A stretch of 64,000 nt of DNA from Paludibacteraceae bacterium (GTDB taxonomy: Bacteria; Bacteroidota; Bacteroidia; Bacteroidales; Paludibacteraceae), in the NCBI GenBank assembly GCA_024400115.1, contig JAKSNF010000010.1, positions 1 through 64,000 on the forward strand. Reading direction: 5' to 3'. This document shows, one piece after another, positions 1 to 64,000 of the stretch (positions are counted from its first letter, which is position 1; each line of letters starts with the position of its first letter). Both the position numbers and the translations under genes were made by a program. The notes below the pieces were generated by a model. The model worked only from the letters and a program-made list of their open reading frames with translations. It did not search any database and was not told the origin of the DNA.

Positions 1-218
1 CGCAACAACCCTGTCTTTGCAGAGCAATGACATCTTGTAAGGCTTGATTGACGTAAGCCCTATCGAAGGATAGGGCGGTAAAATAGAAAATAAAGCGAGG
101 ATATTGCGATGGAGCGAAATATAGCGTAATAACGAGCAAAGCGAGTGAGCGGGAGATAAAACAATACAGAAAATATTAACGCATCAGTACTAATCATTAA
201 ACAATAAGCAATAAGTAT
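1..218. other. Left-edge non-coding region
   Basis: No gene is supported here. An 8-bp perfect hairpin (GCCCTATC, loop GAAG, GATAGGGC) lies at 57-76 and may end a gene to the left of the window. It has no T-run. The first 30-40 bases are open in two forward frames, so they could be the tail of an upstream CDS, but no family is recognisable. The stretch just before the rfbB start carries a simple repeat (aaacaataagcaataag) like the spacers before other start codons in this window. Confidence 0.4.
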
Positions 219-1352
219 ATGAAATCTATTATCATCACCGGAGGTGCCGGGTTTATCGGCAGTCATGTAGTTAGGTTATTTGTGAACAAGTATCCTCAGT
301 ACCGCATTATCAATGTAGATAAATTGACCTATGCAGGGAACTTAGCCAATCTAAAGGACATTGAAGACAAACCCAATTATCGGTTTGTGAAAGCAGACAT
401 CTGCGATTTTGACACCATTTATGCGCTTATGCAAGAGGAAAAAGTGGATGGTATTATTCATTTAGCAGCGGAGAGTCATGTGGATCGTTCGATTAAAGAT
501 CCGTTCACTTTTGCTCGCACGAACGTGATGGGCACGCTGTCTATGTTACAAGCCGCCAAACTGTATTGGGAGAGTCTGCCGGAGAAGTTTGAGGGCAAAC
601 GTTTCTACCACATCTCAACGGACGAGGTATATGGTGCCTTAGAATTAACGCACCCCGAGGGCATAGAGCCGCCTTTCACAACAAAAGCCAGTTCGGAGGC
701 GCACCACATGGCATATGGAGATAAATTCTTCACGGAGGACTTGAAGTACATGCCCCATAGTCCCTACTCCGCTTCGAAAGCCGGTTCGGACCATTTCGTG
801 CGCGCTTTCCACGACACATACGGCATGCCCACCATAGTGACCAACTGCTCGAATAACTACGGGCCCTATCAGTTCCCCGAGAAACTGATTCCGCTATTCA
901 TCAATAATATCCGTCACCGCAAACCGCTGCCCGTTTATGGTAAGGGCGAGAACGTGAGAGACTGGCTATACGTAGAGGATCATGCTCGCGCCATTGACCT
1001 CATTTTCCACAAAGGAACGGTGGCAGACACGTATAATATCGGCGGATTCAACGAGTGGAAGAATATAGACATCATTAAGGTGTTGATTAAGACGGTAGAT
1101 CGGTTATTGGGTCGCAAAGAGGGAGAGGACATGGATTTGATAACGTACGTTACCGACCGTGCCGGTCACGATATGCGATATGCCATTGACTCGCGTAAGT
1201 TACAACGTGAGTTAGGTTGGGAACCGAGTTTGCAGTTTGAAGAAGGAATAGAAAAAACAGTCCGCTGGTACTTAGATAATCAAGCATGGCTTGATAACAT
1301 TACCAGCGGAGAGTATGAGAAATACTACGAATCGATGTACGCTAACCGATAG
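219..1352 (+). CDS. rfbB: dTDP-glucose 4,6-dehydratase
   Basis: Extended short-chain dehydrogenase that converts dTDP-glucose to dTDP-4-keto-6-deoxyglucose, the second step towards dTDP-rhamnose and related surface sugars. The N-terminus has the NAD-binding glycine motif TGGAGFIG (residues 7-14). STDEVYG near residue 134 supplies the Thr-Asp-Glu catalytic group, and YSASK near residue 183 holds the catalytic Tyr and Lys. The 377-aa length is normal. The start is the ATG that gives MKSIIITGG, exactly where the Rossmann fold should begin. No promoter motif is visible, so it may be downstream in an rfb operon that begins left of the window. It converges on the AraC gene with a 2-nt gap. Confidence 0.96.
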   Translation: MKSIIITGGAGFIGSHVVRLFVNKYPQYRIINVDKLTYAGNLANLKDIEDKPNYRFVKADICDFDTIYALMQEEKVDGIIHLAAESHVDRSIKDPFTFARTNVMGTLSMLQAAKLYWESLPEKFEGKRFYHISTDEVYGALELTHPEGIEPPFTTKASSEAHHMAYGDKFFTEDLKYMPHSPYSASKAGSDHFVRAFHDTYGMPTIVTNCSNNYGPYQFPEKLIPLFINNIRHRKPLPVYGKGENVRDWLYVEDHARAIDLIFHKGTVADTYNIGGFNEWKNIDIIKVLIKTVDRLLGRKEGEDMDLITYVTDRAGHDMRYAIDSRKLQRELGWEPSLQFEEGIEKTVRWYLDNQAWLDNITSGEYEKYYESMYANR

Positions 1353-1354
1353 CG

Positions 1355-2206
1355 TTAGTCATTCGTATTACGATAGATTTTAGGCGTGAGGCCGATATGC
1401 TGTTTGAAGAATCGGTTGAAGAACGCCACATTATCAAAGCCCAATGAGAGCGCTATTTCCTTGATAGGAAGAGAGGTCAGCTTGAGTTGGGCTTTGGCGT
1501 CAGTTAGGATGGCCTCCTCAATGATATCGCCAGCAGTACGCCCACTCGCTTGACGGATGGTGGAGCACAGGTGCGGAAGGGTGACATGCATTAGTTCCGC
1601 ATACTGACCTACATGATGCAGACGTTGGTAGTTTTTCATGACCAATTGGCAGAAACTCTGATAAATCTCCGTCTTACGGTCTCGAACCAAATAAGCCGTA
1701 TCTTCCTCACTGCGAGCAATATCGGAATAAGCCGTTCTAAACAAATTATACACATGAATCATTTTCTCCGTTGACAGAGCAGAAGGCTTGCAATTAGCAG
1801 CCTTAAGCAGCACGTCATAGAGACTGCGAATCAAATCAGCTCTATCTTCTTTAATATGCACGAGGCACCGATTGAGTTGAACGGGCATAAAATTAAGGTG
1901 ATTGTTGACAAACGTGTGTTTGTCTAAGAAAGAAGCTGAGAAAAGCACGTAATAGACTAAGGCATCCTCCGAGAACTCATGGATAAGCAGGAAACTGCCG
2001 GGTTCCAAAAAGAGCAGATCATTCTCTCGGAAGTCAACGTGAGTGATATTGATGGTAGCCTTAGCATTACCTCTAACCATAAACGCATAAACGCCGCAAG
2101 CAATCTTACACGGGAAGCGACCATACTCGTTCATGATTTTACCACTGGCATCACCAATCAAAAAATCTACAGGACAATCTAACAAAGGTATGTTTTTTTC
2201 TTGCAT
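1355..2206 (-). CDS. AraC-family transcriptional regulator
   Basis: A 283-aa regulator with an N-terminal cupin-like sensor half and a C-terminal AraC/XylS double helix-turn-helix (about residues 180-280). The helix-turn-helix is shown by the segments IKEIALSLGFDNVAFFNRFF and IGLTPKIYR. The ligand is unknown. The N-terminal half resembles sensors of the many Bacteroidales AraC proteins that control nearby outer-membrane or redox genes. A promoter for it lies at 2233-2264, back to back with the promoter of the five-gene operon starting at 2392, so that operon is a reasonable but untested target. Confidence 0.9.
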   Translation of the reverse strand: MQEKNIPLLDCPVDFLIGDASGKIMNEYGRFPCKIACGVYAFMVRGNAKATINITHVDFRENDLLFLEPGSFLLIHEFSEDALVYYVLFSASFLDKHTFVNNHLNFMPVQLNRCLVHIKEDRADLIRSLYDVLLKAANCKPSALSTEKMIHVYNLFRTAYSDIARSEEDTAYLVRDRKTEIYQSFCQLVMKNYQRLHHVGQYAELMHVTLPHLCSTIRQASGRTAGDIIEEAILTDAKAQLKLTSLPIKEIALSLGFDNVAFFNRFFKQHIGLTPKIYRNTND

Positions 2207-2232
2207 AAAAGTGTGTTTTTAAAAATCCGCCG

Positions 2233-2264
2233 CAAAGATACAACATTTTTTTGACATAAACAAA
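2233..2264 (-). promoter_or_regulatory. Promoter of the AraC gene
   Basis: Read on the minus strand, TATCTTTG (-7, at 2240-2233) follows TTTG (-33, at 2264-2261) with a 20-nt gap, the Bacteroidota sigma-ABfr consensus. It lies 27 bp upstream of the start codon. Confidence 0.8.
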
Positions 2265-2344
2265 TTTTTTCTTAAATTTTATACTTTTTTCTGCAAAAAA
2301 CGAGGGGACAATTAAACAATTTTTGTCGTTTTTTGTGTGGTAAA

Positions 2345-2376
2345 TTTGCGTATATGATTTTTTTTTTGTAATTTTG
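2345..2376 (+). promoter_or_regulatory. Promoter of the five-gene envelope operon
   Basis: TTTG at 2345-2348, a 20-nt gap, then TAATTTTG at 2369-2376, matching the Bacteroidota consensus. The start codon at 2392 is only about 10 nt past the expected transcription start, so the leader would be very short. Confidence 0.75.
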
Positions 2377-2391
2377 CAAGAAATTTTACAT

Positions 2392-3588
2392 ATGAAAAAA
2401 CGGACACTGGTCATAGGGTATATTTTACTTGTTATCGTCGGTTATCTTCAAGGGCAATCAATACAAGAATTGATGCCTATGCCTCGGTCTATTTGTAGTG
2501 AAGCGTCCTTGCCTGCCGATTTGCAGAATAAATTAAATCGTATCCTTCAAGAGCGGTCAGAAAAACAGATGCGTTGGGGACAAGTGGTCACATGTAGGAG
2601 TGCTTTTTTACAAGATTGTTATTCGCGATACGTACACCATAACGACAGCTCTTTTTACTTAAATGACGCGCCCTATCAGTATAGTTACAAGTATGTATTT
2701 CCCAAGATGATTATCACCAATTCATCTTACGGTCATGAGGTAATACGCGGAAAGGGAGCCAAGTTCAATGCTAAGAAAGACCGATTGAGTTCTGTTTATT
2801 TAGACGATAGCAAGCACCTTTATGTAGTGAATAGAAAAAACGAGTTATGTGACCCCGCTTTGTTTAAGTTCACGGCAGAGGAAGGAGGAATACACATGGA
2901 GGGCAATCGCATTGTTTTGGATATGACTCCGCGGGATATAGCGAATGGTAAATATTCCTCGGAACAGCGAATAAACGTGACGCATTTGAATTCAAACACA
3001 ACCTATCGTTATGATCTGCAGTTCGTCTTTGAAGACAGTTTATCCTTACGGAGCAAAAAGAAAGCATTAGCCTTAATGGCCTACCCTACTGCGGATTATC
3101 CTAATTTAGGGGCAGTACTTAATCTAAGCGATAGGACGATGTTTTTTGTTCAACTCCCACTTACAATTCACGGAGAAGGGTCTAATGGGGCTAATGGTCG
3201 TAGAGGATATAACGGACAGAACGGAACACCTGATTATTGGTGGACAGACAAAGAAGGGAAGAAACATTACACGCCGGGCACTTGCGCCCAAGCAGGCGGC
3301 AACGGACAAGATGGAAGTGATGGTACAGACGGGGGGCAGTATTTGATTTTCTTAGACAACGACTTAGTTGATAGCCAGGGCGTGGAATGTGTTACGGCTT
3401 GGATTGATCCGGGCATAGGTGGAGAAGGTGGAAAAGGGGGCGAGGGCGGTATTCACGGACGCGGAAGCCAATGTAGGGGAATGGCTCCTAATGGTAAGAA
3501 CGGACGACATGGCAGAAACGGGCAAAGAGGCGATTTCCTCTATGTGACGGGAGATGTACAAACGTGGATAATGAAGGCACTGAAATGA
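2392..3588 (+). CDS. Exported protein with collagen-like Gly-X-Y segments
   Basis: First gene of a five-gene operon; function unknown. It has a signal peptide (MKKRTLVIGYILLVIVGYLQG) and a middle region without a recognised family. Two glycine-rich stretches (about residues 260-315 and 340-390) fall into Gly-X-Y triplets such as GANGRRGYNGQNG and GKNGRHGRNGQRG, the pattern of bacterial collagen-like proteins; many third positions are Asn or Asp, not Pro. Four Cys lie in the second half. The ATG at 2392 is preferred over a TTG at 2374 because it starts the signal peptide. The stop overlaps the next start (ATGA), indicating translational coupling. Confidence 0.8.
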   Translation: MKKRTLVIGYILLVIVGYLQGQSIQELMPMPRSICSEASLPADLQNKLNRILQERSEKQMRWGQVVTCRSAFLQDCYSRYVHHNDSSFYLNDAPYQYSYKYVFPKMIITNSSYGHEVIRGKGAKFNAKKDRLSSVYLDDSKHLYVVNRKNELCDPALFKFTAEEGGIHMEGNRIVLDMTPRDIANGKYSSEQRINVTHLNSNTTYRYDLQFVFEDSLSLRSKKKALALMAYPTADYPNLGAVLNLSDRTMFFVQLPLTIHGEGSNGANGRRGYNGQNGTPDYWWTDKEGKKHYTPGTCAQAGGNGQDGSDGTDGGQYLIFLDNDLVDSQGVECVTAWIDPGIGGEGGKGGEGGIHGRGSQCRGMAPNGKNGRHGRNGQRGDFLYVTGDVQTWIMKALK

Positions 3589-4829
3589 GAAGGGGATGGG
3601 TCTTTTGTATATTGATGTTAGTGTCTTTGTTGTTGAGCGCAAAAGAGACCACACGTCCGCGGCGTTATTACCGCAGCGCGTTAACCACGATGATGGTTTA
3701 TCACCCGACAGACGAGTTCGGTTATGAGGTATATCAGATTTATAAGGGATTACCCGTGCCCGATAAGTTCGATGAACACTCGATTGGCTATCAAGTAATT
3801 GATCAATCTTACATGACGGAAAGTGTCAGCGGAGAATCTCTTTTGAGGGTATTGGAAGACGGTCAAGTAGCAAAACGGATTGTAGCCAAGTGGTTTGACT
3901 GGAGCGGAGATAGTTTGGAGAATGCCGTTTTCAGTTCGAGGATATTAGAGGAGCGGTCGGACTACAATGTCAGTTTCATAGACGCCGAGAAGATTAAATA
4001 CACCATTGAGGGGCGTGCCTCGTTACGTGATGTAGGCGTACAACTGATGCAAAACTCATTCGTGTTGGTAAGTGATATAACTTATTCCACGGTTGAGGAC
4101 AAAGCAGAGAAAGCCAAGACGACACTAAATATATTAGGCGGAATAGCCGACATACTGACCGGAGGAAACGGAGGTAGGCGATTGGCTCAAGCCGCAGGGG
4201 ATATAGCCGACTCCTATACAGGTTTTAAGGTGATAACGCACACTTATCTTTATCAACTGGAGTGGAATAGAAACAAGATGAATGATTTCTTCGTTTACTA
4301 CTATACGGAAGAACCGAATAAGGATAAGATGCGTGCTTTTATAGAAGACACATCATCGTTCCATTTACGCTATTTAGGAACAGAAAGCAGCGTCTATGAA
4401 CAAACGGAGAAAAAAGGTAAATACAACCGAACCGAACTGCTGCAACTCATCACGGCACGCAGTATTGATAAGAACATAGCTACGCTTCAAACCAAGTATG
4501 AAGCTTTCCGAATCAAAGCACCTATCTCCTCCATTGAGTATAATAAAAGAGGAAAGGTTATTGGTTATAGGGCACTGATTGGAACGAAAGAAGATGTGAA
4601 GAACTCATCGGTATTTGAGATATTGGAGGTGTCCTTTGATGATGGAGAGTTGAAGTTCAATAAAGTGGGAAAAGCCAAAGTAGTTAATAATCGAATATGG
4701 GATAACCGCTATAACGCCCTAAAAGAAAACAACATAGATGTGAGTGTTGAAGGTACGCTATTAAAACCCAAAGGCAGACCTACGAAGACAGTTGTTCCCG
4801 GCATGTTGCTCAAACTGAAAAAACAATAA
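3585..4829 (+). CDS. Exported protein of unknown function, operon gene 2
   Basis: A 414-aa protein with an N-terminal signal peptide (MRRGWVFCILMLVSLLLSAKE) and otherwise soluble, so probably periplasmic. I do not recognise the family. It has a small hydrophobic, glycine-rich stretch near residues 185-210 (NILGGIADILTGGNGG) that could insert into a membrane or pack in a complex, and a basic C-terminus. The start at 3585 overlaps the previous stop as ATGA, and the stop is 2 nt before the next start. The conserved-looking spacing argues that it works with its neighbours. Confidence 0.75.
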   Translation: MRRGWVFCILMLVSLLLSAKETTRPRRYYRSALTTMMVYHPTDEFGYEVYQIYKGLPVPDKFDEHSIGYQVIDQSYMTESVSGESLLRVLEDGQVAKRIVAKWFDWSGDSLENAVFSSRILEERSDYNVSFIDAEKIKYTIEGRASLRDVGVQLMQNSFVLVSDITYSTVEDKAEKAKTTLNILGGIADILTGGNGGRRLAQAAGDIADSYTGFKVITHTYLYQLEWNRNKMNDFFVYYYTEEPNKDKMRAFIEDTSSFHLRYLGTESSVYEQTEKKGKYNRTELLQLITARSIDKNIATLQTKYEAFRIKAPISSIEYNKRGKVIGYRALIGTKEDVKNSSVFEILEVSFDDGELKFNKVGKAKVVNNRIWDNRYNALKENNIDVSVEGTLLKPKGRPTKTVVPGMLLKLKKQ

Positions 4830-4831
4830 TA

Positions 4832-6217
4832 ATGAAAAAGATTTTTTTACTATTCACACTTTTGATGGCGAACATTGTGATTGCTTCGCCTTGTAAGAAA
4901 GCAGATAAAGAGACTGCTCAGATGCGTTACGAATTGCAAGCCGCTGTAGGTCAAGCCTCAGAAGGCAGTGCGATGGTTCGCGTATGGACCTATTCCAAAA
5001 AAGCAAAGATTGCCAAAGAGCAAGCCGGTAAGAATGCTGTTCACGGGATATTGTTCAAGGGTTATCCCTCTTTAAATCACGGCAACACTCGCATTGTAGG
5101 TAGGGAAGCGCTGATTAGCGATGCTTCCATTTGGAACACGCAGGCTGCCTATTGGCAAGAGTTCTTCAAAGAGGGAGGTCCTTATCAACGCTATGTGAGT
5201 TATATAGCCAACGGCACTCCTGACTTCATAACCAAGGTGAACAAAGAGTACAAGATAGGTATTGTGGTTATTGTGCAAGTAGAAGCCCTCCGCAAGCGGT
5301 TACAAGAAGATGGTATTCTTCCCAAGGACGAGGTAAAAGGCAAAATGCCCATCATCATGGTAGTGCCGTCCTCCACATGGTGCAGTGCCCATGGATACAT
5401 GAAACAAGGTGCACCCGATTATGAGCAAGCCTTGCTGCATAGTCAAGAATTGAATCAAGCCATCACCACCTTATCCGTTCGCCTTAACCAACGAGGCTTT
5501 GAGATTAAAGACCTGAATAACGCTTTACGCACCATGCGCAATGAGGCAGCAGAAGAAGCGGTGACAGTCAGTCAGTTTGATGATAAGATAAATGAGACGC
5601 CTCTCGACCAACTGCGTCGCACAGCAAAGGCAGATATTTGGATAGAAATAGATTGGTATATCAACGAGTTAAAAGGCGGCAGTCAGCAGTCTTTGACGTG
5701 GTCAATGTCGGCTATAGACGCCTATACGGATATTGTGATTGGTGGTGTCAGCCCTACCACAACGGGAGCAACTTATGCCTCCTCGTTCCAATTACCCATT
5801 ATGGTGGAGAGTGCTATACAGGGTCAGTTCGACCCCTTCTGCAATACGCTTATTGATTATTTCCACAATATAGAGCAGAAAGGGCGTGCCGTTAAACTAA
5901 ATGTCCTCACATGGGAGATATTACGAGACGGCTTACAAACGGAGATAGACGACTTGGAGTTGAGCGACATCATCATCGAGTGGCTTGATAAGAACACAGT
6001 GAACGGCAAATACGGAACGCCGGAATTGAATCCATCAGGCACCCGAATGACCATTGAGCAAGTGCGTGTGCCCTTGGTGAACGCCAAAGGCAAGGACTTA
6101 TCCACCCTCAGTTGGATTAAAGGTTTACAAAAATGGCTCATGGACGAATATGACATGGAAAGTAATGTCAGCACCAAAGGACTGGGTCAAGTACAAATCA
6201 TTTTAGGAGGTAAATAA
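4832..6217 (+). CDS. DUF6175 family exported protein
   Basis: A 461-aa secreted protein with signal peptide MKKIFLLFTLLMANIVIAS. The stretch from about residue 170 to the end (PIIMVVPSSTWC, TAKADIWIEIDW, SAIDAYTDIVIGG, TKGLGQVQIILGG) matches what I know of DUF6175, a Bacteroidales-only family with no known biochemical function. The first 160 residues look like an LPP20-type repeat-helix segment (QASEGSAMVRVWTYSKKAKIAKEQAGKNAV) fused in front, which is longer than the usual family length of about 320 aa. Its TAATG overlap with the next gene shows coupling. Confidence 0.8.
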   Translation: MKKIFLLFTLLMANIVIASPCKKADKETAQMRYELQAAVGQASEGSAMVRVWTYSKKAKIAKEQAGKNAVHGILFKGYPSLNHGNTRIVGREALISDASIWNTQAAYWQEFFKEGGPYQRYVSYIANGTPDFITKVNKEYKIGIVVIVQVEALRKRLQEDGILPKDEVKGKMPIIMVVPSSTWCSAHGYMKQGAPDYEQALLHSQELNQAITTLSVRLNQRGFEIKDLNNALRTMRNEAAEEAVTVSQFDDKINETPLDQLRRTAKADIWIEIDWYINELKGGSQQSLTWSMSAIDAYTDIVIGGVSPTTTGATYASSFQLPIMVESAIQGQFDPFCNTLIDYFHNIEQKGRAVKLNVLTWEILRDGLQTEIDDLELSDIIIEWLDKNTVNGKYGTPELNPSGTRMTIEQVRVPLVNAKGKDLSTLSWIKGLQKWLMDEYDMESNVSTKGLGQVQIILGGK

Positions 6218-7152
6218 TGCGTCATCATTCTATATTTATTTGTTTGGCATTATTTTTGTTTGCTTGCTTTTGTACGGGATGTGCCACCGTTAAAGTGACG
6301 GAGTCGTCTGTTCGTCGTGCGCCCCAATGGGTGTTTGGAGCGGAACATAATTTCCTCATTGTGTCCGCAGAGGCAGAAGACATAGAGACAGCGAAGAGCA
6401 AAGCCCTCAATGAGGTTAAGAAACAGATGGTTAATGCCATTTCCGAGAATATCCGCACCACCTCTCATACGACAACGGAGGAATTAGGAGTGGATGATGC
6501 TTACGCCACAGTCGAGTTATATCGCGAAGAGTTGGCAACGGAGAGCGGCAATGTACCCTTCCTCAGTCAGGTTACGTTGGCAAATGTGGCCGATTACTAT
6601 TGGGAGAAACGCTTTGACAAGAAGACGAAAGCTGAGTGGTATGTTTACCATCTGAAGTACCCCTTCTCGCGTCTAAACCAAGAAGAGTTAATTGCTAAGT
6701 TCGAGGCGCAAGAGGCGGCTATTAACCGTCAGTTGAAGGAGTTAGAACAAGTCGATTTCAGCACTTTCTCGTCCGTGGAACAGATGGTAGCACAAGGAAC
6801 GACATTGAGAACGTTCCAATCTACGCTCATGGAGAACGACGGAAGACGAAAAACGTGTGACCGTATTCTGAGGGGATATAAGTCCAATGTGGAGCAATTG
6901 ACTATTCAGGCGGTGTGTGTGGATCGCGAAAAGACGCTGTATGAGGTATATTTAGGGGAGAAGAAGATGGCTTGCAATATCCGACCATATCTGCGTTCCA
7001 AATGTTTAGAGCAGATGAATTGGCAAGTGAAGGACGGTGTCAATGTGGTAACATACGACTATAGCGAATGTTTTGAAGACGAACAAAATTATATAGATAT
7101 CACGATAACGGTGATGGGAAAGAAAATCAACCATAGATATTTTATTCTATAA
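6217..7152 (+). CDS. LPP20-like lipoprotein, operon gene 4
   Basis: A 311-aa lipoprotein: hydrophobic N-terminus ending in a lipobox (CFCTGC, Cys about residue 22). Next comes the typical LPP20/FlgO-type layout in which the protein begins APQWVFGAEHNFLIVSAEAEDIETAKSKALNEVKKQMV, an alternating strand and Ala/Lys-rich helix. A coiled-coil-like stretch follows (about residues 165-230). It is probably anchored in the outer or inner membrane facing the periplasm. It starts at the ATG inside the previous stop (TAATG) and lies 37 bp upstream of the related smaller lipoprotein. Its function is unknown. Confidence 0.75.
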   Translation: MRHHSIFICLALFLFACFCTGCATVKVTESSVRRAPQWVFGAEHNFLIVSAEAEDIETAKSKALNEVKKQMVNAISENIRTTSHTTTEELGVDDAYATVELYREELATESGNVPFLSQVTLANVADYYWEKRFDKKTKAEWYVYHLKYPFSRLNQEELIAKFEAQEAAINRQLKELEQVDFSTFSSVEQMVAQGTTLRTFQSTLMENDGRRKTCDRILRGYKSNVEQLTIQAVCVDREKTLYEVYLGEKKMACNIRPYLRSKCLEQMNWQVKDGVNVVTYDYSECFEDEQNYIDITITVMGKKINHRYFIL

Positions 7153-7189
7153 TTAACCCTAATGTTTCACTAACTAAATTTTTTGTATT

Positions 7190-7768
7190 ATGAAAAAAGT
7201 AGTTTTATTAACTCTCGCAACGGTTGCTCTGTTGGCTACCGGTTGCAAATCGAAAAAAGTTGTTACTCCCGTTCAAGGAGAACAAGAAGTAACCGTTCTT
7301 TGCAGTGAGTACAAGACGGACAAAACCGCTATCCGCTCCACCGCAACGGCCGTATCGCCCAACATGCAAAACGCCAAGGACAAAGCCTTAGCAGCAGCTC
7401 GTCGTGAGTTAGCTACCAGTGTTAGCACGCACCTCAACCGCGTGGTAGAGACTTTCTCTTCCTCTTATGATCAAGAAGCAGCCGCTTCTTTCGAGGCTCG
7501 CACCAAAGACCTTGCACAACAAGTTACCTCGCAAACGATCAATGGTAGTTTCGTTGAGTGCGACAAGATCACGAAGACCGTCAACAAGGATGGTTCGATT
7601 GTTTACCGTGCCTATGTTGCAGTTGCTTTAGGCAATGACAAGGTGATGGATATTGTTGAGAGACAATTCAAGACCAGCGTTTCCGAGGAGGATAAACTGC
7701 ACACCGACTTTGAGTATGAGCAATTCAAAGAGACGTATTACAAAGCTTTAGAGGACTTTAAGAAATAA
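7190..7768 (+). CDS. Small LPP20-like lipoprotein, operon gene 5
   Basis: A 192-aa lipoprotein with lipobox LLATGC (Cys about residue 19). The body is a strand plus an Ala-rich helix pattern (SPNMQNAKDKALAAARREL) very like the preceding gene product and the LPP20 family, so the two are probably paralogous or partner subunits. Last gene of the operon; it is followed by a strong terminator. Codon use looks more regular than in the other operon genes (many CGT, ACC and CTC codons), which may mean higher expression. Confidence 0.75.
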   Translation: MKKVVLLTLATVALLATGCKSKKVVTPVQGEQEVTVLCSEYKTDKTAIRSTATAVSPNMQNAKDKALAAARRELATSVSTHLNRVVETFSSSYDQEAAASFEARTKDLAQQVTSQTINGSFVECDKITKTVNKDGSIVYRAYVAVALGNDKVMDIVERQFKTSVSEEDKLHTDFEYEQFKETYYKALEDFKK

Positions 7769-7805
7769 GCACTATTACTTATTTTTTGATCTATCGACTT
7801 TTTAT

Positions 7806-7838
7806 AGCGGTAATCCCTCATCGGGTTACCGCTTTTTT
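7806..7838 (+). terminator. Intrinsic terminator of the five-gene operon
   Basis: Stem AGCGGTAA (7806-7813) pairs with TTACCGCT (7826-7833), with an inner CCC/GGG pairing, followed directly by a run of six T. Confidence 0.85.
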
Positions 7839-7867
7839 AGCGAAAATAGTGAGGACATATCTCTAAC

Positions 7868-7908
7868 TGCACTTTTCTTTGTCAATTTGGCAGAAAAAGT
7901 GCATTTTT
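7868..7908 (+). terminator. Second terminator-like hairpin
   Basis: TGCACTTTT (7868-7876) and AAAAGTGCA (7895-7903) form a 9-bp stem followed by TTTTT. Very similar arms and tail recur after proS at 28461-28489, so this may be a small dispersed terminator family. Confidence 0.6.
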
Positions 7909-7909
7909 A

Positions 7910-7941
7910 TTTGCATATGTCAAAAAAAATCCGTATCTTTG
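7910..7941 (+). promoter_or_regulatory. Promoter of the toxin-antitoxin pair
   Basis: TTTG at 7910-7913, a 20-nt gap and TATCTTTG at 7934-7941, 25 nt before the antitoxin start. Confidence 0.8.
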
Positions 7942-7966
7942 CTGCCGAAACTAAATATAACATAAA

Positions 7967-8194
7967 ATGAGTGCTTCTTTTACAATTTCGTATGATGTAG
8001 CCAATGTTCAAGCAACAATTATGTTGCAACAAATGATTGCTTCTGGCTTTTTTCAAGTAAAAAAACATGAAAATCCAATAGAAGTTTATTCTGCCAAAGA
8101 TTTATCTTCGCACACTTGTAGTGTAGACGAGATGTGTGATCATTTGATTGAGAGAACTCATCGCTATTTTGCAAACAAGTCGGTATGCGAGTAA
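7967..8194 (+). CDS. Putative antitoxin of a type II toxin-antitoxin pair
   Basis: A 75-aa acidic protein without a recognised domain. Its position, size, own promoter and 10-nt overlap with a RelE/ParE-like gene downstream are those of an antitoxin. The N-terminal half (SYDVANVQATIMLQQMI) may form a dimerising helix, while the C-terminal half would wrap the toxin. No classical ribbon-helix-helix or HTH motif is obvious, so it may not autorepress in the usual way. Assigned by context, not by family. Confidence 0.6.
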   Translation: MSASFTISYDVANVQATIMLQQMIASGFFQVKKHENPIEVYSAKDLSSHTCSVDEMCDHLIERTHRYFANKSVCE

Positions 8195-8499
8195 TTGTTG
8201 ATTCGCAAATAGAAGAAACTTTGTGGGCTTTTTACGAAGAAGCCATGTGTCTTCATCCAACATTGGATATGACAACAGTGGTTAATAAGATTAATCGCCT
8301 TCGTGGTGAATTAAATGCCTTGGGTGATTTTCCCGATAAATATCCATTGGCAAAGAAAGTAGAATGGCAACTTCGTGGGTATAGAGAGTTTGTGTATGAG
8401 GATATACATTTAGGGTATAAAGTTATAAAATTAGGAGAAACTAAAGAATCAGTTGTTTATGTGGCAGAGGCTTGCCATAGTTTATTATATCACGATTAG
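8185..8499 (+). CDS. RelE/ParE-family toxin-like protein
   Basis: A 104-aa protein ending in the strand pattern of the RelE/ParE fold: KVEWQLRGYREFVYEDIHLGYKVIKLGETKESVVYVAEACHS. The Arg of GYREF and the following beta strands are where the fold places functional residues. RelE members cut ribosome-bound mRNA and ParE members poison gyrase; the sequence does not decide which applies. The start codon lies inside the end of the antitoxin gene (10-nt overlap), a typical arrangement. Confidence 0.65.
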   Translation: MRVIVDSQIEETLWAFYEEAMCLHPTLDMTTVVNKINRLRGELNALGDFPDKYPLAKKVEWQLRGYREFVYEDIHLGYKVIKLGETKESVVYVAEACHSLLYHD

Positions 8500-8819
8500 A
8501 AAATTTTAGTTTATGATTGACCGGCATCGTAAAGGCGATGCATGACATATAAAATTAGAGTACAGCTAAGAACTTGGGATTTCGAAACCTCGACAATTTC
8601 AGAAAATCTCACCAAGAACAAGGCTTTTTACTCGCGCTTTGTGCGTGAGTCTTGTTCTGTAGATATTTGGTGAGATAAGGTAGTCGAGACCGCGAAATCC
8701 CAGATTGAAGCTAACAAGCCTCACGTTTTTTTATGCCTATAACTAAACAATAATATTAACCACGGAGAGTGCCGAAAATCCGATGAAGAGTAGGCAAAAA
8801 TATTAAAATTATTAAACAT
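8500..8819. other. 320-bp gene-free stretch with structured sequence
   Basis: No CDS. It holds a small hairpin (GCATCG/CGATGC, 8524-8541), the large quasi-palindrome at 8564-8709 (listed separately) and an AT-rich leader before the gene at 8820. I see no consensus promoter for that gene. Confidence 0.6.
8564..8709. repeat. 146-nt imperfect palindrome (possible structured RNA or MITE)
   Basis: Paired arms, from outside in: TGGGATTTCG (8575) with CGAAATCCCA (8693); CTCGAC (8589) with GTCGAG (8683); ATCTCACCA (8606) with TGGTGAGAT (8668); AGAACAAG (8615) with CTTGTTCT (8651); ACTCGCGC (8630) with GCGTGAGT (8643), leaving a 5-nt loop TTTGT. More than 40 base pairs are separated by small asymmetric bulges. 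Confidence 0.75.
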
Positions 8820-9854
8820 ATGAAAAAGATTTTATTTATGATGGTTGTTTGCGTGTTCTCGCTAACAATGTATGCCCAAACCTACAAATTGGGTGATTAT
8901 GTAGAAAAAGATGGCGTTCCATCTATTGTCGTGTATGTGGATCAAACTGGAGAACATGGTCTCCTTTTATCAATGAAGGCTAGAGGTATTGAAGAAAAAA
9001 ATTTATCGAAAGAGGATAAAATAATTGCGAAAGAAAAAAAAGAAATTTTAAGCATTTATCAAAAACGAATGAAGTTTTATCATGTCGCTCGAGTAAAAAA
9101 ACAAGGTGCAGAAGCATTAGCTGCCGTAGATGCTCGTTTTGAGACGCAAAAAGAAATGATTGATAAATTTTACACGCAAAAACCAATCGTTTACACAAAA
9201 CAATTTTATAAGATTAAAGACGAGGAGAGGAAAAATATTCTTCAAAGTATCCAAGGACAAATGAATGGATCAGGTCAAGAAAATACAAGATTGCTATTGG
9301 ATCTTTGTGCAGAGAATAATCTGTCTGTAAGAGATTATTTTCCTACTTATGATTGGGTATCAAACTTGGGGACCGATTGGTTTATTCCAGGAAACGATGA
9401 ATTGGAACTTATGGCTCAAAGTCTTAACATAGATAATTTAGGCGAAGATTATAAAAGTTCCATACCTCATGGTAAAAACGACACTGAAATATACAACATT
9501 TTTGACTCAATCAATAGCAATGTTGCCTATCTTGTGCGTAATGTAAGTCTTGGTTTGGATTATTATTGGTTTAATGTATGGGGAGGAGACAAATATTGGC
9601 CTCTCTGCTCCATAGAATCATCTACGATGGTTAAAAGCAATTGGTCGGAGATGGATGGAAATAAGTCAAAGACAAAACGCCAAGTTCAAGTATCGACATC
9701 CGCTGGCATAGTTGGCGTGATTGTTTCGGCTGCGGTTTCTGCATCAGTAGATAATTTATTTTATTCCTTCGGGCGGAACTACACTGCAACAGACTATTAT
9801 TGGACGTTCTTTACTAATATCTCGGGGTACGTATGTGCCATGTCTAAATTCTAA
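8820..9854 (+). CDS. Secreted protein, distant DUF1566/FISUMP-like
   Basis: A 344-aa secreted protein with signal peptide MKKILFMMVVCVFSLTMYA. A Lys/Glu-rich helical region (residues 50-110) is followed by a segment with DUF1566-like landmarks: WFIPGNDELELMAQSLN (compare the usual W-x-LP-x-x-x-EL) and later YYWFNVWGGDKYW and YYWTFF. I infer a divergent C-type-lectin-like fold; this is uncertain. A hydrophobic patch (GIVGVIVSAAVSASV) sits near residue 300. Base composition is more AT-rich than in the flanking core genes. The next gene starts 5 bp downstream, so they form one transcript. Confidence 0.65.
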   Translation: MKKILFMMVVCVFSLTMYAQTYKLGDYVEKDGVPSIVVYVDQTGEHGLLLSMKARGIEEKNLSKEDKIIAKEKKEILSIYQKRMKFYHVARVKKQGAEALAAVDARFETQKEMIDKFYTQKPIVYTKQFYKIKDEERKNILQSIQGQMNGSGQENTRLLLDLCAENNLSVRDYFPTYDWVSNLGTDWFIPGNDELELMAQSLNIDNLGEDYKSSIPHGKNDTEIYNIFDSINSNVAYLVRNVSLGLDYYWFNVWGGDKYWPLCSIESSTMVKSNWSEMDGNKSKTKRQVQVSTSAGIVGVIVSAAVSASVDNLFYSFGRNYTATDYYWTFFTNISGYVCAMSKF

Positions 9855-9858
9855 AAAA

Positions 9859-10518
9859 ATGAAAAGAATACTCATAATAGGACTTATCGGGTTGTGCATA
9901 AGTTCATGTAAAACCCCTTTGACTGTGCCAATAGTAGAAAGAAATACTATTTCTATCTCACAACCAAATGTAGAATATATTGGCACTAGAAATCTTACAA
10001 AATCCAATATGTTTTTTAAGAACCTTGGTTCTGATTTAGAAATATGGCAATTGGCATTTGACAAACAGGCAACTTACTTTTCAAACATTGATTTAGATGA
10101 ACTTGCATCATACAAATCTCAACACCGATATATTTCTTTCATAGATGTACAAAAACACATCTATCGTTGTTTTGATGCAGTTGAAGATAACGAAGGTTTA
10201 GAAGTCGGAGGCTGGATAGTTGCTGGTTTAACGGTATTCACATTAGTCCCTGTTTATGTACCAATGCTTTGTGTTGCTGATAAAAATGTATGCGAAATAA
10301 CTCTTAAAGGTGAATATAATATTATAGTGTATGATACCCAAAAAAAAGAAGTCGCTTTTACAGTTCCTATAGCAATTGATATCGTTGATAGATACAAGGG
10401 GCAATACAATCATAAAAGCACAAATAAACCAGAAGTTGATAAATATTATCAAATAATTTTACAAAATGAATTTATTAATGCCTACGAGAAAATCAATCAA
10501 CGAATAAATATTTTGTAA
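9859..10518 (+). CDS. Lipoprotein of unknown function
   Basis: A 219-aa lipoprotein with lipobox CISSC (Cys about residue 17) after MKRILIIGLIGL. One internal hydrophobic segment (WIVAGLTVFTLVPVYVPML, about residues 118-136) looks like a membrane span. No family is recognised. The ATG at 9859 is chosen because it starts the signal sequence; an upstream in-frame start at 9835 would overlap the previous gene. AT-rich like its neighbour, with a strong terminator 30 bp after the stop. Confidence 0.7.
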   Translation: MKRILIIGLIGLCISSCKTPLTVPIVERNTISISQPNVEYIGTRNLTKSNMFFKNLGSDLEIWQLAFDKQATYFSNIDLDELASYKSQHRYISFIDVQKHIYRCFDAVEDNEGLEVGGWIVAGLTVFTLVPVYVPMLCVADKNVCEITLKGEYNIIVYDTQKKEVAFTVPIAIDIVDRYKGQYNHKSTNKPEVDKYYQIILQNEFINAYEKINQRINIL

Positions 10519-10547
10519 ACATTGACATTGATAGCCACACTTCTATA

Positions 10548-10584
10548 ACACATCAAGAGGAGAACAATCTCCTCTTGTGTTTTT
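10548..10584 (+). terminator. Intrinsic terminator after the lipoprotein gene
   Basis: AAGAGGAGA (10555-10563) pairs with TCTCCTCTT (10568-10576), extended by ACACA/TGTGT, loop ACAA, followed by a T-run. Confidence 0.85.
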
Positions 10585-10666
10585 GTTGGTGAAGATAGTT
10601 TCGCGTTTGACCGCAGCTCAAAGGAGAAGAAATATAGGACAGTGGACACAGTCTAAACAGATAAAA

Positions 10667-10985
10667 TATAAACTCTCTCCCATCGCAACCTCTCGGGGTT
10701 GCGATGGTTGTGTATAGTTTACACTTTCCTAAAACGTTGACATCACTTTCGCGAGCAACCCATTTCTGTCCGTGAAAATTCAGAGCAAAATTGTAACTTG
10801 CTGATTCGCAATCAAATATCAATTTGAATATAGACTGCGAATTTGCGAATTCATGCGAAATTCGCACAAGTTCGCACAAATTCGCACCCTATTACAGTGT
10901 CTTTTGACTTCCAAAGTCCCAACATCGCCACAACATTGTCCCAACATTGCCACAACTTTTAAGGCCTATGCGAGCTTCCTCGCGT
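10667..10985. repeat. Composite dispersed repeat, copy A
   Basis: Three modules shared with 29907-30085. Module 1 (10667-10711) contains a perfect 10-bp hairpin CATCGCAACC/GGTTGCGATG. Module 2 (10751-10785) contains CATTTCTGTCCGTGAAAA. Module 3 (10913-10980) contains CACAACATTGTCCCAACAT and CACAACTTTTAAGGCCTATG. In this copy about 127 bp carrying a hexamer array sits between modules 2 and 3. Confidence 0.8.
10805..10886. repeat. Helically phased TGCGAA/TTCGCA array
   Basis: Seven exact hexamers: TTCGCA at 10805, 10861, 10871 and 10881; TGCGAA at 10836, 10844 and 10854. Several are spaced 10 bp apart, so they would lie on one face of the helix. This looks like a protein-binding array. Confidence 0.6.
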
Positions 10986-11039
10986 CCTACTCGCAGAGCT
11001 TAGTAAAAACCCGATAAAAACCCGATTTGGAAGTCAAAA
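10902..11039. repeat. 14-bp inverted repeats bounding a 138-bp segment
   Basis: TTTTGACTTCCAAA (10902-10915) and TTTGGAAGTCAAAA (11026-11039) are perfect inverted repeats. The size and layout resemble a MITE, but no clear target duplication flanks them. Confidence 0.55.
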
Positions 11040-11109
11040 AAAGAGGGAGCGAGACCCTCGAGAGAGTGTCGACCGCCCATAGACCGACCATCGACTAAAA
11101 AAACGGTTA

Positions 11110-12252
11110 CTAAAACAACTTCTTGCTCCACAATTGAGCAAGAAAATCATGGATATATACGACTTGTATATTGTCTTCCGTTTGGCGAGTAAACGGATCT
11201 AATGATACTATCATCAGTGTGAAATTGGGGTGCTCCTCACGGAAAGCACGAAGACCTTTGAGATGTTTATTCTGAACCTCCGTAACAGACTTAATCTCAA
11301 TAGCCAAACTTTCTCCAACGATAGCATCCACCTCAAGACCCGTACTGGTACGCCAATAACAAAGTTGGTTCTGTTTGTGATGATAGCCGATATAGGCAAC
11401 AAGTTCTTGGATAACAAAATGTTCAAATGAGTGACCATATTCAGCCGTACCTCTTACCACCCCGTTGCGGTGTAACAAATAGTTGACAATGCCCACATCC
11501 ATTAAATAGAATTTAGGCGATTGAATAAGACGGCGTTTAATCGTTTTGGTATAGGCAGGAATAGTATAGCCCAACAAGGTGTCCTCCAATATCTGGAAGT
11601 ACTCTTTAACCGTATGCGCACTCACCCAACAATCGGTGGCGATATTGTTGTAATTGACTATTTCACCATCTGTCAATGCCGCTATATCTAAAAAACGCTG
11701 AAAACTATCTAAGTTGCGCACCAAGGCTTCTGCCTTAATCTCCTCTCGGAGATAAACATCAATATAGGCAGACAAACCAAGGGTTGCATTCGAGGAGGTA
11801 TAAATAGCTGGCAACATGCCATAACTAAGTGCTTTGTCTAAGTCAAAATCAGGAATTTCAGCACTAACTAATGGGTATAAATAGCACGGATAAGCACGAC
11901 CACCGAGGGTGTTGTATCCTTGTCTGCGCAATTTGCGCGCACTGCTACCACAGAGAATAAAACGAATACCTCGTTCCGACATTAGTCGATGCACCTCATT
12001 AAGAATGAGAGGTACTTGCTGAATCTCATCGATGATAATTAACGTATTAGCATCATGTGTATGATACATCTCATACAATAGATTAGGACGGCGAGAATAG
12101 CGAGCATAGACTTCTGTGTTTAGTAAGTCAATATACACAGCATTGGGATATAAATGTCTAAGCAGAGTTGATTTACCTGTTTGACGAGCACCAAACAAGA
12201 AGATGCTCATATCATTTAAATAGGGGTCAATTTGAACTAATCTTGAGTACAT
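11110..12252 (-). CDS. AAA-family ATPase with DUF4143 domain
   Basis: A 380-aa member of the large AAA_14/DUF4143 family of uncertain function. Walker A is GARQTGKSTLL near residue 20 and Walker B is LIIIDEIQQV near residue 70, followed by FILCGSSARKLRRQG (sensor-like). The C-terminal half (ATDCWVSAHTVKEYFQILEDTLLGY, WRTSTGLEVDAIVGESLAIEIKSV) is the DUF4143 winged-helix and nuclease-like region, with an ExK-like tail. Full length for the family. A promoter and two tight hairpins precede it, suggesting a structured leader or operators. Confidence 0.9.
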   Translation of the reverse strand: MYSRLVQIDPYLNDMSIFLFGARQTGKSTLLRHLYPNAVYIDLLNTEVYARYSRRPNLLYEMYHTHDANTLIIIDEIQQVPLILNEVHRLMSERGIRFILCGSSARKLRRQGYNTLGGRAYPCYLYPLVSAEIPDFDLDKALSYGMLPAIYTSSNATLGLSAYIDVYLREEIKAEALVRNLDSFQRFLDIAALTDGEIVNYNNIATDCWVSAHTVKEYFQILEDTLLGYTIPAYTKTIKRRLIQSPKFYLMDVGIVNYLLHRNGVVRGTAEYGHSFEHFVIQELVAYIGYHHKQNQLCYWRTSTGLEVDAIVGESLAIEIKSVTEVQNKHLKGLRAFREEHPNFTLMIVSLDPFTRQTEDNIQVVYIHDFLAQLWSKKLF

Positions 12253-12298
12253 AAGCGCAGATTGTTAATGGATTAATGCAACATTTACAATGTATTTT

Positions 12299-12332
12299 GG
12301 AAGTTGTACTTCCGATTTACAATGCAAATCGG
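12299..12332 (-). promoter_or_regulatory. Two small palindromes in the ATPase leader
   Basis: GGAAGT-TGT-ACTTCC (12299-12313) and CCGATTT-ACAATGC-AAATCGG (12312-12332) lie next to each other between the predicted transcription start and the ATG. They could be operators or RNA hairpins. Confidence 0.5.
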
Positions 12333-12335
12333 CTA

Positions 12336-12367
12336 CAAAAGTACAACAAAAATATGAAATACGCAAA
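12336..12367 (-). promoter_or_regulatory. Promoter of the AAA/DUF4143 gene
   Basis: On the minus strand TACTTTTG (12343-12336) lies 20 nt from TTTG (12367-12364). Confidence 0.75.
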
Positions 12368-12470
12368 TATTTTTGAAAGAAAATGCTATTTTTTATTGTT
12401 TTTTACTTACAATTACACAACTGCCTTAACTAAATATTGAATTACTTACGAATGATAGTAATTTACTCTT

Positions 12471-13994
12471 TTACCTACGATTGCGGGCACGAAGGGCGTA
12501 ATCGTAAGCCTCAAGATAGGCTTTGAAGAAATGCTTCCACTCCCCTTGCTGAGCAATGGCTGCTGCCTCCTCTCGAGCGGCAGCCCTTTCTTTTGGAGTA
12601 GCATTAAGGAAACGCTTAACCGTCTCCACCACTTGCTCAACCACCTCATCGTAATTGGAATCGTTGCGATCAATGACCGTAACACCTCTTAGATTTGTGG
12701 ATTGTGGATGGTGGATGGTGGATGGTTTAGCCGCCCAATCGCCAAAGCCGGACAAAGAGGTGGTTATCGTCGGCACATGGAAAGCCACCGACTCATGAGG
12801 CGTATAACCCCAAGGTTCATAGTAAGACGGGAAAATCGTGAGATCCAAACCGATAAGCAAGTCGTAATACGTTTTCTTGAAGACAGGGTCGTGTCCGTCC
12901 AGATAGTACGGAACAAAAAGAACCTTCACCCCATTCATCAACTCATTATTGATCAATCCATCATTATTGAGATAAGGAATCATTACAAACGCAATCACTT
13001 GCTTCCCTACTCCTCTACTCCCATACTCCTCTACTCCCAATCGCCTCATAGCATCTAAGAAGACATCAATTCCTTTATTCTTCCACTCTTGCCTTCCGGC
13101 AATACCTATCAGCAAGGGCTCTCCTTGAATCTCAACGTTCATCTCGCGCGCGTATTTTAATAAGGATTTGCGCGCCCGTGTACGCGCGAGGGCAAAAGCT
13201 CTACCTTGAGGAACAAAATCCGATTCAAAGCCGTTGGGAGTAACGACTGCCGGTTCCTTTTCCAGCAGTTGCTTACACTCGCGAGCGGTGATGTCGGACA
13301 CGGTAGTGAAACAGTCTGCCCAATGAGCAGCCATCTTCTCGACCGAATGCTTGGAAACCATATTGAGTTCGTCTGCCATTTGGTCACCATGGTAACCCTC
13401 AAAGTAATCGTATAGCGGTTTGCCGTTGCCGGCAATAGAACGCCCGATACCCGTAGCGTGGGTCGTAAAGAGTGTGCCTATCTTCGGGCAGTGTTTGCGC
13501 AAATAGAGGATAGCGAAAGCTGTTTGCCACTCGTTAGCGTGTGCAACAAACAACTTTCCACTCTCCTCTTTTGTTTTCCATTTATAGATAGACTCCATCA
13601 CCATTCCCGCAGCGAAGCCAAAGAGCGAAGAGGCATCATAATCGCCATAGGCAGCATGACTCTTGACGCCAAAGTGCTGCCACGCCCAACCGTAAATCTC
13701 GTTCTTCTGTAACCACAGGTTATCGTAATTAATGAGTACGGCAATCGGATTCCCCGGTACGTTCCACCGACCTACTCGGCAGGGTAAACAGCGGTTTTTC
13801 CATCCTTTCAGAACGGACGAGTCTTCGGTAAAGAACTTATCCGACTGCTCTTTGAGGTCGGGTCCAAAGAAGATAACGCGGTCGGGACAGAGTTGCTGCA
13901 TGGAGCGTGCCCTGGTGGAAAGGACGGCATAGATACCGCCTACTTTATTGCACACTTCCCAAGAAGTTTCAAAAATATAATCGGGTTGTAACAT
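12471..13994 (-). CDS. Glycogen synthase, GT3 (eukaryote-like) type
   Basis: A 507-aa glycosyltransferase. The N-terminus DYIFETSWEVCNKVGGIYAVLSTRA is the signature of the Bacteroidota GT3 glycogen synthases related to animal and yeast enzymes, which extend alpha-1,4-glucan from UDP- or ADP-glucose. The C-terminal lobe FPSYYEPWGYTPHESVAFHVPTITT carries the conserved Glu of the retaining GT-B fold. The ATG at 13994 is preferred; a GTG at 14012 lies in a repeat. Two or three in-frame low-complexity insertions, STIHHPQST (12697-12724), GVEEYGSRGVG (13009-13037) and possibly LNNDGLINNELMNG, look like acquired micro-repeats. Confidence 0.92.
   Translation of the reverse strand: MLQPDYIFETSWEVCNKVGGIYAVLSTRARSMQQLCPDRVIFFGPDLKEQSDKFFTEDSSVLKGWKNRCLPCRVGRWNVPGNPIAVLINYDNLWLQKNEIYGWAWQHFGVKSHAAYGDYDASSLFGFAAGMVMESIYKWKTKEESGKLFVAHANEWQTAFAILYLRKHCPKIGTLFTTHATGIGRSIAGNGKPLYDYFEGYHGDQMADELNMVSKHSVEKMAAHWADCFTTVSDITARECKQLLEKEPAVVTPNGFESDFVPQGRAFALARTRARKSLLKYAREMNVEIQGEPLLIGIAGRQEWKNKGIDVFLDAMRRLGVEEYGSRGVGKQVIAFVMIPYLNNDGLINNELMNGVKVLFVPYYLDGHDPVFKKTYYDLLIGLDLTIFPSYYEPWGYTPHESVAFHVPTITTSLSGFGDWAAKPSTIHHPQSTNLRGVTVIDRNDSNYDEVVEQVVETVKRFLNATPKERAAAREEAAAIAQQGEWKHFFKAYLEAYDYALRARNRR
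12697..12724. repeat. GTGGATN heptamer array inside glycogen synthase
   Basis: Four tandem heptamers (GTGGATT then three GTGGATG). On the coding minus strand three units encode seven residues (IHHPQST-like). Confidence 0.85.
13009..13037. repeat. ACTCC-type micro-repeat inside glycogen synthase
   Basis: Tandem CTACTCCTCTACTCCCATAC-type units, read in frame on the minus strand as GVEEYGSRGVG. Resembles the ACTCTAA spacers before other genes. Confidence 0.6.
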
Positions 13995-13996
13995 AC

Positions 13997-14053
13997 GTGG
14001 ATGGTACGCCACTTGCGTGGCTATTGTGGATGGTGGATGGTGGATGGTGGATG
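13997..14053. repeat. GTGGATN heptamer array before the glycogen synthase start
   Basis: GTGGATG, a 22-nt linker holding the hairpin GCCAC-TTGC-GTGGC, then four GTGGATG units. The array fills nearly the entire gap between the PKD lipoprotein stop and the glycogen synthase ATG. The same linker occurs inside miaA. Confidence 0.9.
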
Positions 14054-14054
14054 G

Positions 14055-15122
14055 TTAGCGTAAACGTTTCGTGGTGTCAACGGCGAGGCGGATGATATCC
14101 GATTGTTCGTTGAGGAGTTTAATCTTGGTATTATCAAACTGATTTTGCGGATGATCCACTAAAGGCATATAATAAACACCCGTTGCCGTAGCCCAATAGA
14201 GGCGATTGATACCCGTATAAGTGTCCGTAAAAATAGCCGAAATGGGACGAGGGTCAATGATATTGACATTATTGCCCATCATGTCCGATATATACAAGCC
14301 ATCGGTGGTGCGATAATAAATCTTGCCATTAGCAATGCGGAAACCCGTCATCTCGGGTAAGATGGTTTTGAGTTCACTAAGGCGGAAAGTATATCCATTT
14401 GCCGTTTGAAGGGTATCTTGTGTGGTAGCAAGGATGTTTTGTCCCTCTGCATACGTAAACGGCAATATCTCTTCCGCGCGAGCAGGATTAACAAACACGC
14501 GTTGGCGCGACATAGTCCCTGCTTCGTTCATCATGAGCACGGCGGTAGCCGGTTTGTCCTCCACGGTATAGGTGCGTTGCTCCGTAGTGGTAATACCATT
14601 GAAGGTGATGTTCATCGTGATATTCACTTGTCCGGGTTGGGTGAAATAAACGTTCCACTTTCCGTTATTGCCTTGGGAATTTTCTTTTACTAACTCCGCG
14701 ATAGACGGTTCAGCCGTCCAGACGCAAACAAGGCTATCCATATTAGGATTGAAGAGTTGAGCCGAGAAAACCACGTCTTCGAACACATGAATAGGTAGCG
14801 AATCGTGGTCCAAAACGAAGGTCGGAATAGAATCCACAATGGTAATCATGTGGGTGCAGGTTCGGCTCTCTTTATTATCTACCATTAAAAGGACTTGGTA
14901 GGTTCCCGGCGCATCATACGTGTGGGTAGGGCTTTTGGAAGTGGAGACTTTTCGGTCACCAAAACGCCATAACCACTCCTCTCCCATGGAAGAAGAATTA
15001 ACAAAAGTAACTTTCTCACCTGCTTTCGGTTGAGCGGGAGAATAAGTAAAATCAATCGTTTCTTTCTTGCAGCTGATGCACGTAATCACTAATAGCGTCA
15101 GCAGAATGTGTTGTATCTTCAT
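14055..15122 (-). CDS. PKD-domain lipoprotein
   Basis: A 355-aa lipoprotein (MKIQHILLTLLVITCISC, Cys about residue 18), so surface- or periplasm-facing. Residues about 25-95 form a PKD Ig-like domain (SPAQPKAGEKVTFVNSS, EEWLWRFGD, SPTHTYDAPGTYQVLL). A second Ig-like part and a C-terminal beta-repeat region (about 200-355) follow, with phrases such as GFRIANGKIYYRTTDGLYISD that suggest a small propeller. The ligand is unknown. The first 71 bp overlap the miaA 3' end in another frame, so the signal peptide is dual coding. It is probably co-transcribed with miaA and glycogen synthase. Confidence 0.85.
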   Translation of the reverse strand: MKIQHILLTLLVITCISCKKETIDFTYSPAQPKAGEKVTFVNSSSMGEEWLWRFGDRKVSTSKSPTHTYDAPGTYQVLLMVDNKESRTCTHMITIVDSIPTFVLDHDSLPIHVFEDVVFSAQLFNPNMDSLVCVWTAEPSIAELVKENSQGNNGKWNVYFTQPGQVNITMNITFNGITTTEQRTYTVEDKPATAVLMMNEAGTMSRQRVFVNPARAEEILPFTYAEGQNILATTQDTLQTANGYTFRLSELKTILPEMTGFRIANGKIYYRTTDGLYISDMMGNNVNIIDPRPISAIFTDTYTGINRLYWATATGVYYMPLVDHPQNQFDNTKIKLLNEQSDIIRLAVDTTKRLR

Positions 15123-16047
15123 TTTCAAACCAATGTATTTCTGTATCTCTTCTCCACCACGTCATCTGCCGTTTAGCATAATGGCGGGTGTTTTGTTTTA
15201 TTTGTTCAATTATTTTTTCTCTCAACTCTAAACTCTCCACTCTCGACTCTTGATCATCCCACTCTCTATACCCAACCGTCTGCAATCCGTTCGGTCGATT
15301 GGGGTATTGGGCAAAGGCGGCACGCACTTCCTGCTCCAATCCGGCGGCAATCATCTCATCCACGCGCTTATTGATACGCTCGTATAGTTCGGCGCGAGGG
15401 CGGGTCAGTCCCACTTTGACGATACGCCATGGGCGTTCCTTCACCGTCTTCTTGCGGAGCGACGAATAGGGTTGACCTATCGTTTGCGATACCTCCACGC
15501 AGTGCATCAGCCGCTGAGGATTAGATTGATCCACTATCTGCCAATAATCGGGGTCGAGCCGTTGCACCTCTTGCTGCAACCATGTTAGTCCCTGCATTCG
15601 ATAGTTATCCTGTACCGTTTTGCGTATATCCTCGGGTACGGAGGGAATCTCGTCCAAACCGTTGCACACGGCATCGATATACATCATGCTTCCCCCCGTC
15701 AGAATCGCCAAGACTTTTGTGGATTGTGGATGGTGGATAGTGGATTGTGGATGGTGCGCCACTTGCGTGGCTATTGTGGATAGTAGTTCCACCGCATCCC
15801 TTTCGAACTGTCCGGCATTATAGCCCTCATCGAGGTTGTGGGTGCCAACGAAATAGTGTTGGACACGTTGGAGTTGTTCCTTGGTAGGCGCAGCCGTGCC
15901 AATAGGTATCTCGTGGTATATCTGGCGCGAGTCGGCATTGAGGATAGGGCAATGAAAGCGTTCAGCGAGTGTCACCGCCACCTCGCTTTTGCCCACACCG
16001 GTAGGACCAACCAGTACCAGCAATATAGGTTTAGAACATTGTTCCAT
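15052..16047 (-). CDS. miaA: tRNA dimethylallyltransferase
   Basis: Transfers dimethylallyl to A37 of tRNAs reading UNN codons. P-loop LVGPTGVGKSEVA is at residues 11-23, followed by the substrate motif NADSRQIY and later LTGGSMMYIDAVCNGLDEIP; the end TWWRRDTEIHWF is typical. The start is the ATG at 16047, overlapping the upstream stop by 17 nt; longer in-frame starts would run into the upstream gene. Two segments look inserted: AHHPQSTIHHPQST (DNA 15719-15782) and ESRVESLELREK (DNA 15217-15253), both matching dispersed micro-repeats. Both lie outside the motifs, so the enzyme is probably active. Confidence 0.93.
   Translation of the reverse strand: MEQCSKPILLVLVGPTGVGKSEVAVTLAERFHCPILNADSRQIYHEIPIGTAAPTKEQLQRVQHYFVGTHNLDEGYNAGQFERDAVELLSTIATQVAHHPQSTIHHPQSTKVLAILTGGSMMYIDAVCNGLDEIPSVPEDIRKTVQDNYRMQGLTWLQQEVQRLDPDYWQIVDQSNPQRLMHCVEVSQTIGQPYSSLRKKTVKERPWRIVKVGLTRPRAELYERINKRVDEMIAAGLEQEVRAAFAQYPNRPNGLQTVGYREWDDQESRVESLELREKIIEQIKQNTRHYAKRQMTWWRRDTEIHWFENEDTTHSADAISDYVHQLQERND
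15217..15253. repeat. ACTCTAAACTCTCC micro-repeat inside miaA
   Basis: Contains the 19-mer CTCTAAACTCTCCACTCTC (15226-15244), present exactly (reverse complement) in the spacer before the hexosamine kinase gene at 61684-61702. Confidence 0.8.
15719..15782. repeat. GTGGATN heptamer array inside miaA
   Basis: Five GTGGATN units, the same 22-nt linker seen at 14004-14025 (one base different) and one more unit, all within the miaA frame. Confidence 0.9.
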
Positions 16048-16588
16048 CCTCGAAACTGAGGTCTTGGAAGCCTTCGCTATCCAAGTCGTCAATATCGTAC
16101 TGGCTATCGCCGTAGAAATCTTCGTCACTGAACCCTAAATCGCCCTTACCATCCTTACCTAAGATAGCATCTAAGTTATCCACGGACTTGAGTTGTTCGG
16201 GGGCAGTACCTTTCTTCTCCACGCACTCAACGCCATTCATCGAACCGCGGCTTATCTCTTTGAGAGAGCCGAAGAAATAGCGTTCGAACATAGGATCGAA
16301 GATATAAATGAGACGTTGCCCTTGCTCCTCAAGAAGGTCACTTAGGCGCGTTTCGTTCATAACCATGTTGTCATACTCGAAATTCGAATCCATCTCAACG
16401 AGCGTCACTTCTTGTCCTTTTTCCCAGCGGTCGTTGCACATAAAGAAAGAGGTCATTTGGTCATCGGGGTAGCCCACCGATTGGAGGATGGCGTTATGCA
16501 GGTCTAAGAACGTAGCATCGCTATCGGCTTCAAACACACGACGGAAACCGTCACCCTCATCACATGAAAATGCAATTTTGTAAATCAT
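16031..16588 (-). CDS. pRiA4b ORF-3-like protein
   Basis: A 185-aa acidic protein. The first about 130 residues (FRRVFEADSDATFLDLHNAILQSVGYPDDQMTSFF, then LSDLLEEQGQRLIYIFDPMF) follow the plasmid pRiA4b ORF-3-like domain, a family found free or with mobile elements and of unclear role. The tail is very acidic (DEDFYGDSQYDIDDLDSEGF). It shares an operon with miaA (17-nt overlap) and has its own promoter. No transposase is nearby, so this seems a resident core copy, as is common in Bacteroidales. Confidence 0.8.
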   Translation of the reverse strand: MIYKIAFSCDEGDGFRRVFEADSDATFLDLHNAILQSVGYPDDQMTSFFMCNDRWEKGQEVTLVEMDSNFEYDNMVMNETRLSDLLEEQGQRLIYIFDPMFERYFFGSLKEISRGSMNGVECVEKKGTAPEQLKSVDNLDAILGKDGKGDLGFSDEDFYGDSQYDIDDLDSEGFQDLSFEDGTMF

Positions 16589-16642
16589 ATTTAGTTATTC
16601 GTTTTTTAATCGTTGTCTGTGGTTGATTTTGCGTTTGCGACG

Positions 16643-16674
16643 CAAAAGTACAATTTTTTTTTGACATATGCAAA
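16643..16674 (-). promoter_or_regulatory. Promoter of the pRiA4b-like/miaA operon
   Basis: Minus strand TACTTTTG (16650-16643), 20-nt gap, TTTG (16674-16671). Confidence 0.8.
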
Positions 16675-16697
16675 TAAAAAACGATTTTTACACAAAA

Positions 16698-16727
16698 AAA
16701 GCACACAATTTAGAGATTGTGTGCTTT
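16698..16727 (-). terminator. Terminator of the tRNA-Met transcript
   Basis: AAAGCACACAAT (16698-16709) pairs with ATTGTGTGCTTT (16716-16727). On the minus strand the stem is followed by a T-run, just past the tRNA 3' end. Confidence 0.85.
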
Positions 16728-16730
16728 TAG

Positions 16731-16804
16731 TAGCGGGGCCCGGGATTGAACCGGGGACCTCATGATTATGAATCATGCGCTCTAACCAGCTGAGCTACCC
16801 CGCC
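16731..16804 (-). tRNA. tRNA with CAT anticodon (Met, elongator type)
   Basis: A 74-nt cloverleaf on the minus strand: acceptor GGCGGGG/CCCCGCT, D-stem GCTC/GAGC, anticodon stem CATGA/TCATG with loop TTCATAA (anticodon CAT), T-arm CCCGG-TTCAATC-CCGGG, discriminator A. CCA is not encoded. Lysidine-modified tRNA-Ile2 also has a CAT anticodon and cannot be excluded. Confidence 0.9.
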
Positions 16805-16854
16805 TCGCGAGCTCATTGAGCGAGCGATACTTCCGTTTTTGACGAAAGCGAGTG

Positions 16855-16886
16855 CAAAAGTACTGCTTTTTTTTCATATACGCAAA
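16855..16886 (-). promoter_or_regulatory. Promoter of tRNA-Met
   Basis: Minus strand TACTTTTG (16862-16855), 20-nt gap, TTTG (16886-16883), about 50 nt upstream of the mature 5' end. Confidence 0.75.
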
Positions 16887-16929
16887 TTTTTTCGCGTTTT
16901 TTCTCAAAAAAACAGTACTTTTCCCTATT

Positions 16930-19002
16930 TTAACCTACTTGTGCCCCATTTTGGACGGGTGCAGATACGGTTGTGACCACTAATTTGCCATCTGCATTGA
17001 CGGCAGACAAGATCATTCCCTGACTCTCAATGCCCATCATCTTACGCGGTGGGAAATTGGCGATAAAGAGCACCTGCTTACCAACCAGCACACTCGGATC
17101 AGGATAGGACTGAGCTATACCACTAAGGATAGTGCGACCGCCTATGCCATCGTCTAACTTAAACTGCAACAAGCGTTCCGACTTCTTCACGTTCGTACAC
17201 TCCAAGACAGTGGCTACGCGGATATCCGTCTTATCAAACTCGTCAATATTGGTGTCCGACTTCACTTCTGCGGGCTTCCAGTTCTTGAGTTCTTCCTCTT
17301 TCGCTTTGGCTTCGTTCTCGGCTTTGATACGAGCCAAACGGTCGAGTTGTTTTTGGATAACTTCATCTTCCATCTTCTCAAACAAAAGGCTGACTTGACC
17401 CAGTTCGTGTCCATCTTCCAACAGATTAGTTGAACCAAGGTGTTCCCAATTAACCTCCGGCATATGGAGCATCTCGCGCAGTTTAGCGGACGAGAAAGGC
17501 AGGAAGGGTTCAAAAGCGATACTGAGATTAGCGGCAATCTGAAGTGCCAGATTAAGGATGGTTGCCGTACGCTCCATATCGGTCTTTGCTAATTTCCAAG
17601 GTTCTGTATCTGCCAAGTACTTATTTCCGATACGAGCAAGGTTCATTGCCTCCTTTTGGGCATCACGGAAACGGAAATTATCGAGTAAGTCTTCGAGGTT
17701 CTTTTGCACGTCTTTAAACTCGGCAATGGTAGCCTCATCGTACTCGTTGAGTCCATGGCAAGTGGGCACCTTACCACCGAAATACTTATTGGTCAGTACC
17801 AACGCACGATTGACAAAGTTACCATAGATGGCCACTAATTCGTTATTATTACGCGCTTGGAAATCTGCCCAAGTAAAGTCATTATCTTTGGTCTCGGGTG
17901 CATTGGCGGTTAATACATAGCGCAGCACATCTTGCTTTCCGGGGAAATCGACGAGGTACTCGTTAAGCCAAACCGCCCAGTTACGAGAAGTAGAAATCTT
18001 ATCGCCCTCGAGGTTGAGGAACTCGTTTGAGGGTACATTATCGGGTAGGATATACGAGCCATCCGCCTTTAGCATAGACGGGAAGACGATGCAGTGGAAG
18101 ACGATATTATCCTTACCGATGAAGTGAATAAGACGCGTCTCAGGGTCTTTCCACCATGTTTCCCATTTACCATATTTATCGGGCTGAGCATCACACAGTT
18201 CCTTGGTATTAGAGATATATCCAATGGGAGCATCAAACCACACATAAAGCACTTTGCCATCGGCACCCTCTACCGGTACGGGGATACCCCAATCAAGATC
18301 ACGGGTCACGGCACGAGGTTTGAGCCCGCCGTCCAGCCACGATTTACATTGACCATAAACATTAGGACGCCACTCCTTGTGGTTCTCAAGAATCCAATTC
18401 TCAAGCCACGATTGGTACTGATCCAAAGGCAGATACCAGTGGGAGGTCGCTTTCTTGGTCAGCGGGTTACCATTGACGGTGTTATAAGGGTTAATTAATT
18501 CATCTGGAGAGAGGGTAGCACCGCATTTCTCGCATTGGTCGCCATAAGCGCCCTGGGCGTGACAGCGAGGGCATTCGCCTTTGATATTACGATCGGTGAG
18601 GAACTCCTGCGTCTCGGGATCGAAGAACTGTTCGGTCGTTTGTTCAATGAACTTACCCTCGTCATACAGTTTACGGAAATAGTCCGAAGCAAACTGATGA
18701 TGAATAGCGGACGTAGTACGCGAATAAACATCAAAAGAGATACCAAACTCCTTAAACGAATCGCGAATAAGGGTGTGATAGCGATCCACCACCTCTTGGG
18801 TAGTGATACCCTCCTTGCGAGCACGGATGGTAACGGGCACGCCGTGCTCGTCGCTTCCGCCAACAAAAAGAACTTCTTGGCCTTTAAGGCGAAGATAACG
18901 GGAATAAATATCCGCCGGAATATACACGCCGGCTAAGTGTCCGATATGAACGGGACCATTGGCATACGGCAGAGCGGATGTGACTAATGTACGTTTAAAC
19001 AT
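16930..19002 (-). CDS. metG: Methionine-tRNA ligase
   Basis: Class I aminoacyl-tRNA synthetase, 690 aa. It has the HIGH-type motif [14 protein letters not shown] (residues 12-25) and a zinc knuckle [17 protein letters not shown] near residue 145. The KMSKS loop appears as [10 protein letters not shown] near residue 345. A C-terminal EMAP/tRNA-binding domain (about residues 585-690: [27 protein letters not shown]) dimerises the enzyme and holds tRNA. The protein is full length. It lies 16 bp downstream of cdaA in the folP-cdaA-metG direction, and a tRNA-Met gene lies just beyond its 3' end. Confidence 0.97.
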
Positions 19003-19018
19003 AATGTTTAGTTTATAG

Positions 19019-19777
19019 TTAATTCAAATTATTTTCAATGATAGATTTGAGTTCGGAGAGAGGAATAGTACGGATAGTATTGGATTGCGCGATAGATATT
19101 TTACCCGTTTCCTCAGAAACCACAATACACGTTACATCCGATACCTCACTCAATCCCAAAGCAGCACGATGACGAAGACCATAGTGCTGAGGAATATCCA
19201 TATTCTTAGAGACGGGTAAGATACAACCTGCACTCTGAATTTTTCCTTTGGCAATAAACAATGCACCATCATGTAAAGGGCTGTTCTTGAAGAATAGATT
19301 TTCTATAAGACGGGTAGAAATCTTACCATCGACCATTTCGCCCGTATCAGTAAAAGCACTGAGCTCTTGTTTATTGCGCAGTACTATGAGTGCTCCCACT
19401 TTACTTTCTGACATATGCAAACAAGCATCATATATCTGCTTGACTTGCATCTCGCGCTCTTCCGCGCGCGATACTTTATTATTTAGTTTAAAGGCACTGA
19501 ACCGAGCTCCGACATGATAGAAGAAAGAGCGTATCTCTTCTTGGAAAATAACAATAAGGGCAATCGCACCTACCGAAATGATACGATCAAACAACGCTCC
19601 GGTAAGTTCAAGTTGAAAAACAAAACAAACGAGTACCCAGATGATGAGAAAGGCAAAGATTCCCCAGAAGAGGTTAGCAGCACCCGAGCGACGCAACAAA
19701 ACGAATCCGTAGTAGAACATCACTGCTACGAGCAGGATATCTATTACATCTTTAATTCCAAAATGAAGTCCTATCAT
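19019..19777 (-). CDS. cdaA: Diadenylate cyclase, CdaA type
   Basis: Makes the second messenger c-di-AMP from two ATP. A membrane-bound N-terminus with about three spans (residues 7-80) is followed by the DisA_N catalytic domain, with the motifs DGALFI and [13 protein letters not shown] that bind ATP and metal. The 252-aa length is usual for Bacteroidales CdaA. The ATG overlaps the folP stop (ATGA), the standard folP-cdaA arrangement in this phylum. c-di-AMP generally controls turgor and cell-wall balance; no target riboswitch was seen here. Confidence 0.95.
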
Positions 19778-20547
19778 AATTCTACAGTTTGTTTAACATC
19801 ATGCACTCTCAAATACGAAACCCCTTGGGCTATAGCCAGCCTCTCTGCCTCTAAACTGCCCTGCAATGCCTCCTCTGAGGAAGGTAATACATGAAGCGGT
19901 TCATAAATCATCCGTTTGCGCGACACTCCTACCATAATAGGCGTTTCAAGGCAACGAAGATAATGTAGATGGTGCAGCAAATACACGTTTTGTTCCAATG
20001 TTTTAGAGAATCCGAAGCCCGGATCAATAATAAGTTTGCTGACACCTGCGCGGTGCAATGTATCTAATTTACGCACAAAATAATCTATCAAATCCGCCAT
20101 CAAATCGTTATATGTTCCACCGGCGGTAGGGTTATCTATCGTTCCTTGTGTGTGCCCCATGATATAGGTAACCCTCTTTTCTGCCACCACATCAAACATT
20201 CGCTTATCCCACTGTCCTCCGGAGATATCGTTAATAGCCTCCACTCCAAACTCCCCAATGACGCGCTCGGCAATGGAAGCACGATAGGTATCCACCGAGA
20301 AGGGTATGTCCGGCAACAAGCGACGGACAATAGGCAGTACAGCATTCAATCTCTGCCACTCCACGTCTTCGCTCACCGGAACCGCTCCCAGATGGGTAGC
20401 CACTGCTCCAAAATCCAAGCCATAAGCTCCTTCTTGAACCATCCGAATAGCCTCATCAATCAACTCATTGGTCAATCTGTTTTTTTGTCCCGAAACATAG
20501 CTATCCGGGGTCAAATTAACCACTCCAACAACCTTATAAACGGACAT
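19774..20547 (-). CDS. folP: Dihydropteroate synthase
   Basis: Joins p-aminobenzoate to dihydropterin pyrophosphate in folate synthesis; the sulfonamide target. Motifs: VVNLTPDSYVSG (residues 8-19, pterin/Mg loop), FSVDTYRA, EAINDISGG, LIIDPGFGFSKT and VSRKRM (phosphate-binding loop). The start is placed at the ATG at 20547 (MSVYKVVGVVN), because the upstream in-frame extension reads through the promoter region. First gene of the folP-cdaA-metG operon. Confidence 0.96.
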   Translation of the reverse strand: MSVYKVVGVVNLTPDSYVSGQKNRLTNELIDEAIRMVQEGAYGLDFGAVATHLGAVPVSEDVEWQRLNAVLPIVRRLLPDIPFSVDTYRASIAERVIGEFGVEAINDISGGQWDKRMFDVVAEKRVTYIMGHTQGTIDNPTAGGTYNDLMADLIDYFVRKLDTLHRAGVSKLIIDPGFGFSKTLEQNVYLLHHLHYLRCLETPIMVGVSRKRMIYEPLHVLPSSEEALQGSLEAERLAIAQGVSYLRVHDVKQTVEL

Positions 20548-20564
20548 ATTTACATTTTTGGCTG

Positions 20565-20612
20565 CAAAAATACAAAAAAATTTGCATATATCCAAAAAAA
20601 AGTGTATCTTTG
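20565..20612. promoter_or_regulatory. Overlapping divergent promoters, folP and gldK
   Basis: folP (minus): TATTTTTG at 20572-20565 with TTTG at 20596-20593. gldK (plus): TTTG at 20581-20584 and TATCTTTG at 20605-20612. Both gaps are 20 nt, and the two -33 regions lie between the -7 boxes, so the promoters overlap and should compete for polymerase. Confidence 0.8.
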
Positions 20613-20637
20613 CGGGCTGAAATTAAAATAATAACGT

Positions 20638-22269
20638 ATGAAGTACTCGAAAATCTTTCTTTTCATGGCATTTATTGCCTTTTGCTCATGTGGTAATCAA
20701 CGCGAACTGAACACTCGCTATTCGAACACAACTGGCATTAATTATCACGACAAGCACTCATTTAATTTCCAAGCCGTTGAAGGTCTAAGTACCGCTCCGA
20801 TAGGCATGGTACCTATTGAGGGTGGAACATACACCATTGGTGAGACGGACGAATTTATTACCGCTCCTCGTAATAATGCCCACCGACAAATAACTGTTGG
20901 GTCATTCTACATGGATAAGTATGAAATCACGGTCCTCAACTGGCAAGAATATGTTGCTTGGGTAGAGAGTGTTTTTGGCAATGTAGCACCTAATCTGGTA
21001 CATAAAGCCAAACCGGATTCTAGCGTATGGCAAGAAGACCTGGCTTATAATGACCCGCTCGTCCAGAACTATTTCGAGGGTTCGATGTTCTCTTTTTATC
21101 CTATTGTTGGTGTTACTTGGGAGCAAGCCGTGCGTTACTGCCAATGGCGTACCGACCGCGTGAACGAGATATTGCTTATCAAAGCCGGTTTAATTGAACA
21201 TCCTGACTATGCTTCGTTAAACAAAACCTATAGTAAGCAAGAAAAAGAAAAATGGGATGAAGAGCATGCACCCTATACGTTAGTACAAGTACCTAACGAA
21301 GCACCTAATGTCGTAGGCGGTGATAGTTCAGCAGTATATCGTATTGATTTTGACTATATTCGTGATAAATTTGTTTTCAATACAGACAAATATTATAACG
21401 ATAACTCATACTCACCTAATGCAGGAAGAAAGTCTCTTTACGATAGTTATGGTAACGAGCGCAAGGCCAACTTGAAAGATGGTATGTTGGTTATTGACTA
21501 CCGTCTCCCAACCGAAGCAGAATGGGAGTTTGCCGCTTATGCACCGGTTGCAGGTCCTGACGGACTGACGACAGAAGGTAAGATTTATCCTTGGTCGGGT
21601 TATCATCCTCGTGACTTAAGTGAAACAAAGACGAAAGGTATTCTGCAAGCCAACTTCGTTCGTGGTCGTGGTGACTTGATGGGTGTCAGCGGAGCTCTCA
21701 ACGATGCTTATACGACTACTGCACCGGTGGATGCTTATTTACCGAATGACTTCGGATTGTACAATATGGCAGGCAACGTTAACGAATGGGTATTAGATGT
21801 CTATCGTGAAACAACCAACCAAGAGTTTGAGGAATATCACTCTTACCGTGGTAATGTAATCACGAAGCCTGTTTATTATAATAATCGCCTTCGCATAGAC
21901 TCGTTTGGTTGCGTGATGCGCGATACGATAATTGATAAGCGCGATGTTCGCGATGGAGATTTTGCTTCGCAGATAGTAACCAATTATCCGTTAGACACAA
22001 TCAATACTAAATTACCTGAAGGCGGAAAGCTTATGCATGACCCCACGGATATTTTAGTACCTCGTATCACCTCCAATGCTCGCGTATATAAGGGAGGTTC
22101 ATGGAACGACCGCATTTATTGGCTCAATCCTTCCACTCGCCGTTATTTAGCGCAAGATAAATGCTCCAACACGATAGGTTTCCGCTGCGCTATGTCGGCA
22201 TTAGGAGACCAAGTTAGTCCTGAAAAGATGATTTTCCAACAAAAGAAACAAAAGAAACAAAAGAAATAG
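20638..22269 (+). CDS. gldK: GldK/PorK-type lipoprotein (type IX secretion family)
   Basis: A 543-aa lipoprotein (lipobox FCSC, Cys about residue 18) with a formylglycine-enzyme-like SUMF1 fold: GMVPIEGGTYTIGETDEF near residue 60, then LPTEAEWEFAAYA, NMAGNVNEWVLDVY and VYKGGSWNDRIYW...TIGFRCAM at the end. This layout is that of GldK/PorK, which with GldN forms the periplasmic ring of the type IX secretion system. The partner genes gldL, gldM and gldN do not follow; gcvH does. The last codons are a perfect 9-nt triplication (22240-22266) giving a basic QKKQKKQKK tail prone to slippage. Confidence 0.88.
   Translation: MKYSKIFLFMAFIAFCSCGNQRELNTRYSNTTGINYHDKHSFNFQAVEGLSTAPIGMVPIEGGTYTIGETDEFITAPRNNAHRQITVGSFYMDKYEITVLNWQEYVAWVESVFGNVAPNLVHKAKPDSSVWQEDLAYNDPLVQNYFEGSMFSFYPIVGVTWEQAVRYCQWRTDRVNEILLIKAGLIEHPDYASLNKTYSKQEKEKWDEEHAPYTLVQVPNEAPNVVGGDSSAVYRIDFDYIRDKFVFNTDKYYNDNSYSPNAGRKSLYDSYGNERKANLKDGMLVIDYRLPTEAEWEFAAYAPVAGPDGLTTEGKIYPWSGYHPRDLSETKTKGILQANFVRGRGDLMGVSGALNDAYTTTAPVDAYLPNDFGLYNMAGNVNEWVLDVYRETTNQEFEEYHSYRGNVITKPVYYNNRLRIDSFGCVMRDTIIDKRDVRDGDFASQIVTNYPLDTINTKLPEGGKLMHDPTDILVPRITSNARVYKGGSWNDRIYWLNPSTRRYLAQDKCSNTIGFRCAMSALGDQVSPEKMIFQQKKQKKQKK
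22240..22266 (+). repeat. Three perfect 9-nt tandem repeats at the gldK 3' end
   Basis: CAAAAGAAA repeated three times directly before the stop codon. Unit loss or gain keeps the frame and only changes tail length. Confidence 0.9.
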
Positions 22270-22272
22270 TTT

Positions 22273-22647
22273 ATGAATTTTCCAAGTAATGTAAAGTACA
22301 CCAAGGAACACGAATGGATTCGTGTGGAAGGTGATGAAGCATATGTAGGTATTACCGACTATGCTCAAAGTGAGTTAGGTGAAATCGTTTTCGTTGACAT
22401 AGATACCGTTGGTGAAACGATTAACCAAGGCGATGTCTTCGGTTCTATAGAAGCCGTTAAGACCGTTTCTGACCTCAACATGCCCGCAACGGGTGAGGTG
22501 ATTGAGTTCAACGAAGCCTTGAACGACTCCCCAGAAAAAGTAAATAACGATCCTTATGGCGAAGGTTGGATGATAAAAATCCGCCTCAGTGATAAGGCGG
22601 AGTTAGATGCTTTGATGGACGCAGACGCTTATCAAGCTATTATCTGA
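22273..22647 (+). CDS. gcvH: Glycine cleavage system H protein
   Basis: A 124-aa lipoyl carrier that shuttles the aminomethyl group in glycine cleavage. The lipoyl-lysine lies in [21 protein letters not shown], at the Lys near residue 62. YTKEHEWI at the N-terminus is standard. It starts 3 nt after gldK, so it is co-transcribed with that lipoprotein; other gcv genes are not in the window. It converges exactly on the DUF4270 gene with no intergenic base. Confidence 0.96.
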
Positions 22648-24087
22648 TTAGTAATCCTTAAAGAATAAGGAACTGACAACCTGCAGCGTGGTTTGCGCTG
22701 CAGGATTTTTTGTACTATACAGCGGCGTAGCCGAAATGGTTTGTGCTTCCTTGATAGAAACCACGCGCGTTGCTCCATTAGAGTTGGTGGATGTTATAGT
22801 GCTAACAGGAACAAGCGCCATACGTAACATTAAATCATCGTCCTGCAAGGACTGCGGATTAGTATGAAGGATACCTGTCAGCATCGTAGAGATGTCAAAA
22901 GCATAGTAATAAATCGTATTCCCGACCGCATCCACAGAAGTGGTGAGAAATCCTAAAACGGCTACCGTATCCGACGGCAGTTCTTTGTTTTCAAAAAAAG
23001 AGTGCAAGCGACTGTTATTATTACCGCACTTGATTAACAGAACCTGATCGGCAAGCGGAGACGAAGCGTTCACATGATTAACCATAACCTTAAGCTGCGC
23101 CAGATTGACATATGCGCTATGGGTGGTATAACGCTCCTCACCTAAGATAGTATCATACATCTGACGCATAGGTAGGTCTATGTACGTGTATACGCCCGCG
23201 GGCGCGACGAGATAATTATATAAGGAGTCCTCTTTCAATGTTTGAAGTAAGGAAGCCCTATCCTCATAAATATAGCGATTGAGTTGCTTAACCTCCGAAT
23301 TAGAATAGAAACTCTTCTCACCCGTCTCCGTCACCACTTCGCCATCAAAGCGCTCATATGTAAAGTGATAATTCACTATCATTCCTATATTCGACACATT
23401 GAGCACGGTGGACGAACCAAAATCGGTCGTGATATACAAACCTTTCAAGATGTGCTCATTAAACTCTATTTGTGAGCCATACGATGTGTGCGAGGTGAAA
23501 CGCTTAAAGAACGCACTATTGGGATCCACTGAGAAAGAAACGACCGGCAAATAGGCATCCAATGAAGCAAAATAAGTAGAATCATTATGATGTTCTGCTA
23601 CAACTATACGCTCTTGAGATAAGATACGAGTGGAATCGTCCAAACTACAGAAACGACTTACGTCCTCATTAGTTTTATATTTTGGATTAGGATTGTACTC
23701 CAACGTTTGCTTATCCATCTCATACATATTGATGGACAACGGACTACGTTCACTTCCCACACACGAAGTATAGAATATGTATATGCGCATTGAGTCAAAC
23801 ACCACGTTCTCAGGATACGAATATCCCTCGGGACATGCCATCTGAGTAAGAATATCTGCTTTTATGGTACCATATTCCGTTTTACGTTCACCTAATAGGA
23901 ACGAGTCTGGAGAAGAAATAACATAATCGCATGTATCAATCAATGTAAGGAGAGGGAACGTATCCTCTCTAACCGTAATCTTATCCGTTGGTTCAAGTAC
24001 GGCAGTACCTGCCATTGACGAATCATTCTTACAGCCTGCAAAAAGCAAACTGACCAAGGTAACCAATATAACGATACTCTTTTTCAC
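22648..24087 (-). CDS. DUF4270 lipoprotein
   Basis: A 479-aa lipoprotein (MKKSIVILVTLVSLLFAGC, Cys 19) of the Bacteroidota DUF4270 family, which has no known function. It has the typical opening around residue 40 (DTFPLLTLIDTCDYVISSPDSFLLGERKTEYGTIKADILTQ) and the usual length. Its place after a short GT5 glycogen synthase and opposite panC repeats an arrangement known from Bacteroides. Its last codons contain a hairpin plus T-run that reads as the gcvH terminator on the other strand. Confidence 0.85.
   Translation of the reverse strand: MKKSIVILVTLVSLLFAGCKNDSSMAGTAVLEPTDKITVREDTFPLLTLIDTCDYVISSPDSFLLGERKTEYGTIKADILTQMACPEGYSYPENVVFDSMRIYIFYTSCVGSERSPLSINMYEMDKQTLEYNPNPKYKTNEDVSRFCSLDDSTRILSQERIVVAEHHNDSTYFASLDAYLPVVSFSVDPNSAFFKRFTSHTSYGSQIEFNEHILKGLYITTDFGSSTVLNVSNIGMIVNYHFTYERFDGEVVTETGEKSFYSNSEVKQLNRYIYEDRASLLQTLKEDSLYNYLVAPAGVYTYIDLPMRQMYDTILGEERYTTHSAYVNLAQLKVMVNHVNASSPLADQVLLIKCGNNNSRLHSFFENKELPSDTVAVLGFLTTSVDAVGNTIYYYAFDISTMLTGILHTNPQSLQDDDLMLRMALVPVSTITSTNSNGATRVVSIKEAQTISATPLYSTKNPAAQTTLQVVSSLFFKDY
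22680..22711 (+). terminator. gcvH terminator inside the DUF4270 coding sequence
   Basis: CCTGCAGCG (22680-22688) pairs with CGCTGCAGG (22696-22704), followed by A and six T (22706-22711). It serves the plus strand while being coding on the minus strand. Confidence 0.75.
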
Positions 24088-24094
24088 TTGTATT

Positions 24095-24904
24095 TTACAC
24101 TAACAAACTATTATAGAACTTAATATAATCCTCTTTGTTTTCGCAGTACTCCATAATGGGTTTACCACTGGTTTGAGCATAATTCATAACGCGTTGATTA
24201 ATCTCCGGAGCAGCACAAATGATGGCATCCGCATTATCAATCGCCAAGCGAAGCAGTTCTTCGTACCCAACAGGAAAACCAGCAAGACTGCGCAGATGAT
24301 AAGGCTGAATACCTTCAATCCGAACTTTGTCTGCAAAATTCGTTCCAAACGGAGTGGTATAAACATTATTATCTATCGACAGCACCACTTTGGTATCCGC
24401 AAAGAAGGGCGTATCAGCATATACATGCTTGAGGTAGAGAGGCGCCAAAGCCGCCATCCAGCCTGAACAATGAATGATACTCGGCGTCCAACGCAGTTTC
24501 TTCACCGTTTCCAGTACACCACGCACGAAGAAGATACAACGCTCATCGTTGTCATGAAAATCTTGACCATTCTCTCCGGCAACACCCTTACGACGATGGA
24601 AGTAATCATCGTTATCAATAAAGTACACTTGCACGCGGGAACCGGGCATGGTGGCCACTTTAATGAGCAACGGGTGATCGGCATCGGCAATAATCAGATT
24701 TGCACCTGACAAACGAATCACATCATGTAACTGAGCACGACGTTCATTCACATCACCGAACTTAGGCATGAAGGTGCGAGTCTCAAAACCCGCTTCCTGA
24801 CACCAACCCGGCAATTGCTGATTGAGAACACGTATTGGCGTTACTTCTTCCAAGTAAGGATATATCTCCTGGGAGATAAAGAGAATACGATTTTGGTCAG
24901 TCAT
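24095..24904 (-). CDS. Short GT5 glycogen synthase catalytic-domain protein
   Basis: A 269-aa protein containing only the N-terminal Rossmann lobe of GT5 glycogen/starch synthase (ILFISQEIYPYLEE, EAGFETRTFMPKFGDVNER, IIHCSGWMAALAPLYLK). The second GT-B lobe, which carries the nucleotide-sugar site and catalytic Glu, is missing. Such short proteins are conserved in Bacteroidales next to panC, so this is not a fresh truncation. It is unlikely to be a synthase by itself; a regulatory or carrier role is inference. The start at 24904 is chosen since upstream codons lie in the promoter region. Confidence 0.85.
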   Translation of the reverse strand: MTDQNRILFISQEIYPYLEEVTPIRVLNQQLPGWCQEAGFETRTFMPKFGDVNERRAQLHDVIRLSGANLIIADADHPLLIKVATMPGSRVQVYFIDNDDYFHRRKGVAGENGQDFHDNDERCIFFVRGVLETVKKLRWTPSIIHCSGWMAALAPLYLKHVYADTPFFADTKVVLSIDNNVYTTPFGTNFADKVRIEGIQPYHLRSLAGFPVGYEELLRLAIDNADAIICAAPEINQRVMNYAQTSGKPIMEYCENKEDYIKFYNSLLV

Positions 24905-24942
24905 AAGGCGTACTTTTAGCGTTAATATATAATTTCGCATTG

Positions 24943-24950
24943 CAAAGATA
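24943..24950 (-). promoter_or_regulatory. Probable promoter of the short GT5/DUF4270 operon
   Basis: Minus strand TATCTTTG at 24950-24943 fits the -7 box, but no TTTG stands at the right distance upstream. Confidence 0.5.
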
Positions 24951-24990
24951 CAAAAAATATTTGATATTTGCATTATTTTTTTTCATTTTT

Positions 24991-25022
24991 TTTGTTTTTT
25001 TCACAAAAAAGCACTATCTTTG
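24991..25022 (+). promoter_or_regulatory. panC promoter
   Basis: TTTG (24991-24994), 20-nt gap, TATCTTTG (25015-25022). Confidence 0.8.
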
Positions 25023-25063
25023 CACGTTTTTTTGAAAAATATCGGTTTAAAATACCTTGCTTT

Positions 25064-25915
25064 ATGCAAATTATCACTACTAAAAAAGGACTTCAAGCCA
25101 CTGTGGCTGCATGTAAACAAATTAACAAAACCATCGGATTAGTTCCGACCATGGGAGCCCTCCATGACGGACACGCTTCCCTCGTCAAACGATGTGTAGC
25201 AGAGAATGATGTTTGCTTTGTCAGCGTCTTTGTCAATCCGACTCAGTTTAACAACAAAGAGGATCTGGCTAAGTACCCTCGTAATTTAGAGAAAGACGCA
25301 CAATTCCTCTGTGACTTAGGTGCTGATTTTGTTTTTGCTCCCACGCCGGAAGAGATGTACTCCGAGGAGGAGATGAACACCACTTTCTCATTCGACTTCG
25401 CCGGATTAGACCAAGTAATGGAAGGTAAGATGCGCCCCGGTCACTTCAACGGCGTGGTTCAAGTCGTTTCCCGTCTCTTCTACCTCGTTCAACCTAACCG
25501 CGCCTACTTCGGCGAAAAAGACTTCCAACAACTCGCTATCATTCACCATATGGTGGAGCGCTCTAGCCTGAAAGACACGTTCGATAACCTCCGAATCATA
25601 GGTTGCCCCATCGTGCGTGAAGCCTCCGGTTTAGCCCTCTCTTCGCGTAACGAGAGACTGAGCGAGGACGAGAAAAAGACCGCCATCAATATCTCCCGCA
25701 TCCTCAAGGAGAGTTTAACTTGGCCACGAACCAGCGTCAAAGAAGTAGAACAACGCGTGGTGGACGAGATCAATCAAGTACCCGGCTTAGAAGTGGAGTA
25801 TTATTCCATTGTAGATGGCACAACACTACAAGAAACGGATACTTTCGATAATGCCGTCGGCTGCGTAACCGTCTATTGCGGACCGGTCAGACTGATTGAT
25901 AATATTAAGTATTGA
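25064..25915 (+). CDS. panC: Pantothenate synthetase
   Basis: Condenses pantoate and beta-alanine with ATP to make vitamin B5. Motifs: [16 protein letters not shown] (residues 25-40, the HIGH-like ATP site), [34 protein letters not shown] and the KMSKS-like [11 protein letters not shown]. The 283-aa length is standard. The ATG at 25064 is used; upstream in-frame sequence is promoter. Its stop codon falls inside the first unit of a 16-nt repeat that leads into pdxB. Confidence 0.97.
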
Positions 25916-25961
25916 CCGCTGCGCTGAAAGACCGTTACACTGAAAGACCGCTACGCTGAAT
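25914..25961. repeat. Three 16-nt repeats between panC and pdxB
   Basis: GACCGCTGCGCTGAAA, GACCGTTACACTGAAA and GACCGCTACGCTGAAT in tandem. The first overlaps the panC stop and the last supplies the A and T of the pdxB start codon. Two units recur (reversed) before the ribbon-helix-helix gene at 30301-30332. Confidence 0.9.
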
Positions 25962-26886
25962 GAAAATAGTCATTGATAAATATATTCCTTGTTTAGAGAC
26001 GGTGCTGCGCGAGGCAGGACACGAAGTGATAGCTTTAGAACCTGAAGTTATCACCGCAGTTGCTGTAGCGAACGCCAGCGCACTCTTCGTGCGTACGCGT
26101 ACGCGAATAAATAAGGAGTTATTGCATGACTCAACGGTAACGTTTGTGGCAACCGCCACCATCGGCACCGACCATATCGACATTGACTATTGCCGTCAGC
26201 AGGGTATTGCCGTAGCCTCCGCCCCCGGTTGTAATGCCCAAGCCGTTTGTGATTACATCGAGGAGGCCATTCGTGAGACGGGCTGTCATTCCATCGGTAT
26301 TGTTGGTTATGGACATGTGGGCAAGAAAGTAGCCGCCATGGCTATGGCAAAGGGAATGAAAGTGGTTATCAATGATCCTCCACTCGGTTTTTTGGACGAT
26401 GTGAGCCAATGCGACCTCATCACTTTTCATACTCCCCTAACAAAAAGCGGTCCCTACCCTACTTATCATCTTTGCGATGCCGCGTTTCTGCAACGTTGCC
26501 GGCAAGGAGCGGTCATTATCAATGCCGCTCGTGGGGGTGTTGTGGATGAGCAAGCCTTGCTTCAAAGTGGACATCCGTTTGTGCTCGACTGTTGGGAAGG
26601 CGAACCAAGGATAAACGCAGAAGTGGCAAGGAGTGAAAAGGCTCTTTTGGTGTCTATGCACATCGCCGGATACTCGTTAGAGGGAAAAATCAACGCTTCA
26701 CAGCAGTGTTTAGACGCTTTTTGTCAACATTTTTCACTTCCCGCTTTGAAAATTGATAAAAAAGTTGTATCTTTGCAGTCTCAAACGGGAGACAAGGCTC
26801 CGGGCTGGCTCCGAAGGGTAAGCGAAAAACTCAAAGCGCAGCCTCAATCCTTCGAAGAATTGAGAAAGAAATATTCACTACGATAA
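25960..26886 (+). CDS. pdxB: Erythronate-4-phosphate dehydrogenase
   Basis: D-isomer 2-hydroxyacid dehydrogenase of the pyridoxal-5-phosphate (DXP-dependent) pathway. ATIGTDHIDIDYCRQQGI and APGCNAQAVCDYI are typical PdxB; GIVGYGHVGKKVA (residues 109-121) binds NAD. The catalytic Arg is in NAARGGVVDE and the catalytic His in SMHIAGYSLEGK. At 308 aa it is shorter than the usual 350-380 because the C-terminal dimerisation domain is reduced. Its 3' end contains a consensus promoter for proS (26745-26775). Confidence 0.92.
   Translation: MKIVIDKYIPCLETVLREAGHEVIALEPEVITAVAVANASALFVRTRTRINKELLHDSTVTFVATATIGTDHIDIDYCRQQGIAVASAPGCNAQAVCDYIEEAIRETGCHSIGIVGYGHVGKKVAAMAMAKGMKVVINDPPLGFLDDVSQCDLITFHTPLTKSGPYPTYHLCDAAFLQRCRQGAVIINAARGGVVDEQALLQSGHPFVLDCWEGEPRINAEVARSEKALLVSMHIAGYSLEGKINASQQCLDAFCQHFSLPALKIDKKVVSLQSQTGDKAPGWLRRVSEKLKAQPQSFEELRKKYSLR
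26745..26775 (+). promoter_or_regulatory. proS promoter inside pdxB
   Basis: TTTG (26745-26748), 19-nt gap, TATCTTTG (26768-26775), about 145 nt upstream of the proS ATG and within the pdxB reading frame. Confidence 0.65.
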
Positions 26887-26921
26887 CATCGAAACATCGA
26901 AAAAAATAAATCGTAAATATA

Positions 26922-28412
26922 ATGGCAAGTTTTCAAAAATTGACTCCTCGCAGTGAGGATTATTCAAAATGGTACAATGAGTTAGTGGTTAAAGCGGACT
27001 TGGCTGAGCAATCAGCTGTTCGTGGTTGTATGGTCATCAAGCCTTATGGTTACGCCATTTGGGAGACTATTCAGCAAGAGTTAGACCGTCGTTTCAAACA
27101 ACAAGGTGTGAAGAACGCCTATTTCCCGCTACTCATTCCTAAGTCTTTCCTCAGCCGCGAGGCGGAGCATGTAGAGGGCTTTGCTAAAGAGTGCGCTGTA
27201 GTAACCCACCACCGCCTCATGAACGACCCCAACGGTAAGGGAGTAGTCGTTGACCCCAATGCGCGTTTAGAGGAAGAACTCATTATCCGTCCTACTTCGG
27301 AGACGATTATTTGGTCCACCTATAAGAACTGGATCTCGTCCTATCGCGACCTGCCTATCCTTTGCAACCAATGGTGTAACGTCATGCGTTGGGAGATGCG
27401 CACGCGTCTGTTCCTCCGTACCGCTGAGTTCCTTTGGCAAGAAGGTCACACGGCTCATGCTACCAAAGAGGAAGCCGAAGACTACGCTCGCACCATGCTC
27501 GATGTCTATGCTGACTTTGCCGAGAACGTGATGGCTATTCCGGTTATCAAGGGTGTCAAGTCGCCTAATGAGCGTTTTGCCGGTGCCCTCAATACGTACT
27601 GCATTGAGGCGATGATGCAAGACGGCAAGGCACTGCAAGCGGGTACATCTCACTTCTTAGGTCAGAACTTCGCCAAGAGTTTTGATGTGCAGTTCCTTAG
27701 CAAAGAGAATAAATACGAATATGTCTGGGCAACGAGTTGGGGTGTTTCGACACGTCTGATGGGTGCGCTCATCATGACCCACTCGGACGATAACGGACTC
27801 GTCCTGCCGCCACATTTGGCTCCTATCCAAGTGGTGTTCGTGCCTATCTTCAAAGAGCAAACGCAGTTGGACGCTATCTTGGCTAAGTTGCAACCGATTG
27901 TAGATGAGTTGCAATCCAAGGGTATTCGCGTCAAAGTGGATACATCGGATAAATCAACTCCGGGTTATAAGTTCGCTGATTATGAACTCAAGGGTGTTCC
28001 CGTTCGTCTGGCTATGGGTGGACGCGACTTAGAGAACGGCACCATTGAGGTGGCTCGTCGTGACACGTTGACCAAAGAGACCATTTCGATAGAGGGTATC
28101 GTCGAGCACATTGAGAAACTGCTGGAGAATATTCAAGCAAATGTCTATAAGAAAGCATTGGATTTCCGCATTGCCAATACGCGTGAGGTTGACTCGTATG
28201 AAGAGTTCAAAGAGGAGATACAGAAAGGTGGTTTCCTTCTGTGCCATTGGGACGGAACGCCCGAGACGGAGGAAAAGATCAAGGAGGACACGAAAGCTAC
28301 TATTCGTTGTATTCCGTTGGCAGACCTGCCGGGTCATAAGAACGAACCGGGCAAGTGTATGGTAACGGGCAAGCCCTCTGCCGGCCGCGTCGTCTTCGCT
28401 ATTGCGTACTAA
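26922..28412 (+). CDS. proS: Proline-tRNA ligase, archaeal/eukaryal-type
   Basis: Class II synthetase, 496 aa, of the short type without the editing insertion. Motif 1 lies around [25 protein letters not shown], motif 2 is [15 protein letters not shown] and motif 3 is [18 protein letters not shown]. The anticodon-binding domain starts near residue 300 (PIQVVFVPI). It ends in the conserved VFAIAY. A terminator follows. It is led by a low-complexity spacer (aacatcgaaacatcgaaa). Confidence 0.97.
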
Positions 28413-28460
28413 CGGCATCCCGCTCTCGAGAAATAAGATAGTGAGAACAAGTTATAAAAA

Positions 28461-28489
28461 TGCATTTTTGGCAACAAAAGTGCATTTTT
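28461..28489 (+). terminator. proS terminator
   Basis: TGCATTTTTG (28461-28470) pairs with CAAAAGTGCA (28475-28484) with one wobble, then TTTTT. Similar arms to 7868-7903. Confidence 0.75.
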
Positions 28490-28491
28490 AT

Positions 28492-28522
28492 TTTGTCGTT
28501 CCGATTATTTTTTGTATTTTTG
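28492..28522 (+). promoter_or_regulatory. Promoter of the small secreted protein/FISUMP operon
   Basis: TTTG (28492-28495), 19-nt gap, TATTTTTG (28515-28522). Confidence 0.7.
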
Positions 28523-28581
28523 CAGCCGTAATTTGAAATTGCAGTTATGCTAAGATAATGAATATAGATGAGGCAACAAGA

Positions 28582-28962
28582 ATGAGAAAACTGATTTTAT
28601 TTATCGCATCTATGTTTGTTCTGAGCATAAGTGCAGTGCAAGCAGAGGAAGCCGATGCTGTTTTCTTTTGGATTAACGGCTCTAATACTTGCTATCAATT
28701 GAGTAAGATGCCCGTCGTTAGTTATGACAAGGGGGCGGCCGTATTGACAATTGACGGCATAGAGCAGCTGCGTGTGCCCGCTGAGTATTTGGAAAACTTA
28801 ATCATCACGTACGGCATCTATCAAGAACTTACTCCTACCGACATAGCGTCCTCAACTGCCAAATATACTAAAGTTCACAAAGTAGGCAAGTATATCATCG
28901 GTGGCAGACTGATTATTGTTAAAGATGGTCAGCAGTTTGATGCGGAAGGGAGAAAATTGTAA
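28582..28962 (+). CDS. Small secreted protein
   Basis: A 126-aa exported protein with signal peptide MRKLILFIASMFVLSISAVQA. No family is recognised. The C-terminus (IIGGRLIIVKDGQQFDAEGRKL) resembles the G-x-hydrophobic-IIxDG ends often seen on Bacteroidales secreted proteins of this type and may be a sorting or domain-closing element. The ATG at 28582 begins the signal peptide. It lies 40 bp upstream of the FISUMP-type gene, shares its promoter and so is probably a functional partner. Confidence 0.65.
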   Translation: MRKLILFIASMFVLSISAVQAEEADAVFFWINGSNTCYQLSKMPVVSYDKGAAVLTIDGIEQLRVPAEYLENLIITYGIYQELTPTDIASSTAKYTKVHKVGKYIIGGRLIIVKDGQQFDAEGRKL

Positions 28963-29002
28963 GTCGAACGTAGGACGTCAAATCAAAAATAATAAATCAC
29001 AA

Positions 29003-29872
29003 ATGAAAAAAGTTATTTTTTTCTTTGCTGTTGCGATTGGCAGTGTGCTAATGATGGCGCAAACGAACCAAATCACATGGGTGAATGGTCGCGCCGTGTT
29101 AGGTCAGTCGATTAGTTCGATTGATAGTATTAAGTATGGAGTAATCGAGGACGCCGACCAACTCGTTCTCTGGTTACCTAAAACGATTATTGTTCACGAT
29201 ACGGTTATTGTGCATGATACCATCATCATCAATAAGTGCGATAGTAGCTATGCTCCCGAAGGTGTAGAGATGGTCGATTTAAGTTTGCCCAGTGGTATTA
29301 AGTGGGCAAATATGAATGTAGGTGCCACTGCTATTACTGAGTATGGTGATTACTTTGCATGGGGAGAAACAACTCCCAAAACCACCTATGATTGGAGTAC
29401 GTACAAGTATTGTTCCGATGGCAAATATACAGGCATGACCAAGTACACCTATCCAGATGGTCTAAAAAGTGGTATTTGGTATAATGATGATACTTTCATT
29501 GGCGATAACAAGACGACTCTTGACCCGGAAGACGATGCTGCTCACGTTAATTGGGGTGGCAATTGGCGTATGCCGACCTTGGCAGAAATCCAAGAATTGG
29601 AAAACAACTGTACATGGAAATGGGTAGCTCTGCAAGGTGTTAATGGTTATAAAGTGACAGGTAGCAACGGCAATTGGATCTTTTTGCCCGCTTCCGGCTA
29701 CCGCTACGATTCGTCGCTCAGCCGTGTCGGCTTCCTCGGCTACTACTGGTCCTCTTCGCTCGACGAGGACTACTCGGCCTACGCGTACGACCTCGGTTTC
29801 AATTCGGTCGACGTGGATTGGAGCAGCAGCGATCGGTACTTCGGTCATTCCGTGCGTCCGGTCTGCCGGTAG
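29003..29872 (+). CDS. FISUMP/DUF1566-type C-lectin-like protein, probable DGR target
   Basis: A 289-aa secreted protein (signal peptide MKKVIFFFAVAIGSVLMMA). Residues about 90-289 form the Fibrobacter-succinogenes-major-paralogous/DUF1566 domain: MVDLSLPSGIKWANMNVG, DYFAWGETTPK, NWGGNWRMPTLAEIQEL, LPASGYRYDSS, GYYWSSS, GHSVRPVC. This C-type-lectin-like fold is a usual scaffold for diversity-generating retroelements. The last 180 bases have only 23 A (13%), against 52 A in bases 29401-29580 (29%). Codons at surface positions are TAC, GAC, GAT, CTC, GTC and TTC, where a template would carry AAC or AAT. No reverse transcriptase is in the window. Confidence 0.85.
   Translation: MKKVIFFFAVAIGSVLMMAQTNQITWVNGRAVLGQSISSIDSIKYGVIEDADQLVLWLPKTIIVHDTVIVHDTIIINKCDSSYAPEGVEMVDLSLPSGIKWANMNVGATAITEYGDYFAWGETTPKTTYDWSTYKYCSDGKYTGMTKYTYPDGLKSGIWYNDDTFIGDNKTTLDPEDDAAHVNWGGNWRMPTLAEIQELENNCTWKWVALQGVNGYKVTGSNGNWIFLPASGYRYDSSLSRVGFLGYYWSSSLDEDYSAYAYDLGFNSVDVDWSSSDRYFGHSVRPVCR
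29688..29866 (+). other. Candidate variable region (VR) of a DGR target
   Basis: A-poor, GC-rich end of the gene encoding GYRYDSS...SVRPVC. The composition break is abrupt at about 29688. The invariant landmarks (YWSSS, AYAY, FNS, SVRPV) are kept and the positions between them are occupied by residues reachable by A-to-N changes of AAC/AAT codons. Confidence 0.65.
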
Positions 29873-29906
29873 CCAGCACTCATTCTGACTTGCAAATTTT
29901 TGCATT

Positions 29907-30085
29907 TATAAACTCTCTCCCATCGCAGCCTCTCGAGGTTGCGATGGTTGTTTGTAAATACCCTTGGGGGAATTGGCGAACAACCTATTTCTGTCCGTGA
30001 AAAGTCAGAGGGCTGCCAAAGTCACAACATTGTCCCAACATAGTCACAACATTGTCCCAACTTTTAAGACCTATGCAAGAAGGCC
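29907..30085. repeat. Composite dispersed repeat, copy B, 3' of the FISUMP gene
   Basis: Module 1 at 29907-29951 (45 nt, two differences from copy A) holds hairpin CATCGCAGCC/GGTTGCGATG at 29921-29946, 48 nt after the stop. Module 2 is at about 29977-30010 and module 3 at 30017-30085. Module 3 contains an internal tandem of GTCACAACATTGTCCCAAC. The region has no gene. Confidence 0.8.
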
Positions 30086-30097
30086 GGAGGATGACGA

Positions 30098-30295
30098 CTA
30101 ATCAAAAAGCGTGGGATTATCCTGATCAAAGCGTTTCAGGATATTCTGCATAAGCGTCTGACGAATGAGTTTACTGCGGTTCTTCACAGTATATTTATCG
30201 CAATACTTATCCAACGCACGCATCTCACTATCATTGAGCATGATACTCACCTTATGCGTGCGAGGCTGCTTCTTACTATGTTTGTTATTTGTCAT
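30098..30295 (-). CDS. Ribbon-helix-helix DNA-binding protein
   Basis: A 65-aa basic protein. HKVSIMLNDSEMRALDKYCDKYTVKNRSKLIRQTLMQNILKRF has the pattern of a beta strand, helix A, turn (NRS) and helix B of MetJ/Arc/CopG-type repressors or mobilisation accessory proteins. The ATG at 30295 is chosen because the longer frame reads through a 16-nt repeat. It is adjacent to copy B of the composite repeat and faces the FISUMP gene convergently; no toxin or relaxase gene accompanies it. Confidence 0.7.
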   Translation of the reverse strand: MTNNKHSKKQPRTHKVSIMLNDSEMRALDKYCDKYTVKNRSKLIRQTLMQNILKRFDQDNPTLFD

Positions 30296-30300
30296 AAGTC

Positions 30301-30332
30301 TTTCAGTGCAACGGTCTTTCAGCATAGCGGTT
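30301..30332. repeat. Two 16-nt repeats upstream of the ribbon-helix-helix gene
   Basis: Reverse complements of the panC-pdxB repeat: AACCGCTATGCTGAAA and GACCGTTGCACTGAAA on the minus strand, ending 5 nt before the start codon. Confidence 0.85.
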
Positions 30333-30367
30333 CTACAGCAGCAGACGTTCCGTCTGCGGAAGGCGGT

Positions 30368-31111
30368 CTAAAACACAATCCCTACTTTAGCACCAATACC
30401 GATAAAACCTCGACCCGAGAGTTCGGAAGAAGTATAAGTATATCCGTCAATCGTTTCCGAGGTGGCAATACTTGCCTGTTGGAACAGGACATTGACTCCC
30501 AATAGAACCGCCGACTTCTCGTTCATCTGATAGCGATAGCACACATCTACTGCTGCATGCAGACCGCCCTTGTAGTTCTTAGAAGCGGCTATACCATAAC
30601 CGATGGAGAAATTGACTTGCGGAGCACGCTGCGTATTCATCAACGGTACACGCGCCACAAACTGGATGGGAATAAACGAATAGGTCGTTTCCTTAAAGAA
30701 ACCGCCTAAGTAACCGACGGCACCACCTAAGAGGATATTCTTATCCTTAATTCGACGCGAACCGATAATAAAATTAGCATCTACATAACCGCCCCACTGT
30801 TCTCGCGGCAGAGTGATGGCTCCGCCAACTGCCTCAATAGACAACGACACACGCTTGGTTGGAACCACAATCTCACTATTCGCCAATTGCGTCACCATCT
30901 CGGTCTGTTCCATGGGGGTTGAACCAATAGAGAGAACATCCGCCATCGGACATTGGAAACGCGTTCCCGTGGCGTCCTTAATGATAATAACCTCCTCGTT
31001 TTGGAACACAATCTCACCCGAGTAACGCTTACCCGATTTCATCACAATGACCTCAGCAGACAAGGTCTGCAATGCCAACAAAGCTATTAAAACGATTCCT
31101 ATTCTTTTCAT
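30368..31111 (-). CDS. Envelope beta-barrel-like protein
   Basis: A 247-aa exported protein (signal peptide MKRIGIVLIALLALQTLSA). After it comes an Sm-like small beta segment (VIVMKSGKRYSGEIVFQNEEVIIIKDATGTRFQCPMADVLSI, residues 20-62), found in many Bacteroidales envelope proteins. The rest (about 80-247) alternates hydrophobic strands with Gly/aromatic girdles and ends in KVGIVF with a C-terminal Phe, as in an outer-membrane barrel. Function unknown. It follows the RNase R gene after a GGATAAA tandem spacer. Confidence 0.7.
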   Translation of the reverse strand: MKRIGIVLIALLALQTLSAEVIVMKSGKRYSGEIVFQNEEVIIIKDATGTRFQCPMADVLSIGSTPMEQTEMVTQLANSEIVVPTKRVSLSIEAVGGAITLPREQWGGYVDANFIIGSRRIKDKNILLGGAVGYLGGFFKETTYSFIPIQFVARVPLMNTQRAPQVNFSIGYGIAASKNYKGGLHAAVDVCYRYQMNEKSAVLLGVNVLFQQASIATSETIDGYTYTSSELSGRGFIGIGAKVGIVF

Positions 31112-31112
31112 A

Positions 31113-31146
31113 AATCCTTTATCCTTTATCCTTTATCCTTCTACTT
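31113..31146. repeat. CTTTATC heptamer spacer
   Basis: Tandem CTTTATC units (GGATAAAGGATAAAGG on the minus strand) directly upstream of the ATG at 31111. Confidence 0.8.
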
Positions 31147-31148
31147 TA

Positions 31149-32492
31149 TCATCTTACCGGCAAAAAGTCTATTTGCGACCTCTCAACATCTACTCTCACC
31201 ACTTGCACGCGCATGGGGTCGCCAATGGTGAACGTTCGCCCGCTATCTTGGGATATGAGGCGGTAGTTCTTTTCGTCATACTCCATGTACTCGCCCGGTA
31301 TAAGTTCGTAGATACGCACCAGTCCTTCACAATGGCTCTCATTCAATTCCACATATACTCCATATTCGGTCACGCCAGATATTGTGCCATCAAAGACCTC
31401 GCCTTGGTGGTCGCTCATCCATATTGTCTGATACAGTTTGACCGACGCACGCTCCGCCTCTTGCGCTGCTATTTCCATCTCCGAACAGTGCTTGCACGCC
31501 TGCTCCAACGCCTCTGTCTCCGCCTTCGGGTTATGCGATTTCTTACCACGAAGGATATAGTAATCCACGAGCCTATGCACCATCAAGTCAGGATAGCGAC
31601 GGATAGGAGAAGTGAAATGTGTATAGTATGGAAAACGCAAACCATAGTGACCTATGTTATGGGTTGAGTACTCTGCCTTAGCTTGGGCACGGATGGTGAG
31701 TATATCTATGACCTCTTGACGCACTCGGTCTTTCATTTTCTTTTGGAAGAGCGTCACTTTACGCAGTTTCTCTTTATCGGGCAAGTCGTGTACACGATAG
31801 ACGAAAGGTACCGAACCAACGGCAGTGGCCACCGTCTTATTGGCAAGGAGCATAAACTCCTCAATGAGGTGATGCGCCGGTGTGGGATGCTCAAAATAAA
31901 TCTCGGTTGGGTGCCCGTTCTTATCCAAACGGAAACGCATCTCGTCCTTCTCAATGGCAAGTGCCCCGGCGGAGAGTCTCCGCTGACGTAAAACGAGTGC
32001 CATCATGTTCAGTTCCTTGAGTGCCTCTATTAACTTTCCACTTGCAACTTTACCCTCCAAGATATCTTGTGCCTCGTCGTAATTAAGGCGGACATCAGAA
32101 CGGATAACGGTGCGGCAGATCTTGTACTTAACGACCTTAGCGTCTGCCGTCATGTTGAAGATGACGGACATAGTCAGTTTGTCCTCATTGGGGCGCAACG
32201 AGCATAAGTCATTGCACAGTTCCTCGGGCAGCATGGGGGTCACGCGATCGACCTCATAGATAGTGCAGCCTCGACGATACGCCTCTTGGTCCACCGCCGA
32301 CTCGCCCTCTACAAAGAAAGACACATCGGCTATATGAACGCCCACTTGGTAGAGTCCATCACCCAAAGGAGTAAAGGAAAGAGCATCATCAAAGTCCTTT
32401 GCGTCGGCAGGGTCAATGGTGAAAGTGAAGGCGTCTCGCATGTCGCGACGACGGAGAATTTCAGCCTCTATATCCACTTTTTTTGTTCGCAT
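31149..32492 (-). CDS. rnr: N-terminally short RNase R/RNB exonuclease
   Basis: A 447-aa 3'-5' exoribonuclease of the RNB family. It starts almost at the catalytic domain: RRRDMRDAFTFTIDPADAKDFDDALSF (about residues 14-40) supplies the Asp cluster for two metal ions. RYPDLMVHRLVDYY and the final S1 domain (GEVFDGTISGVTEYGVYVELNESHCEGLV, about residue 365 on) are present. Bacterial RNase R is usually 700-800 aa, so the N-terminal cold-shock and helical domains are missing. The ATG at 32492 sits 28 nt from a consensus promoter, so this short form is what is transcribed. Confidence 0.88.
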   Translation of the reverse strand: MRTKKVDIEAEILRRRDMRDAFTFTIDPADAKDFDDALSFTPLGDGLYQVGVHIADVSFFVEGESAVDQEAYRRGCTIYEVDRVTPMLPEELCNDLCSLRPNEDKLTMSVIFNMTADAKVVKYKICRTVIRSDVRLNYDEAQDILEGKVASGKLIEALKELNMMALVLRQRRLSAGALAIEKDEMRFRLDKNGHPTEIYFEHPTPAHHLIEEFMLLANKTVATAVGSVPFVYRVHDLPDKEKLRKVTLFQKKMKDRVRQEVIDILTIRAQAKAEYSTHNIGHYGLRFPYYTHFTSPIRRYPDLMVHRLVDYYILRGKKSHNPKAETEALEQACKHCSEMEIAAQEAERASVKLYQTIWMSDHQGEVFDGTISGVTEYGVYVELNESHCEGLVRIYELIPGEYMEYDEKNYRLISQDSGRTFTIGDPMRVQVVRVDVERSQIDFLPVR

Positions 32493-32519
32493 AAGTGCCC
32501 AAATAACCAATATCGGCTA

Positions 32520-32567
32520 CAAAATTACAAATTATTTTGCATATATGCAAAAATTTAATTACTTTTG
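32520..32567. promoter_or_regulatory. Overlapping divergent promoters, rnr and smpB
   Basis: rnr (minus): TAATTTTG at 32527-32520 and TTTG at 32551-32548. smpB (plus): TTTG at 32536-32539 and TACTTTTG at 32560-32567. Both gaps are 20 nt. Confidence 0.8.
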
Positions 32568-32594
32568 CAGCGTAATTCAGCTAAAAACGCAACT

Positions 32595-33050
32595 ATGCGA
32601 GCGAAAAGTGATGTACATATTAAGAATCGTAGGGCCTATTTCGATTATCAGGTCCTGGATAAGTATGTAGCCGGTATCCAACTCTTCGGTACCGAGATTA
32701 AGTCTATTCGTGAGTCCAAAGCGTCCTTGGCGGACACGTACTGCGTCTTCCAAGACAACGAACTATGGGTCAAGCAGATGAACATATCCGAGTATGCTTT
32801 CGGTTCCTACGCCAACCACGCCGTTCGGCGTGACCGCAAACTGCTGCTCACTCGTAAGGAACTCAATAAACTGGAGCGCCAAACGAAGGAGAGCGGCAAG
32901 ACGATTATTCCCCTCTCCCTCTTTATCAACGAGCGTGGGTTTGCCAAGATGGAGATTGGGCTGTGCCAAGGTAAACACGAGTACGACAAGCGGCAAGCCA
33001 TCAAGCAGCGCGAATCGGAACGCCAACTCCAAGACCTCCGCAGACATTAA
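32595..33050 (+). CDS. smpB: SsrA-binding protein
   Basis: A 151-aa tmRNA partner in trans-translation ribosome rescue. [41 protein letters not shown] and the later [20 protein letters not shown] are the OB-fold and basic tail typical of SmpB. The ATG at 32595 gives the usual N-terminus. Being back to back with rnr is functionally apt, because RNase R degrades the non-stop mRNA and is held by SmpB-tmRNA in Escherichia coli. The gene for tmRNA itself is not in the window. Confidence 0.96.
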
Positions 33051-33080
33051 ACACAAAACACTATACACCAAACACAGAAA

Positions 33081-33103
33081 AAGCAAGCATCGGATGCTTG
33101 CTT
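33081..33103. terminator. Bidirectional terminator, smpB and tRNA-Met
   Basis: AAGCAAGCAT (33081-33090) pairs with ATGCTTGCTT (33094-33103), flanked by A-run and T-run, so it works on both strands. Confidence 0.85.
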
Positions 33104-33109
33104 TTTTTG

Positions 33110-33184
33110 TGGTCCCTCTAGGGCTTGAACCTAGGACCCCCTGATTATGAGTCAGGTGCTACTAACCAACTGAGCTAAGAGACC
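33110..33184 (-). tRNA. tRNA with CAT anticodon (Met or Ile2)
   Basis: A 75-nt cloverleaf on the minus strand: acceptor GGTCTCT/AGGGACC, anticodon stem CCTGA/TCAGG with loop CTCATAA (anticodon CAT), T-arm CTAGG-TTCAAGC-CCTAG, discriminator A. CCA is not encoded. It differs from the tRNA at 16731 in every stem. Initiator features (C1-A72 mismatch, three G-C pairs in the anticodon stem) are absent, so it is elongator Met or lysidine-type Ile. It begins 20 nt after the OmpA stop. Confidence 0.88.
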
Positions 33185-33203
33185 AGCGTCCACAAAGGAC
33201 GAC

Positions 33204-34628
33204 TTATTCCTTTTTAGCGGATTCCCGCGTTTTTAAGAATTCTTTTTGGGCATCAATATCATCGCGATATTGGAACTTGAGGTCGTCAAAGGTTTTGGTA
33301 TTAACCAGACGAATCTCCACACGACGGTTCGGGGCATATTGCGCACTACTACGCTTACCTACAACAATACCCTTACCGACAGCAAACATCCGATTCTCAT
33401 TCAATCCATACTCATAGAGCAACTCTTCCATTACGTTTTGAGAACGATTTTGACCCAAACGTTTGTTGTATGCTACAGAACCTACGTTGTCGCAGTAACC
33501 GATAACAACAGCATGTAAGTCAGGATTCTCGTTCATACGATCTGCCACCTGTTGAATAATAACCAATGCCTCGTCAGAGAGATTGTGCTTATCGTTCTCA
33601 AAGTAAACGTAGTAATAGTTCGGTTTGTCGGATTCCGGATTGGTGATATAGGTAGCGTGATTATAAATATTCGTCGTATCACCATTTCTTACAGAACGAC
33701 CCGTGGTATCACGATAATAAAGAACCACCGTGTCACGAGGAGTAACGGCACTCTTGGCACCTAAACCAACCTTAGAGAGAACCTCTTTATTCACGTAGTT
33801 ATCCACGTGAGACTTCTTCTGTGCCTCAAACTTCCAACGCAACAGCAACTCGGTATCAAACACACCATCGTTGTTATTACTGAGCAGACGACCATCCACT
33901 GCATCCGTTACGAAATACGTATAGAGAGCACGCAGACCTAAAGCAATGTCACGCGACACATTGAACTCAAAGTCCAAACCAGCCTCCAAAGCACCAACCA
34001 CCTTGTACTTATCCATCTTCTCCGGATCACGATTAGCGGTATGATACTTATTGTATTCCGACTCCCAAACCTTTATGCGCTCACCATCGGTATTCGTGGT
34101 ATAGGTGAAACGACCGGTAGGATATTGAATCGTATTACGCCAGAACATAGCGCCACCACCACCGATGATATTCAAAGCAAATAACTTAGTGGTAGCCTTC
34201 GGGAAGAAAGCGTTAAAGATATCGAAACTCAAATAAGCTACGGCTTGATGTTGGAAACCGCGGAGCAGTTTGTCTGCATTATCCGCACCATCCTTCGTGT
34301 TACCGGCAACGCCCACTTGACGGAACGTGTAATCCAAACCCATTCCCCATGTAGGGTTGAACTTATAGTCCACACCCAAACCTACGGAGGGAGCCATAAC
34401 GCCATGCTTTTTCTCAGAAGCAAAGTCTCCGTCAAAAACATTAAAACCACCATGTAAGAAGAGCGACCAATCAGCATCTTCTTGAGACACATAGTGACGT
34501 ACATTCTCTGCTACGTTATAGGGGTGAATACCCTTCACGGAATCAGATTGCACTTCCGAATTCGTTTGCGCCATAACTAACGTTGAGCAGACAAGCGCTA
34601 ATGCTATGTAAATAAAGCGTTTTTTCAT
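33204..34628 (-). CDS. OmpA-family outer-membrane protein
   Basis: A 474-aa protein with signal peptide MKKRFIYIALALVCSTLVMA. Residues about 60-330 form a beta-barrel (VGLGVDYKFNPTWGMGLDYTFRQVG and similar strands). The C-terminal OmpA/peptidoglycan-binding domain (about 355-465) has YFENDKHNLSDEALVIIQQVADRM, VIGYCDNVGSVAYNKRLGQNRSQNV and NRRVEIRLV. The start at 34628 is set by the signal peptide. It links the outer membrane to peptidoglycan and is usually abundant. It may be co-transcribed with the tRNA-Met 20 nt downstream. Confidence 0.93.
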   Translation of the reverse strand: MKKRFIYIALALVCSTLVMAQTNSEVQSDSVKGIHPYNVAENVRHYVSQEDADWSLFLHGGFNVFDGDFASEKKHGVMAPSVGLGVDYKFNPTWGMGLDYTFRQVGVAGNTKDGADNADKLLRGFQHQAVAYLSFDIFNAFFPKATTKLFALNIIGGGGAMFWRNTIQYPTGRFTYTTNTDGERIKVWESEYNKYHTANRDPEKMDKYKVVGALEAGLDFEFNVSRDIALGLRALYTYFVTDAVDGRLLSNNNDGVFDTELLLRWKFEAQKKSHVDNYVNKEVLSKVGLGAKSAVTPRDTVVLYYRDTTGRSVRNGDTTNIYNHATYITNPESDKPNYYYVYFENDKHNLSDEALVIIQQVADRMNENPDLHAVVIGYCDNVGSVAYNKRLGQNRSQNVMEELLYEYGLNENRMFAVGKGIVVGKRSSAQYAPNRRVEIRLVNTKTFDDLKFQYRDDIDAQKEFLKTRESAKKE

Positions 34629-34693
34629 ATAAAAACCATCTTCAAAAGGGTTATTTATCCGTACAAAAACCGAGCACACCCGATTTCGACGTG

Positions 34694-34701
34694 CAAAGGT
34701 A
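34694..34701 (-). promoter_or_regulatory. ompA-like gene promoter (-7 box)
   Basis: Minus strand TACCTTTG at 34701-34694; the -33 position reads GTTG in place of TTTG. Confidence 0.55.
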
Positions 34702-34770
34702 CGACTTTTTTTTGATATACGCAACTTTTTTGTGAAAAAAAAACTTTTTTTTTAATTTCTTGTTTTGAAA

Positions 34771-34802
34771 TTTGCATATATGAGCATTTTTTTGTATCTT
34801 TG
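34771..34802 (+). promoter_or_regulatory. pta operon promoter
   Basis: TTTG (34771-34774), 20-nt gap, TATCTTTG (34795-34802). Confidence 0.8.
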
Positions 34803-34826
34803 CAACGTGAATAAAAAACAAAAATC

Positions 34827-35825
34827 ATGGATATTCTAAATCAAATGCTCGCGCGTGCGAAGGCAAACCCGCAGCGCATCGTGCTTCCCGAAGGAGATGA
34901 ACCTCGTACATTGGAAGCTGCTAACATCATCTTAAAAGACCAAATAGCAAAACTCATTCTCATCGGAAACCCCGACACCATCCATCAGATGGCGCAAGAG
35001 AAAGGTTATGCTTACATTGACCAAGCCACCATCGTGGATCCCGAGACCGATTCTCGCATGCCCGTGTACGCGAATCTCTTATATGAATTACGCAAAGCCA
35101 AAGGCATGACCGAAGAAGAAGCGGCTGCTAAAGCCAAGAACCCGCTTTACTTGGGTTGTCTCATGATTAAGAACGGAGATGCCGATGGCGAACTTGCTGG
35201 TGCACGTGGTACCACGGCAGACACGATTCGTCCTGCCTTCCAAATTCTCAAAACCAAACCCGGCGTGAGCGTAGTGAGCGGTGCTTTCCTTATGTTCACT
35301 CCCGCCAAGAATTTGGGAGAAGACGGTTTCCTCGTCTTTGCCGACTGCGCCGTTAATCCGTGCCCCAATGCTCAAGAATTAGCTCAGATAGCTATTTCGA
35401 CTGCCGAGACGGCTCGCGCTATTGCCGGTATCGAACCACGCGTGGCTATGCTCAGTTTCTCGACCAAGGGCAGTGCCAAGCACGAACTGGTGGATAAAGT
35501 AACAGAAGCCACTAAACTCGCTAAAGAATTAGCTCCCGACCTTATGCTCGACGGCGAACTGCAAGCCGATGCAGCGTTGATAGAGAAAGTGGCAGCCACA
35601 AAGGCTCCTAATAGTCCCGTTGCCGGCAAAGCCAACGTACTCGTCTTCCCCGACCTGCAAGCCGGTAATATCGGTTATAAACTGGTGGAACGTTTCAGCG
35701 GTGCCGATGCGGTTGGTCCTATCTTACAAGGTATAGCCGCTCCGGTAAACGACCTCAGTCGCGGATGCAAAGTGCAAGACATCGTACAAATGGTTATCAT
35801 CACCGCCTGTCAGGCTATTCATTAG
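34827..35825 (+). CDS. pta: Phosphate acetyltransferase
   Basis: Interconverts acetyl-CoA and acetyl phosphate for acetate production and ATP gain. A 332-aa single-domain enzyme: RIVLPEGDEPRTLEAA near residue 17, GARGTTADTIRPAFQILKTKPGVSVVSGAFLM near 130, and the end ANVLVFPDLQAGNIGYKLVERF, all typical PTA_PTB. It lacks the DRTGG regulatory region of long Pta. First gene of an operon with ackA. Confidence 0.97.
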   Translation: MDILNQMLARAKANPQRIVLPEGDEPRTLEAANIILKDQIAKLILIGNPDTIHQMAQEKGYAYIDQATIVDPETDSRMPVYANLLYELRKAKGMTEEEAAAKAKNPLYLGCLMIKNGDADGELAGARGTTADTIRPAFQILKTKPGVSVVSGAFLMFTPAKNLGEDGFLVFADCAVNPCPNAQELAQIAISTAETARAIAGIEPRVAMLSFSTKGSAKHELVDKVTEATKLAKELAPDLMLDGELQADAALIEKVAATKAPNSPVAGKANVLVFPDLQAGNIGYKLVERFSGADAVGPILQGIAAPVNDLSRGCKVQDIVQMVIITACQAIH

Positions 35826-35834
35826 TTGAAAGTT

Positions 35835-37028
35835 ATGAAGATATTAGTATTAAATTGTGGTAGTTCGTCCATCAAGTACGCATTGTACGATATGGATAGT
35901 AAAGAAGTGATTGCCTCGGGTGGAGCCGAGCGAGTAGGAATGCCGGAAGCCTTTGTGAAGGTTAAACTTCCCAACGGAGAGAAACGTAAGATTATGCACG
36001 ATATACCCGAGCATACCGAAGGTGTTAAGTTTATTCTCAGTTTGCTCACTGATTCGGAGATTGGCGCCATCAAGAGTCTCAAAGAGATTGATGCCGTAGG
36101 TCATCGCATGGTGCACGGAGGAGAGAAATTTGCTAAATCCGTTCTTATCACGGACGAGGTCATCGAGACCTTCGAGGCTTGCTCCGATTTGGCTCCGCTG
36201 CATAACCCCGCTAACCTCAAAGGTATTCGCGCCGTGAGTGAACTCATGCCGGGTCTGCCCCAGGTAGGTGTGTTTGATACGGCTTTCCATCAGACCATGC
36301 CCGATTATGCTTACCTCTATGCCCTACCCTACGAGGTTTATGAGAAATATGGTGTGCGCCGTTACGGTTTCCACGGGACTTCTCACCGCTATGTATCCAA
36401 ACGCGTGTGCGACTTCCTCGGCGTTGACTATACTAAACAACGTATCATTACCTGCCACATCGGTAACGGAGGTTCGCTTGCAGCCGTTAAGAACGGTCAG
36501 TGCATTGATACCACGATGGGACTCACCCCGTTGGAGGGTATCATGATGGGTACTCGTTCGGGTGATGTAGATGGTGGCGCTATCACTTATTTGGAGAAGA
36601 AACTCAATCTCAGTCCCGACGAGATGTCTAATTACCTCAATAAGAAAAGCGGTGTATTAGGTATCTTTGGCGTTAGTTCAGATATGCGCGAGTTAGAAGC
36701 TGCTTGTGAAGCCGGAGAGAAACGTGCTCAGTTGGCACTCCAAATGTACAATTATAAGATTAAAAAATACATCGGTGCCTTTGCTGCTGCTATGGGTGGT
36801 GTGGATATCATCGTGTTCACCGCCGGCGTAGGTGAGAATCAACCCAGTATGCGTGCCGGAGTAGTAGAAGGATTAGAGTTCTTAGGTGTTAAGATTGACC
36901 CCGAAATAAACAACACACTCCGCGGTGAAGAGAAAGTGATTTCTACTCCGGATAGTCAAGTCAAAGTGGTCGTTATCCCCACCGATGAGGAGTTGATGAT
37001 TGCCAGCGACACAATGGCACTTATATAA
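35835..37028 (+). CDS. ackA: Acetate kinase
   Basis: Converts acetyl phosphate and ADP to acetate and ATP. A 397-aa ASKHA-fold kinase: LVLNCGSSSIKYALYD at the N-terminus, HRMVHGGEKF, VFDTAFHQTMPDYAYLYALPYE, HIGNGGSLAAVKNG (ATP site) and FTAGVGENQPSMRAGV. The ATG at 35835 is used; a TTG nine bases earlier would add three residues. It lies 9 bp after pta. A repeat containing AATGATGAATTGATGAA links it to the next gene. Confidence 0.97.
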   Translation: MKILVLNCGSSSIKYALYDMDSKEVIASGGAERVGMPEAFVKVKLPNGEKRKIMHDIPEHTEGVKFILSLLTDSEIGAIKSLKEIDAVGHRMVHGGEKFAKSVLITDEVIETFEACSDLAPLHNPANLKGIRAVSELMPGLPQVGVFDTAFHQTMPDYAYLYALPYEVYEKYGVRRYGFHGTSHRYVSKRVCDFLGVDYTKQRIITCHIGNGGSLAAVKNGQCIDTTMGLTPLEGIMMGTRSGDVDGGAITYLEKKLNLSPDEMSNYLNKKSGVLGIFGVSSDMRELEAACEAGEKRAQLALQMYNYKIKKYIGAFAAAMGGVDIIVFTAGVGENQPSMRAGVVEGLEFLGVKIDPEINNTLRGEEKVISTPDSQVKVVVIPTDEELMIASDTMALI

Positions 37029-37071
37029 TGATGTATTGAACGCCCAAAGGGCTAAATGATGAATTGATGAA
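37027..37071. repeat. AATGATGAATTGA micro-repeat before the GH13 gene
   Basis: AATGATGTATTGAACG, then CCCAAAGGG, then AATGATGAATTGATGAA. The start codon of the GH13 gene (37067) lies inside the last unit. The same units are found in frame within the NagB/PIG-L gene at 59547-59586. Confidence 0.85.
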
Positions 37072-38713
37072 ACCAATTATCTATCAATTATTACCTCGCA
37101 CGTTTACCAATTACAACGAAACGAGAAAAACGAACGGCACGAAAGAGGAGAATGGCTGTGGTACTTTTGCGGGTATCACCCCCAAGGCATTGCAAGCCAT
37201 CTTCGAATTAGGAGCTACCCATGTTTGGTACACCGGTGTGATTAGGCATGCTACCGCAGAGTTTAACACTCCATCTATCGTGAAGGGGAAGGCCGGCAGT
37301 CCTTATGCCATAACCGACTACTATGATGTAGATCCCGACCTTAGTGTGGATCCAAACAAACGAATGGCTGAGTTTGAAGCTCTCGTTCGTCGCACCCACA
37401 AGGCGGGGCTAAAGGTTGTGATTGATTTTGTACCTAATCACGTTGCCCGTGAGTATAAGTCCGTTTGCAAACCGAGAGGAATCAAAGACCTCGGTCAAAC
37501 AGATCATTCCGAATGGGCATTCTCCCCACTCAATAACTTCTACTATATCCCCGACCAGAAATTTGCTCCCAATTTTGATATAGCAGGTTATGAGGAATAC
37601 CCTGCTAAAGTGACGGGTAACGATTGTTTCAGTCCCAATCCGAACAAGGACGATTGGTACGAGACCATCAAACTGAACTACGGTGTCTATTATCAAGGCG
37701 GTGGAGAAAAACAGTTCGATCCTATTCCCGACACATGGAAGAAGATGTTAGATATTCTCCGTTTTTGGTCACGCAAGGGCATTGATGCTTTCCGTGTAGA
37801 TATGGCAGAGATGGTGCCCGTGGAGTTCTGGCGTTGGGTTATTCAGCAAGTTCACACCTACTATCCCGATGTGGAGTTTATCGCCGAGTGCTATAATCCC
37901 AATCTCTATCGCGATTATCTCAATGCCGGATTCAAATACCTATACGACAAGGTGGGCATGTACGAATACCTTCGTGGTGTAACCAGTAAGAACTGGGCTG
38001 TGGAGGGTATAACGCAACATTGGCAGAGCGTAGAAGATATGCAAGAACACATGCTCTATTTCTTAGAGAACCATGACGAACAACGTATCGCCAGCGGTTT
38101 CTTCTGCGGTAGAGGTATGTGCGCCGAACCGGCTATGATCGTAGCTGCCACTTTAGGCAAGAACCCTCTACTCATTTATGCCGGACAAGAATTAGGCGAG
38201 AAAGGTATGGATTTTGAAGGTTTCTCAGGTATCAACGGTCGTACAACAATCTTCGACTATTGGGGAGTGAAGAGTCTGCAAGCATGGGCAAACAAGGGTA
38301 AGTTCGATGGTAAGAACTTAGACGATGAGCAGAAAGAGCTACGGAAATTCTATCAAAAACTGCTCACCACTGCTCGCGATGAGAAAGCCATTAACGAGGG
38401 GTTGATGTACGACTTGGAATATGCTCAAACGGAAAACTTCAATAAGCACGAGCAGTTCGCCTTCTTACGTAAGAAAGATAATGACTTGCTACTCATTGTC
38501 ACCAATTTCGATGACAAACAAGTGGACATGCAAGTCCGTCTGCCTTTAGACGCATTCACATATCTACAACAAGAGGAATGGCCAAAGGCTTCTGCTGTCG
38601 ATTTATTGACCGGCAAAAAGATAAAGAAACTGAGTTTAACCGTTACCGAACCTATCGGTTTAACCCTTCCTGCTTGGACGGGTGTCATCTTAAAGATTAG
38701 TAAATCAAAATAA
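37067..38713 (+). CDS. GH13 alpha-amylase-family glycosidase
   Basis: A 548-aa cytoplasmic (no signal peptide) alpha-glucan hydrolase or transferase. Region I is DFVPNHV. Region II is GIDAFRVDMAEM, with the nucleophile Asp near residue 245. Region III is EFIAECYNP, with the acid Glu near 272, and region IV is FLENHDEQR, with the Asp near 336. The N-terminus MKPIIYQLLPRTF begins the barrel at once. It probably acts on glycogen or maltodextrin, matching the glycogen genes nearby. It overlaps the UbiA gene by one base (TAATG). Confidence 0.92.
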   Translation: MKPIIYQLLPRTFTNYNETRKTNGTKEENGCGTFAGITPKALQAIFELGATHVWYTGVIRHATAEFNTPSIVKGKAGSPYAITDYYDVDPDLSVDPNKRMAEFEALVRRTHKAGLKVVIDFVPNHVAREYKSVCKPRGIKDLGQTDHSEWAFSPLNNFYYIPDQKFAPNFDIAGYEEYPAKVTGNDCFSPNPNKDDWYETIKLNYGVYYQGGGEKQFDPIPDTWKKMLDILRFWSRKGIDAFRVDMAEMVPVEFWRWVIQQVHTYYPDVEFIAECYNPNLYRDYLNAGFKYLYDKVGMYEYLRGVTSKNWAVEGITQHWQSVEDMQEHMLYFLENHDEQRIASGFFCGRGMCAEPAMIVAATLGKNPLLIYAGQELGEKGMDFEGFSGINGRTTIFDYWGVKSLQAWANKGKFDGKNLDDEQKELRKFYQKLLTTARDEKAINEGLMYDLEYAQTENFNKHEQFAFLRKKDNDLLLIVTNFDDKQVDMQVRLPLDAFTYLQQEEWPKASAVDLLTGKKIKKLSLTVTEPIGLTLPAWTGVILKISKSK

Positions 38714-39669
38714 TGCGAGACGCTTTTAAACTTATTCGTTGGCCCAACCTTATTTTTATCGGCATCCTCTTATGGGTGATGGAACAATGGGTTGCCACTC
38801 CTGTATTAAATAGTATTCGGTTTGACCAAACCATATTACCTTGGTGGTTGCTGACGCTTATCATCGCTGCCACTATTCTCATTGCCGCCGGAGGATACGT
38901 CATCAATGATTACTTCGATGTCAAGATTGACCGTATCAATCGGCCGGATGCCGTCATTATCACCCGAACTTGGGAAAAACAAAGAGCCTTTCGGTTTAGT
39001 CTAATCCTAAGCATCATCGGAATCGTGCTTGGGCTCGCTGTTGCTTTTATCTGCCGCAGTTGGACATTAGGTATTATCTTTGTTATGACCCCCGGTGTAC
39101 TTTGGTTTTACTCCTCGGGATATAAACGCCAGTTCATTATAGGTAATCTCATTATCGCCCTTGTCTCGGCTCTTACTCCTCTGCTGATTGCTTTTGCTAA
39201 TATAGGTTATGCCCATGTTCGTTGGGGAGAAATTATCAATCAAACCCCTCTATCGCATGAACTATTCGTTTGGCTCGGCGGGTTTGCTGTTTTTGCCTTT
39301 CTAACTACTTGGATTCGAGAAATCATCAAAGACATGCAAGATGTAGAGGGAGATGCCGAGATGGAATGTCACACTTTTCCTGTTGTGCTCGGTGAACGTT
39401 GGGCAAAGATTATAGTTACTACCCTAACCCTCATCACAATGGGATTGCTCGTTTATTGCAATTATTGTGCGCTTCCTTTTGATACTGCTTTTAGAAGTCC
39501 TAATACGCGGTTCTTATACTTCGGTCTTCTGACTCCACTCGTTTGTATGTTGGTTCTTCTTTGGAGCGCCAAGATACCCTCCGATTATAAAGCGGTACAA
39601 ATGATAATGAAGTTCGTCATGTTTATGGGAACGATGTTCGGATTTGTTATCATGAGAATGATTAATTGA
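38713..39669 (+). CDS. UbiA-family prenyltransferase
   Basis: A 318-aa membrane protein with about eight helices. The first Asp-rich motif NDYFDVKIDRINRPD (near residue 72) and the second DMQDVEGDAEM (near residue 212) bind Mg-prenyl diphosphate. In Bacteroidota such proteins are annotated as geranylgeranylglycerol-phosphate or 4-hydroxybenzoate-type transferases; the acceptor here cannot be told. Co-operonic with maf. Confidence 0.88.
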   Translation: MRDAFKLIRWPNLIFIGILLWVMEQWVATPVLNSIRFDQTILPWWLLTLIIAATILIAAGGYVINDYFDVKIDRINRPDAVIITRTWEKQRAFRFSLILSIIGIVLGLAVAFICRSWTLGIIFVMTPGVLWFYSSGYKRQFIIGNLIIALVSALTPLLIAFANIGYAHVRWGEIINQTPLSHELFVWLGGFAVFAFLTTWIREIIKDMQDVEGDAEMECHTFPVVLGERWAKIIVTTLTLITMGLLVYCNYCALPFDTAFRSPNTRFLYFGLLTPLVCMLVLLWSAKIPSDYKAVQMIMKFVMFMGTMFGFVIMRMIN

Positions 39670-39672
39670 TAA

Positions 39673-40242
39673 ATGATGAATATAATTTTAGGTTCACAGT
39701 CACCTCGTCGTCGCGAATTAATGAAAGGGATAGATATTCCCTTTACAACGATTAATATAGATGCCGACGAGACCTACCCTCCCCACCTCAAGGAGGGTGA
39801 TATACCTATTTATATATCGCGCGCGAAGGCGCGCGCGTACGCGAGCCACTTGACCGACGAGGACTTACTCATCACCGCAGACACCATTGTTTGGGTCGAG
39901 GGTAAAATGCTCGGCAAGCCTCACAACGAGGAACAAGCCAAACAAATGTTACGCCAACTAAGCGGCAAGACGCATCATGTTTATACGGGAGTAACGTTCC
40001 TCTACCAAGGGCAATGCGATAGTTTGGTAGATAAGACGGATGTGACCTTTAAGTCCCTCAGCGAGGAAGAAATAGACTATTACGTCCACACCTATCAGCC
40101 TTTAGATAAAGCAGGGGCTTATGGAGTGCAAGAATATATCGGTTATATCGGAGTAACAAAGATGGAAGGATCGTATTTTAATGTCATGGGCTTTCCGATT
40201 AGTCGCGTTTACGAAAAAATCAAACAATACCTATCTAAATAA
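39673..40242 (+). CDS. maf: Maf nucleotide pyrophosphatase
   Basis: A 189-aa house-cleaning pyrophosphatase acting on dTTP/UTP or modified nucleotides. The N-terminal SQSPRRRELM, then DADETYP, ITADTIVWVEG (catalytic Asp) and DKAGAYGVQEYIG are the Maf signature. It starts 3 nt after the UbiA gene at a doubled ATG (39673 and 39676); either could be used. Confidence 0.95.
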   Translation: MMNIILGSQSPRRRELMKGIDIPFTTINIDADETYPPHLKEGDIPIYISRAKARAYASHLTDEDLLITADTIVWVEGKMLGKPHNEEQAKQMLRQLSGKTHHVYTGVTFLYQGQCDSLVDKTDVTFKSLSEEEIDYYVHTYQPLDKAGAYGVQEYIGYIGVTKMEGSYFNVMGFPISRVYEKIKQYLSK

Positions 40243-40244
40243 AT

Positions 40245-40619
40245 ATGCAGATATCACCAATGCTCATAAAACTGTTTTTGATTATGCTTGGTCAAACGGC
40301 AGTGCAAGCGCTCAGTCAAGTCACCCTCAAGATGGGAATGCAAGCCATTAACGGCTGGCAATGGACATGGAATTGCATTTATCACCAAGTGCTTCTTAAT
40401 GGATGGTTGCAACTCGCAATCTTACTCATCATAGCGGCCAATGTTATTTGGTTTATCGTTATAAAATATTTTCCACTCACCTATGCCTACCCTTTAACGG
40501 CCTTAGGATTCGTCTTCGGAATGATATTGGGTATCCTTATATTACATGAGACCGTCATTTGGTCTCAATGGGTCGGTGTGGCAATGATTGTTGGTGGATG
40601 CTTCTTCTTACTTAGATAA
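40245..40619 (+). CDS. EamA/SMR-like four-helix membrane protein
   Basis: A 124-aa membrane protein with four predicted spans, like half of an EamA transporter or a small multidrug-resistance/ArnE-type subunit (ALSQVTLKMGMQAING, IVIKYFPLTYAYPLTALGFVFGMILGILILHETVIWSQWVG). It should work as a dimer. The substrate is unknown. It starts 2 nt after maf and is followed by a membrane sulfatase-fold protein, suggesting a role in envelope lipid or glycan export or modification. Confidence 0.8.
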   Translation: MQISPMLIKLFLIMLGQTAVQALSQVTLKMGMQAINGWQWTWNCIYHQVLLNGWLQLAILLIIAANVIWFIVIKYFPLTYAYPLTALGFVFGMILGILILHETVIWSQWVGVAMIVGGCFFLLR

Positions 40620-40632
40620 CTCTTTATTGAAA

Positions 40633-42327
40633 ATGACTAATAAACAAAGAAACTATCTTGTTTTCGGTATTTTTGCTCTCTTATTCTTCCTAAAGAATCT
40701 TGTTTTTCATTGGTTCAGTTTTTACGAGTGGCTTCCCGCAGGTGAAACGGGTTTCTTGGCTACTCTCGCTTGGTTATTACCCAAGATTGGCTCCGCCATC
40801 TTCTTTGCCAGTCTAACTTTCCTTGTCAAAGACAAACGTTGGCTCGTCATCCCTGCTTTCGTGATAGACATCTGGTGTCTTGCCAATTGGATATACATGC
40901 GCAACAACAATTTCCTATTGGACTCTTTTGCCTTTAACATAGTCGGCAACTTAAATGGTTATTGGTGGAGTTGCATCGTTTTTGTTGAACTACTCTTAGA
41001 TATTAGTATTTTTGTATCCTCTATACTCGTCAGTATTTTAGTTTTCCGCACTATCCATAAAACCGAGTGCCAATGGGCTGCCGCCGCTATCGTTCTGCTT
41101 GTGTCTGTCGTTTGTCTGTATGCCTCAGAAGGATTATTCATCCTTAGCAAAGACAAAGATCAACGCCCCTCTTTCCGTTGGGATATTGCCACACGCGAAG
41201 GGCGCGAACGCGTATATGGCATTGACTACGAGTATCTCGTGAGTGAAACGTCCCTTCTGTCAATGCCCCTATTCCTAATTCCTGATTATTTGCAAATCAG
41301 AAGCGGAAAAATTTATAACCGAGATATGATGCCGGAAGACCTATCACTTGCTCAAACACGGAGAAAACCAAAGAGTGAAGTCAACCACTCGGACAAACTG
41401 ATTATTGTTATTTGTGAAAGTTTGGAAAACTGGCTCGTACGACCCGACATCATGCCACACCTCAGTGCTATCACCCAACTCGACCATGTTCTCTATGCCA
41501 ACAATGTCAAAACACAAATAGTAGGAGCACCTTCTGCCGACGGCCAGATGATTATCAACACGGGGCTACTTCCGCTCACAGAGGGCTACACTTGCTTCCG
41601 ATATCCACAGCACGACTATCCAAGTTTGATGAAAATGACAACAGATAGTACCGTCATGCTCTTACCCCACGACACAAGTGTGTGGAATCAGGCAAAGATG
41701 AGCATAGCCTATGGCTACGACACAACGATTATATATAGTGATGTAGACACTGCTCTATTTAACAAACTCAATGAGATACAACAAAGTGGTGTCAACCATA
41801 TTCAATGTATAACACAATCCACCCATGCTCCCTTTGTTATTTGCTCTCAATCGCAATTAAAAGAAACAAAGAAAATGCCCATATTTATGGATCGCTTTAT
41901 CCGCGCTTTCAATGTCTTAGACGAGGGACTGGGCTTGTTCGTTGATCGTATAGCGACCGATTCCACCTTACGCGAATATACCATTGTTATCACGGCTGAC
42001 CACCATATACTCTATCACGAAAAAAGAGAAAAATATCAAAAGTATTGTGACCTGAACGGGTTAGATTATACTCCAATCTCCCCTGCCCTACCGCTCATTA
42101 TTTATTCACCTAAGATAGAAGGAAATATCCATATCTCGGAACCCGTTTATCAAATGGATATCTATCCTACTGTGCTGCACTTATTAGGCGGTGACGATTA
42201 CGAATGGCAAGGTTTCGGCATCAACCTACTCGACTCCACTGCCTTGACGCAACCTCGCATAATAGACGAGGCCACCGCTTTTCATGTCAGTGACCTCATC
42301 ATTCGCAATAACTGGTTTGCTCATTAA
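40633..42327 (+). CDS. LTA-synthase-like membrane sulfatase-fold protein
   Basis: A 564-aa protein with five N-terminal membrane helices (about residues 8-185) and an extracytoplasmic alkaline-phosphatase/sulfatase domain. Metal-site signatures are IIVICESLENW (near residue 260) and VITADHHILYHEK (near 455). The nucleophile region is GAPSADGQM. Relatives transfer phosphoglycerol or phosphoethanolamine to surface glycans or lipids. The ATG at 40633 begins the first helix. Last gene of the pta operon; the stop abuts the DUF5686 stop directly. Confidence 0.85.
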   Translation: MTNKQRNYLVFGIFALLFFLKNLVFHWFSFYEWLPAGETGFLATLAWLLPKIGSAIFFASLTFLVKDKRWLVIPAFVIDIWCLANWIYMRNNNFLLDSFAFNIVGNLNGYWWSCIVFVELLLDISIFVSSILVSILVFRTIHKTECQWAAAAIVLLVSVVCLYASEGLFILSKDKDQRPSFRWDIATREGRERVYGIDYEYLVSETSLLSMPLFLIPDYLQIRSGKIYNRDMMPEDLSLAQTRRKPKSEVNHSDKLIIVICESLENWLVRPDIMPHLSAITQLDHVLYANNVKTQIVGAPSADGQMIINTGLLPLTEGYTCFRYPQHDYPSLMKMTTDSTVMLLPHDTSVWNQAKMSIAYGYDTTIIYSDVDTALFNKLNEIQQSGVNHIQCITQSTHAPFVICSQSQLKETKKMPIFMDRFIRAFNVLDEGLGLFVDRIATDSTLREYTIVITADHHILYHEKREKYQKYCDLNGLDYTPISPALPLIIYSPKIEGNIHISEPVYQMDIYPTVLHLLGGDDYEWQGFGINLLDSTALTQPRIIDEATAFHVSDLIIRNNWFAH

Positions 42328-45114
42328 TCAGAAGGTGAAACGAACCGTCACCTTTACTCCGTTACGTCCCCAACCCGGTAACTTACGGGTAATGCCGGAA
42401 GGTAACGTGTACTCATTATACGTCAATCGACGGACATAGTCTATACGAATAAACTTGAGAACATTCTCCAATCCGGCGGTAAGCTCCATATAGGGCATAT
42501 GATAATCAATGGGAGAACCGGTACGACCGGCAATCATACGTCCTTGATCATCGTACGAAGCACGAGACAAATCTTCGGGGAAGTAATACAAGCCCTCATT
42601 ACCTGCAACAAAAGGATTATTCTTATCACTTAAGTAACCCGCTATACCGGAGAAAGAGAACACACCCCTCAATTTGAGGCGATTGATACCCGGAATACGG
42701 TTTAGTATCCAACCCTTGAAGTAATAAGTCATATACCAACTCGCGTATCTATCCATCATAAACTCCATCGGGAACATAGCATTAAAACCGTTTTGGTTCA
42801 AGAAGATAGAAGTAGATGTCTCCGGCGAATACAGTTTCATGAAGGGCACCTGATTCCACACATAGCCTAGTTCTATACGACCATCTATATGACCGAAAGA
42901 AGAAAGCCAAAAACGCTTAGAGGCAGAGAACTGAGTTGTATTGTACACAAATCCCTTTCCTCCGGAGGCACGGTCATCAAGGTATCCTACATGATGAACA
43001 AGACGCAAGACTGGAGCCTCATGATCCGCCGCAAAGGGAGACTCATTTCCTCCCCTATCCACATACGTCTTTGACCAAGCCGGAGTATAACGGAGTTCTA
43101 AACCCAAATCATAATTATAGTATCCCATTACCTCTTGAACCGCGTTGGGGTTGATGGAGCCATCTTCCTTAAACACCCAATCATTGGCATCCTTTACCCG
43201 ATAAAAATGCAAAGCGCTCACCGAGCCGTTCGTAGGTTGAACCGAAGTATGACTGAAATCAAACGTTGAACGGACTAAGAAATGCGCCTTCCACTCCTTC
43301 ACATAATCTAACTTAGTATGAAAGACATACTGGTCAAAAGGCATCGTGGGCTTCGATGTCGGAATAGACATCAGTATATTATCGCGCCTTAAAATACCTT
43401 GCGATTGGAAGGGCTCTTCCACATCATATTGCACACCCAAGGATAGATAATGCCTATCCCACTCAAACGGATGATACTTCTTGGCATTAAACGAATATAT
43501 TGCCGTGGCATTGTATTTAGGTCGCAAATCCTTCGTTCCAAAAGCAACATACCCTTGGAAGAACCAATGCGGATTAACATTGGCTGTCGTTAAACCACCC
43601 ACACGCAAACGAACGCCCTCTAACATATTCCATGACAAGAAGTTATAAATCGGGCCAAAATCCCATTTACTATCCCACATATGGTCTCCCGGAGCAGTGG
43701 TAACATACTCGGTGGTAACGGCATTAACCAACATCGTTAGACTATTGAAAAGAGGATTAGCCTCGAACTCCTCTACCAAATCGTATATCGAAGTCTCGTA
43801 TTTAGTCAACGGCTCAGGACGGATTGTGTCCCAAGCTAAAGCACCTAAACGAACAGCCATAGAGTCTTGAGAAGCATCCGTTTCAGGTCCAACAAACTCG
43901 GTTGGGGTAAAAGCAGAGAACGTTTTAGGATTAATCGGCGTTTCAAAATCCCAATCGGTATAAATCTTCGTTTGACGGGCAATCAGTTGGTGTTTCTCTC
44001 TAAACAAATAGAATCGAACAGAGGTATTCGTTCTTTCCGGAGCCCATAACCCGTTAGGCAGACGCTTATTCTTATGATGAACCGTGAAATGGCTGATAAA
44101 ATTGAGATTGATATTACGCGGTACATCCATCTTGTACTCCTTTACCTGATACGTACTATCGTCCAATATATATAAGTGACCGGTAAACGAATAACTCTCC
44201 GAATTAACGGGAACGAACGCCACATCTATACAACGCTCACCATCCAAGATAAGCGTATCCTGAATATAGTACTGATAGTAACTGATAGCTAATGCCGAAG
44301 ATAGAGGGGAGACAAAACGATTGTATAACAAATTCATGTTATTGTCGTTTATATCCACATCCTTAAAAGCGTTATCAATCGTTTTTTGGAAAGCTCCGGA
44401 GCCAATGATATCCTCTACACCAAAGATACGCTTTTTCATAAGAATATGTTTCTCGCGCCTGGGTTTCTTAGAATAATATTCATTCTTTAATTGTTCCCGT
44501 ATATCTATTGTCATGGAGTGTTGCTCCGTTGTTGTATCAATGTATTTCTCAGCGAAAGCAAACTGTTTCCAGAAGCGTTTGGTGAAATCCGGATGAAAAT
44601 TATTCAACGCAAACGATATTCGTGTATAGGACTGAGCGGTATAGAAATCTTCATCCTTAACCGTATTCTTGTCTTTATTAGCAATCACGTTCTTCATCAA
44701 TTCTACCGCCGGATTACCCTTTCGCTTATACCGTTGCTTCTCCCCTTTGGGCTTAACGATAACCTCTTCCAAACCAATGGCATCGGTGCGCATCTTGAGC
44801 ACCATGTTCTGCTCCGTCTTACCTAAGCGAAGATTCTGTACACCGGTCTTATAACCCATGTACGAATAATTGATGGTCGTATAACCTTGCGTATTGGACA
44901 GAGAGAAATTACCATCTAAATCGGAGGTTGTTCCAACTGCAGTGGGTTTATTCTTCTGCGCTCCCGTAACAAAATAAATCTGTACTCCCGGAAGCGTTTC
45001 TCCCGTTTCTGCATCCACTACAACACCCGTTATACCCGTGCGCGTCTGTCCCCAAACGGGGAAAACATACAGACACATCAATAGAACAACTATATAATAC
45101 CTTGCAAAGCGCAC
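42328..45114 (-). CDS. DUF5686 outer-membrane protein with carboxypeptidase-like plug domain
   Basis: A 928-aa protein: signal peptide (MRFARYYIVVLLMCLYVFPVWG), then a CarboxypepD_reg-like domain (TGITGVVVDAETGETLPGVQIYF, residues 25-115), then the DUF5686 region (KGNPAVELMKNVIANKDKN near residue 132) and a long C-terminal barrel ending in VKVTVRFTF. No TonB plug is clear. The family belongs to the Bacteroidota TonB-receptor-like outer-membrane set with unknown cargo. Last gene of the minus-strand operon from YhcH. Confidence 0.87.
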   Translation of the reverse strand: MRFARYYIVVLLMCLYVFPVWGQTRTGITGVVVDAETGETLPGVQIYFVTGAQKNKPTAVGTTSDLDGNFSLSNTQGYTTINYSYMGYKTGVQNLRLGKTEQNMVLKMRTDAIGLEEVIVKPKGEKQRYKRKGNPAVELMKNVIANKDKNTVKDEDFYTAQSYTRISFALNNFHPDFTKRFWKQFAFAEKYIDTTTEQHSMTIDIREQLKNEYYSKKPRREKHILMKKRIFGVEDIIGSGAFQKTIDNAFKDVDINDNNMNLLYNRFVSPLSSALAISYYQYYIQDTLILDGERCIDVAFVPVNSESYSFTGHLYILDDSTYQVKEYKMDVPRNINLNFISHFTVHHKNKRLPNGLWAPERTNTSVRFYLFREKHQLIARQTKIYTDWDFETPINPKTFSAFTPTEFVGPETDASQDSMAVRLGALAWDTIRPEPLTKYETSIYDLVEEFEANPLFNSLTMLVNAVTTEYVTTAPGDHMWDSKWDFGPIYNFLSWNMLEGVRLRVGGLTTANVNPHWFFQGYVAFGTKDLRPKYNATAIYSFNAKKYHPFEWDRHYLSLGVQYDVEEPFQSQGILRRDNILMSIPTSKPTMPFDQYVFHTKLDYVKEWKAHFLVRSTFDFSHTSVQPTNGSVSALHFYRVKDANDWVFKEDGSINPNAVQEVMGYYNYDLGLELRYTPAWSKTYVDRGGNESPFAADHEAPVLRLVHHVGYLDDRASGGKGFVYNTTQFSASKRFWLSSFGHIDGRIELGYVWNQVPFMKLYSPETSTSIFLNQNGFNAMFPMEFMMDRYASWYMTYYFKGWILNRIPGINRLKLRGVFSFSGIAGYLSDKNNPFVAGNEGLYYFPEDLSRASYDDQGRMIAGRTGSPIDYHMPYMELTAGLENVLKFIRIDYVRRLTYNEYTLPSGITRKLPGWGRNGVKVTVRFTF

Positions 45115-46272
45115 TTACAATCCTCTTTCTTTTTTGTACTTAGCCTCAATCTCTTTATATCGCTCCAAGACTTCCGTTACAATATCATTCCACGAACGAG
45201 TAAGAGTAACCGAAGCTTTATCACCTACTCGTTTCACTTCTTGTGGATGATCAATTAGATATGCCAATAACTGAGCATATTCATTGGGGTCATTAACACA
45301 TAAAAAACCATTCTGCTGATCGTCTATCACTTCCGCCGCCGTTGAACCTGCCAACATAACCGACGGCGTATGCATGGCTGCCGCCTCGCGAACAACCAAC
45401 GGAGCATTGTCATATAAAGACGGAAAAAGAAAAAGGTCTGCCGCCGCATAATAACTCTTAAGTATATCCCTGTCATATACCGCACCCAATAAAGTCGCTT
45501 TGTCTTCTAATCCTAATTCTACTATCTTTTGACGAATCTGCTGTTCGGCGTAACCCTTACCAATTGTAAAGAACTTATAGGGCAAGTGTTTAATCTTTGC
45601 CAATGCCTCCAACACAAAACCGATATTCTTCTCCCATATATGTTGCCCTACAAAAAGAAACATCATCTCTCCCTCCTTCATTCCTAACTCCTTACGCGCC
45701 TTCTCTCTCAAATAGTTAACCTCCTCTATCGGTGACACAAAATCGTTACCATTCTCCACCACACTCACTTCACCCTTATATCCATATTCTCGCAATACCG
45801 GTTCTACCGAAGCTTGGGGCACCCAAACAGCATCAGCCTTATTGAAGAAATTAACAACATGATTAACCGCAAAATCAACAAACGGAGTAAAGGGTATAGC
45901 CCTCTCAAAATCTTGTCTAAACTTAGAATGGAACGTCGCCACCAACGGTATATGCTGCTTATGCGCAATCTGCATTGCCAGATGTCCCGACGAGAAAGGT
46001 GCATGAGCATGTACAATCTCAAACGGAATATGCTTGAGCAACGACACAATCTTAGATCCCGGCATGCCAAAACGATAAGGCTTACGCATTGGAACGGGGA
46101 TAGAAGTATAGTAATAAATCGGATAAGGCACGCGCACGCGCTCGCCCGGGGCAAAAGGAGTAACCACCGTCACCTCTTTTCCTTTGGCATATATATTGTC
46201 AGCATAGTTCTTAACCGTCAGCGACACCCCGTCCATGATGGGGGGAAAAACATCATTAAATAGTCCAATCAT
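45115..46272 (-). CDS. GT4 glycosyltransferase
   Basis: A 385-aa GT-B fold retaining transferase. The N-terminal lobe starts [27 protein letters not shown] and the acceptor lobe continues with [19 protein letters not shown]. The C-terminal GT4 domain has [22 protein letters not shown] and the E-x7-E region [24 protein letters not shown]. This type often makes glycolipids (glucosyl-diacylglycerol-like). The ATG at 46272 overlaps the cysS stop (ATGA), so it is preferred over GTG at 46281. Confidence 0.88.
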
Positions 46273-47741
46273 AAGCTCCACTCAAAACCGTCTTTAGTAT
46301 CCTTAATCGTAAATCCTAAAGCGGTCAATTCATTACGTATCTTATCACTCGTTGCCCAATCTTTATTCTGCTTTGCCTCTAAACGCATTTGTAACAACAA
46401 GTCAATGGCTTTCTTATATGCCTCTTGTCCATCTGCCTCCAAACTGCTGCCAGCCGCGCCTTCTAACCTAAGTCCCAGTACATCAATGGCATACGTCTTC
46501 CAAACAGCCTTCAGTTCATCCAGATCCGCCGCACTAATCGTTCCCTTGCTGTCTGCCACCGTATTAATCGCTTTAGCGCTATCAAAGAGGTGCTGTAACA
46601 CAATAGGCGTATTGAGGTCATCGTCCATCGCTTCTGCACATTGCTCTCGCAGTCCTTTAATCTCTACACTCGTTGCCGCAGCAGGTGTGAGCTTGAGCAA
46701 ACGGGCATAAGCCTCTTGCAAACGGGCAAAACCCTTCTCCGCTGCCTCTAAGGCTGCCGAAGAGAAATCTACCGTCGAGCGGTAATGCGCCATCAGAATG
46801 AAGAAACGTATCGTCATCGGACCAAACGGTTTCGTTAGCAACTCATGCTCTCCCTTAAAGAACTGCTCCAAGGTGATGAAGTTATGATAACTCTTACCCA
46901 TCTTCTTACCGGCGATGGTAATCATGTTATTATGCATCCAATAGCGAACCGAGTCGTGGCCCAAAGCCGCACACGATTGAGCAATCTCTGCCTCATGATG
47001 CGGAAACATCAGGTCCATTCCTCCTCCGTGAATATCAAACTCCTCACCCAGGTACTTCGTTCCCATAGTCGAGCACTCCATATGCCATCCCGGAAAACCT
47101 TCCGACCATGGACTGGGCCAATGCATGATATGTTCTGGAGCGGCTTTCTTCCATAACGCGAAATCATAACTATGCTTCTTCTCCGCTTGTCCGTCCAACT
47201 CACGCGTCTCAGTCACAATCTGCTCAAGGTTACGACCACTCAACTTACCATACGGAAAATCCTTGGCGTACTTCTCCACATCCATATACACGCTGCCGTT
47301 GGCTACATAAGCATAGCCCTTGTCTAATATCTTTTGAACAAAGTTTATCTGCTCAATGATATGTCCGCTCGCATGCGGTTCAATACTGGGAGACAGCACA
47401 TTAAGTGCCTCCATATCACGATGGTAGCGGTTGGTGTAATACTGCACCACCTCCATCGGTTCGAGTTGTTCCAAACGGGCTTTCTTAGCAATCTTATCCT
47501 CACCCTCATCCGCATCGTGCTCCAAGTGGCCCACGTCCGTTATATTACGAACATAGCGCACTTTGTATCCTAACTCTTGCAGATAGCGAAAAAGCACATC
47601 AAACGTGATGGCGGGGCGGGCATGACCTAAATGAGCATCGCCATAAACCGTCGGACCGCAGACATACATGCCTACATGCCCTTCATGCAATGGACGGAAA
47701 TACTCCTTCTGCCTCGTTAATGTATTATAAATCTGTAACAT
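46269..47741 (-). CDS. cysS: Cysteine-tRNA ligase
   Basis: A 490-aa class I synthetase. [26 protein letters not shown] holds the zinc Cys and the HIGH-type motif. [34 protein letters not shown] holds the remaining zinc ligands, and the signature loop is KMGKSYHNF. The ATG shares a base with the nagB stop and its stop overlaps the GT4 start, so three genes are translationally coupled. Confidence 0.97.
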
Positions 47742-48535
47742 TATAATAAATTGTTCTTCTCAATGTCTTTGAAATACTTATAGGTTCCTACTTTCAGTTC
47801 ATCGCAAGCGGCTTCGTCGCAAACGATGATACCGTGTTGGTGCATCTGTAAAGCACTGATGGTCCACATATGGGAAATAGGTTCCTCAATAGCGTGCTGC
47901 AACGCACGGGCTTTGTTATGCCCGTTCACCATAATGAGCACCTCCTCGGCATCCATCACCGTACCTACACCAACGGTGAGCGCGGTCTTGGGCACTTTAT
48001 TCACATCGTTGTCAAAGAAACGTGAGTTGGCGATGATGGTGTCCGTCGTCAGTTCTTTCTTGCGGGTACGCGAAGTCAACGACGAACCGGGTTCGTTGAA
48101 GGCTATATGTCCGTCCGGACCGATACCGCCTAAGAAGAGGTTAATGCCTCCGAACTGCTTAATCTTAGCTTCATAGCGAGCGCACTCGGCTTCTAAATCA
48201 GCGGCATTACCGTTAAGGATATTCACGTTCTCCTTGCGGATATCAATATGATTAAAGAAGTTATTCCACATGAAACTGTGATAACTCTCGGGGTGGTCTT
48301 CGGCAATGCCTACATACTCGTCCATATTAAAAGTCACCACATTGCGGAAACTAACTTTTCCTTCTTGATTCAGCTTAATCAAGTGTTTATACATACCTAA
48401 GGGACTACTACCTGTCGGTAATCCTAATACAAAAGGACGACTCTCCTTAGGACCAAACGCATTAATCTTGTTGGCTACATAATTAGCTGCCCACTCGGAC
48501 AACAAATCATAATTGGGTTCAATAATTACTCGCAT
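47741..48535 (-). CDS. nagB: Glucosamine-6-phosphate deaminase
   Basis: A 264-aa isomerase/deaminase giving fructose-6-phosphate and ammonia. [17 protein letters not shown] (phosphate loop, residues 38-54), [11 protein letters not shown] (catalytic Asp near 72), [18 protein letters not shown] (near 135) and [23 protein letters not shown] are all present, so this is a complete catalytic NagB, unlike the degenerate NagB domain at 58943-60598. It follows glgB after a TTTAAAG-type spacer. Confidence 0.96.
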
Positions 48536-48554
48536 ATTCTTTATTCTTTAAACT

Positions 48555-50621
48555 TTAAACCATTTCCAGGACCACCGCGGAGCGAGCCGGCAGATACAAC
48601 TTCAGCCACCCCTTATGCTCTTTCTTATACAGTTTATCGGGTTGCGTGAAATGTTCTATACTATCGTCACTCAATCCAAATCCGGCGAACTCTTTCGCAT
48701 CTGTATTAAGCACCACTTTATACTTGCCTTCGGGCACGAGCATACCATAATCCGAAAACGACTTCTGTCCGTTCCAGTTAAAGACGAAAATCAGATTGCC
48801 TCTACGATAAGCCACCACTTGGTCGCCTTCGTTGTCCCACACATTATATACCCATGGCAGGTGCAACCCGTTCTTGTCTTTCTCTATTGTCAGTTTCTCC
48901 TGCAATAACTGTACCATTTGAGCATCAAAGCGGTCAAGGTCAGCGAAATAATAGTTCTCATTATCCACCAAACTCCACTGACGACGGGCGTACTTATGAC
49001 TCCAACCATTACCTTGACGCGGGAAGTCTATCCATTCGGGATGACCAAACTCATTGCCCATAAACGTGAGGTAACCGCCATTGATGGTCGATGCCGTAAT
49101 AAGACGTATCATCTTATGCAACGCTATTCCCCTATCTACCATATAGGTCGAATGTCCATGCTCAAAGTGCCAGTACATATCGGCATCAATGAGGCGGAAG
49201 ATAATCGTCTTATCGCCTACTAACGCTTGGTCATGACTCTCGGCATAGGATATTGTCTTTTCGTCTTGACGACGATTGGTCATCTCGTACAATATATGTC
49301 CACCCTTCCAGTCCTCGTCCTTCTGCTCCTTGATGTACTTAATCCAGAAATCGGGTATGCCCATCGCCAAACGATAGTCAAAGCCCATACCACCGTCCTT
49401 GATAGGGCAAGCTAATCCCGGCATGCCGGACATATCTTCGGCTATCGTGATAGCGTTCTTCTTAACCTCGTGTATCAGTTTATTGGCAAGGGTGAGATAG
49501 CAGATAGCGTCACCATCGGCATTAGGCGTGTAGTAACTATCATATCCGTTGAAGTCCTCCCCTAAACCATGACTGAGATACATCATCGAGGTCACGCCGT
49601 CAAAGCGAAAACCGTCAAATCCGTACTCGTCCAACCAGAACTTGCAGTTAGACAGCAAGAAGTGCATCACTTCGGGTTTACCATAATCGAAGCATAGACT
49701 ATCCCAAGCAGGGTGCTCGCGACGCCAACCGGCGTGGAAATACTGATACGGCGTACCATCAAAATTACCCAATCCCTCGCGCTCGTTCTTAACAGCGTGC
49801 GAGTGCACTATATCCATGATAACGGCAATATTACGACTATGCGCGTCGTCAATGAGTTCTTTCAGTTCTTCGGGCGTACCAAAACGAGACGAAGCAGCAA
49901 AGAAATTGCTTACGTGATATCCGAAACTGCCATAGTACGGGTGCTCTTGAACTGCCATGATCTGAATACAGTTATATCCTAATTTCTCCACACGCGGCAG
50001 CACTTCACGACGGAATTGGTCATACGAGTTCACTTTCTCCTCCTCACTCGACATACCTATATGGCACTCATAAATAAACAACGCCTTATCTTTCCCCGCC
50101 TGCCAACGTATCTGTGGTCTTTTTAATCTCTTAACTTTTGAACTATCCGACTTCTCTAAATTCTTAATTCTTAATTCTAAATTAACATCCCAAACTTGCG
50201 CCGAAAAGATCTTCGTACTCTCATCTTGCACCACGCGCGTGGCATAACTCGGGATACGTTCTCCCCAACCGCCTTGCCATTCAACGAGCAGTTTATAGAG
50301 CTGCTCATGGCGCAAAGCGTCCTCCGGCCACTCTTTCTCCCAAACGCCATTGCCTATCGGTTGCAGACGATAGTACTCGTCTTTGTTCCAACCGTTCATA
50401 TCGCCTTTGACATAGATAGCCGTGGCATTAGGAGCCCACTCGCGCAGCACCCAACCGGTAGCCGTGCGGTGAAGACCGAAATACATATATCCGTTTGCCC
50501 AATCCTTGAGAGGAGTGCCTCCGGTTAGTTCCTGCTCCTTGCGGAGCGCATAATCGTATCGCCCTTGAATAGCCGAGGCAAAAGGCTGCAAATACGGATC
50601 GTTCGCTACAATCTTTAGCAT
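48555..50621 (-). CDS. glgB: 1,4-alpha-glucan branching enzyme
   Basis: A 688-aa GH13_8 enzyme that makes alpha-1,6 branches in glycogen. CBM48 is at the N-terminus (ATGWVLREWAPNATAIYVKGDMNGW), with barrel motifs DIVHSHAVKN, DGFRFDGVTSMMY (nucleophile Asp), ITIAEDMSGMPG (acid Glu) and YAESHDQA, and a beta C-domain. A low-complexity stretch LELRIKNLEKSDSSKVKRLKR (about 21 residues near position 155, DNA about 50119-50185) has the look of an in-frame micro-repeat. It overlaps YhcH by 7 nt. Confidence 0.95.
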   Translation of the reverse strand: MLKIVANDPYLQPFASAIQGRYDYALRKEQELTGGTPLKDWANGYMYFGLHRTATGWVLREWAPNATAIYVKGDMNGWNKDEYYRLQPIGNGVWEKEWPEDALRHEQLYKLLVEWQGGWGERIPSYATRVVQDESTKIFSAQVWDVNLELRIKNLEKSDSSKVKRLKRPQIRWQAGKDKALFIYECHIGMSSEEEKVNSYDQFRREVLPRVEKLGYNCIQIMAVQEHPYYGSFGYHVSNFFAASSRFGTPEELKELIDDAHSRNIAVIMDIVHSHAVKNEREGLGNFDGTPYQYFHAGWRREHPAWDSLCFDYGKPEVMHFLLSNCKFWLDEYGFDGFRFDGVTSMMYLSHGLGEDFNGYDSYYTPNADGDAICYLTLANKLIHEVKKNAITIAEDMSGMPGLACPIKDGGMGFDYRLAMGIPDFWIKYIKEQKDEDWKGGHILYEMTNRRQDEKTISYAESHDQALVGDKTIIFRLIDADMYWHFEHGHSTYMVDRGIALHKMIRLITASTINGGYLTFMGNEFGHPEWIDFPRQGNGWSHKYARRQWSLVDNENYYFADLDRFDAQMVQLLQEKLTIEKDKNGLHLPWVYNVWDNEGDQVVAYRRGNLIFVFNWNGQKSFSDYGMLVPEGKYKVVLNTDAKEFAGFGLSDDSIEHFTQPDKLYKKEHKGWLKLYLPARSAVVLEMV
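50119..50185. repeat. TTAATTC-type micro-repeat inside glgB
   Basis: Contains TTCTTAATTCTTAATTCTAA (50161-50180). In frame on the minus strand, at the variable CBM48-barrel linker. Confidence 0.65.
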
Positions 50622-51073
50622 ATAACTCGGGTTTTAACAATCAACTTACGATAACCGGCATTAGGGTCTGCTATTCCCGGTTGGTGAGCATCTTCGGGGA
50701 AGAAAACGATAAACTCGCTGGGCTGTACGTTTGCCATCGTGGTCGCTTTCTCGCGATAGAGCGCCATATCAATAGAAGCATCGTACGGCTTATCCACATG
50801 GTGACACGCCTCTTTAGCTTTCCATCCCATGGATTCTGCACCCGTAATAGGTATCTGAATGTCAATAAACTCATTATGGGTTTCAAACAAACAATCTTCC
50901 TCTAATTTACCGTTTACGTCCAGTACTTTAACGAGTAATTTCCCTTTTTCTAAAACCTCTGTTCCTGCAGGAAGGGATGTAACGTCCGTGACGGCAAGCC
51001 AGTTCATCACTTGGTCAAAACGAGGCACCACCTCAAAATAACGACTTGCGTTTTCTAATTTGTCGAGTATCAT
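50615..51073 (-). CDS. YhcH/YjgK/YiaL (TabA-like) family protein
   Basis: A 152-aa cupin-fold protein. GKLLVKVLDVNGKLEEDCLFETHNEFIDIQIPITGAESMGW and FIVFFPEDAHQPGI contain the His/Glu metal-site residues of the family. Members are linked to sialic-acid (N-glycolylneuraminate) handling in Haemophilus and biofilm control (TabA) in E. coli; here the first position in a glycogen/amino-sugar operon suggests a sugar role. The promoter lies at 51134-51165. Confidence 0.88.
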   Translation of the reverse strand: MILDKLENASRYFEVVPRFDQVMNWLAVTDVTSLPAGTEVLEKGKLLVKVLDVNGKLEEDCLFETHNEFIDIQIPITGAESMGWKAKEACHHVDKPYDASIDMALYREKATTMANVQPSEFIVFFPEDAHQPGIADPNAGYRKLIVKTRVIC

Positions 51074-51133
51074 AATGCAATAATTTTGTTTTCACTTCGC
51101 ATGCGCACACCCATACGTGTGCGAATTGGGCTG

Positions 51134-51165
51134 CAAAGGTACAAAAAAATTTGCATATATGCAAA
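51134..51165 (-). promoter_or_regulatory. Promoter of the YhcH-glgB-nagB-cysS-GT4 operon
   Basis: Minus strand TACCTTTG (51141-51134), 20-nt gap, TTTG (51165-51162). Confidence 0.8.
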
Positions 51166-51196
51166 AAAAAGTGCTACTTTTAATAAAAATAGCACT
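51163..51196 (-). terminator. Terminator of the PspC/PadR/DUF2807 operon
   Basis: AGTGCTA (51170-51176) pairs with TAGCACT (51190-51196); on the minus strand eight T follow. It overlaps the -33 element of the next promoter. Confidence 0.75.
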
Positions 51197-51223
51197 CATA
51201 CATAGCAAAAACAAACTCTTTTC

Positions 51224-52381
51224 TCACTTTATCGGTTTAATTGACGACAGGTCTTGCGTATCGCCCCCTAATAATATCGGCTTGCCTTTATAGCGGATAC
51301 GGGAAGCATCTTTGGCTTGTGCATCCAATGTGCCCGTCACGTTGACGAGCGCCTTACTGGCATCGGTACAACAAATCGTCAAATGCTCTATCTCGCTTTC
51401 CGTTGCCTCCACCTTACTGGCATCACTGACACGCATCGTTACTGTACCAAAATGTCCTTTAACCGTCGCCCGAGAAGCATCCTTCACCACCAGCGATCTC
51501 AGTTCGGACATGGTCACTTGAGCCAAATGACGACGATTAGTTAATCCCGTAATATGTAGTACACTATCTTCCACCCATGCTTGTACGCCCAATGGCTTAT
51601 TTAGCACAAACGAGCAGATACTATCTTTGGTTATCTCCACCGCACAGGCATCTGATACCTTAACCGAATGCCAGCCGTCCTCTACGATTAGCGGACAAGC
51701 GGGACCTTCGTCATTGTTCTCGTAGTCATGTAAGGCAATAGCGACTACATCCTGTGCTTCTTGGAAATTAAAACCTCCTTTGATAGCGATGATGCACGTT
51801 CCGATGATGGACGCAATCCACAAGAGAAGAGTGATAATCCAGAACTTGGCCTTGGGCATGGCTTTGTCACGAATAAGACAAACGATGGTGTGAATAATCA
51901 TATACACCGGCATGATGATCACCATCAGCACACAAACCATACCGACAATAGGCACGGCAAAAGCCATTCCAATGCTAAAGAAAACTATGCACACGATTAC
52001 TATCACAAAAAGCAACACCGCCAAGGGCACAGCGCTAATAGCTCCGGCAATGAAAAGGAGCAGTTTAGCGAGCGGAGACATGGGCGTTTTGCTGCGGGGT
52101 TTAACTTTCGGACGACTCGTCTGTCCGAAGTCAGAGGGTTGACCTATCTGGTTAAGGATAGGGCGCAAAAGAGCAAGCGTTACCACTCTATCGGTAGTAA
52201 GAATCATTTTTTGTCCGATGAGTTCGGAGATACGTGCTTCTATATCCTCTAACACTTCCTTGCTTTCGTCTTGAGAAAGGCGAGATTCTATATCTTCCAA
52301 ATAGGCGTTAAGAGTTTCGTAGGCATCCTTATCTAACGTATAAGCGAGACCTGCTAAATTGACGTTTACTGTTGTTTTCAT
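51224..52381 (-). CDS. Membrane protein with N-terminal HAAS-like and C-terminal DUF2807 domains
   Basis: A 385-aa protein. Residues 1-85 (LEDIESRLSQDESKEVLEDIEARISELIGQKM) resemble the regulated HAAS-type half found next to PadR genes. Three or four membrane helices follow (about 105-205, including LLLFIAGAISAVPLAVLLFVIVIVCIVFFSIG). The C-terminal beta-helix (about 240-375) repeats DASKVEATESEIEHLTI-type rungs of DUF2807. The start overlaps the PadR stop (ATGA). Probably an envelope-stress component controlled by PadR. Confidence 0.82.
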   Translation of the reverse strand: MKTTVNVNLAGLAYTLDKDAYETLNAYLEDIESRLSQDESKEVLEDIEARISELIGQKMILTTDRVVTLALLRPILNQIGQPSDFGQTSRPKVKPRSKTPMSPLAKLLLFIAGAISAVPLAVLLFVIVIVCIVFFSIGMAFAVPIVGMVCVLMVIIMPVYMIIHTIVCLIRDKAMPKAKFWIITLLLWIASIIGTCIIAIKGGFNFQEAQDVVAIALHDYENNDEGPACPLIVEDGWHSVKVSDACAVEITKDSICSFVLNKPLGVQAWVEDSVLHITGLTNRRHLAQVTMSELRSLVVKDASRATVKGHFGTVTMRVSDASKVEATESEIEHLTICCTDASKALVNVTGTLDAQAKDASRIRYKGKPILLGGDTQDLSSIKPIK

Positions 52382-52701
52382 AATGAACAGATTTTTTCGA
52401 TGGAACCATTGATTTTGGACCATTCGGTTTTCAATTGACTAAGAATATTTTTGCCTTCTTCTGTCAGCGTAAAGTACTTACGCGGAGGACCGGATGTGGA
52501 CTCTTGCCAACGATAGGATAGCAAACCCTCATTTTTGAGACGAGAGAGCAAGGGATAGAGTGTACCTTCCACCACGAGCAAGTCTGCCTTTTTGAGTGTA
52601 TCCAATACATCGGAAGTATAGGCTTCTTGCTGATCAATGATGGTAAGGATACAGTACTCCAGTACCCCTTTTCTCATCTGTGACTTTAGGTTCTCTATCA
52701 T
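52378..52701 (-). CDS. PadR-family transcriptional regulator
   Basis: A 107-aa winged-helix repressor: MRKGVLEYCILTIIDQQEAYTSDVLDTLKKADLLVVEGTLYPLLSRLKNEGLLSYRWQESTSGPPRKYFTLTEEGK is the full PadR core with its dimerising last helix. It is coupled to the downstream membrane gene and 1 nt from the PspC gene. PadR proteins typically repress their own operon until a stress signal is bound. Confidence 0.93.
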   Translation of the reverse strand: MIENLKSQMRKGVLEYCILTIIDQQEAYTSDVLDTLKKADLLVVEGTLYPLLSRLKNEGLLSYRWQESTSGPPRKYFTLTEEGKNILSQLKTEWSKINGSIEKICSL

Positions 52702-52702
52702 A

Positions 52703-52900
52703 CTATTCCGGTTGTGGCATTACAATGCAGAGTAAGATATAAAGCAGCACTCCGGGGAAGGCAGCGGTGAACAGACTGAGAATGAGGTACACTACGCGAA
52801 CGAGGGTGATGTCCCATCCTAAATACTCTGCAATGCCGGCACACACTCCCGCCAACATCTTGTTACTCGATTTGGTTAACTTACGACTTAATTTTTCCAT
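52703..52900 (-). CDS. PspC-domain protein
   Basis: A 65-aa protein consisting of one PspC domain: KLTKSSNKMLAGVCAGIAEYLGWDITLVRVVYLILSLFTAAFPGVLLYILLCIVMPQ, with one or two membrane helices. In proteobacteria PspC senses inner-membrane stress. It forms a three-gene unit with PadR and the DUF2807 protein. A 70-bp micro-repeat separates it from the receptor gene upstream. Confidence 0.9.
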   Translation of the reverse strand: MEKLSRKLTKSSNKMLAGVCAGIAEYLGWDITLVRVVYLILSLFTAAFPGVLLYILLCIVMPQPE

Positions 52901-52927
52901 AAAACTTGTGTTTTTAAATGATTATAC

Positions 52928-52971
52928 TTAAAACTCTAAACTACTCTAAACTCTAAACTCTACACTCTACA
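52928..52971. repeat. ACTCTAA/ACTCTAC heptamer spacer
   Basis: Tandem ACTCTAAACTACTCTAAACT-type units between the receptor stop and the PspC start. Same family as 61677-61722 and the miaA insertion. Confidence 0.85.
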
Positions 52972-55470
52972 CTATTTCCCTATTCCTCCACCACTTCCAA
53001 GGCGCGAAGCTTCATCGCTCACTCCTACTTTACGTTGTTTTTGGTACTGCTGTTTTCCAAACAACCACGTCACGCCAATCGTCACACGCTGCATATTCAA
53101 GTTCGCATACACATTGGAGTAAAACCCTTCACCTAATCCTAAAATCGTCTCATTCGCCGTATAATCAGACCTCAGTATATCGCTCACTTGAACAGAAAGC
53201 GTCACTTGTTGAGGTTTCCATGTCTTTTTAAACGCGAAATTTATGCCATAATTACCCTCATGCCGTTGATAACCTACCACCATCGGTGCACTCCACCTGC
53301 CATCTACACTCATCTGTATATCTTTCGGCAGATAACCGGTCAAAGAACCATACACTTGCCCCCAGTTATGTCGTTGCACATAGTTTTCCTGACCGCGAGA
53401 GATAAAATTGAAATAGGACGCATTCACCGTTAATGCCAACCACGCACCATTGACTTTATGTTCTTCGTCGAACTTCGGAACAATCGGCAACTCTGTCAAG
53501 CCAAGCATTCCGCCATGGGTGGTACACGTGCCGAAGTTGACCCACATCTGCTGTTGATCGCCATAAGGCATCACTTGTGCTTTTTGGTTTAACATATCTT
53601 GTGTATGGGCAAAATTAAATGCCAGACTCACATATTGCGACCAACCGAAATTAAGGTCCACCTGATGGCTAAACTCAGGCTTCAATGCCGGATTACCAAT
53701 CGTTATCGTGTGGGGATCGAGGTATGACACAAACGGATTAAGTTGGTAATAACTCGGACGCTTGATACGACGCGTATAACTGAGGCTCATCGACCATTTC
53801 TCGGCAGGAGTATAACTCACAAATGCCGTCGGGAAGAGATTGAAATAAGAGTATCTGCTCGTTGTATCGGAACTAATCCAATTACCTACACTATACGTAT
53901 ATTCGCCGCGCAAGCCTACTTTAGCCGTCACTTTCTTCCACTGTTTGGATGCCGTCACATAAGCCGCAGCCACGTGTTCATCGTAATTAAAATCGTTGGT
54001 TGACGTATGCGTATCTTCCGCTAAGATACTGTCCGTCACCATACGATTGATAGAACCCGAATACACATACTTAACACCGGCTTCCAACATACCCGTTTTC
54101 CAAAAGCGCGTTTGGAAGTCCAGTTTAGCGTCCGCAATGTTATTATATTGTTTCGAATCAATATCCAGTCCCGGCACAACCGGATGGGTATAGGGAGAGA
54201 CGATATCAACGTATGCAAAGTTACGTTGCGAGTTGAGCGAATGGTTATAGAATCGTATATAGTCCGCATTAACTGTCAATTCACGGGAGAGCGAATCGCA
54301 GAACACGTGAGTGAAGTTCAGATTGAAATTGTGCTGAGGACCATAATCCGACTGCCGTCCCTTTGTAGCGATATATTGGAGGTACTCATTATTATATTTT
54401 ATATAGGAGTGCATCTTACTTGTATCGTCCGTTCCGGAGGTATGCGTAAAGAACGGAAAATTTGCGATGAAACCGAAGGTATTCACACTATCTATATACC
54501 AATCATTGCTCACCCGTAGCGAATAGTATTGCGACCTGTCCTCATATTGCGACATACCCTTCATAGACAACGTATCCTTCGGTTCTTGACTCTCCACTCC
54601 CACCGGCTGCTTGTTCTGTGTCAGCGGAGAATAAGACAAGTCGTTATAGGATTGAATAAGGGTCACGTTGGTATAGGTCTTGGCGGTTCGATAGTTGAGA
54701 TTAAGGTACGCACTTTCCGTAGAGTGATAGCGTTTAACGTCCCCAAAATACATGCCCCCATAATTAGCCGCCAATATACCATTTAACCCACGCATCTTAT
54801 TGCGTTTGAGTTTAATATTGATGATTCCGCCTTGTCCCGATGCATCATATTTAGCCGATGGATTCGTGATTATTTCCAATTTTTCTATCATCGTTCCGTT
54901 CGAACCCGTAAGCATCGCATTGAGTTGAGCACCACTCATATAAGAGGGGCGACCATCGATATACACTTCTACCGATTTGCCGTTCACTGTTATGTTACCA
55001 TCTTTATCTACCATCACACCGGGAGCTTTCTTCAATATCTCAACCCCATTACTCCCCACCGCAAACGGCGACTCCGACACGTTCATCACAATCTTATCCC
55101 CTACTCGCTCCACGAGAGGGCGTTTGGCACTGACTTCCACTTCCTCTAATTGCTTCGTCGTCTCATGCAGAACAAAATCGTGCGACTTCTCGCCCTCGCG
55201 CAGGATATAATATTGAGTCTCATATCCCACAAACGAAGCCGATAAAATTGGGTCTAATTCATAATTCAAAATTCCAAACTCTAAACTATACCCTCCCGTC
55301 TCGTCAGTAATCGCACCGGCAAGCAGGGTGCTATCGGCATTCATTAACGAAATCGTTGCATAGGACACCGGTTGTCCCGTTACCCCATCAACGACCTTCC
55401 CACTCAGCGTTTGTGCCCTCAATCCGAGCACCTGAGCCATCAATAATAATGTAAATAAAATACGTTTCAT
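52972..55470 (-). CDS. TonB-receptor-like outer-membrane protein (OMP_b-brl_3)
   Basis: An 832-aa protein: signal peptide (MKRILFTLLLMAQVLGLRA), carboxypeptidase-regulatory domain (TLSGKVVDGVTGQPVSYATISLMNADSTLL, residues 20-110), plug-like segment (SPFAVGSNGVEILKKAPGVMVDKDGNITVNGKSVEVYIDG, near 130-175) and an outer-membrane barrel ending in VTIGVTWLFGK. The family is typical of Bacteroidota proteins without a clear TonB box. An insertion, YSLEFGILNYELD (near residue 66, DNA about 55254-55290), matches the dispersed micro-repeats. Confidence 0.88.
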   Translation of the reverse strand: MKRILFTLLLMAQVLGLRAQTLSGKVVDGVTGQPVSYATISLMNADSTLLAGAITDETGGYSLEFGILNYELDPILSASFVGYETQYYILREGEKSHDFVLHETTKQLEEVEVSAKRPLVERVGDKIVMNVSESPFAVGSNGVEILKKAPGVMVDKDGNITVNGKSVEVYIDGRPSYMSGAQLNAMLTGSNGTMIEKLEIITNPSAKYDASGQGGIINIKLKRNKMRGLNGILAANYGGMYFGDVKRYHSTESAYLNLNYRTAKTYTNVTLIQSYNDLSYSPLTQNKQPVGVESQEPKDTLSMKGMSQYEDRSQYYSLRVSNDWYIDSVNTFGFIANFPFFTHTSGTDDTSKMHSYIKYNNEYLQYIATKGRQSDYGPQHNFNLNFTHVFCDSLSRELTVNADYIRFYNHSLNSQRNFAYVDIVSPYTHPVVPGLDIDSKQYNNIADAKLDFQTRFWKTGMLEAGVKYVYSGSINRMVTDSILAEDTHTSTNDFNYDEHVAAAYVTASKQWKKVTAKVGLRGEYTYSVGNWISSDTTSRYSYFNLFPTAFVSYTPAEKWSMSLSYTRRIKRPSYYQLNPFVSYLDPHTITIGNPALKPEFSHQVDLNFGWSQYVSLAFNFAHTQDMLNQKAQVMPYGDQQQMWVNFGTCTTHGGMLGLTELPIVPKFDEEHKVNGAWLALTVNASYFNFISRGQENYVQRHNWGQVYGSLTGYLPKDIQMSVDGRWSAPMVVGYQRHEGNYGINFAFKKTWKPQQVTLSVQVSDILRSDYTANETILGLGEGFYSNVYANLNMQRVTIGVTWLFGKQQYQKQRKVGVSDEASRLGSGGGIGK
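55254..55290. repeat. TTTAGAGTTT micro-repeat inside the receptor gene
   Basis: ATTCAAAATTCCAAACTCTA, read on the minus strand in frame as SLEFGILNYEL between two strands of the regulatory domain. Confidence 0.65.
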
Positions 55471-55530
55471 CTATTCAAATTTGTCTTTATTCTTTTGTCC
55501 TTGTTCCATTGTCCTTTCGGATTTCGAGTG

Positions 55531-55538
55531 CAAAGTTA
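55531..55538 (-). promoter_or_regulatory. Receptor gene promoter (-7 box)
   Basis: Minus strand TAACTTTG at 55538-55531; -33 reads ATTG. Confidence 0.5.
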
Positions 55539-55630
55539 CAACTTTTTTCAGTATTATGCAATACATAGTACTATAAAAGTGCAGAATATCTTGTTTTTGT
55601 AAACTATACATAGCAAAAATGGCGGAAAAA

Positions 55631-55662
55631 TTTGCGTATATCGAAAAAAAGTAGTACCTTTG
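55631..55662 (+). promoter_or_regulatory. Promoter of the Fe-alcohol dehydrogenase gene
   Basis: TTTG (55631-55634), 20-nt gap, TACCTTTG (55655-55662). Confidence 0.8.
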
Positions 55663-55694
55663 CAGCCGCAAAGGTTTTTTAATAATAGACAACT

Positions 55695-56885
55695 ATGCTT
55701 TACGATTTCACTTTTTACAACCCTACACGGATTCATTTCGGTAAGGGAGCACTCGCTCACCTTAAAGACGAACTCAGTCAATACGGTGAAGCTGTCTTAC
55801 TCGTTTATGGCAAGGCCTCTATCAAGAAAATCGGTCTCTATGACCAAGTAATGACCATCCTCCAAGCCGCCGGCAAGAAAGTAGTTGAACTCAGCGGCGT
55901 GAGCGCTAACCCCCGCTGGAGCGAGGTGGTTGAAGGCTGCCGCCTTGCCAAAGAGAACAAAGTTAGTCTTATCCTCGCTGTAGGCGGTGGTAGTGTCATT
56001 GACTGCTCTAAGGGAATAGCCGCTTGCACCTACGCTACGGGTGACGCGTGGGACCGTTATTATATACACCAGAACCATGTCGATAACGAGATTATCCCTA
56101 TCGGTACTATCCTCACGATGGTTGGAACGGGCAGCGAGATGAACAGTTCCTCCGTCGTTACTAACGAGGAACAGAAACTCAAGATCGGGTGCGGCTTTGA
56201 TGACCGCCTCAATCCGCGTTTCTCTATCCTCAATCCCGAATATACCTACTCCGTTCCCCAATACCAGATGGTGAGCGGTATCTTTGATATCTTCTCCCAC
56301 TTGATGGAACTATACTTCTCGGGTGAGGACGATAATGTATCCGACTACCTCATCGAGGGCGATATGCGTGCCCTTATCGTAGCGGCTCGCAAAGCTATGA
56401 TTGACCCCAAGGACTATGAGGCTCGCAGTAACATCATGTGGTGCGCTACCGTTGCCCTCAACCGCATGCTCGGTCTGAGTAAGACCCAAGACTGGATCGT
56501 GCACCAAATAGAGCACCAAGTAGGCGCTTATACCGACTGCGCTCATGGTATCGGGTTGGCAGTCATCACGCCCGCTTACCTCACCTTTATCTATAAACAC
56601 GGACTGCCTAAGTTCGTACGTTATGCCGTTAATGTATGGGGTATTGACCCAACGGATAAGTCCGATGAGATCGTGGCTTTAGAGGGTATTGCCGCTTTGG
56701 CTGCCTTCATTGAGGAATTGGGTATTCCTACTACCTTACGCGAGTTAGGAGTGACGGAGGATATGTTAGAGCCTATTGCTCAAACGACCGAGGAGAATAT
56801 CGTCGCCCGCTATGGTGATGGCACCACCGGCTATCGCAAGATCCGCCACAACGAAATCCTGGAAGTACTGAAGAACTGTTACTAA
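55695..56885 (+). CDS. Iron-containing alcohol dehydrogenase
   Basis: A 396-aa group III alcohol dehydrogenase. AVGGGSVIDCSKGIAA (about residue 95) and TIGTILTMVGTGSEMNSSSVVTN bind NAD(P). Metal ligands follow in FDIFSHLMELYF and WIVHQIEHQVGAYTDCAHGIGLAV. It most resembles butanol dehydrogenase/YqhD-type enzymes that reduce aldehydes, usually with NADPH. Its place before an M13 peptidase gene does not identify the substrate. Confidence 0.93.
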   Translation: MLYDFTFYNPTRIHFGKGALAHLKDELSQYGEAVLLVYGKASIKKIGLYDQVMTILQAAGKKVVELSGVSANPRWSEVVEGCRLAKENKVSLILAVGGGSVIDCSKGIAACTYATGDAWDRYYIHQNHVDNEIIPIGTILTMVGTGSEMNSSSVVTNEEQKLKIGCGFDDRLNPRFSILNPEYTYSVPQYQMVSGIFDIFSHLMELYFSGEDDNVSDYLIEGDMRALIVAARKAMIDPKDYEARSNIMWCATVALNRMLGLSKTQDWIVHQIEHQVGAYTDCAHGIGLAVITPAYLTFIYKHGLPKFVRYAVNVWGIDPTDKSDEIVALEGIAALAAFIEELGIPTTLRELGVTEDMLEPIAQTTEENIVARYGDGTTGYRKIRHNEILEVLKNCY

Positions 56886-56897
56886 TTTGTTAATTAT

Positions 56898-58928
56898 ATG
56901 AAACGCAACATTATTTTATTTGTATCAGCCATTATGATGCTTGGATGTAATCAACCAAAGAGTGCCGGTATCCGCACCGAGAACTTGGATACCACTGCCG
57001 TTCCGCAAACTGACTTCTACCAGTTCGCCACCGGCGGATGGCAACAACTCAACCCTCTTACGGACGAGTATAGTCGCTTCGGCAGTTTCGATAAACTCGG
57101 ACTCGAGAACCTAGAACAAGTCAAAGAACTTGTAGCCTCCATTGCCGAGAAAGAGAACACGTATTCGCACGGTTCCATCGAACAAAAAATAGCTACGCTC
57201 TATAACCAATCCATGAACATGGAGCGCCGCAATAACGAGACCGACATCAACGCTTTCATTAACGAGCGTAACGAGATGTTAGACGCCTATCGCGCTGTGG
57301 CTCATAACCGCACCGAGCGTAGTAAGATATTAGGCGCTGCCATGGAGTACGGCTTATGGATGCTCTACGTAGAAGCCGACCCGGGTAACTCGTCCATGAA
57401 CCTCATGCAAGAGGCACAAGCCGGATTTAACCTCGGCGAAAAAGAGTATTACCTCGATACCGATGAGGCTACCATTAAGATCCGTGAAGCCTATCGCGCT
57501 CATGTAGCTCGTATGTTCGGACTATGCGGATATATCGACGGCGAACAGTCTGCCGATATCGTCCTTCGTTTGGAGACACGTCTGGCTACAGCGGCTCTCA
57601 ATAACGTTGAACTGCGCGACCCGATTGCTAACTACAACAAGATGAGCCTTACCGAGTTGCAAGACCTCTGCCCACAAGTCGATTGGACCGTTTATTTCGA
57701 AGCTATGGGTTGCATGCCCGATAGTATCAGTGTCGGTCAAGTGCGTCACCTCCAAGAGGCTTGTCGTATGCTCGAGGACGAGAGTGCAGACGACCTGTGC
57801 GTGCTCTTCTGCTGGCAAATGATTGACGGAGCCGCTTCTTATCTGAGCGACGAGTTCGTCAACGCCAATTTCGACTTCTACGGACGCGTACTCAGCGGCA
57901 AGAAAGAACTCAGTCCGCTATGGAAACGCAGCGTCGGTATCGTCAATAACGTACTCGGCGAAGCCGTAGGACAGATGTATGTAAAGCAGTATTTCCCCGA
58001 AGCGAACAAACAACGCATGCTCACCCTCGTCAAGAACCTGCAAACGGCTTTCGGTGAGCGTATCCAGGCACAAGACTGGATGAGCGATGAGACTAAAGCT
58101 CTTGCTTTAGAGAAACTCAATGCTTTCACCATTAAGATCGGTTATCCCGATAAGTGGAGAGACTATTCTAAACTCGACATCGACCCCTCTTTAACTTTCT
58201 ATCAAAACCTCCAACGCGCCGCTAAGTTCGAACAGGACTATAGCCTCTCTTACTTAGGCAAGCCCGTGGATAAAGCCAAATGGTATATGACCCCTCAGAC
58301 GGTCAATGCTTACTATAACCCCACCTCCAACGAGATTTGCTTCCCTGCCGCTATACTCCAATATCCGTTCTTTGATATGAATGCGGACGACGCCTTCAAT
58401 TATGGCGCTATCGGTGTGGTTATCGGTCACGAGATGACCCACGGCTTTGACGACCAAGGTAGTCAGTTCGATAAGGAGGGAAACCTTCAAAACTGGTGGA
58501 CAGCCGAAGACCGTGCCGCTTTTGAGGCTCGCACCAAAGTGATGGAAGAGTGGTTCAACTCTATTGAGGTAGCCCCGGGCGTGCATGCTAACGGTGCCTT
58601 CACTTTAGGCGAGAACATAGCCGACCATGGTGGTTTGGAAATCAGTTTCACTGCCTTCGCTAACTTAATAAAGAGTGGCAAAGCCAACCTCGCTACCGAT
58701 AGTGAGTTCACTCCCGAACAGCGTTTCTTCCTGTCTTATGCTAATGTGTGGGCAGGGAATATACGTGACGAGGAAGTGCTCCGTCGCACCAAGTCTGACC
58801 CCCACTCCTTAGGTCGTTGGCGTGTGAACGGTGCTCTGCCGCAGATCGGCGCTTGGTACGAGGCGTGGAACGTGGACGAGGACAGTCCTATGTTCATTGC
58901 CCCCGAGAACCGAGTTCAAGTGTGGTAA
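56898..58928 (+). CDS. pepO: M13 (neprilysin/PepO-type) metallopeptidase lipoprotein
   Basis: A 676-aa zinc endopeptidase. The N-terminus is a lipoprotein signal (MKRNIILFVSAIMMLGC, Cys 17), so it acts outside the inner membrane. The catalytic site is VIGHEMTHGFDDQG (HExxH near residue 515) with the third ligand in ENIADHGGLEI, and substrate-binding NAYYNPTSNEICFPAAILQ lies near 475. NDPHSLGRWRVNG-type sequence (as SDPHSLGRWRVNG) ends the S1' region. Full length. It starts 12 nt after the dehydrogenase gene. Confidence 0.94.
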   Translation: MKRNIILFVSAIMMLGCNQPKSAGIRTENLDTTAVPQTDFYQFATGGWQQLNPLTDEYSRFGSFDKLGLENLEQVKELVASIAEKENTYSHGSIEQKIATLYNQSMNMERRNNETDINAFINERNEMLDAYRAVAHNRTERSKILGAAMEYGLWMLYVEADPGNSSMNLMQEAQAGFNLGEKEYYLDTDEATIKIREAYRAHVARMFGLCGYIDGEQSADIVLRLETRLATAALNNVELRDPIANYNKMSLTELQDLCPQVDWTVYFEAMGCMPDSISVGQVRHLQEACRMLEDESADDLCVLFCWQMIDGAASYLSDEFVNANFDFYGRVLSGKKELSPLWKRSVGIVNNVLGEAVGQMYVKQYFPEANKQRMLTLVKNLQTAFGERIQAQDWMSDETKALALEKLNAFTIKIGYPDKWRDYSKLDIDPSLTFYQNLQRAAKFEQDYSLSYLGKPVDKAKWYMTPQTVNAYYNPTSNEICFPAAILQYPFFDMNADDAFNYGAIGVVIGHEMTHGFDDQGSQFDKEGNLQNWWTAEDRAAFEARTKVMEEWFNSIEVAPGVHANGAFTLGENIADHGGLEISFTAFANLIKSGKANLATDSEFTPEQRFFLSYANVWAGNIRDEEVLRRTKSDPHSLGRWRVNGALPQIGAWYEAWNVDEDSPMFIAPENRVQVW

Positions 58929-58942
58929 AAGACTTTCTTTAT

Positions 58943-60598
58943 TTATAGATGATATTGAACAAAGGCTTCGATGGCTTCGTAACTGGCTAAACCGAGGCGT
59001 TCGTAGAGTTGCGCCGTAGCGTGATTACGGTCTTCGGCACGCTGCCAGAAGAGACGTTCGTCATCACCTAAGAACGGAGCAGACTCCATCTGCGACTGAT
59101 GTTTGAGAATCGTATTTCGCTTGAACCGCAACTCCTCCGGTGACATTGGTACAGCCATCTCGATAAGGTCAATTGACCACTCCATCCATGCGCCACGGTA
59201 CATCCAAATACGACAATCTTTCAACCACGCCTGCGTGTCTTTGAGTTCGTCTATCGCTGCCAAAACAGCGTCTAAACAGACTTTGTGCGTACCATGTGGG
59301 TCTGCCAAGTCACCTGCCACAAACATCTCCTGCGGTTTGAGTTCAAGAAGCAGTTTCTTCACAATATCGACATCCGCTGGACTAAGATCCTTCTTCTTGA
59401 TTGTTCCCGTCTCGTAGAAGGGCAGATTGAGGAAGTGTATATGGTCTTCTTGTAATCCCATAAAACGATCTGCTGCCGTGGCTTCGCCTCTGCGAATGAG
59501 GGCTTTTAAGTCCAGTATCTCGCGGTGAGAGAAATTCTTGAGTTGAAATGATGAATTGACGGAATGATGAATTGATGAATTGACGGCAGGAAGACCATTA
59601 AGGAAGTCGAGAAAGTATTGCAGGTTCGTATCATCAACGGCTATACAGCCGGACGTCTCGTAAGCCACGTGGACGTTATGTCCCTGTTTGATTAGACGCG
59701 CAAACGTGCCGCCCATAGAAATAACATCGTCGTCGGGGTGCGGGCTGAAGATAAGTACGTCTTTGGGATACGGATTAGCGCGTTCAGGACGATTACTATC
59801 GTCCGCATTGGGTTTACCGCCGGGCCAACCGGTGATGGTGTGTTGGATATCGTTAAAGACCTTAATGTTACAGTTATAAGCAGAACCATAAAGTGCCACG
59901 AGTTCACTGAGACTATTGTCGTGATAGTCTTTGTTGGTGAGTTTGAGAATCGGTTTACCCGTTTTCTCGCATAGCCAAACCAAGGCCCGCCGCGTGAGAT
60001 GGTCGTTCCAATCGCACATAGTGACGAGCCACGGATATTCGATACGCGTCAGTAATTGGGACGCATTGAGGTCACAGATGAGCTGGGCGTGATCATGGAA
60101 CTGTAGTTTAGAAGCCGGACAGGCGTCGCTAACTTCCCCTTCGACGGTATCGCAGACAGCTCCTGCCTTATGCTCGCCCCAAGCGACGAGTACGACCTCT
60201 TTAGCGCGAAGCATGGTGCGGATACCTTGACCGCCGACCTCTCCGACACGACCTAATCCAAGAACAAGCAGGTCGATGGGTGTATCCTCGGGAATGACAC
60301 CATCGTCACGCCAGTCAAGGAACGTAACTTGCGAGCGCAAGGACTCTACCATCGGTCGGACATCCACGAGTGTGCGTCCGGTAGAAAGGACGACAGTGAA
60401 TGCCGGAGAATCCGCTTTGAGGACACGGTCTTTAATGATAGCAGCTACGAGGGAGCTGCCTTCGGTAGCGTTTTCAACGATGGTGGTTTTAATCTTCTCA
60501 CGACGAGTAAGACGGGCGAGTTCGAGAGCATCCTTTGTTTGATAGAGTTTGGATGGGACTCGCGAAAGGGTTATCTGAGATGATAGATTATTACGCAT
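58943..60598 (-). CDS. NagB-like (degenerate)/PIG-L deacetylase fusion
   Basis: A 551-aa two-domain protein. The C-terminal half (from about residue 275) is a PIG-L/LmbE zinc deacetylase: VLIFSPHPDDDVISMGGTFARL, then VHVAYETSG and DPHGTHKVC. The N-terminal half is related to glucosamine-6-phosphate deaminase but is much reduced. The FNMDEY and [13 protein letters not shown] motifs present in nagB at 47741 are replaced by FLDWRDD and GLGRVGEVGGQGI. Bacteroides relatives are about 660 aa. The deacetylase half also carries the in-frame repeat NSSIHHSVNSS (59547-59586). It is probably a GlcNAc/GalNAc-phosphate deacetylase in salvage. Confidence 0.87.
   Translation of the reverse strand: MRNNLSSQITLSRVPSKLYQTKDALELARLTRREKIKTTIVENATEGSSLVAAIIKDRVLKADSPAFTVVLSTGRTLVDVRPMVESLRSQVTFLDWRDDGVIPEDTPIDLLVLGLGRVGEVGGQGIRTMLRAKEVVLVAWGEHKAGAVCDTVEGEVSDACPASKLQFHDHAQLICDLNASQLLTRIEYPWLVTMCDWNDHLTRRALVWLCEKTGKPILKLTNKDYHDNSLSELVALYGSAYNCNIKVFNDIQHTITGWPGGKPNADDSNRPERANPYPKDVLIFSPHPDDDVISMGGTFARLIKQGHNVHVAYETSGCIAVDDTNLQYFLDFLNGLPAVNSSIHHSVNSSFQLKNFSHREILDLKALIRRGEATAADRFMGLQEDHIHFLNLPFYETGTIKKKDLSPADVDIVKKLLLELKPQEMFVAGDLADPHGTHKVCLDAVLAAIDELKDTQAWLKDCRIWMYRGAWMEWSIDLIEMAVPMSPEELRFKRNTILKHQSQMESAPFLGDDERLFWQRAEDRNHATAQLYERLGLASYEAIEAFVQYHL
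59547..59586. repeat. AATGATGAATTGA micro-repeat inside the NagB/PIG-L gene
   Basis: AATGATGAATTGACGG followed by AATGATGAATTGATGAATTG and ACGG, in frame on the minus strand as VNSSIHHSVNSSF. Same family as the spacer at 37027-37071. Confidence 0.85.
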
Positions 60599-60605
60599 AT
60601 TTCAT

Positions 60606-61676
60606 TTATTTAGCAATAACAGCATTCATAGCCTCCTCGGATTTCTCTTGCTCTTCAAGCAGGCGCAGTTGGGCATATGTACGGACGAGGTTATGCTCGG
60701 GGTACTGAATCTTATAATACGTGTCGCCATTGAGGTAGTCGGTGAAGAAACGAACGGTCTGCATATAAGAGAGCAGACGGCAGCCATAAGGCAATAACGA
60801 TTTCTCCAAGTCCGTCAGGAAAGTGGCACGACTGAGGTAACCTCGCGTATAAGCCTCAAAGACCTCCATGTTGACATGGATATTATCGAGGTTCTTATCG
60901 TCCTCCTCACCTGTATTAGCTGCCGTACGCATAAAGTCTCCAAAGTCGGAGAGTACATAGCCGGGCATGACGGTATCCAAGTCCACGATACACATGGGTT
61001 TGCCTTCTTCGTCAAAGAGCATGTTATTGACCTTCGTATCGCAGTGGTTTATATGCTTGTGTAGTTTACCCTCACGGTGCAAGCGTTCAGCCAAGCACAT
61101 AGCCTCACGACGGGCGTTGATGGCATCGATGATATCCTTGGTTTGCGCTACGCGCCCTGCCTTATCGTCACGGATAGCGTCATCGAACTGCTGCAAACGA
61201 AACTCGATATTATGAAAATTAGGGATAGACTCCACCAACTCGCCTTCGGGTATATCAGCTAACTGACATTGGAACTCACCAAAAGCCTGTCCGGCAAGGA
61301 AAGCCGATTCGGGCGTCACTTTCTCCTGCGAGGTAGCGTTCTCAATAAGCACATAAACGCGCCAATAGTCGCCTTCGGGCGTCTTGTAATAGAGTTTGCC
61401 GTCTTTGGTAGGAACGAGTTCGAGCACGCGGCGCTGTACGTCCTGCACACCGGCAGCAAGGAGTTTAGCACGGATATGATTAGTCACTTTCAGTATGTTT
61501 TCTTGCAAAGCATCCACATTAGTGAAGATGTGATGGTTGATACGTTGCAAGAAATACGACTTACCTCCTGCTTGAGCAGCAGGGAGAATAAACGAGTCAT
61601 TGATAAAGCCAACTTTGACGGGTTTGGGGTCAAGAACGGCGTTGGCTAAAGCGAATTGGGAGATGATAATGTTCAT
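60606..61676 (-). CDS. APH-family sugar kinase, probably N-acetylhexosamine kinase
   Basis: A 356-aa aminoglycoside-phosphotransferase-fold kinase. HINHCDTKVNNMLFDEEGKPMCIVDLDTVMPGYVLSDFGDFMRTAAN contains the catalytic Asp and metal Asp, in the form seen in NahK-like N-acetylhexosamine 1-kinases. The flanking GH109 and PIG-L genes support GalNAc or GlcNAc as substrate; this is inference by context. It lies 7 nt upstream of the fusion gene and after a TTTAGAG repeat spacer. Confidence 0.85.
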   Translation of the reverse strand: MNIIISQFALANAVLDPKPVKVGFINDSFILPAAQAGGKSYFLQRINHHIFTNVDALQENILKVTNHIRAKLLAAGVQDVQRRVLELVPTKDGKLYYKTPEGDYWRVYVLIENATSQEKVTPESAFLAGQAFGEFQCQLADIPEGELVESIPNFHNIEFRLQQFDDAIRDDKAGRVAQTKDIIDAINARREAMCLAERLHREGKLHKHINHCDTKVNNMLFDEEGKPMCIVDLDTVMPGYVLSDFGDFMRTAANTGEEDDKNLDNIHVNMEVFEAYTRGYLSRATFLTDLEKSLLPYGCRLLSYMQTVRFFTDYLNGDTYYKIQYPEHNLVRTYAQLRLLEEQEKSEEAMNAVIAK

Positions 61677-61722
61677 ATTAGTTGAGAGTGGAGAGTTTAG
61701 AGTAGTTTAGAGTTATTTAGAG
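61677..61722. repeat. TTTAGAG heptamer spacer before the kinase gene
   Basis: GAGAGTGGAGAGTTTAGAG then AGTTTAGAGTTATTTAGAGT; fills the whole gap between the GH109 stop and the kinase start. Confidence 0.85.
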
Positions 61723-63165
61723 TTATTTGAAGGCGTGGCGGAAGCCTTGGATGTCGTTCCAGTGACCGCGGGTGAAGTCGGGTACGGCGATAGGAGCCGA
61801 GTTATGATCCATACTCAATTCACCTAACTCACCCAGACAGCACCATTCAGCCAAGTCATAGACATCCACGTCCATCGGCAGACCGTTCTGCAAGCAATAC
61901 ACGAGGCGGCAGTCCATGATGAAGTCCATTCCTCCGTGACCACCTACCTCTTTGGCTTTCTTGCCGTACTCGGCGATGATAGGGTGCATATACGCCTCAA
62001 TAAGAGCCGCTTGGTCCTTGTCACCCATAAACTCGTGTCCGCTCAGGTCGTCTTCGGCTTTCACGCCCATCTGAGCCATATCCTCACTATTGAGCGCATA
62101 ATGCTCCTCGGGATACTTGGTGGCATAACCCTTCGTTCCCATCAGTTTATAAAGACGGTTATAGGGTTGCGGGTTCATCACATCGTGCTGTATCTCAATG
62201 ACCTTACCCAACTCGGTACGGATAAGCGTAGTGGTATGGTCTCCGTTACGGAAATTCTCACAATCACGACCCGTCTTGGCTTCCACCATCTCGCGTCCGT
62301 GAACGGACTTGGTGTCCATTGCGACGAGCGTTTTGAAGCGGTCACCACGGTGTATATTGAGCAGTTGAGCTACGGGACCCAGTCCGTGCGTAGCGTAGAT
62401 GTCGCCACGGTGTTCCATGTTATATTTGAGACGCCAGTGAAGGCTGTCCGGGTCGGAACCGTCGGGGTTAATCCAGTACTGGTTCCAATACGGGTCGAGG
62501 GAGTGGATATAGGCACCTTCCGCGCGAACGATTTCACCAAAGATACCCTGTTGCGCCATGTTCAGCGTGTTCATCTCAAAGAAGTCGTAGCAGCAGTTTT
62601 CGAGGATAACGCAGTGTTTGCGGGTCTGCTCGGTGAGGTTAATGAGTTTCCATATTTGATTGAGGTTAAGAGCCGAAGGCACTTCGATAGCCACGTGCTT
62701 ACCGTGCTCCAGACCATAGACGGCAATGGGGAAGTGGTGGTCCCAGTCGGTAGCGATATAGACGAGGTCTATGTCCTCGCGTTCGCAGAGTTCTTTGTAT
62801 CCTTCGGCACCCCAATAAGCGGCAGCACGCGGTTGGTTATGTTCCTCAAGAATTGTTTGCGATGCCTCTACACGAGCGGAGTCGTAGTCGCAGAGGGCGG
62901 TTATCTCCACGCCTGGGATGAAGCAGTAACGCTCCACAGCGTCGGGTCCGCGCATACCGAGTCCAACGAAGGCGACGTGCACCACGGGGATAGGTTCGGC
63001 AGTCATCTGAAGAGCCGTTTGTTGTCCTTCAGGCATAGCGGGTGATTCGACGATGATAGTGCCGTTATCCCAGTGCCAGGAAGTAATGTAATTGTCATTC
63101 GATGGGGTGTTGCAGCAAGCCATCAGGGCTATTGCTGCACCGAATAATAGAAGTGCTTTTTTCAT
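61723..63165 (-). CDS. GH109 alpha-N-acetylgalactosaminidase-like lipoprotein
   Basis: A 480-aa Gfo/Idh/MocA-fold protein with a lipoprotein signal (lipobox ALMAC, Cys about 17). VHVAFVGLGMRGPDAVERY (near residue 62) is the NAD loop. AIEVPSALNL, NCCYDFFEMNTLNMAQQGIFGEIVRAEGAYIHSLDPYWN and HGLGPVAQLLNIHRGDRF are as in GH109 enzymes, which cleave terminal alpha-GalNAc by NAD-dependent redox chemistry. Outer location fits mucin or blood-group glycan release, with the product passed to the kinase and deacetylase in the same operon. Confidence 0.92.
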   Translation of the reverse strand: MKKALLLFGAAIALMACCNTPSNDNYITSWHWDNGTIIVESPAMPEGQQTALQMTAEPIPVVHVAFVGLGMRGPDAVERYCFIPGVEITALCDYDSARVEASQTILEEHNQPRAAAYWGAEGYKELCEREDIDLVYIATDWDHHFPIAVYGLEHGKHVAIEVPSALNLNQIWKLINLTEQTRKHCVILENCCYDFFEMNTLNMAQQGIFGEIVRAEGAYIHSLDPYWNQYWINPDGSDPDSLHWRLKYNMEHRGDIYATHGLGPVAQLLNIHRGDRFKTLVAMDTKSVHGREMVEAKTGRDCENFRNGDHTTTLIRTELGKVIEIQHDVMNPQPYNRLYKLMGTKGYATKYPEEHYALNSEDMAQMGVKAEDDLSGHEFMGDKDQAALIEAYMHPIIAEYGKKAKEVGGHGGMDFIMDCRLVYCLQNGLPMDVDVYDLAEWCCLGELGELSMDHNSAPIAVPDFTRGHWNDIQGFRHAFK

Positions 63166-63187
63166 GATAGTGATTAGGGGTTAGTGG

Positions 63188-64000
63188 TTATTTTAGTTTC
63201 TCAAAGTACGGTAAACGAGAGAGGGGAGCGGAGATAGTGTATGCCTTACCACCACGGTAACGCTTACCTAATTCGTCACGCCACTGCCCCTTGGGCAGAT
63301 AAACAGTACGAGTAATAGCCCCCTGCTCTACTACAGGTGCTACAAGATACTTATCTCCTAACATAAATTGGTCTTTACAATTAACCAAACCTTGGTGCGG
63401 AAAAGCGTACTCCATTGAACGAACGATAGGTTCACCCGTCTGCGCTGATTGACGAGCGCAAACCAGTATATAAGCACCAAACTGCGAATGTAATGCGGCT
63501 GCTTTCTTCACGATAGTCAGGTTCTCCTCGGAAAGGATACGCCAAGGAGCTACGGAGAACTGCATCATCGGCATGAGAGCATGAATCTGCGCGGAGCGCA
63601 CAATCAGTTCCTCATCAAAATCGCCTGACTCGATGCCCAAGAAAGACGCCCATTGTCCGCCACCAATCATGTCGGGGCAAGCATAAGCATAACCGAGCAG
63701 ACCTGCGGTGGTCATCTGCGGGATGAGCGACTGCACTGCCTCCCACGAGTAGTCTTTGTCGCCAAGGCGTTGTACAAGAGCTTGTCCACCCATCTTCCAG
63801 CAGGCGCGGTACTCGTTCACAGGGAACTGCAAACCCACTTTTGCCCACGAGGTGGTATGATCCACCGTAGTGGCGGTCGTGTCATAAGCCTTGATAGAAG
63901 TGGAAGCGTAACAGTTATTATCTCCGGCATCAAACTTAAAACCATCGATACCGTAACGTGCTTGAGCGTCCTTGAGGACGGAAACGAAATGAGCTAAGGC
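63188..64000 (-). CDS. GH31 glycosidase, C-terminal part (runs off the right edge)
   Basis: The reading frame is open to the window edge, so the N-terminal part is missing. The visible end begins in the barrel with RYGIDGFKFDAGD (63920-63958), where the Asp after GFKF is the GH31 nucleophile. WAKVGLQFPVNEYRACWKMGGQA and LLGYAYACPDMIGGGQW follow, with the second GH31 landmark CPDMIGG. The C-domain has LGDKYLVAPVVEQGAITRTVYLPKGQWRDE. Substrate (alpha-glucoside, alpha-xyloside, alpha-galactoside or GalNAc) cannot be read from this part. Same operon as GH109. Confidence 0.9.
   Translation of the reverse strand, partial: ALAHFVSVLKDAQARYGIDGFKFDAGDNNCYASTSIKAYDTTATTVDHTTSWAKVGLQFPVNEYRACWKMGGQALVQRLGDKDYSWEAVQSLIPQMTTAGLLGYAYACPDMIGGGQWASFLGIESGDFDEELIVRSAQIHALMPMMQFSVAPWRILSEENLTIVKKAAALHSQFGAYILVCARQSAQTGEPIVRSMEYAFPHQGLVNCKDQFMLGDKYLVAPVVEQGAITRTVYLPKGQWRDELGKRYRGGKAYTISAPLSRLPYFEKLK

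Follow-up and report, generated by a model that had tools for sequence, protein, structure and literature searches.

Four described systems come closest to the locus considered here. The flagellar H-ring of Vibrio (FlgO, FlgP and FlgT) consists of small exported proteins associated with the outer membrane, a number of which are lipoproteins. The LPP20 lipoproteins, such as H. pylori Lpp20 and Campylobacter FlgP, are allied to it, as the basal-disk protein FlgP is placed in the LPP20 family in the literature; one study indicates that the FapH ring helps maintain the outer-membrane barrier of H. pylori (PMC11756786). The curli system exports through the CsgG channel, and the make-up of its operon as given in PMC3521004 was our basis of comparison. 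Finally, the PelBC exopolysaccharide exporter brings together a barrel, a ring of lipoproteins and a scaffold of the TPR type (PMC12141448).

The stretch analyzed here (hereinafter the window) spans 64,000 nucleotides of a Paludibacteraceae contig and contains an operon of five genes, g1–g5, with the following features:

1355–2206, minus strand: divergent AraC-family regulator gene (Pfam HTH_18, 5.2e-17)
2233–2264, minus strand: promoter of the AraC-family gene, its own copy of the Bacteroidales pattern (pattern search)
2345–2376, plus strand: operon promoter of the Bacteroidales type, TTTG-N20-TAATTTTG (pattern search)
2392–3588, plus strand: g1, encoding an exported product in which Gly-X-X occurs in four short blocks; outside the conserved module
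3178–3540, plus strand: Gly-X-X region of g1, about residues 263–383 (repeat count against shuffles)
3585–4829, plus strand: g2 (family E), predicted to be FlgT-like (AlphaFold and Foldseek)
4832–6217, plus strand: g3, fusion of family A and family C (DUF6175) (PF19672 and comparison of loci)
4895–5326, plus strand: A domain of g3, modeled as beta-beta-alpha-insert-beta-beta-alpha (model and A family alignment)
5336–5881, plus strand: predicted CsgG/PelC/TolB-N/FlgT-M-like domain of DUF6175, about residues 169–350 (VIA)
6217–7152, plus strand: g4, putatively LPP20-like, with a possible lipobox (family alignment, sub-threshold LPP20 matches, lipobox regular expression)
7190–7768, plus strand: g5, putative LPP20-like lipoprotein (family alignment, sub-threshold LPP20 matches, relative L158)
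7806–7833, plus strand: intrinsic terminator of the operon, 3′ of g5 (11-pair stem and T-run)

All five frames are open, and the signal peptides of their products were judged by eye. The preliminary description had the genes packed by overlaps or 2-nt gaps throughout: g1 and g2 indeed overlap by 4 nt (ATGA, 3585–3588), g2 and g3 lie 2 nt apart and g3 and g4 overlap by 1 nt (TAATG, 6217), but g4 and g5 are separated by 37 nt. Its single consensus promoter is borne out, ending 15 nt upstream of the g1 ATG and conforming to a pattern (TTTG-N18..21-TAnnTTTG) that occurs 17 times in the window as compared to 0.89 expected from shuffles. The strong terminators it listed reduce to one good example at 7806–7833, as the terminator-like sites in the region (nine, where shuffles average 6.2 with an sd of 2.2) are not clearly above chance. 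The AraC-family gene does stand divergently beside the operon promoter with a promoter of its own, but no AraC-like ORF accompanies the module in any other locus compared. Hence, it is not part of the conserved system, and we dropped it as a conserved regulator.

The first gene is likewise a local feature. Its product carries 22 Gly-X-X triplets in four blocks of 5–6, a count reached by none of 5000 composition shuffles, but the earlier label of collagen-like is a loose one, given that g1 has no Pfam collagen match and its runs are short and interrupted. The region possibly adopts a polyglycine-II-like bundle. No homologue of g1 was found in the 392 other genomes of the order (393 searched), and among the 1,297 ORFs of 101 loci only g1 itself was recovered. 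Accordingly, g1 does not belong to the conserved system, and collagen was abandoned as the key to the operon: both g1 and the AraC gene are additions local to the window copy.

In contrast, g2, g4, g5 and each of the two fused parts of g3 are members of a conserved Bacteroidota module of the form E-A-C-D(-g4-g5). Across 78 named Bacteroidota loci with a called C, a sample chosen via the C gene, 77 have A fused to C or as its neighbor, D comes next in 76 and E lies within the locus in 73; 61 loci keep the strict order E-A(-A)-C-D, A and C are separate genes in 70, and the median spacing is 17–22 nt for C–D, A–C and E–A. Among 395 genomes of the phylum, a set that takes in the window's own genome and related ones, C is present in 19, E in 14 and both in 13, as compared to about 0.7 expected were they independent. 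In the window, g2 is followed on the same strand by the A::C fusion g3, bringing E, A and C together here as well. The parts of the module are further tied together by fusions: A::C at no fewer than four places in the C tree (at least four), and LPP20::D in four ORFs from distant genomes. In other loci, D carries TPR, and subsets of loci show recurrent WG-repeat-like and barrel-like neighbors, with small barrel-like genes lying inside some of them. A profile comparison of D with the g3 family gave a signal-peptide match only, and D was set aside as a relative of g3. The five-gene complex proposed earlier is thus partly borne out: g2–g5 stay together in relatives with a tight spacing, kept across Bacteroidota, that argues for a joint envelope complex, and the separation in relatives that would count against the proposal applies to g1 but not to them. 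The proposal also overlooks the fusion of two genes in g3 and the absence here of D, a standard member of the module.

The window copy appears to be derived. D profile matches occur in 12 of the 395 genomes, while the same profile finds none in the window or elsewhere in its genome, and a copy without D or the barrel may be impaired or altered. In the C tree, the window branches near the root on a long branch (1.27, for the DUF6175 domain of g3). In the E tree it groups with congeners and then with L064–L066 (support 0.86, 0.96, 0.995), and in the A tree with L064 (support 0.82); the A domain of g3 is nearest to the A proteins of L064 and L065 (53–54%). We take the placement in the C tree as probable long-branch noise. 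The missing D, the long branch and the absence of g1 elsewhere might also be read as signs that these are independent lipoproteins and periplasmic proteins merely sharing a promoter, or that the copy has decayed in this genome; with the frames open and tightly coupled and synteny and fusions extending across the phylum, we regard this as quite improbable.

By sequence (Pfam and NCBIfam), the earlier verdict that none of these proteins has a known role stands; E and A show no link to any curated family, and no convincing match emerged when the PDB was searched by sequence with profiles of g4, g5, D and A. Structure models, however, tie g2 to FlgT and g3 to CsgG, PelC and FlgT. The AlphaFold model of g2 (pLDDT 88.5) has FlgT (3w1e) as its best Foldseek match (E 7.8e-6, probability 1.00), the next best reaching only 0.026, with g2 residues 31–414 aligning to FlgT 99–355 and a VIA Z of 9.3. 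The superposition has an rmsd of 11.4 Å over 227 residues and the whole-chain TM-scores are low (0.2–0.26), indicating that the domain arrangement of g2 differs from that of FlgT. At the level of fold, then, the g2 model corresponds to FlgT in its middle and C-terminal domains; the alignment begins at FlgT residue 99 and leaves the N-terminal LPP20-like domain of FlgT outside it. Most other VIA rows for g2 were the N-terminal barrels of F1-ATPases, covering mainly residues about 309–414 (rmsd about 2.0 over 67–70 residues), which we rejected as a common small barrel rather than kinship.

The module resembles the Vibrio H-ring in the predicted FlgT fold of g2, the LPP20-like character of g4 and g5 and the general make-up of an outer-membrane-associated set. 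It differs in the addition of DUF6175, A, D and a barrel-fused E, in the very low identity (8–10%) and in its genomic context: the flagellar/type III export gene FHIPEP was found in none of 41 relatives searched, including the window's own genome (controls match in 4 of 14). Hence, the module is not a flagellar accessory in these genomes. The barrel-fused form of E is seen in 16 of 97 E proteins, counting two rows from the same contig, which bear a C-terminal extension of about 150–210 aa; in 14 of the 16 the last residue is Phe, a frequent trait of beta-barrel proteins. We consider the extension, which window g2 lacks, a putative beta-barrel-like link to the outer membrane, going by its sequence; the E protein of L116 gave no Pfam match.

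The DUF6175 assignment of g3 is confirmed well above the curated cut-off (PF19672, residues 171–459, 248 bits against 23, E 1.4e-73), with family A occupying residues about 1–165. A CodY HTH match seen in 9 of 33 A members (best 4.3e-5) looks spurious for an exported protein. The model of g3 (pLDDT 90.3) has FlgT, CsgG, a FlgT-like chain of the LPHT ring and PelC as its top structure matches, and the VIA scores of the core (Z 10.4 for CsgG over 139 residues, rmsd 6.9; 9.1 for PelC; 8.8 for FlgT) place it, as modeled, in the CsgG/PelC/TolB-N/FlgT-M fold, the part of CsgG concerned being its periplasmic domain. A curli operon is ruled out: PF03783 has no match at E≤1 among the five operon proteins, and CsgE, CsgF and CsgA-type neighbors are missing. 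A secretion pore of another kind, in which C would form a CsgG/PelC-like ring, and E with its barrel the exit channel for a protein or polysaccharide polymer (here g1), draws on the high rank of CsgG and PelC in the structure matches obtained for g3. However, CsgG has long transmembrane hairpins, whereas none are evident in the g3 model, no conserved substrate gene traveling with the module was found, and the window lacks both D and the barrel. The ring, TPR and barrel of PelBC (PMC12141448) could be paralleled in full loci by C, the TPR-bearing D and the barrel-like E extensions, but the families are separate, other domains are added and no polysaccharide synthase operon was noticed beside the module. 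On balance, we think a pore of this type unlikely.

For g4 and g5, the proposal that they share an LPP20-like pattern with part of g3 survives at the family level. LPP20 (PF02169) has no match at E≤1 in window g4 or g5, but it is the commonest family match, below the cut-off, of their relatives (5 of 15 for g5 and 5 of 18 for g4), and L158, a distant g5-family relative, exceeds the cut-off (32.5 bits against 25.9). The two families also match each other profile to profile (hhalign probability 90.5 over 68 columns). On these sequence grounds, we class g4 and g5 as LPP20-like families. The N-terminal domain of g3 drops out, as nothing in its profile comparison with them went beyond a signal peptide or a 26-column alignment attributable to chance. 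Lipobox expressions are positive for both window proteins and for 5 of 16 members of the g5 family, but in the g4 family for the window protein only (1 of 19), which sets the g4 family apart from typical LPP20 lipoproteins. The FlgT and LPP20 folds, with the barrier role of FapH (PMC11756786), would also suit a structural ring that, like those of FapH and FlgP, supports the outer membrane or its lipid barrier, reinforcing the envelope or a machine such as type IX secretion or gliding. Occurrence throughout the phylum, though in 19 of 395 genomes only, fits such a ring, but the patchiness argues against a core-machine role, and we hold this reading to be doubtful.

We instead favor, at about even chances, the reading that the window module is a derived E-A-C-D(-g4-g5) copy whose products form a ring or collar on the side of the outer membrane that faces the periplasm, like FlgO/P/T or PelBC. 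Conserved synteny, co-occurrence, fusions, the fold matches, the barrel-like E extensions and the LPP20 match of L158 support it. By analogy with FlgT, FlgP, CsgG and PelC, all of which oligomerize, the parts of the module would do so too; g5, and perhaps g4, would be lipid-anchored to the outer membrane with E as the scaffold, and a beta-barrel, which in other lineages but not here forms a fusion with E, would cross the membrane. The most likely job of such a collar would be to make or stabilize an outer-membrane opening or an anchoring point for a surface product. Co-transcription of g1 suggests, as a guess and the weakest step, that it might be this product or a surface cap.

More speculatively, and with little confidence in the whole chain holding jointly, we posit a flagellum-free Bacteroidota cousin of FlgO/FlgP/FlgT: a FlgT-, CsgG- and LPP20-like trans-outer-membrane collar that, with its own beta-barrel, would open or brace the membrane for a surface product, the H-ring being one offshoot of an older general ring kit, and the window copy having fused A and C, lost D and recruited the Gly-X-X protein as cargo. 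The literature searched holds no mention of DUF6175 or of FlgT-like proteins, no paper linking the module genes and no description of the module as a system; one lead on LPP20 in Bacteroid literature was a false match to 'lpp2082'. The analysis unites DUF6175, listed in Pfam as of unknown function, and several unnamed families in a single system spread over the phylum, for which a structural model can be tested, and suggests that the components of flagellar outer-membrane rings are members of a broader class of envelope rings that also serves bacteria lacking flagella. The FlgT and CsgG lead came from the AlphaFold models and from no sequence search. Gut and marine carriers of the module include Bacteroides, Alistipes, Flavobacterium and Aquimarina, which provide a concrete list of strains.

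The five reading frames of the operon and the divergent AraC gene stand as the preliminary description had them; their spacing, given there as ATGA or TAATG overlaps or 2-nt gaps, requires small corrections to one 4-nt overlap, one 1-nt overlap, one 2-nt gap and a last gap of 37 nt.

1355-2206, minus strand: AraC gene
2233-2264: AraC promoter, Bacteroidales pattern
2345-2376: operon promoter, Bacteroidales pattern
2392-3588, plus strand: g1, exported protein with Gly-X-X blocks
3585-4829, plus strand: g2, of family E
4832-6217, plus strand: g3, N-terminal half A, C-terminal half C
6217-7152, plus strand: g4, LPP20-like
7190-7768, plus strand: g5, LPP20-like
7806-7833: terminator

The Bacteroidales promoter pattern is found in the window far more often than expected (17 matches against 0.89), as is an extension of its -33 element to TTTGCRTATWTS (11 against 0.14). 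The perfect palindrome formed from the extended element, TTTGCATATATGCAAA, occurs at two window sites (32536-32551 and 51150-51165), one of which (32520-32567) has promoter matches on both strands. The extended or palindromic element may serve as a regulator site or represent a promoter form specific to the lineage.

DUF6175 is the sole Pfam family in the operon, covering g3 residues 171-459 (the C half); g1, g2, g4 and g5 exceed no Pfam or NCBIfam cut-off. Among 41 related genomes, the source genome included, g3 is present in 22, g2 in 19, g4 in three (one weak and with stops) and g5 in five (four weak), while g1 is found in the source genome only. Most congeners having A and C encode them as separate genes, with A of about 165 aa often duplicated and the second copy lipoprotein-like, and with D (about 312 aa) and E following the separate C.

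Scanning 84,980 named species genomes with relatives of g3 as queries yielded 552 relatives, of which the best 80 were retained; apart from one MAG with a Chlorobiota label, all carry Bacteroidota labels, from several orders. When all ORFs of 101 loci (the window, 20 relatives and the 80 named loci) were searched with profiles, one common layout emerged. Among the 80 named loci, 78 have a called C, which was missed in L073 and L099. Since these loci were selected by C, the informative counts are those of A, D and E: A adjoins or is fused to C in 77 of the 78, D lies directly downstream in 76, and E belongs to the locus in 73. Of the 78, 61 follow the strict order E-A(-A)-C-D; g4-type genes occur nearby in 17 and g5-type genes in 14. 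C was also called in 16 of the 20 relative stretches, each time with D next to it. Median gaps for C-D, A-C and E-A are 17-22 nt, and the four genes also stand in a row in a genome of the same phylum outside the window's class (G149; loci L172 and L152). In two Flavobacteriales loci (L078, L085), E-A-C-D is followed directly by another E, longer than the first (about 590 aa), and then by two A-type genes. In a Bacteroidales subset (L107, L109, L111, L114, L121, L128, L130, L131, L135, L138) a 560-690 aa protein, presumably a carrier of WG-type repeats, lies beside E inside the module.

In an independent draw of 395 genomes spread over the phylum, 19 have DUF6175 (against 0 of 14 controls), 14 have E and 13 have both, where about 0.7 would be expected; 10 of the 12 genomes with D also have C. 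We take this co-occurrence as support and not as a significance test, because the genomes are related and the counts take in the source genome and family f46, in which several of the E matches are weak and partial.

AlphaFold models, built from window and locus sequences only, are confident for g3 (pLDDT 90.3, pTM 0.79) and g2 (pLDDT 88.5, pTM 0.83). FlgT is split into N, middle and C domains, and FlgT 3w1e is the best PDB match of g2 (E 7.8e-6, probability 1.00; runner-up 0.026). VIA-align superposes g2 on FlgT with Z 9.3 over 227 residues (rmsd 11.4), and on the LPHT-ring chain of 8z5n, which we take to be FlgT, with Z 9.0 over 222 residues (rmsd 11.2): the domains are the same, their arrangement differs. 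The best structural matches of g3 are FlgT, CsgG, the LPHT-ring chain, GNA1162, PelC and HpaA, with residues ~170-350 scoring Z 10.4 against CsgG, 9.1 against PelC and 8.8 against FlgT. As further envelope proteins with this fold (LptE, TolB) and tRNA-synthetase anticodon domains score only slightly lower (Z about 7-8), the fold is widespread, and matching it does not by itself show function.

Several E proteins offer a link to the outer membrane: 17 of 97 bear C-terminal extensions of at least 100 aa (two of the loci counted, L032 and L102, are apparently the same contig). One of the 17 is fused to A; in 14 of the remaining 16 the last residue is Phe. Other loci contain small barrel-like genes (L107, below cut-off; L108, DUF3575 over cut-off). 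A lipobox regex matches 30 of 114 A/B, 5 of 16 g5 and 1 of 19 g4 proteins. According to published work, the Vibrio H-ring combines two lipoproteins, FlgO and FlgP, with periplasmic FlgT and assists passage of the flagellum through the outer membrane (PMC7990780), the SHS2 fold of FlgP rings is common to Lpp20 and FlgT (PMC12222027), a PelC lipoprotein ring lies under the PelB barrel (PMC12141448), and FapH is an outer-membrane ring protecting the barrier (PMC11756786). The flagellar/type III export gene FHIPEP is found in none of the 41 relatives. Given FlgT-like, CsgG/PelC-like and LPP20-like parts, barrel partners and hosts without FHIPEP, the best interpretation of the module is an outer-membrane ring or collar in its own right. 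Building on the observed co-conservation, fusions, folds and FHIPEP absence, its proteins would oligomerize at the membrane and a product would pass through, with g1 as a candidate cargo. The folds are already known; we regard their combination and setting as new. Neither 'DUF6175' nor 'FlgT-like' appears in 5.39 million open texts (subscription papers and preprints lie outside), and nothing on this system was found among the matches listed for LPP20 with Bacteroid or the best 15 of 114 for FlgT/CsgG/PelC/TolB.

The A::C fusion probably arose several times, being spread over the window, L043, L069 and one seven-locus clade of the C tree. In distant phylum genomes, four ORFs of ~430-455 aa (L156, L158, L186, L187) have an LPP20-like N-terminus fused to a D-like C-terminus, and L158 passes the Pfam LPP20 cut-off. 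A profile that finds D elsewhere does not find it in the source genome, where g4 starts at the g3 stop codon, D's usual place; no homologue of g1 occurs in the order's 392 other genomes. Among the loci nearest for A, C and g4 are L064-L066, whose gene content is E-A-C-D-g4(-g5), and the window's E is nearest to congeners and then to L064-L066. On the simplest account the locus lost D, acquired g1 and had its A gene fused to C, but the C tree is ambiguous here.

Downstream, two small overlapping plus-strand genes (7967-8194 and 8185-8499) with their own promoter (7910-7941) resemble a toxin-antitoxin pair in their size and arrangement, and have no Pfam match at 0.01. An Rfam DUF805b cis-regulatory RNA (8762-8796, plus strand; 37.2 bits, cut-off 35.6) lies just upstream of an unassigned gene for an exported protein (8820-9854). 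Ahead of this gene there is also a long, strongly paired inverted-repeat structure (8575-8705, plus strand); the folding energy of the region 8520-8819 is -82.3 kcal/mol (z -5.5), a stability equalled in 0 of 200 shuffles.

Follow-up and report, generated by a model that had tools for sequence, protein, structure and literature searches.

A 3' cassette of a Paludibacteraceae FISUMP/Lcl_C-like gene as a probable orphan target of a diversity-generating retroelement

The window analyzed here, a stretch of 64 kb from the genome of a Paludibacteraceae bacterium, carries a gene whose cassette at 29678–29842 is, on sequence comparison, very probably the variable repeat (VR) of a target of a multi-target diversity-generating retroelement (DGR). 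The cassettes of this genome are regarded as orphan targets because no reverse transcriptase (RT), accessory gene or template repeat (TR) was found in its assembly. The features of the gene and its 3' flank are listed in Table 1.

Table 1. Coordinates of the target gene, its variable repeat and the downstream hairpin in the window.
Feature	Position	Strand	Description
Target gene	29003..29872	+	289 aa; N terminus signal-peptide-like by inspection (MKKVIFFFAVAIGSVLMMAQ), linker, C-terminal FISUMP/Lcl_C-like domain, end SVRPVCR
Domain part upstream of VR, non-variable	29273..29677	+	VDLSLPSGIKWA...SNGNW; paralogue differences mostly at the third codon position, as in an ordinary gene
Variable repeat (VR)	29678..29842	+	165 nt; starts at ATCTTTTTGCC; backbone codons shared with the paralogues, silent sites included; NNC/NNT codons hypervariable
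Hypervariable codons 1–11 (inferred AAC/AAT in template)	29699, 29705, 29708, 29720, 29723, 29735, 29762, 29768, 29771, 29777, 29780 (first bases)	+	
Hypervariable codons 12–22 (inferred AAC/AAT in template)	29789, 29795, 29801, 29807, 29810, 29816, 29822, 29825, 29828, 29831, 29840 (first bases)	+	
Conserved tail GHSVRPVCR	29843..29869	+	Residues mostly kept, silent positions drift again; 3' end of the homogenised tract
Near-perfect hairpin CCATCGCAGCCTCTCGAGGTTGCGATGG	29920..29947	+	About 48 bases 3' of the stop; also after the contig 27 paralogue and an unrelated gene at 10680

Reading of the open frame at 29003–29872 confirmed the protein end SVRPVC and the loop codons TAC, GAC, GAT, CTC, GTC and TTC reported in an earlier sequence-only reading of this DNA. 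The domain matched Pfam Lcl_C, formerly DUF1566, with E=2.3e-4 and FISUMP (TIGR02145) with E=0.0035, both under the curated cut-off. Lcl_C was matched by 11 of 11 family members, the best at 3e-8. These sub-cut-off matches support the family name given earlier weakly; the C-type-lectin-like fold that went with it was not confirmed, since the AlphaFold model built on a two-sequence alignment had a mean pLDDT of 31, too low for use, and PDB sequence searches gave no match.

The composition of the gene end was also largely as described. Positions 29401–29580 contain 52 A, as claimed, and the last 180 bases (29693–29872) contain 24 and not 23; 23 A are present in the 179 bases of 29688–29866 and in the 165 bases of the cassette. 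Mean A content was 27.0% (SD 4.5) over 5,372 coding-strand windows of 165 bases from 43 ORFs of the 64-kb window. The 13.3–13.9% of the cassette was the minimum, tied with the ORFs starting at 19019 and 51224, so A-depletion alone is not unique to it. Its GC3 of 0.836 was the highest of all these 165-base windows and compares with 0.43 elsewhere in the gene. The abrupt switch to A-poor, GC3-rich sequence is thus real, but it had been placed at 29688, and the paralogue codon alignment puts the sharp change at ATC TTT TTG CCC, codon 226 (29678).

The hairpin behind the gene was considered as a DGR element and rejected because the same repeat follows the unrelated gene at 10680; it is more likely a dispersed terminator or repeat. 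At 10667–10790 and 29907–30064 the dispersed repeat consists of the hairpin CCATCGCARCCTCTCGRGGTTGCGATGG, then TTCTGTCCGTGAAAA and tandem 11-mers (GTCCCAACATN). Short tandem repeats of the GTGGATGGTGGATG type (repeat families D6 and D11) occur at or near ORF boundaries at 12695–12727, 14010–14056 and 15717–15784.

A blastn search of 29640–29880 against the genome (2.14 Mb, 60 contigs, 98.95% complete) retrieved seven further copies of the cassette with 71–82% identity on contigs 27, 8, 36 (three copies), 45 and 19. The genome therefore has eight copies, seven of them distinct because two on contig 36 are identical. All eight are coding, in frame and inside homologous FISUMP/Lcl_C-like domains. 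Some cassettes belong to short secreted proteins or to lipoprotein-like proteins, and others to an LRR-type protein on contig 8 and a giant repeat protein on contig 36, within which they lie internally. On contig 36 (L016, G000:C36:1-7112, - strand), one open frame extends over most of the contig and contains three FISUMP-like domains, each with a variable cassette, spaced by glycine-rich 'NITINGG' repeats. On contig 8 (L015 and L003, G000:C8, near 50469–50653), the cassette lies within a long leucine-rich-repeat-like surface protein that continues for several hundred residues after it. Mid-protein VRs, and three of them per protein on contig 36, look unusual for DGR targets.

The copies differ from each other in a manner that changes at the cassette boundary. 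Paralogue differences at codon positions 1/2/3 numbered 360/365/127 inside the cassette, 594/560/1120 just upstream (29273..29677) and 12/14/73 in the seven codons 3' of the tract, up to V287 (147 codon pairs). Where amino acids differed, the third base was kept in 432 of 528 cases (82%) in the cassette and in 266 of 847 (31%) upstream; where residues were shared, silent differences were seen in 31 of 621 (5%) and 548 of 1541 (36%), respectively. Each of the 22 hypervariable codons encodes four or more amino acids across the copies, and 147 of 154 such codons end in C or T, with G in only 3. The backbone codons, for example GGC TAC TAC TGG TCC TCT TCG CTC, are the same in every copy. A backbone that is constant even at silent sites and is interrupted by varying AAY-derived codons is what characterizes a DGR target. 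The pattern points to repeated copying from one template with randomisation of its AAY codons; it is not what would be expected of ordinary evolution, of codon bias or of gene conversion.

The base spectrum agrees with that of DGR reverse transcriptases from the same genus. At positions 1 and 2 of the hypervariable codons, the cassettes of this genome carry 90 G, 76 T and 16 C (49, 42 and 9%), and 13 complete DGRs of the genus show 132 A>G, 105 A>T and 29 A>C (50/39/11). At these 13 loci, TR/VR mismatches affect 266 of 625 template A and 25 of 1443 other bases. A template was deduced from the VRs of the genome by writing AAC/AAT at the hypervariable codons. The deduced template retrieved real TRs beside GLPIGNLTSQ-type RTs in genomes G025, G050, G056, G058, G069 and G038 and in G307, which belongs to another genus. 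The target genes of these loci, where read, belong to the same protein family as the window gene. The G307 TR reads YRNNSDLNNAGSNGNYWSSSLNTNNSDNAYNLNFNSDNVNWNNNNRYYG and thus resembles the template that was deduced for the window VR. The TRs of G025 and G307 are independent of the VRs of this genome, as they were not built from them. Mismatch of these VRs to the G025 TR was 0.60 at A and 0.27–0.33 at other bases, and to the G307 TR 0.58 at A and 0.19–0.37 at other bases, whereas the control upstream of the cassette had no A excess (0.31 at A and 0.23–0.45 elsewhere); the Fisher P-values obtained for these comparisons count paralogues as independent, so that they are to be read descriptively. 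The mismatch at non-A bases would fit divergence of the TRs themselves. Silent difference from the cassettes of G111, G066 and G058 was 38–39%. The actual parent template was not seen because the backbone of the own type has diverged from every TR found.

Complete loci in G025 (L082) and G307 (L128) are arranged in the order target, accessory ORF, TR and RT, with a target of the same family also in G307. Their targets are of the same family as the window gene (VDLGLPSG...SVRPV/SVRGV) and their TRs are similar to the deduced template of its VR, but silent backbone positions differ, and their templates are therefore sisters and not the parent. The ORFs between target and TR (L082 8467–9021 and L128 1236–1823) are homologous, about 185 aa long (MQLKDIL..FRAYEWSAWL) and without a Pfam or NCBIfam match; they are candidates for a DGR accessory factor in this bacterial family. 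Behind the complete DGR of G307 (L128, G307:C8) lie, at 3486–6846, the genes of a DUF4384 protein and of a protein with a caspase domain (Peptidase_C14), an arrangement that recalls the DGR-linked conflict systems of PMC10907252.

A GLPIGNLTSQ-type RT and a non-coding A-rich template, which together define a complete DGR, were both missing from the assembly of the genome studied here. A profile search gave no RVT_1 match, no match to the RT or accessory protein of G025 was obtained, and the deduced template found no A-rich template and no ninth copy beyond the eight coding ones. The sensitivity of the RVT_1 search can be judged from the 24 of 101 same-genus genomes in which it found RTs; RTs of the DGR type, with GLPIGNLTSQ or a similar motif, occur commonly in this genus. 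The absence of RT and template noted earlier for the window was borne out and extends to the whole 98.95%-complete assembly. The sequence-only reading had also held that the lack of a near-copy with A at the mismatching positions speaks against a DGR target. Taken literally, this is the case, as the eight near-copies are all coding and do not include an A-rich template; the outcome shows that the core is absent from the assembly and does not show that the cassette is not a VR. Cassettes of the same or a similar type are present in other genomes, and eight of these genomes had no RVT_1 match over the cut-off, namely G017, G051, G071, G131 and G134 of the genus and G291, G292 and G300 of two other genera; G066, which has a cassette and no RT match, was left out of the count at 62% completeness. 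Four of the nine RT-less genomes (that of the window, G017, G051 and G134) are 98–100% complete, which means that gaps arising at random in assembly do not account for all nine. The RT of G081 was rejected as the missing core, since its TR/VR (L069) belong to another template family and do not match the cassette. A phage or viral source was rejected as well, because pattern scans and a protein search of viral contigs and blastn of phage records found no matching template or source.

The cassettes differ in how closely they follow the common backbone. The window cassette (C2) and those designated C27, C8 and C36_6146 have 0–2 of 25 backbone codons and 0–1 of 22 third positions of hypervariable codons off consensus, and C45 and C19 deviate more. 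The genes of C2, C27, C8 and C36_6146 differ at 53–64 third positions upstream, and resetting of these cassettes would thus be much younger than the genes. Of the 22 hypervariable dinucleotides, 10 are common to C27 and C8 (P=0.016 for the maximum pair), and sharing in other pairs is near the shuffled expectation. G017 and G051 have one VR with 99.4% identity in a flanking gene with 90–93% identity, which argues that this VR is not being rewritten. The contig 19 cassette (L008, G000:C19) is 90% identical to G081:C76 (L091) of a different species of the same genus behind a diverged upstream gene, and so cassettes also appear to move by ordinary recombination. The hypervariable codons and an inserted TAC codon of this pair are nearly alike and similarity jumps at ATCTTTTTGCCCG; the comparison suggests transfer of the cassette alone. 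Together with the excess sharing of C27 and C8 and the identical pair on contig 36, this case shows that DGR action was not the only process in the history of some cassettes. Not all VRs appear to be currently rewritten, some being near-unchanged between species.

These data are consistent with the following course of events. A DGR reverse transcriptase would have made cDNA from a template RNA rich in AAC/AAT, with errors at its adenines, and this cDNA would have been substituted for the 3' part in at least seven FISUMP/Lcl_C-like domains, which lie at six places of the genome. About 22 codons, probably located in surface loops, would thereby have been randomised, and the silent positions of the backbone would have been returned to the template state in every copy. 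The lineage would most likely have lost the core (RT, TR and accessory gene) after recent activity, a loss that we favor with moderate confidence over a failure to assemble. The cassettes would have stayed behind as fixed orphan VRs, and ordinary recombination may also have spread a few of them.

The proposal that the gene is a DGR target served in trans thus holds for its origin, for which the evidence is the variation at codon positions 1 and 2, the inferred AAY template, the A>G,T>>C spectrum and the TRs of relatives; present service in trans is unproven. A DGR still active in trans, with VRs being rewritten by a core on a mobile element or in an unassembled stretch, is considered unlikely. 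RTs are missing from too many well-assembled cassette genomes for random gaps, the viral contigs and phage records searched gave no matching template, and the VR shared by G051 and G017 is not rewritten. Such activity has nevertheless been documented in another system (PMC10907252), and the assembly is in 60 contigs. The almost identical backbones of C2, C27, C8 and C36_6146 also suggest that the last resetting was recent, as expected under continuing activity. Systematic exclusion of a mobile-element core from bins is possible; the cores of G025 and G307 sit among ordinary-looking genes (caspase, DUF4384, AAA ATPase and nuclease), which argues weakly against it.

Variation made without an RT, through gene conversion or cassette shuffling among paralogues together with diversifying selection on loops, is very improbable. 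Cassettes are indeed common to different genes and species (C19 and G081:C76, and the identical pair on contig 36), and C27 and C8 share more than expected. Conversion would, however, homogenise the variable sites too, and by itself it produces no NNY restriction, no constant third bases and no A>G,T>>C spectrum; outside C27/C8 the sharing is close to that under shuffling. Pure gene conversion is therefore rejected as the source of variation and retained as a secondary process. The contrast in GC3 between the cassette (0.84) and the remaining gene (0.43) would also be expected of a recently acquired high-GC3 foreign 3' segment under ordinary protein evolution with a bias for C-ending codons. 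This explanation is rejected as extremely improbable, since it is contradicted by the codon-position counts and since the paralogues diverge at silent sites again in the seven codons that follow the tract. In addition, the backbone keeps TCG, GCG and GAG while the variable codons end in C or T and almost never in G, so there is no blanket GC3 bias.

A DGR origin of the cassettes would carry some general implications. DGR targets can be recognized without an RT or a template by comparing paralogues, the signature being variation at codon positions 1 and 2, a frozen third position and the almost exclusive use of NNY codons. Seven or more hypermutated domains can be present in a genome in which no RT is detected, and if the core is really absent, such a genome shows the fate of a hypervariable repertoire after the loss of its mutator. 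Tentatively, and with less confidence than in the loss of the core here, DGR cores may turn over much faster than their targets in this bacterial family, and many genomes may retain sets of DGR-made cassettes with no core. Such cassettes would then become fixed and serve as ready-made binding modules that pass between genes and between species, among them mid-protein VRs and the several VRs of one giant protein.

Reports also exist on related systems. DUF1566 and Fib_succ_major domains are known DGR targets in Bacteroidales and other human-microbiome DGRs (PMC4159848). The window gene has the same target domain family, a VR in the C-terminal domain and probably A-specific substitutions; those DGRs, however, have an adjoining RT and TR, and the window gene has neither. 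In Thiohalocapsa PB-PSB1, DGR loci are diversified in trans (PMC10907252). Targets lie away from the RT in both cases, but the in-trans targets of Thiohalocapsa match a TR of the same genome at all non-A sites. Surveys anchored on the RT state that remote targets are missed (PMC8144416). Isolates of Treponema denticola without RT and TR have been reported to carry orphan targets, six of them in strain al-2, which were read as leftovers of a lost core (PMC4891356). The present genome is similar in having several dispersed targets with an apparently A-templated VR pattern and no RT or TR. For Treponema denticola, however, other isolates of the species contain the parental TR (PMC4891356), whereas here the exact parent was not found. 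Overall, orphan DGR targets are already known, and what is added here is the scale of the orphan state and its recurrence, which, unlike in Treponema denticola, involves Bacteroidales FISUMP/Lcl_C-like targets in at least nine genomes of three genera.
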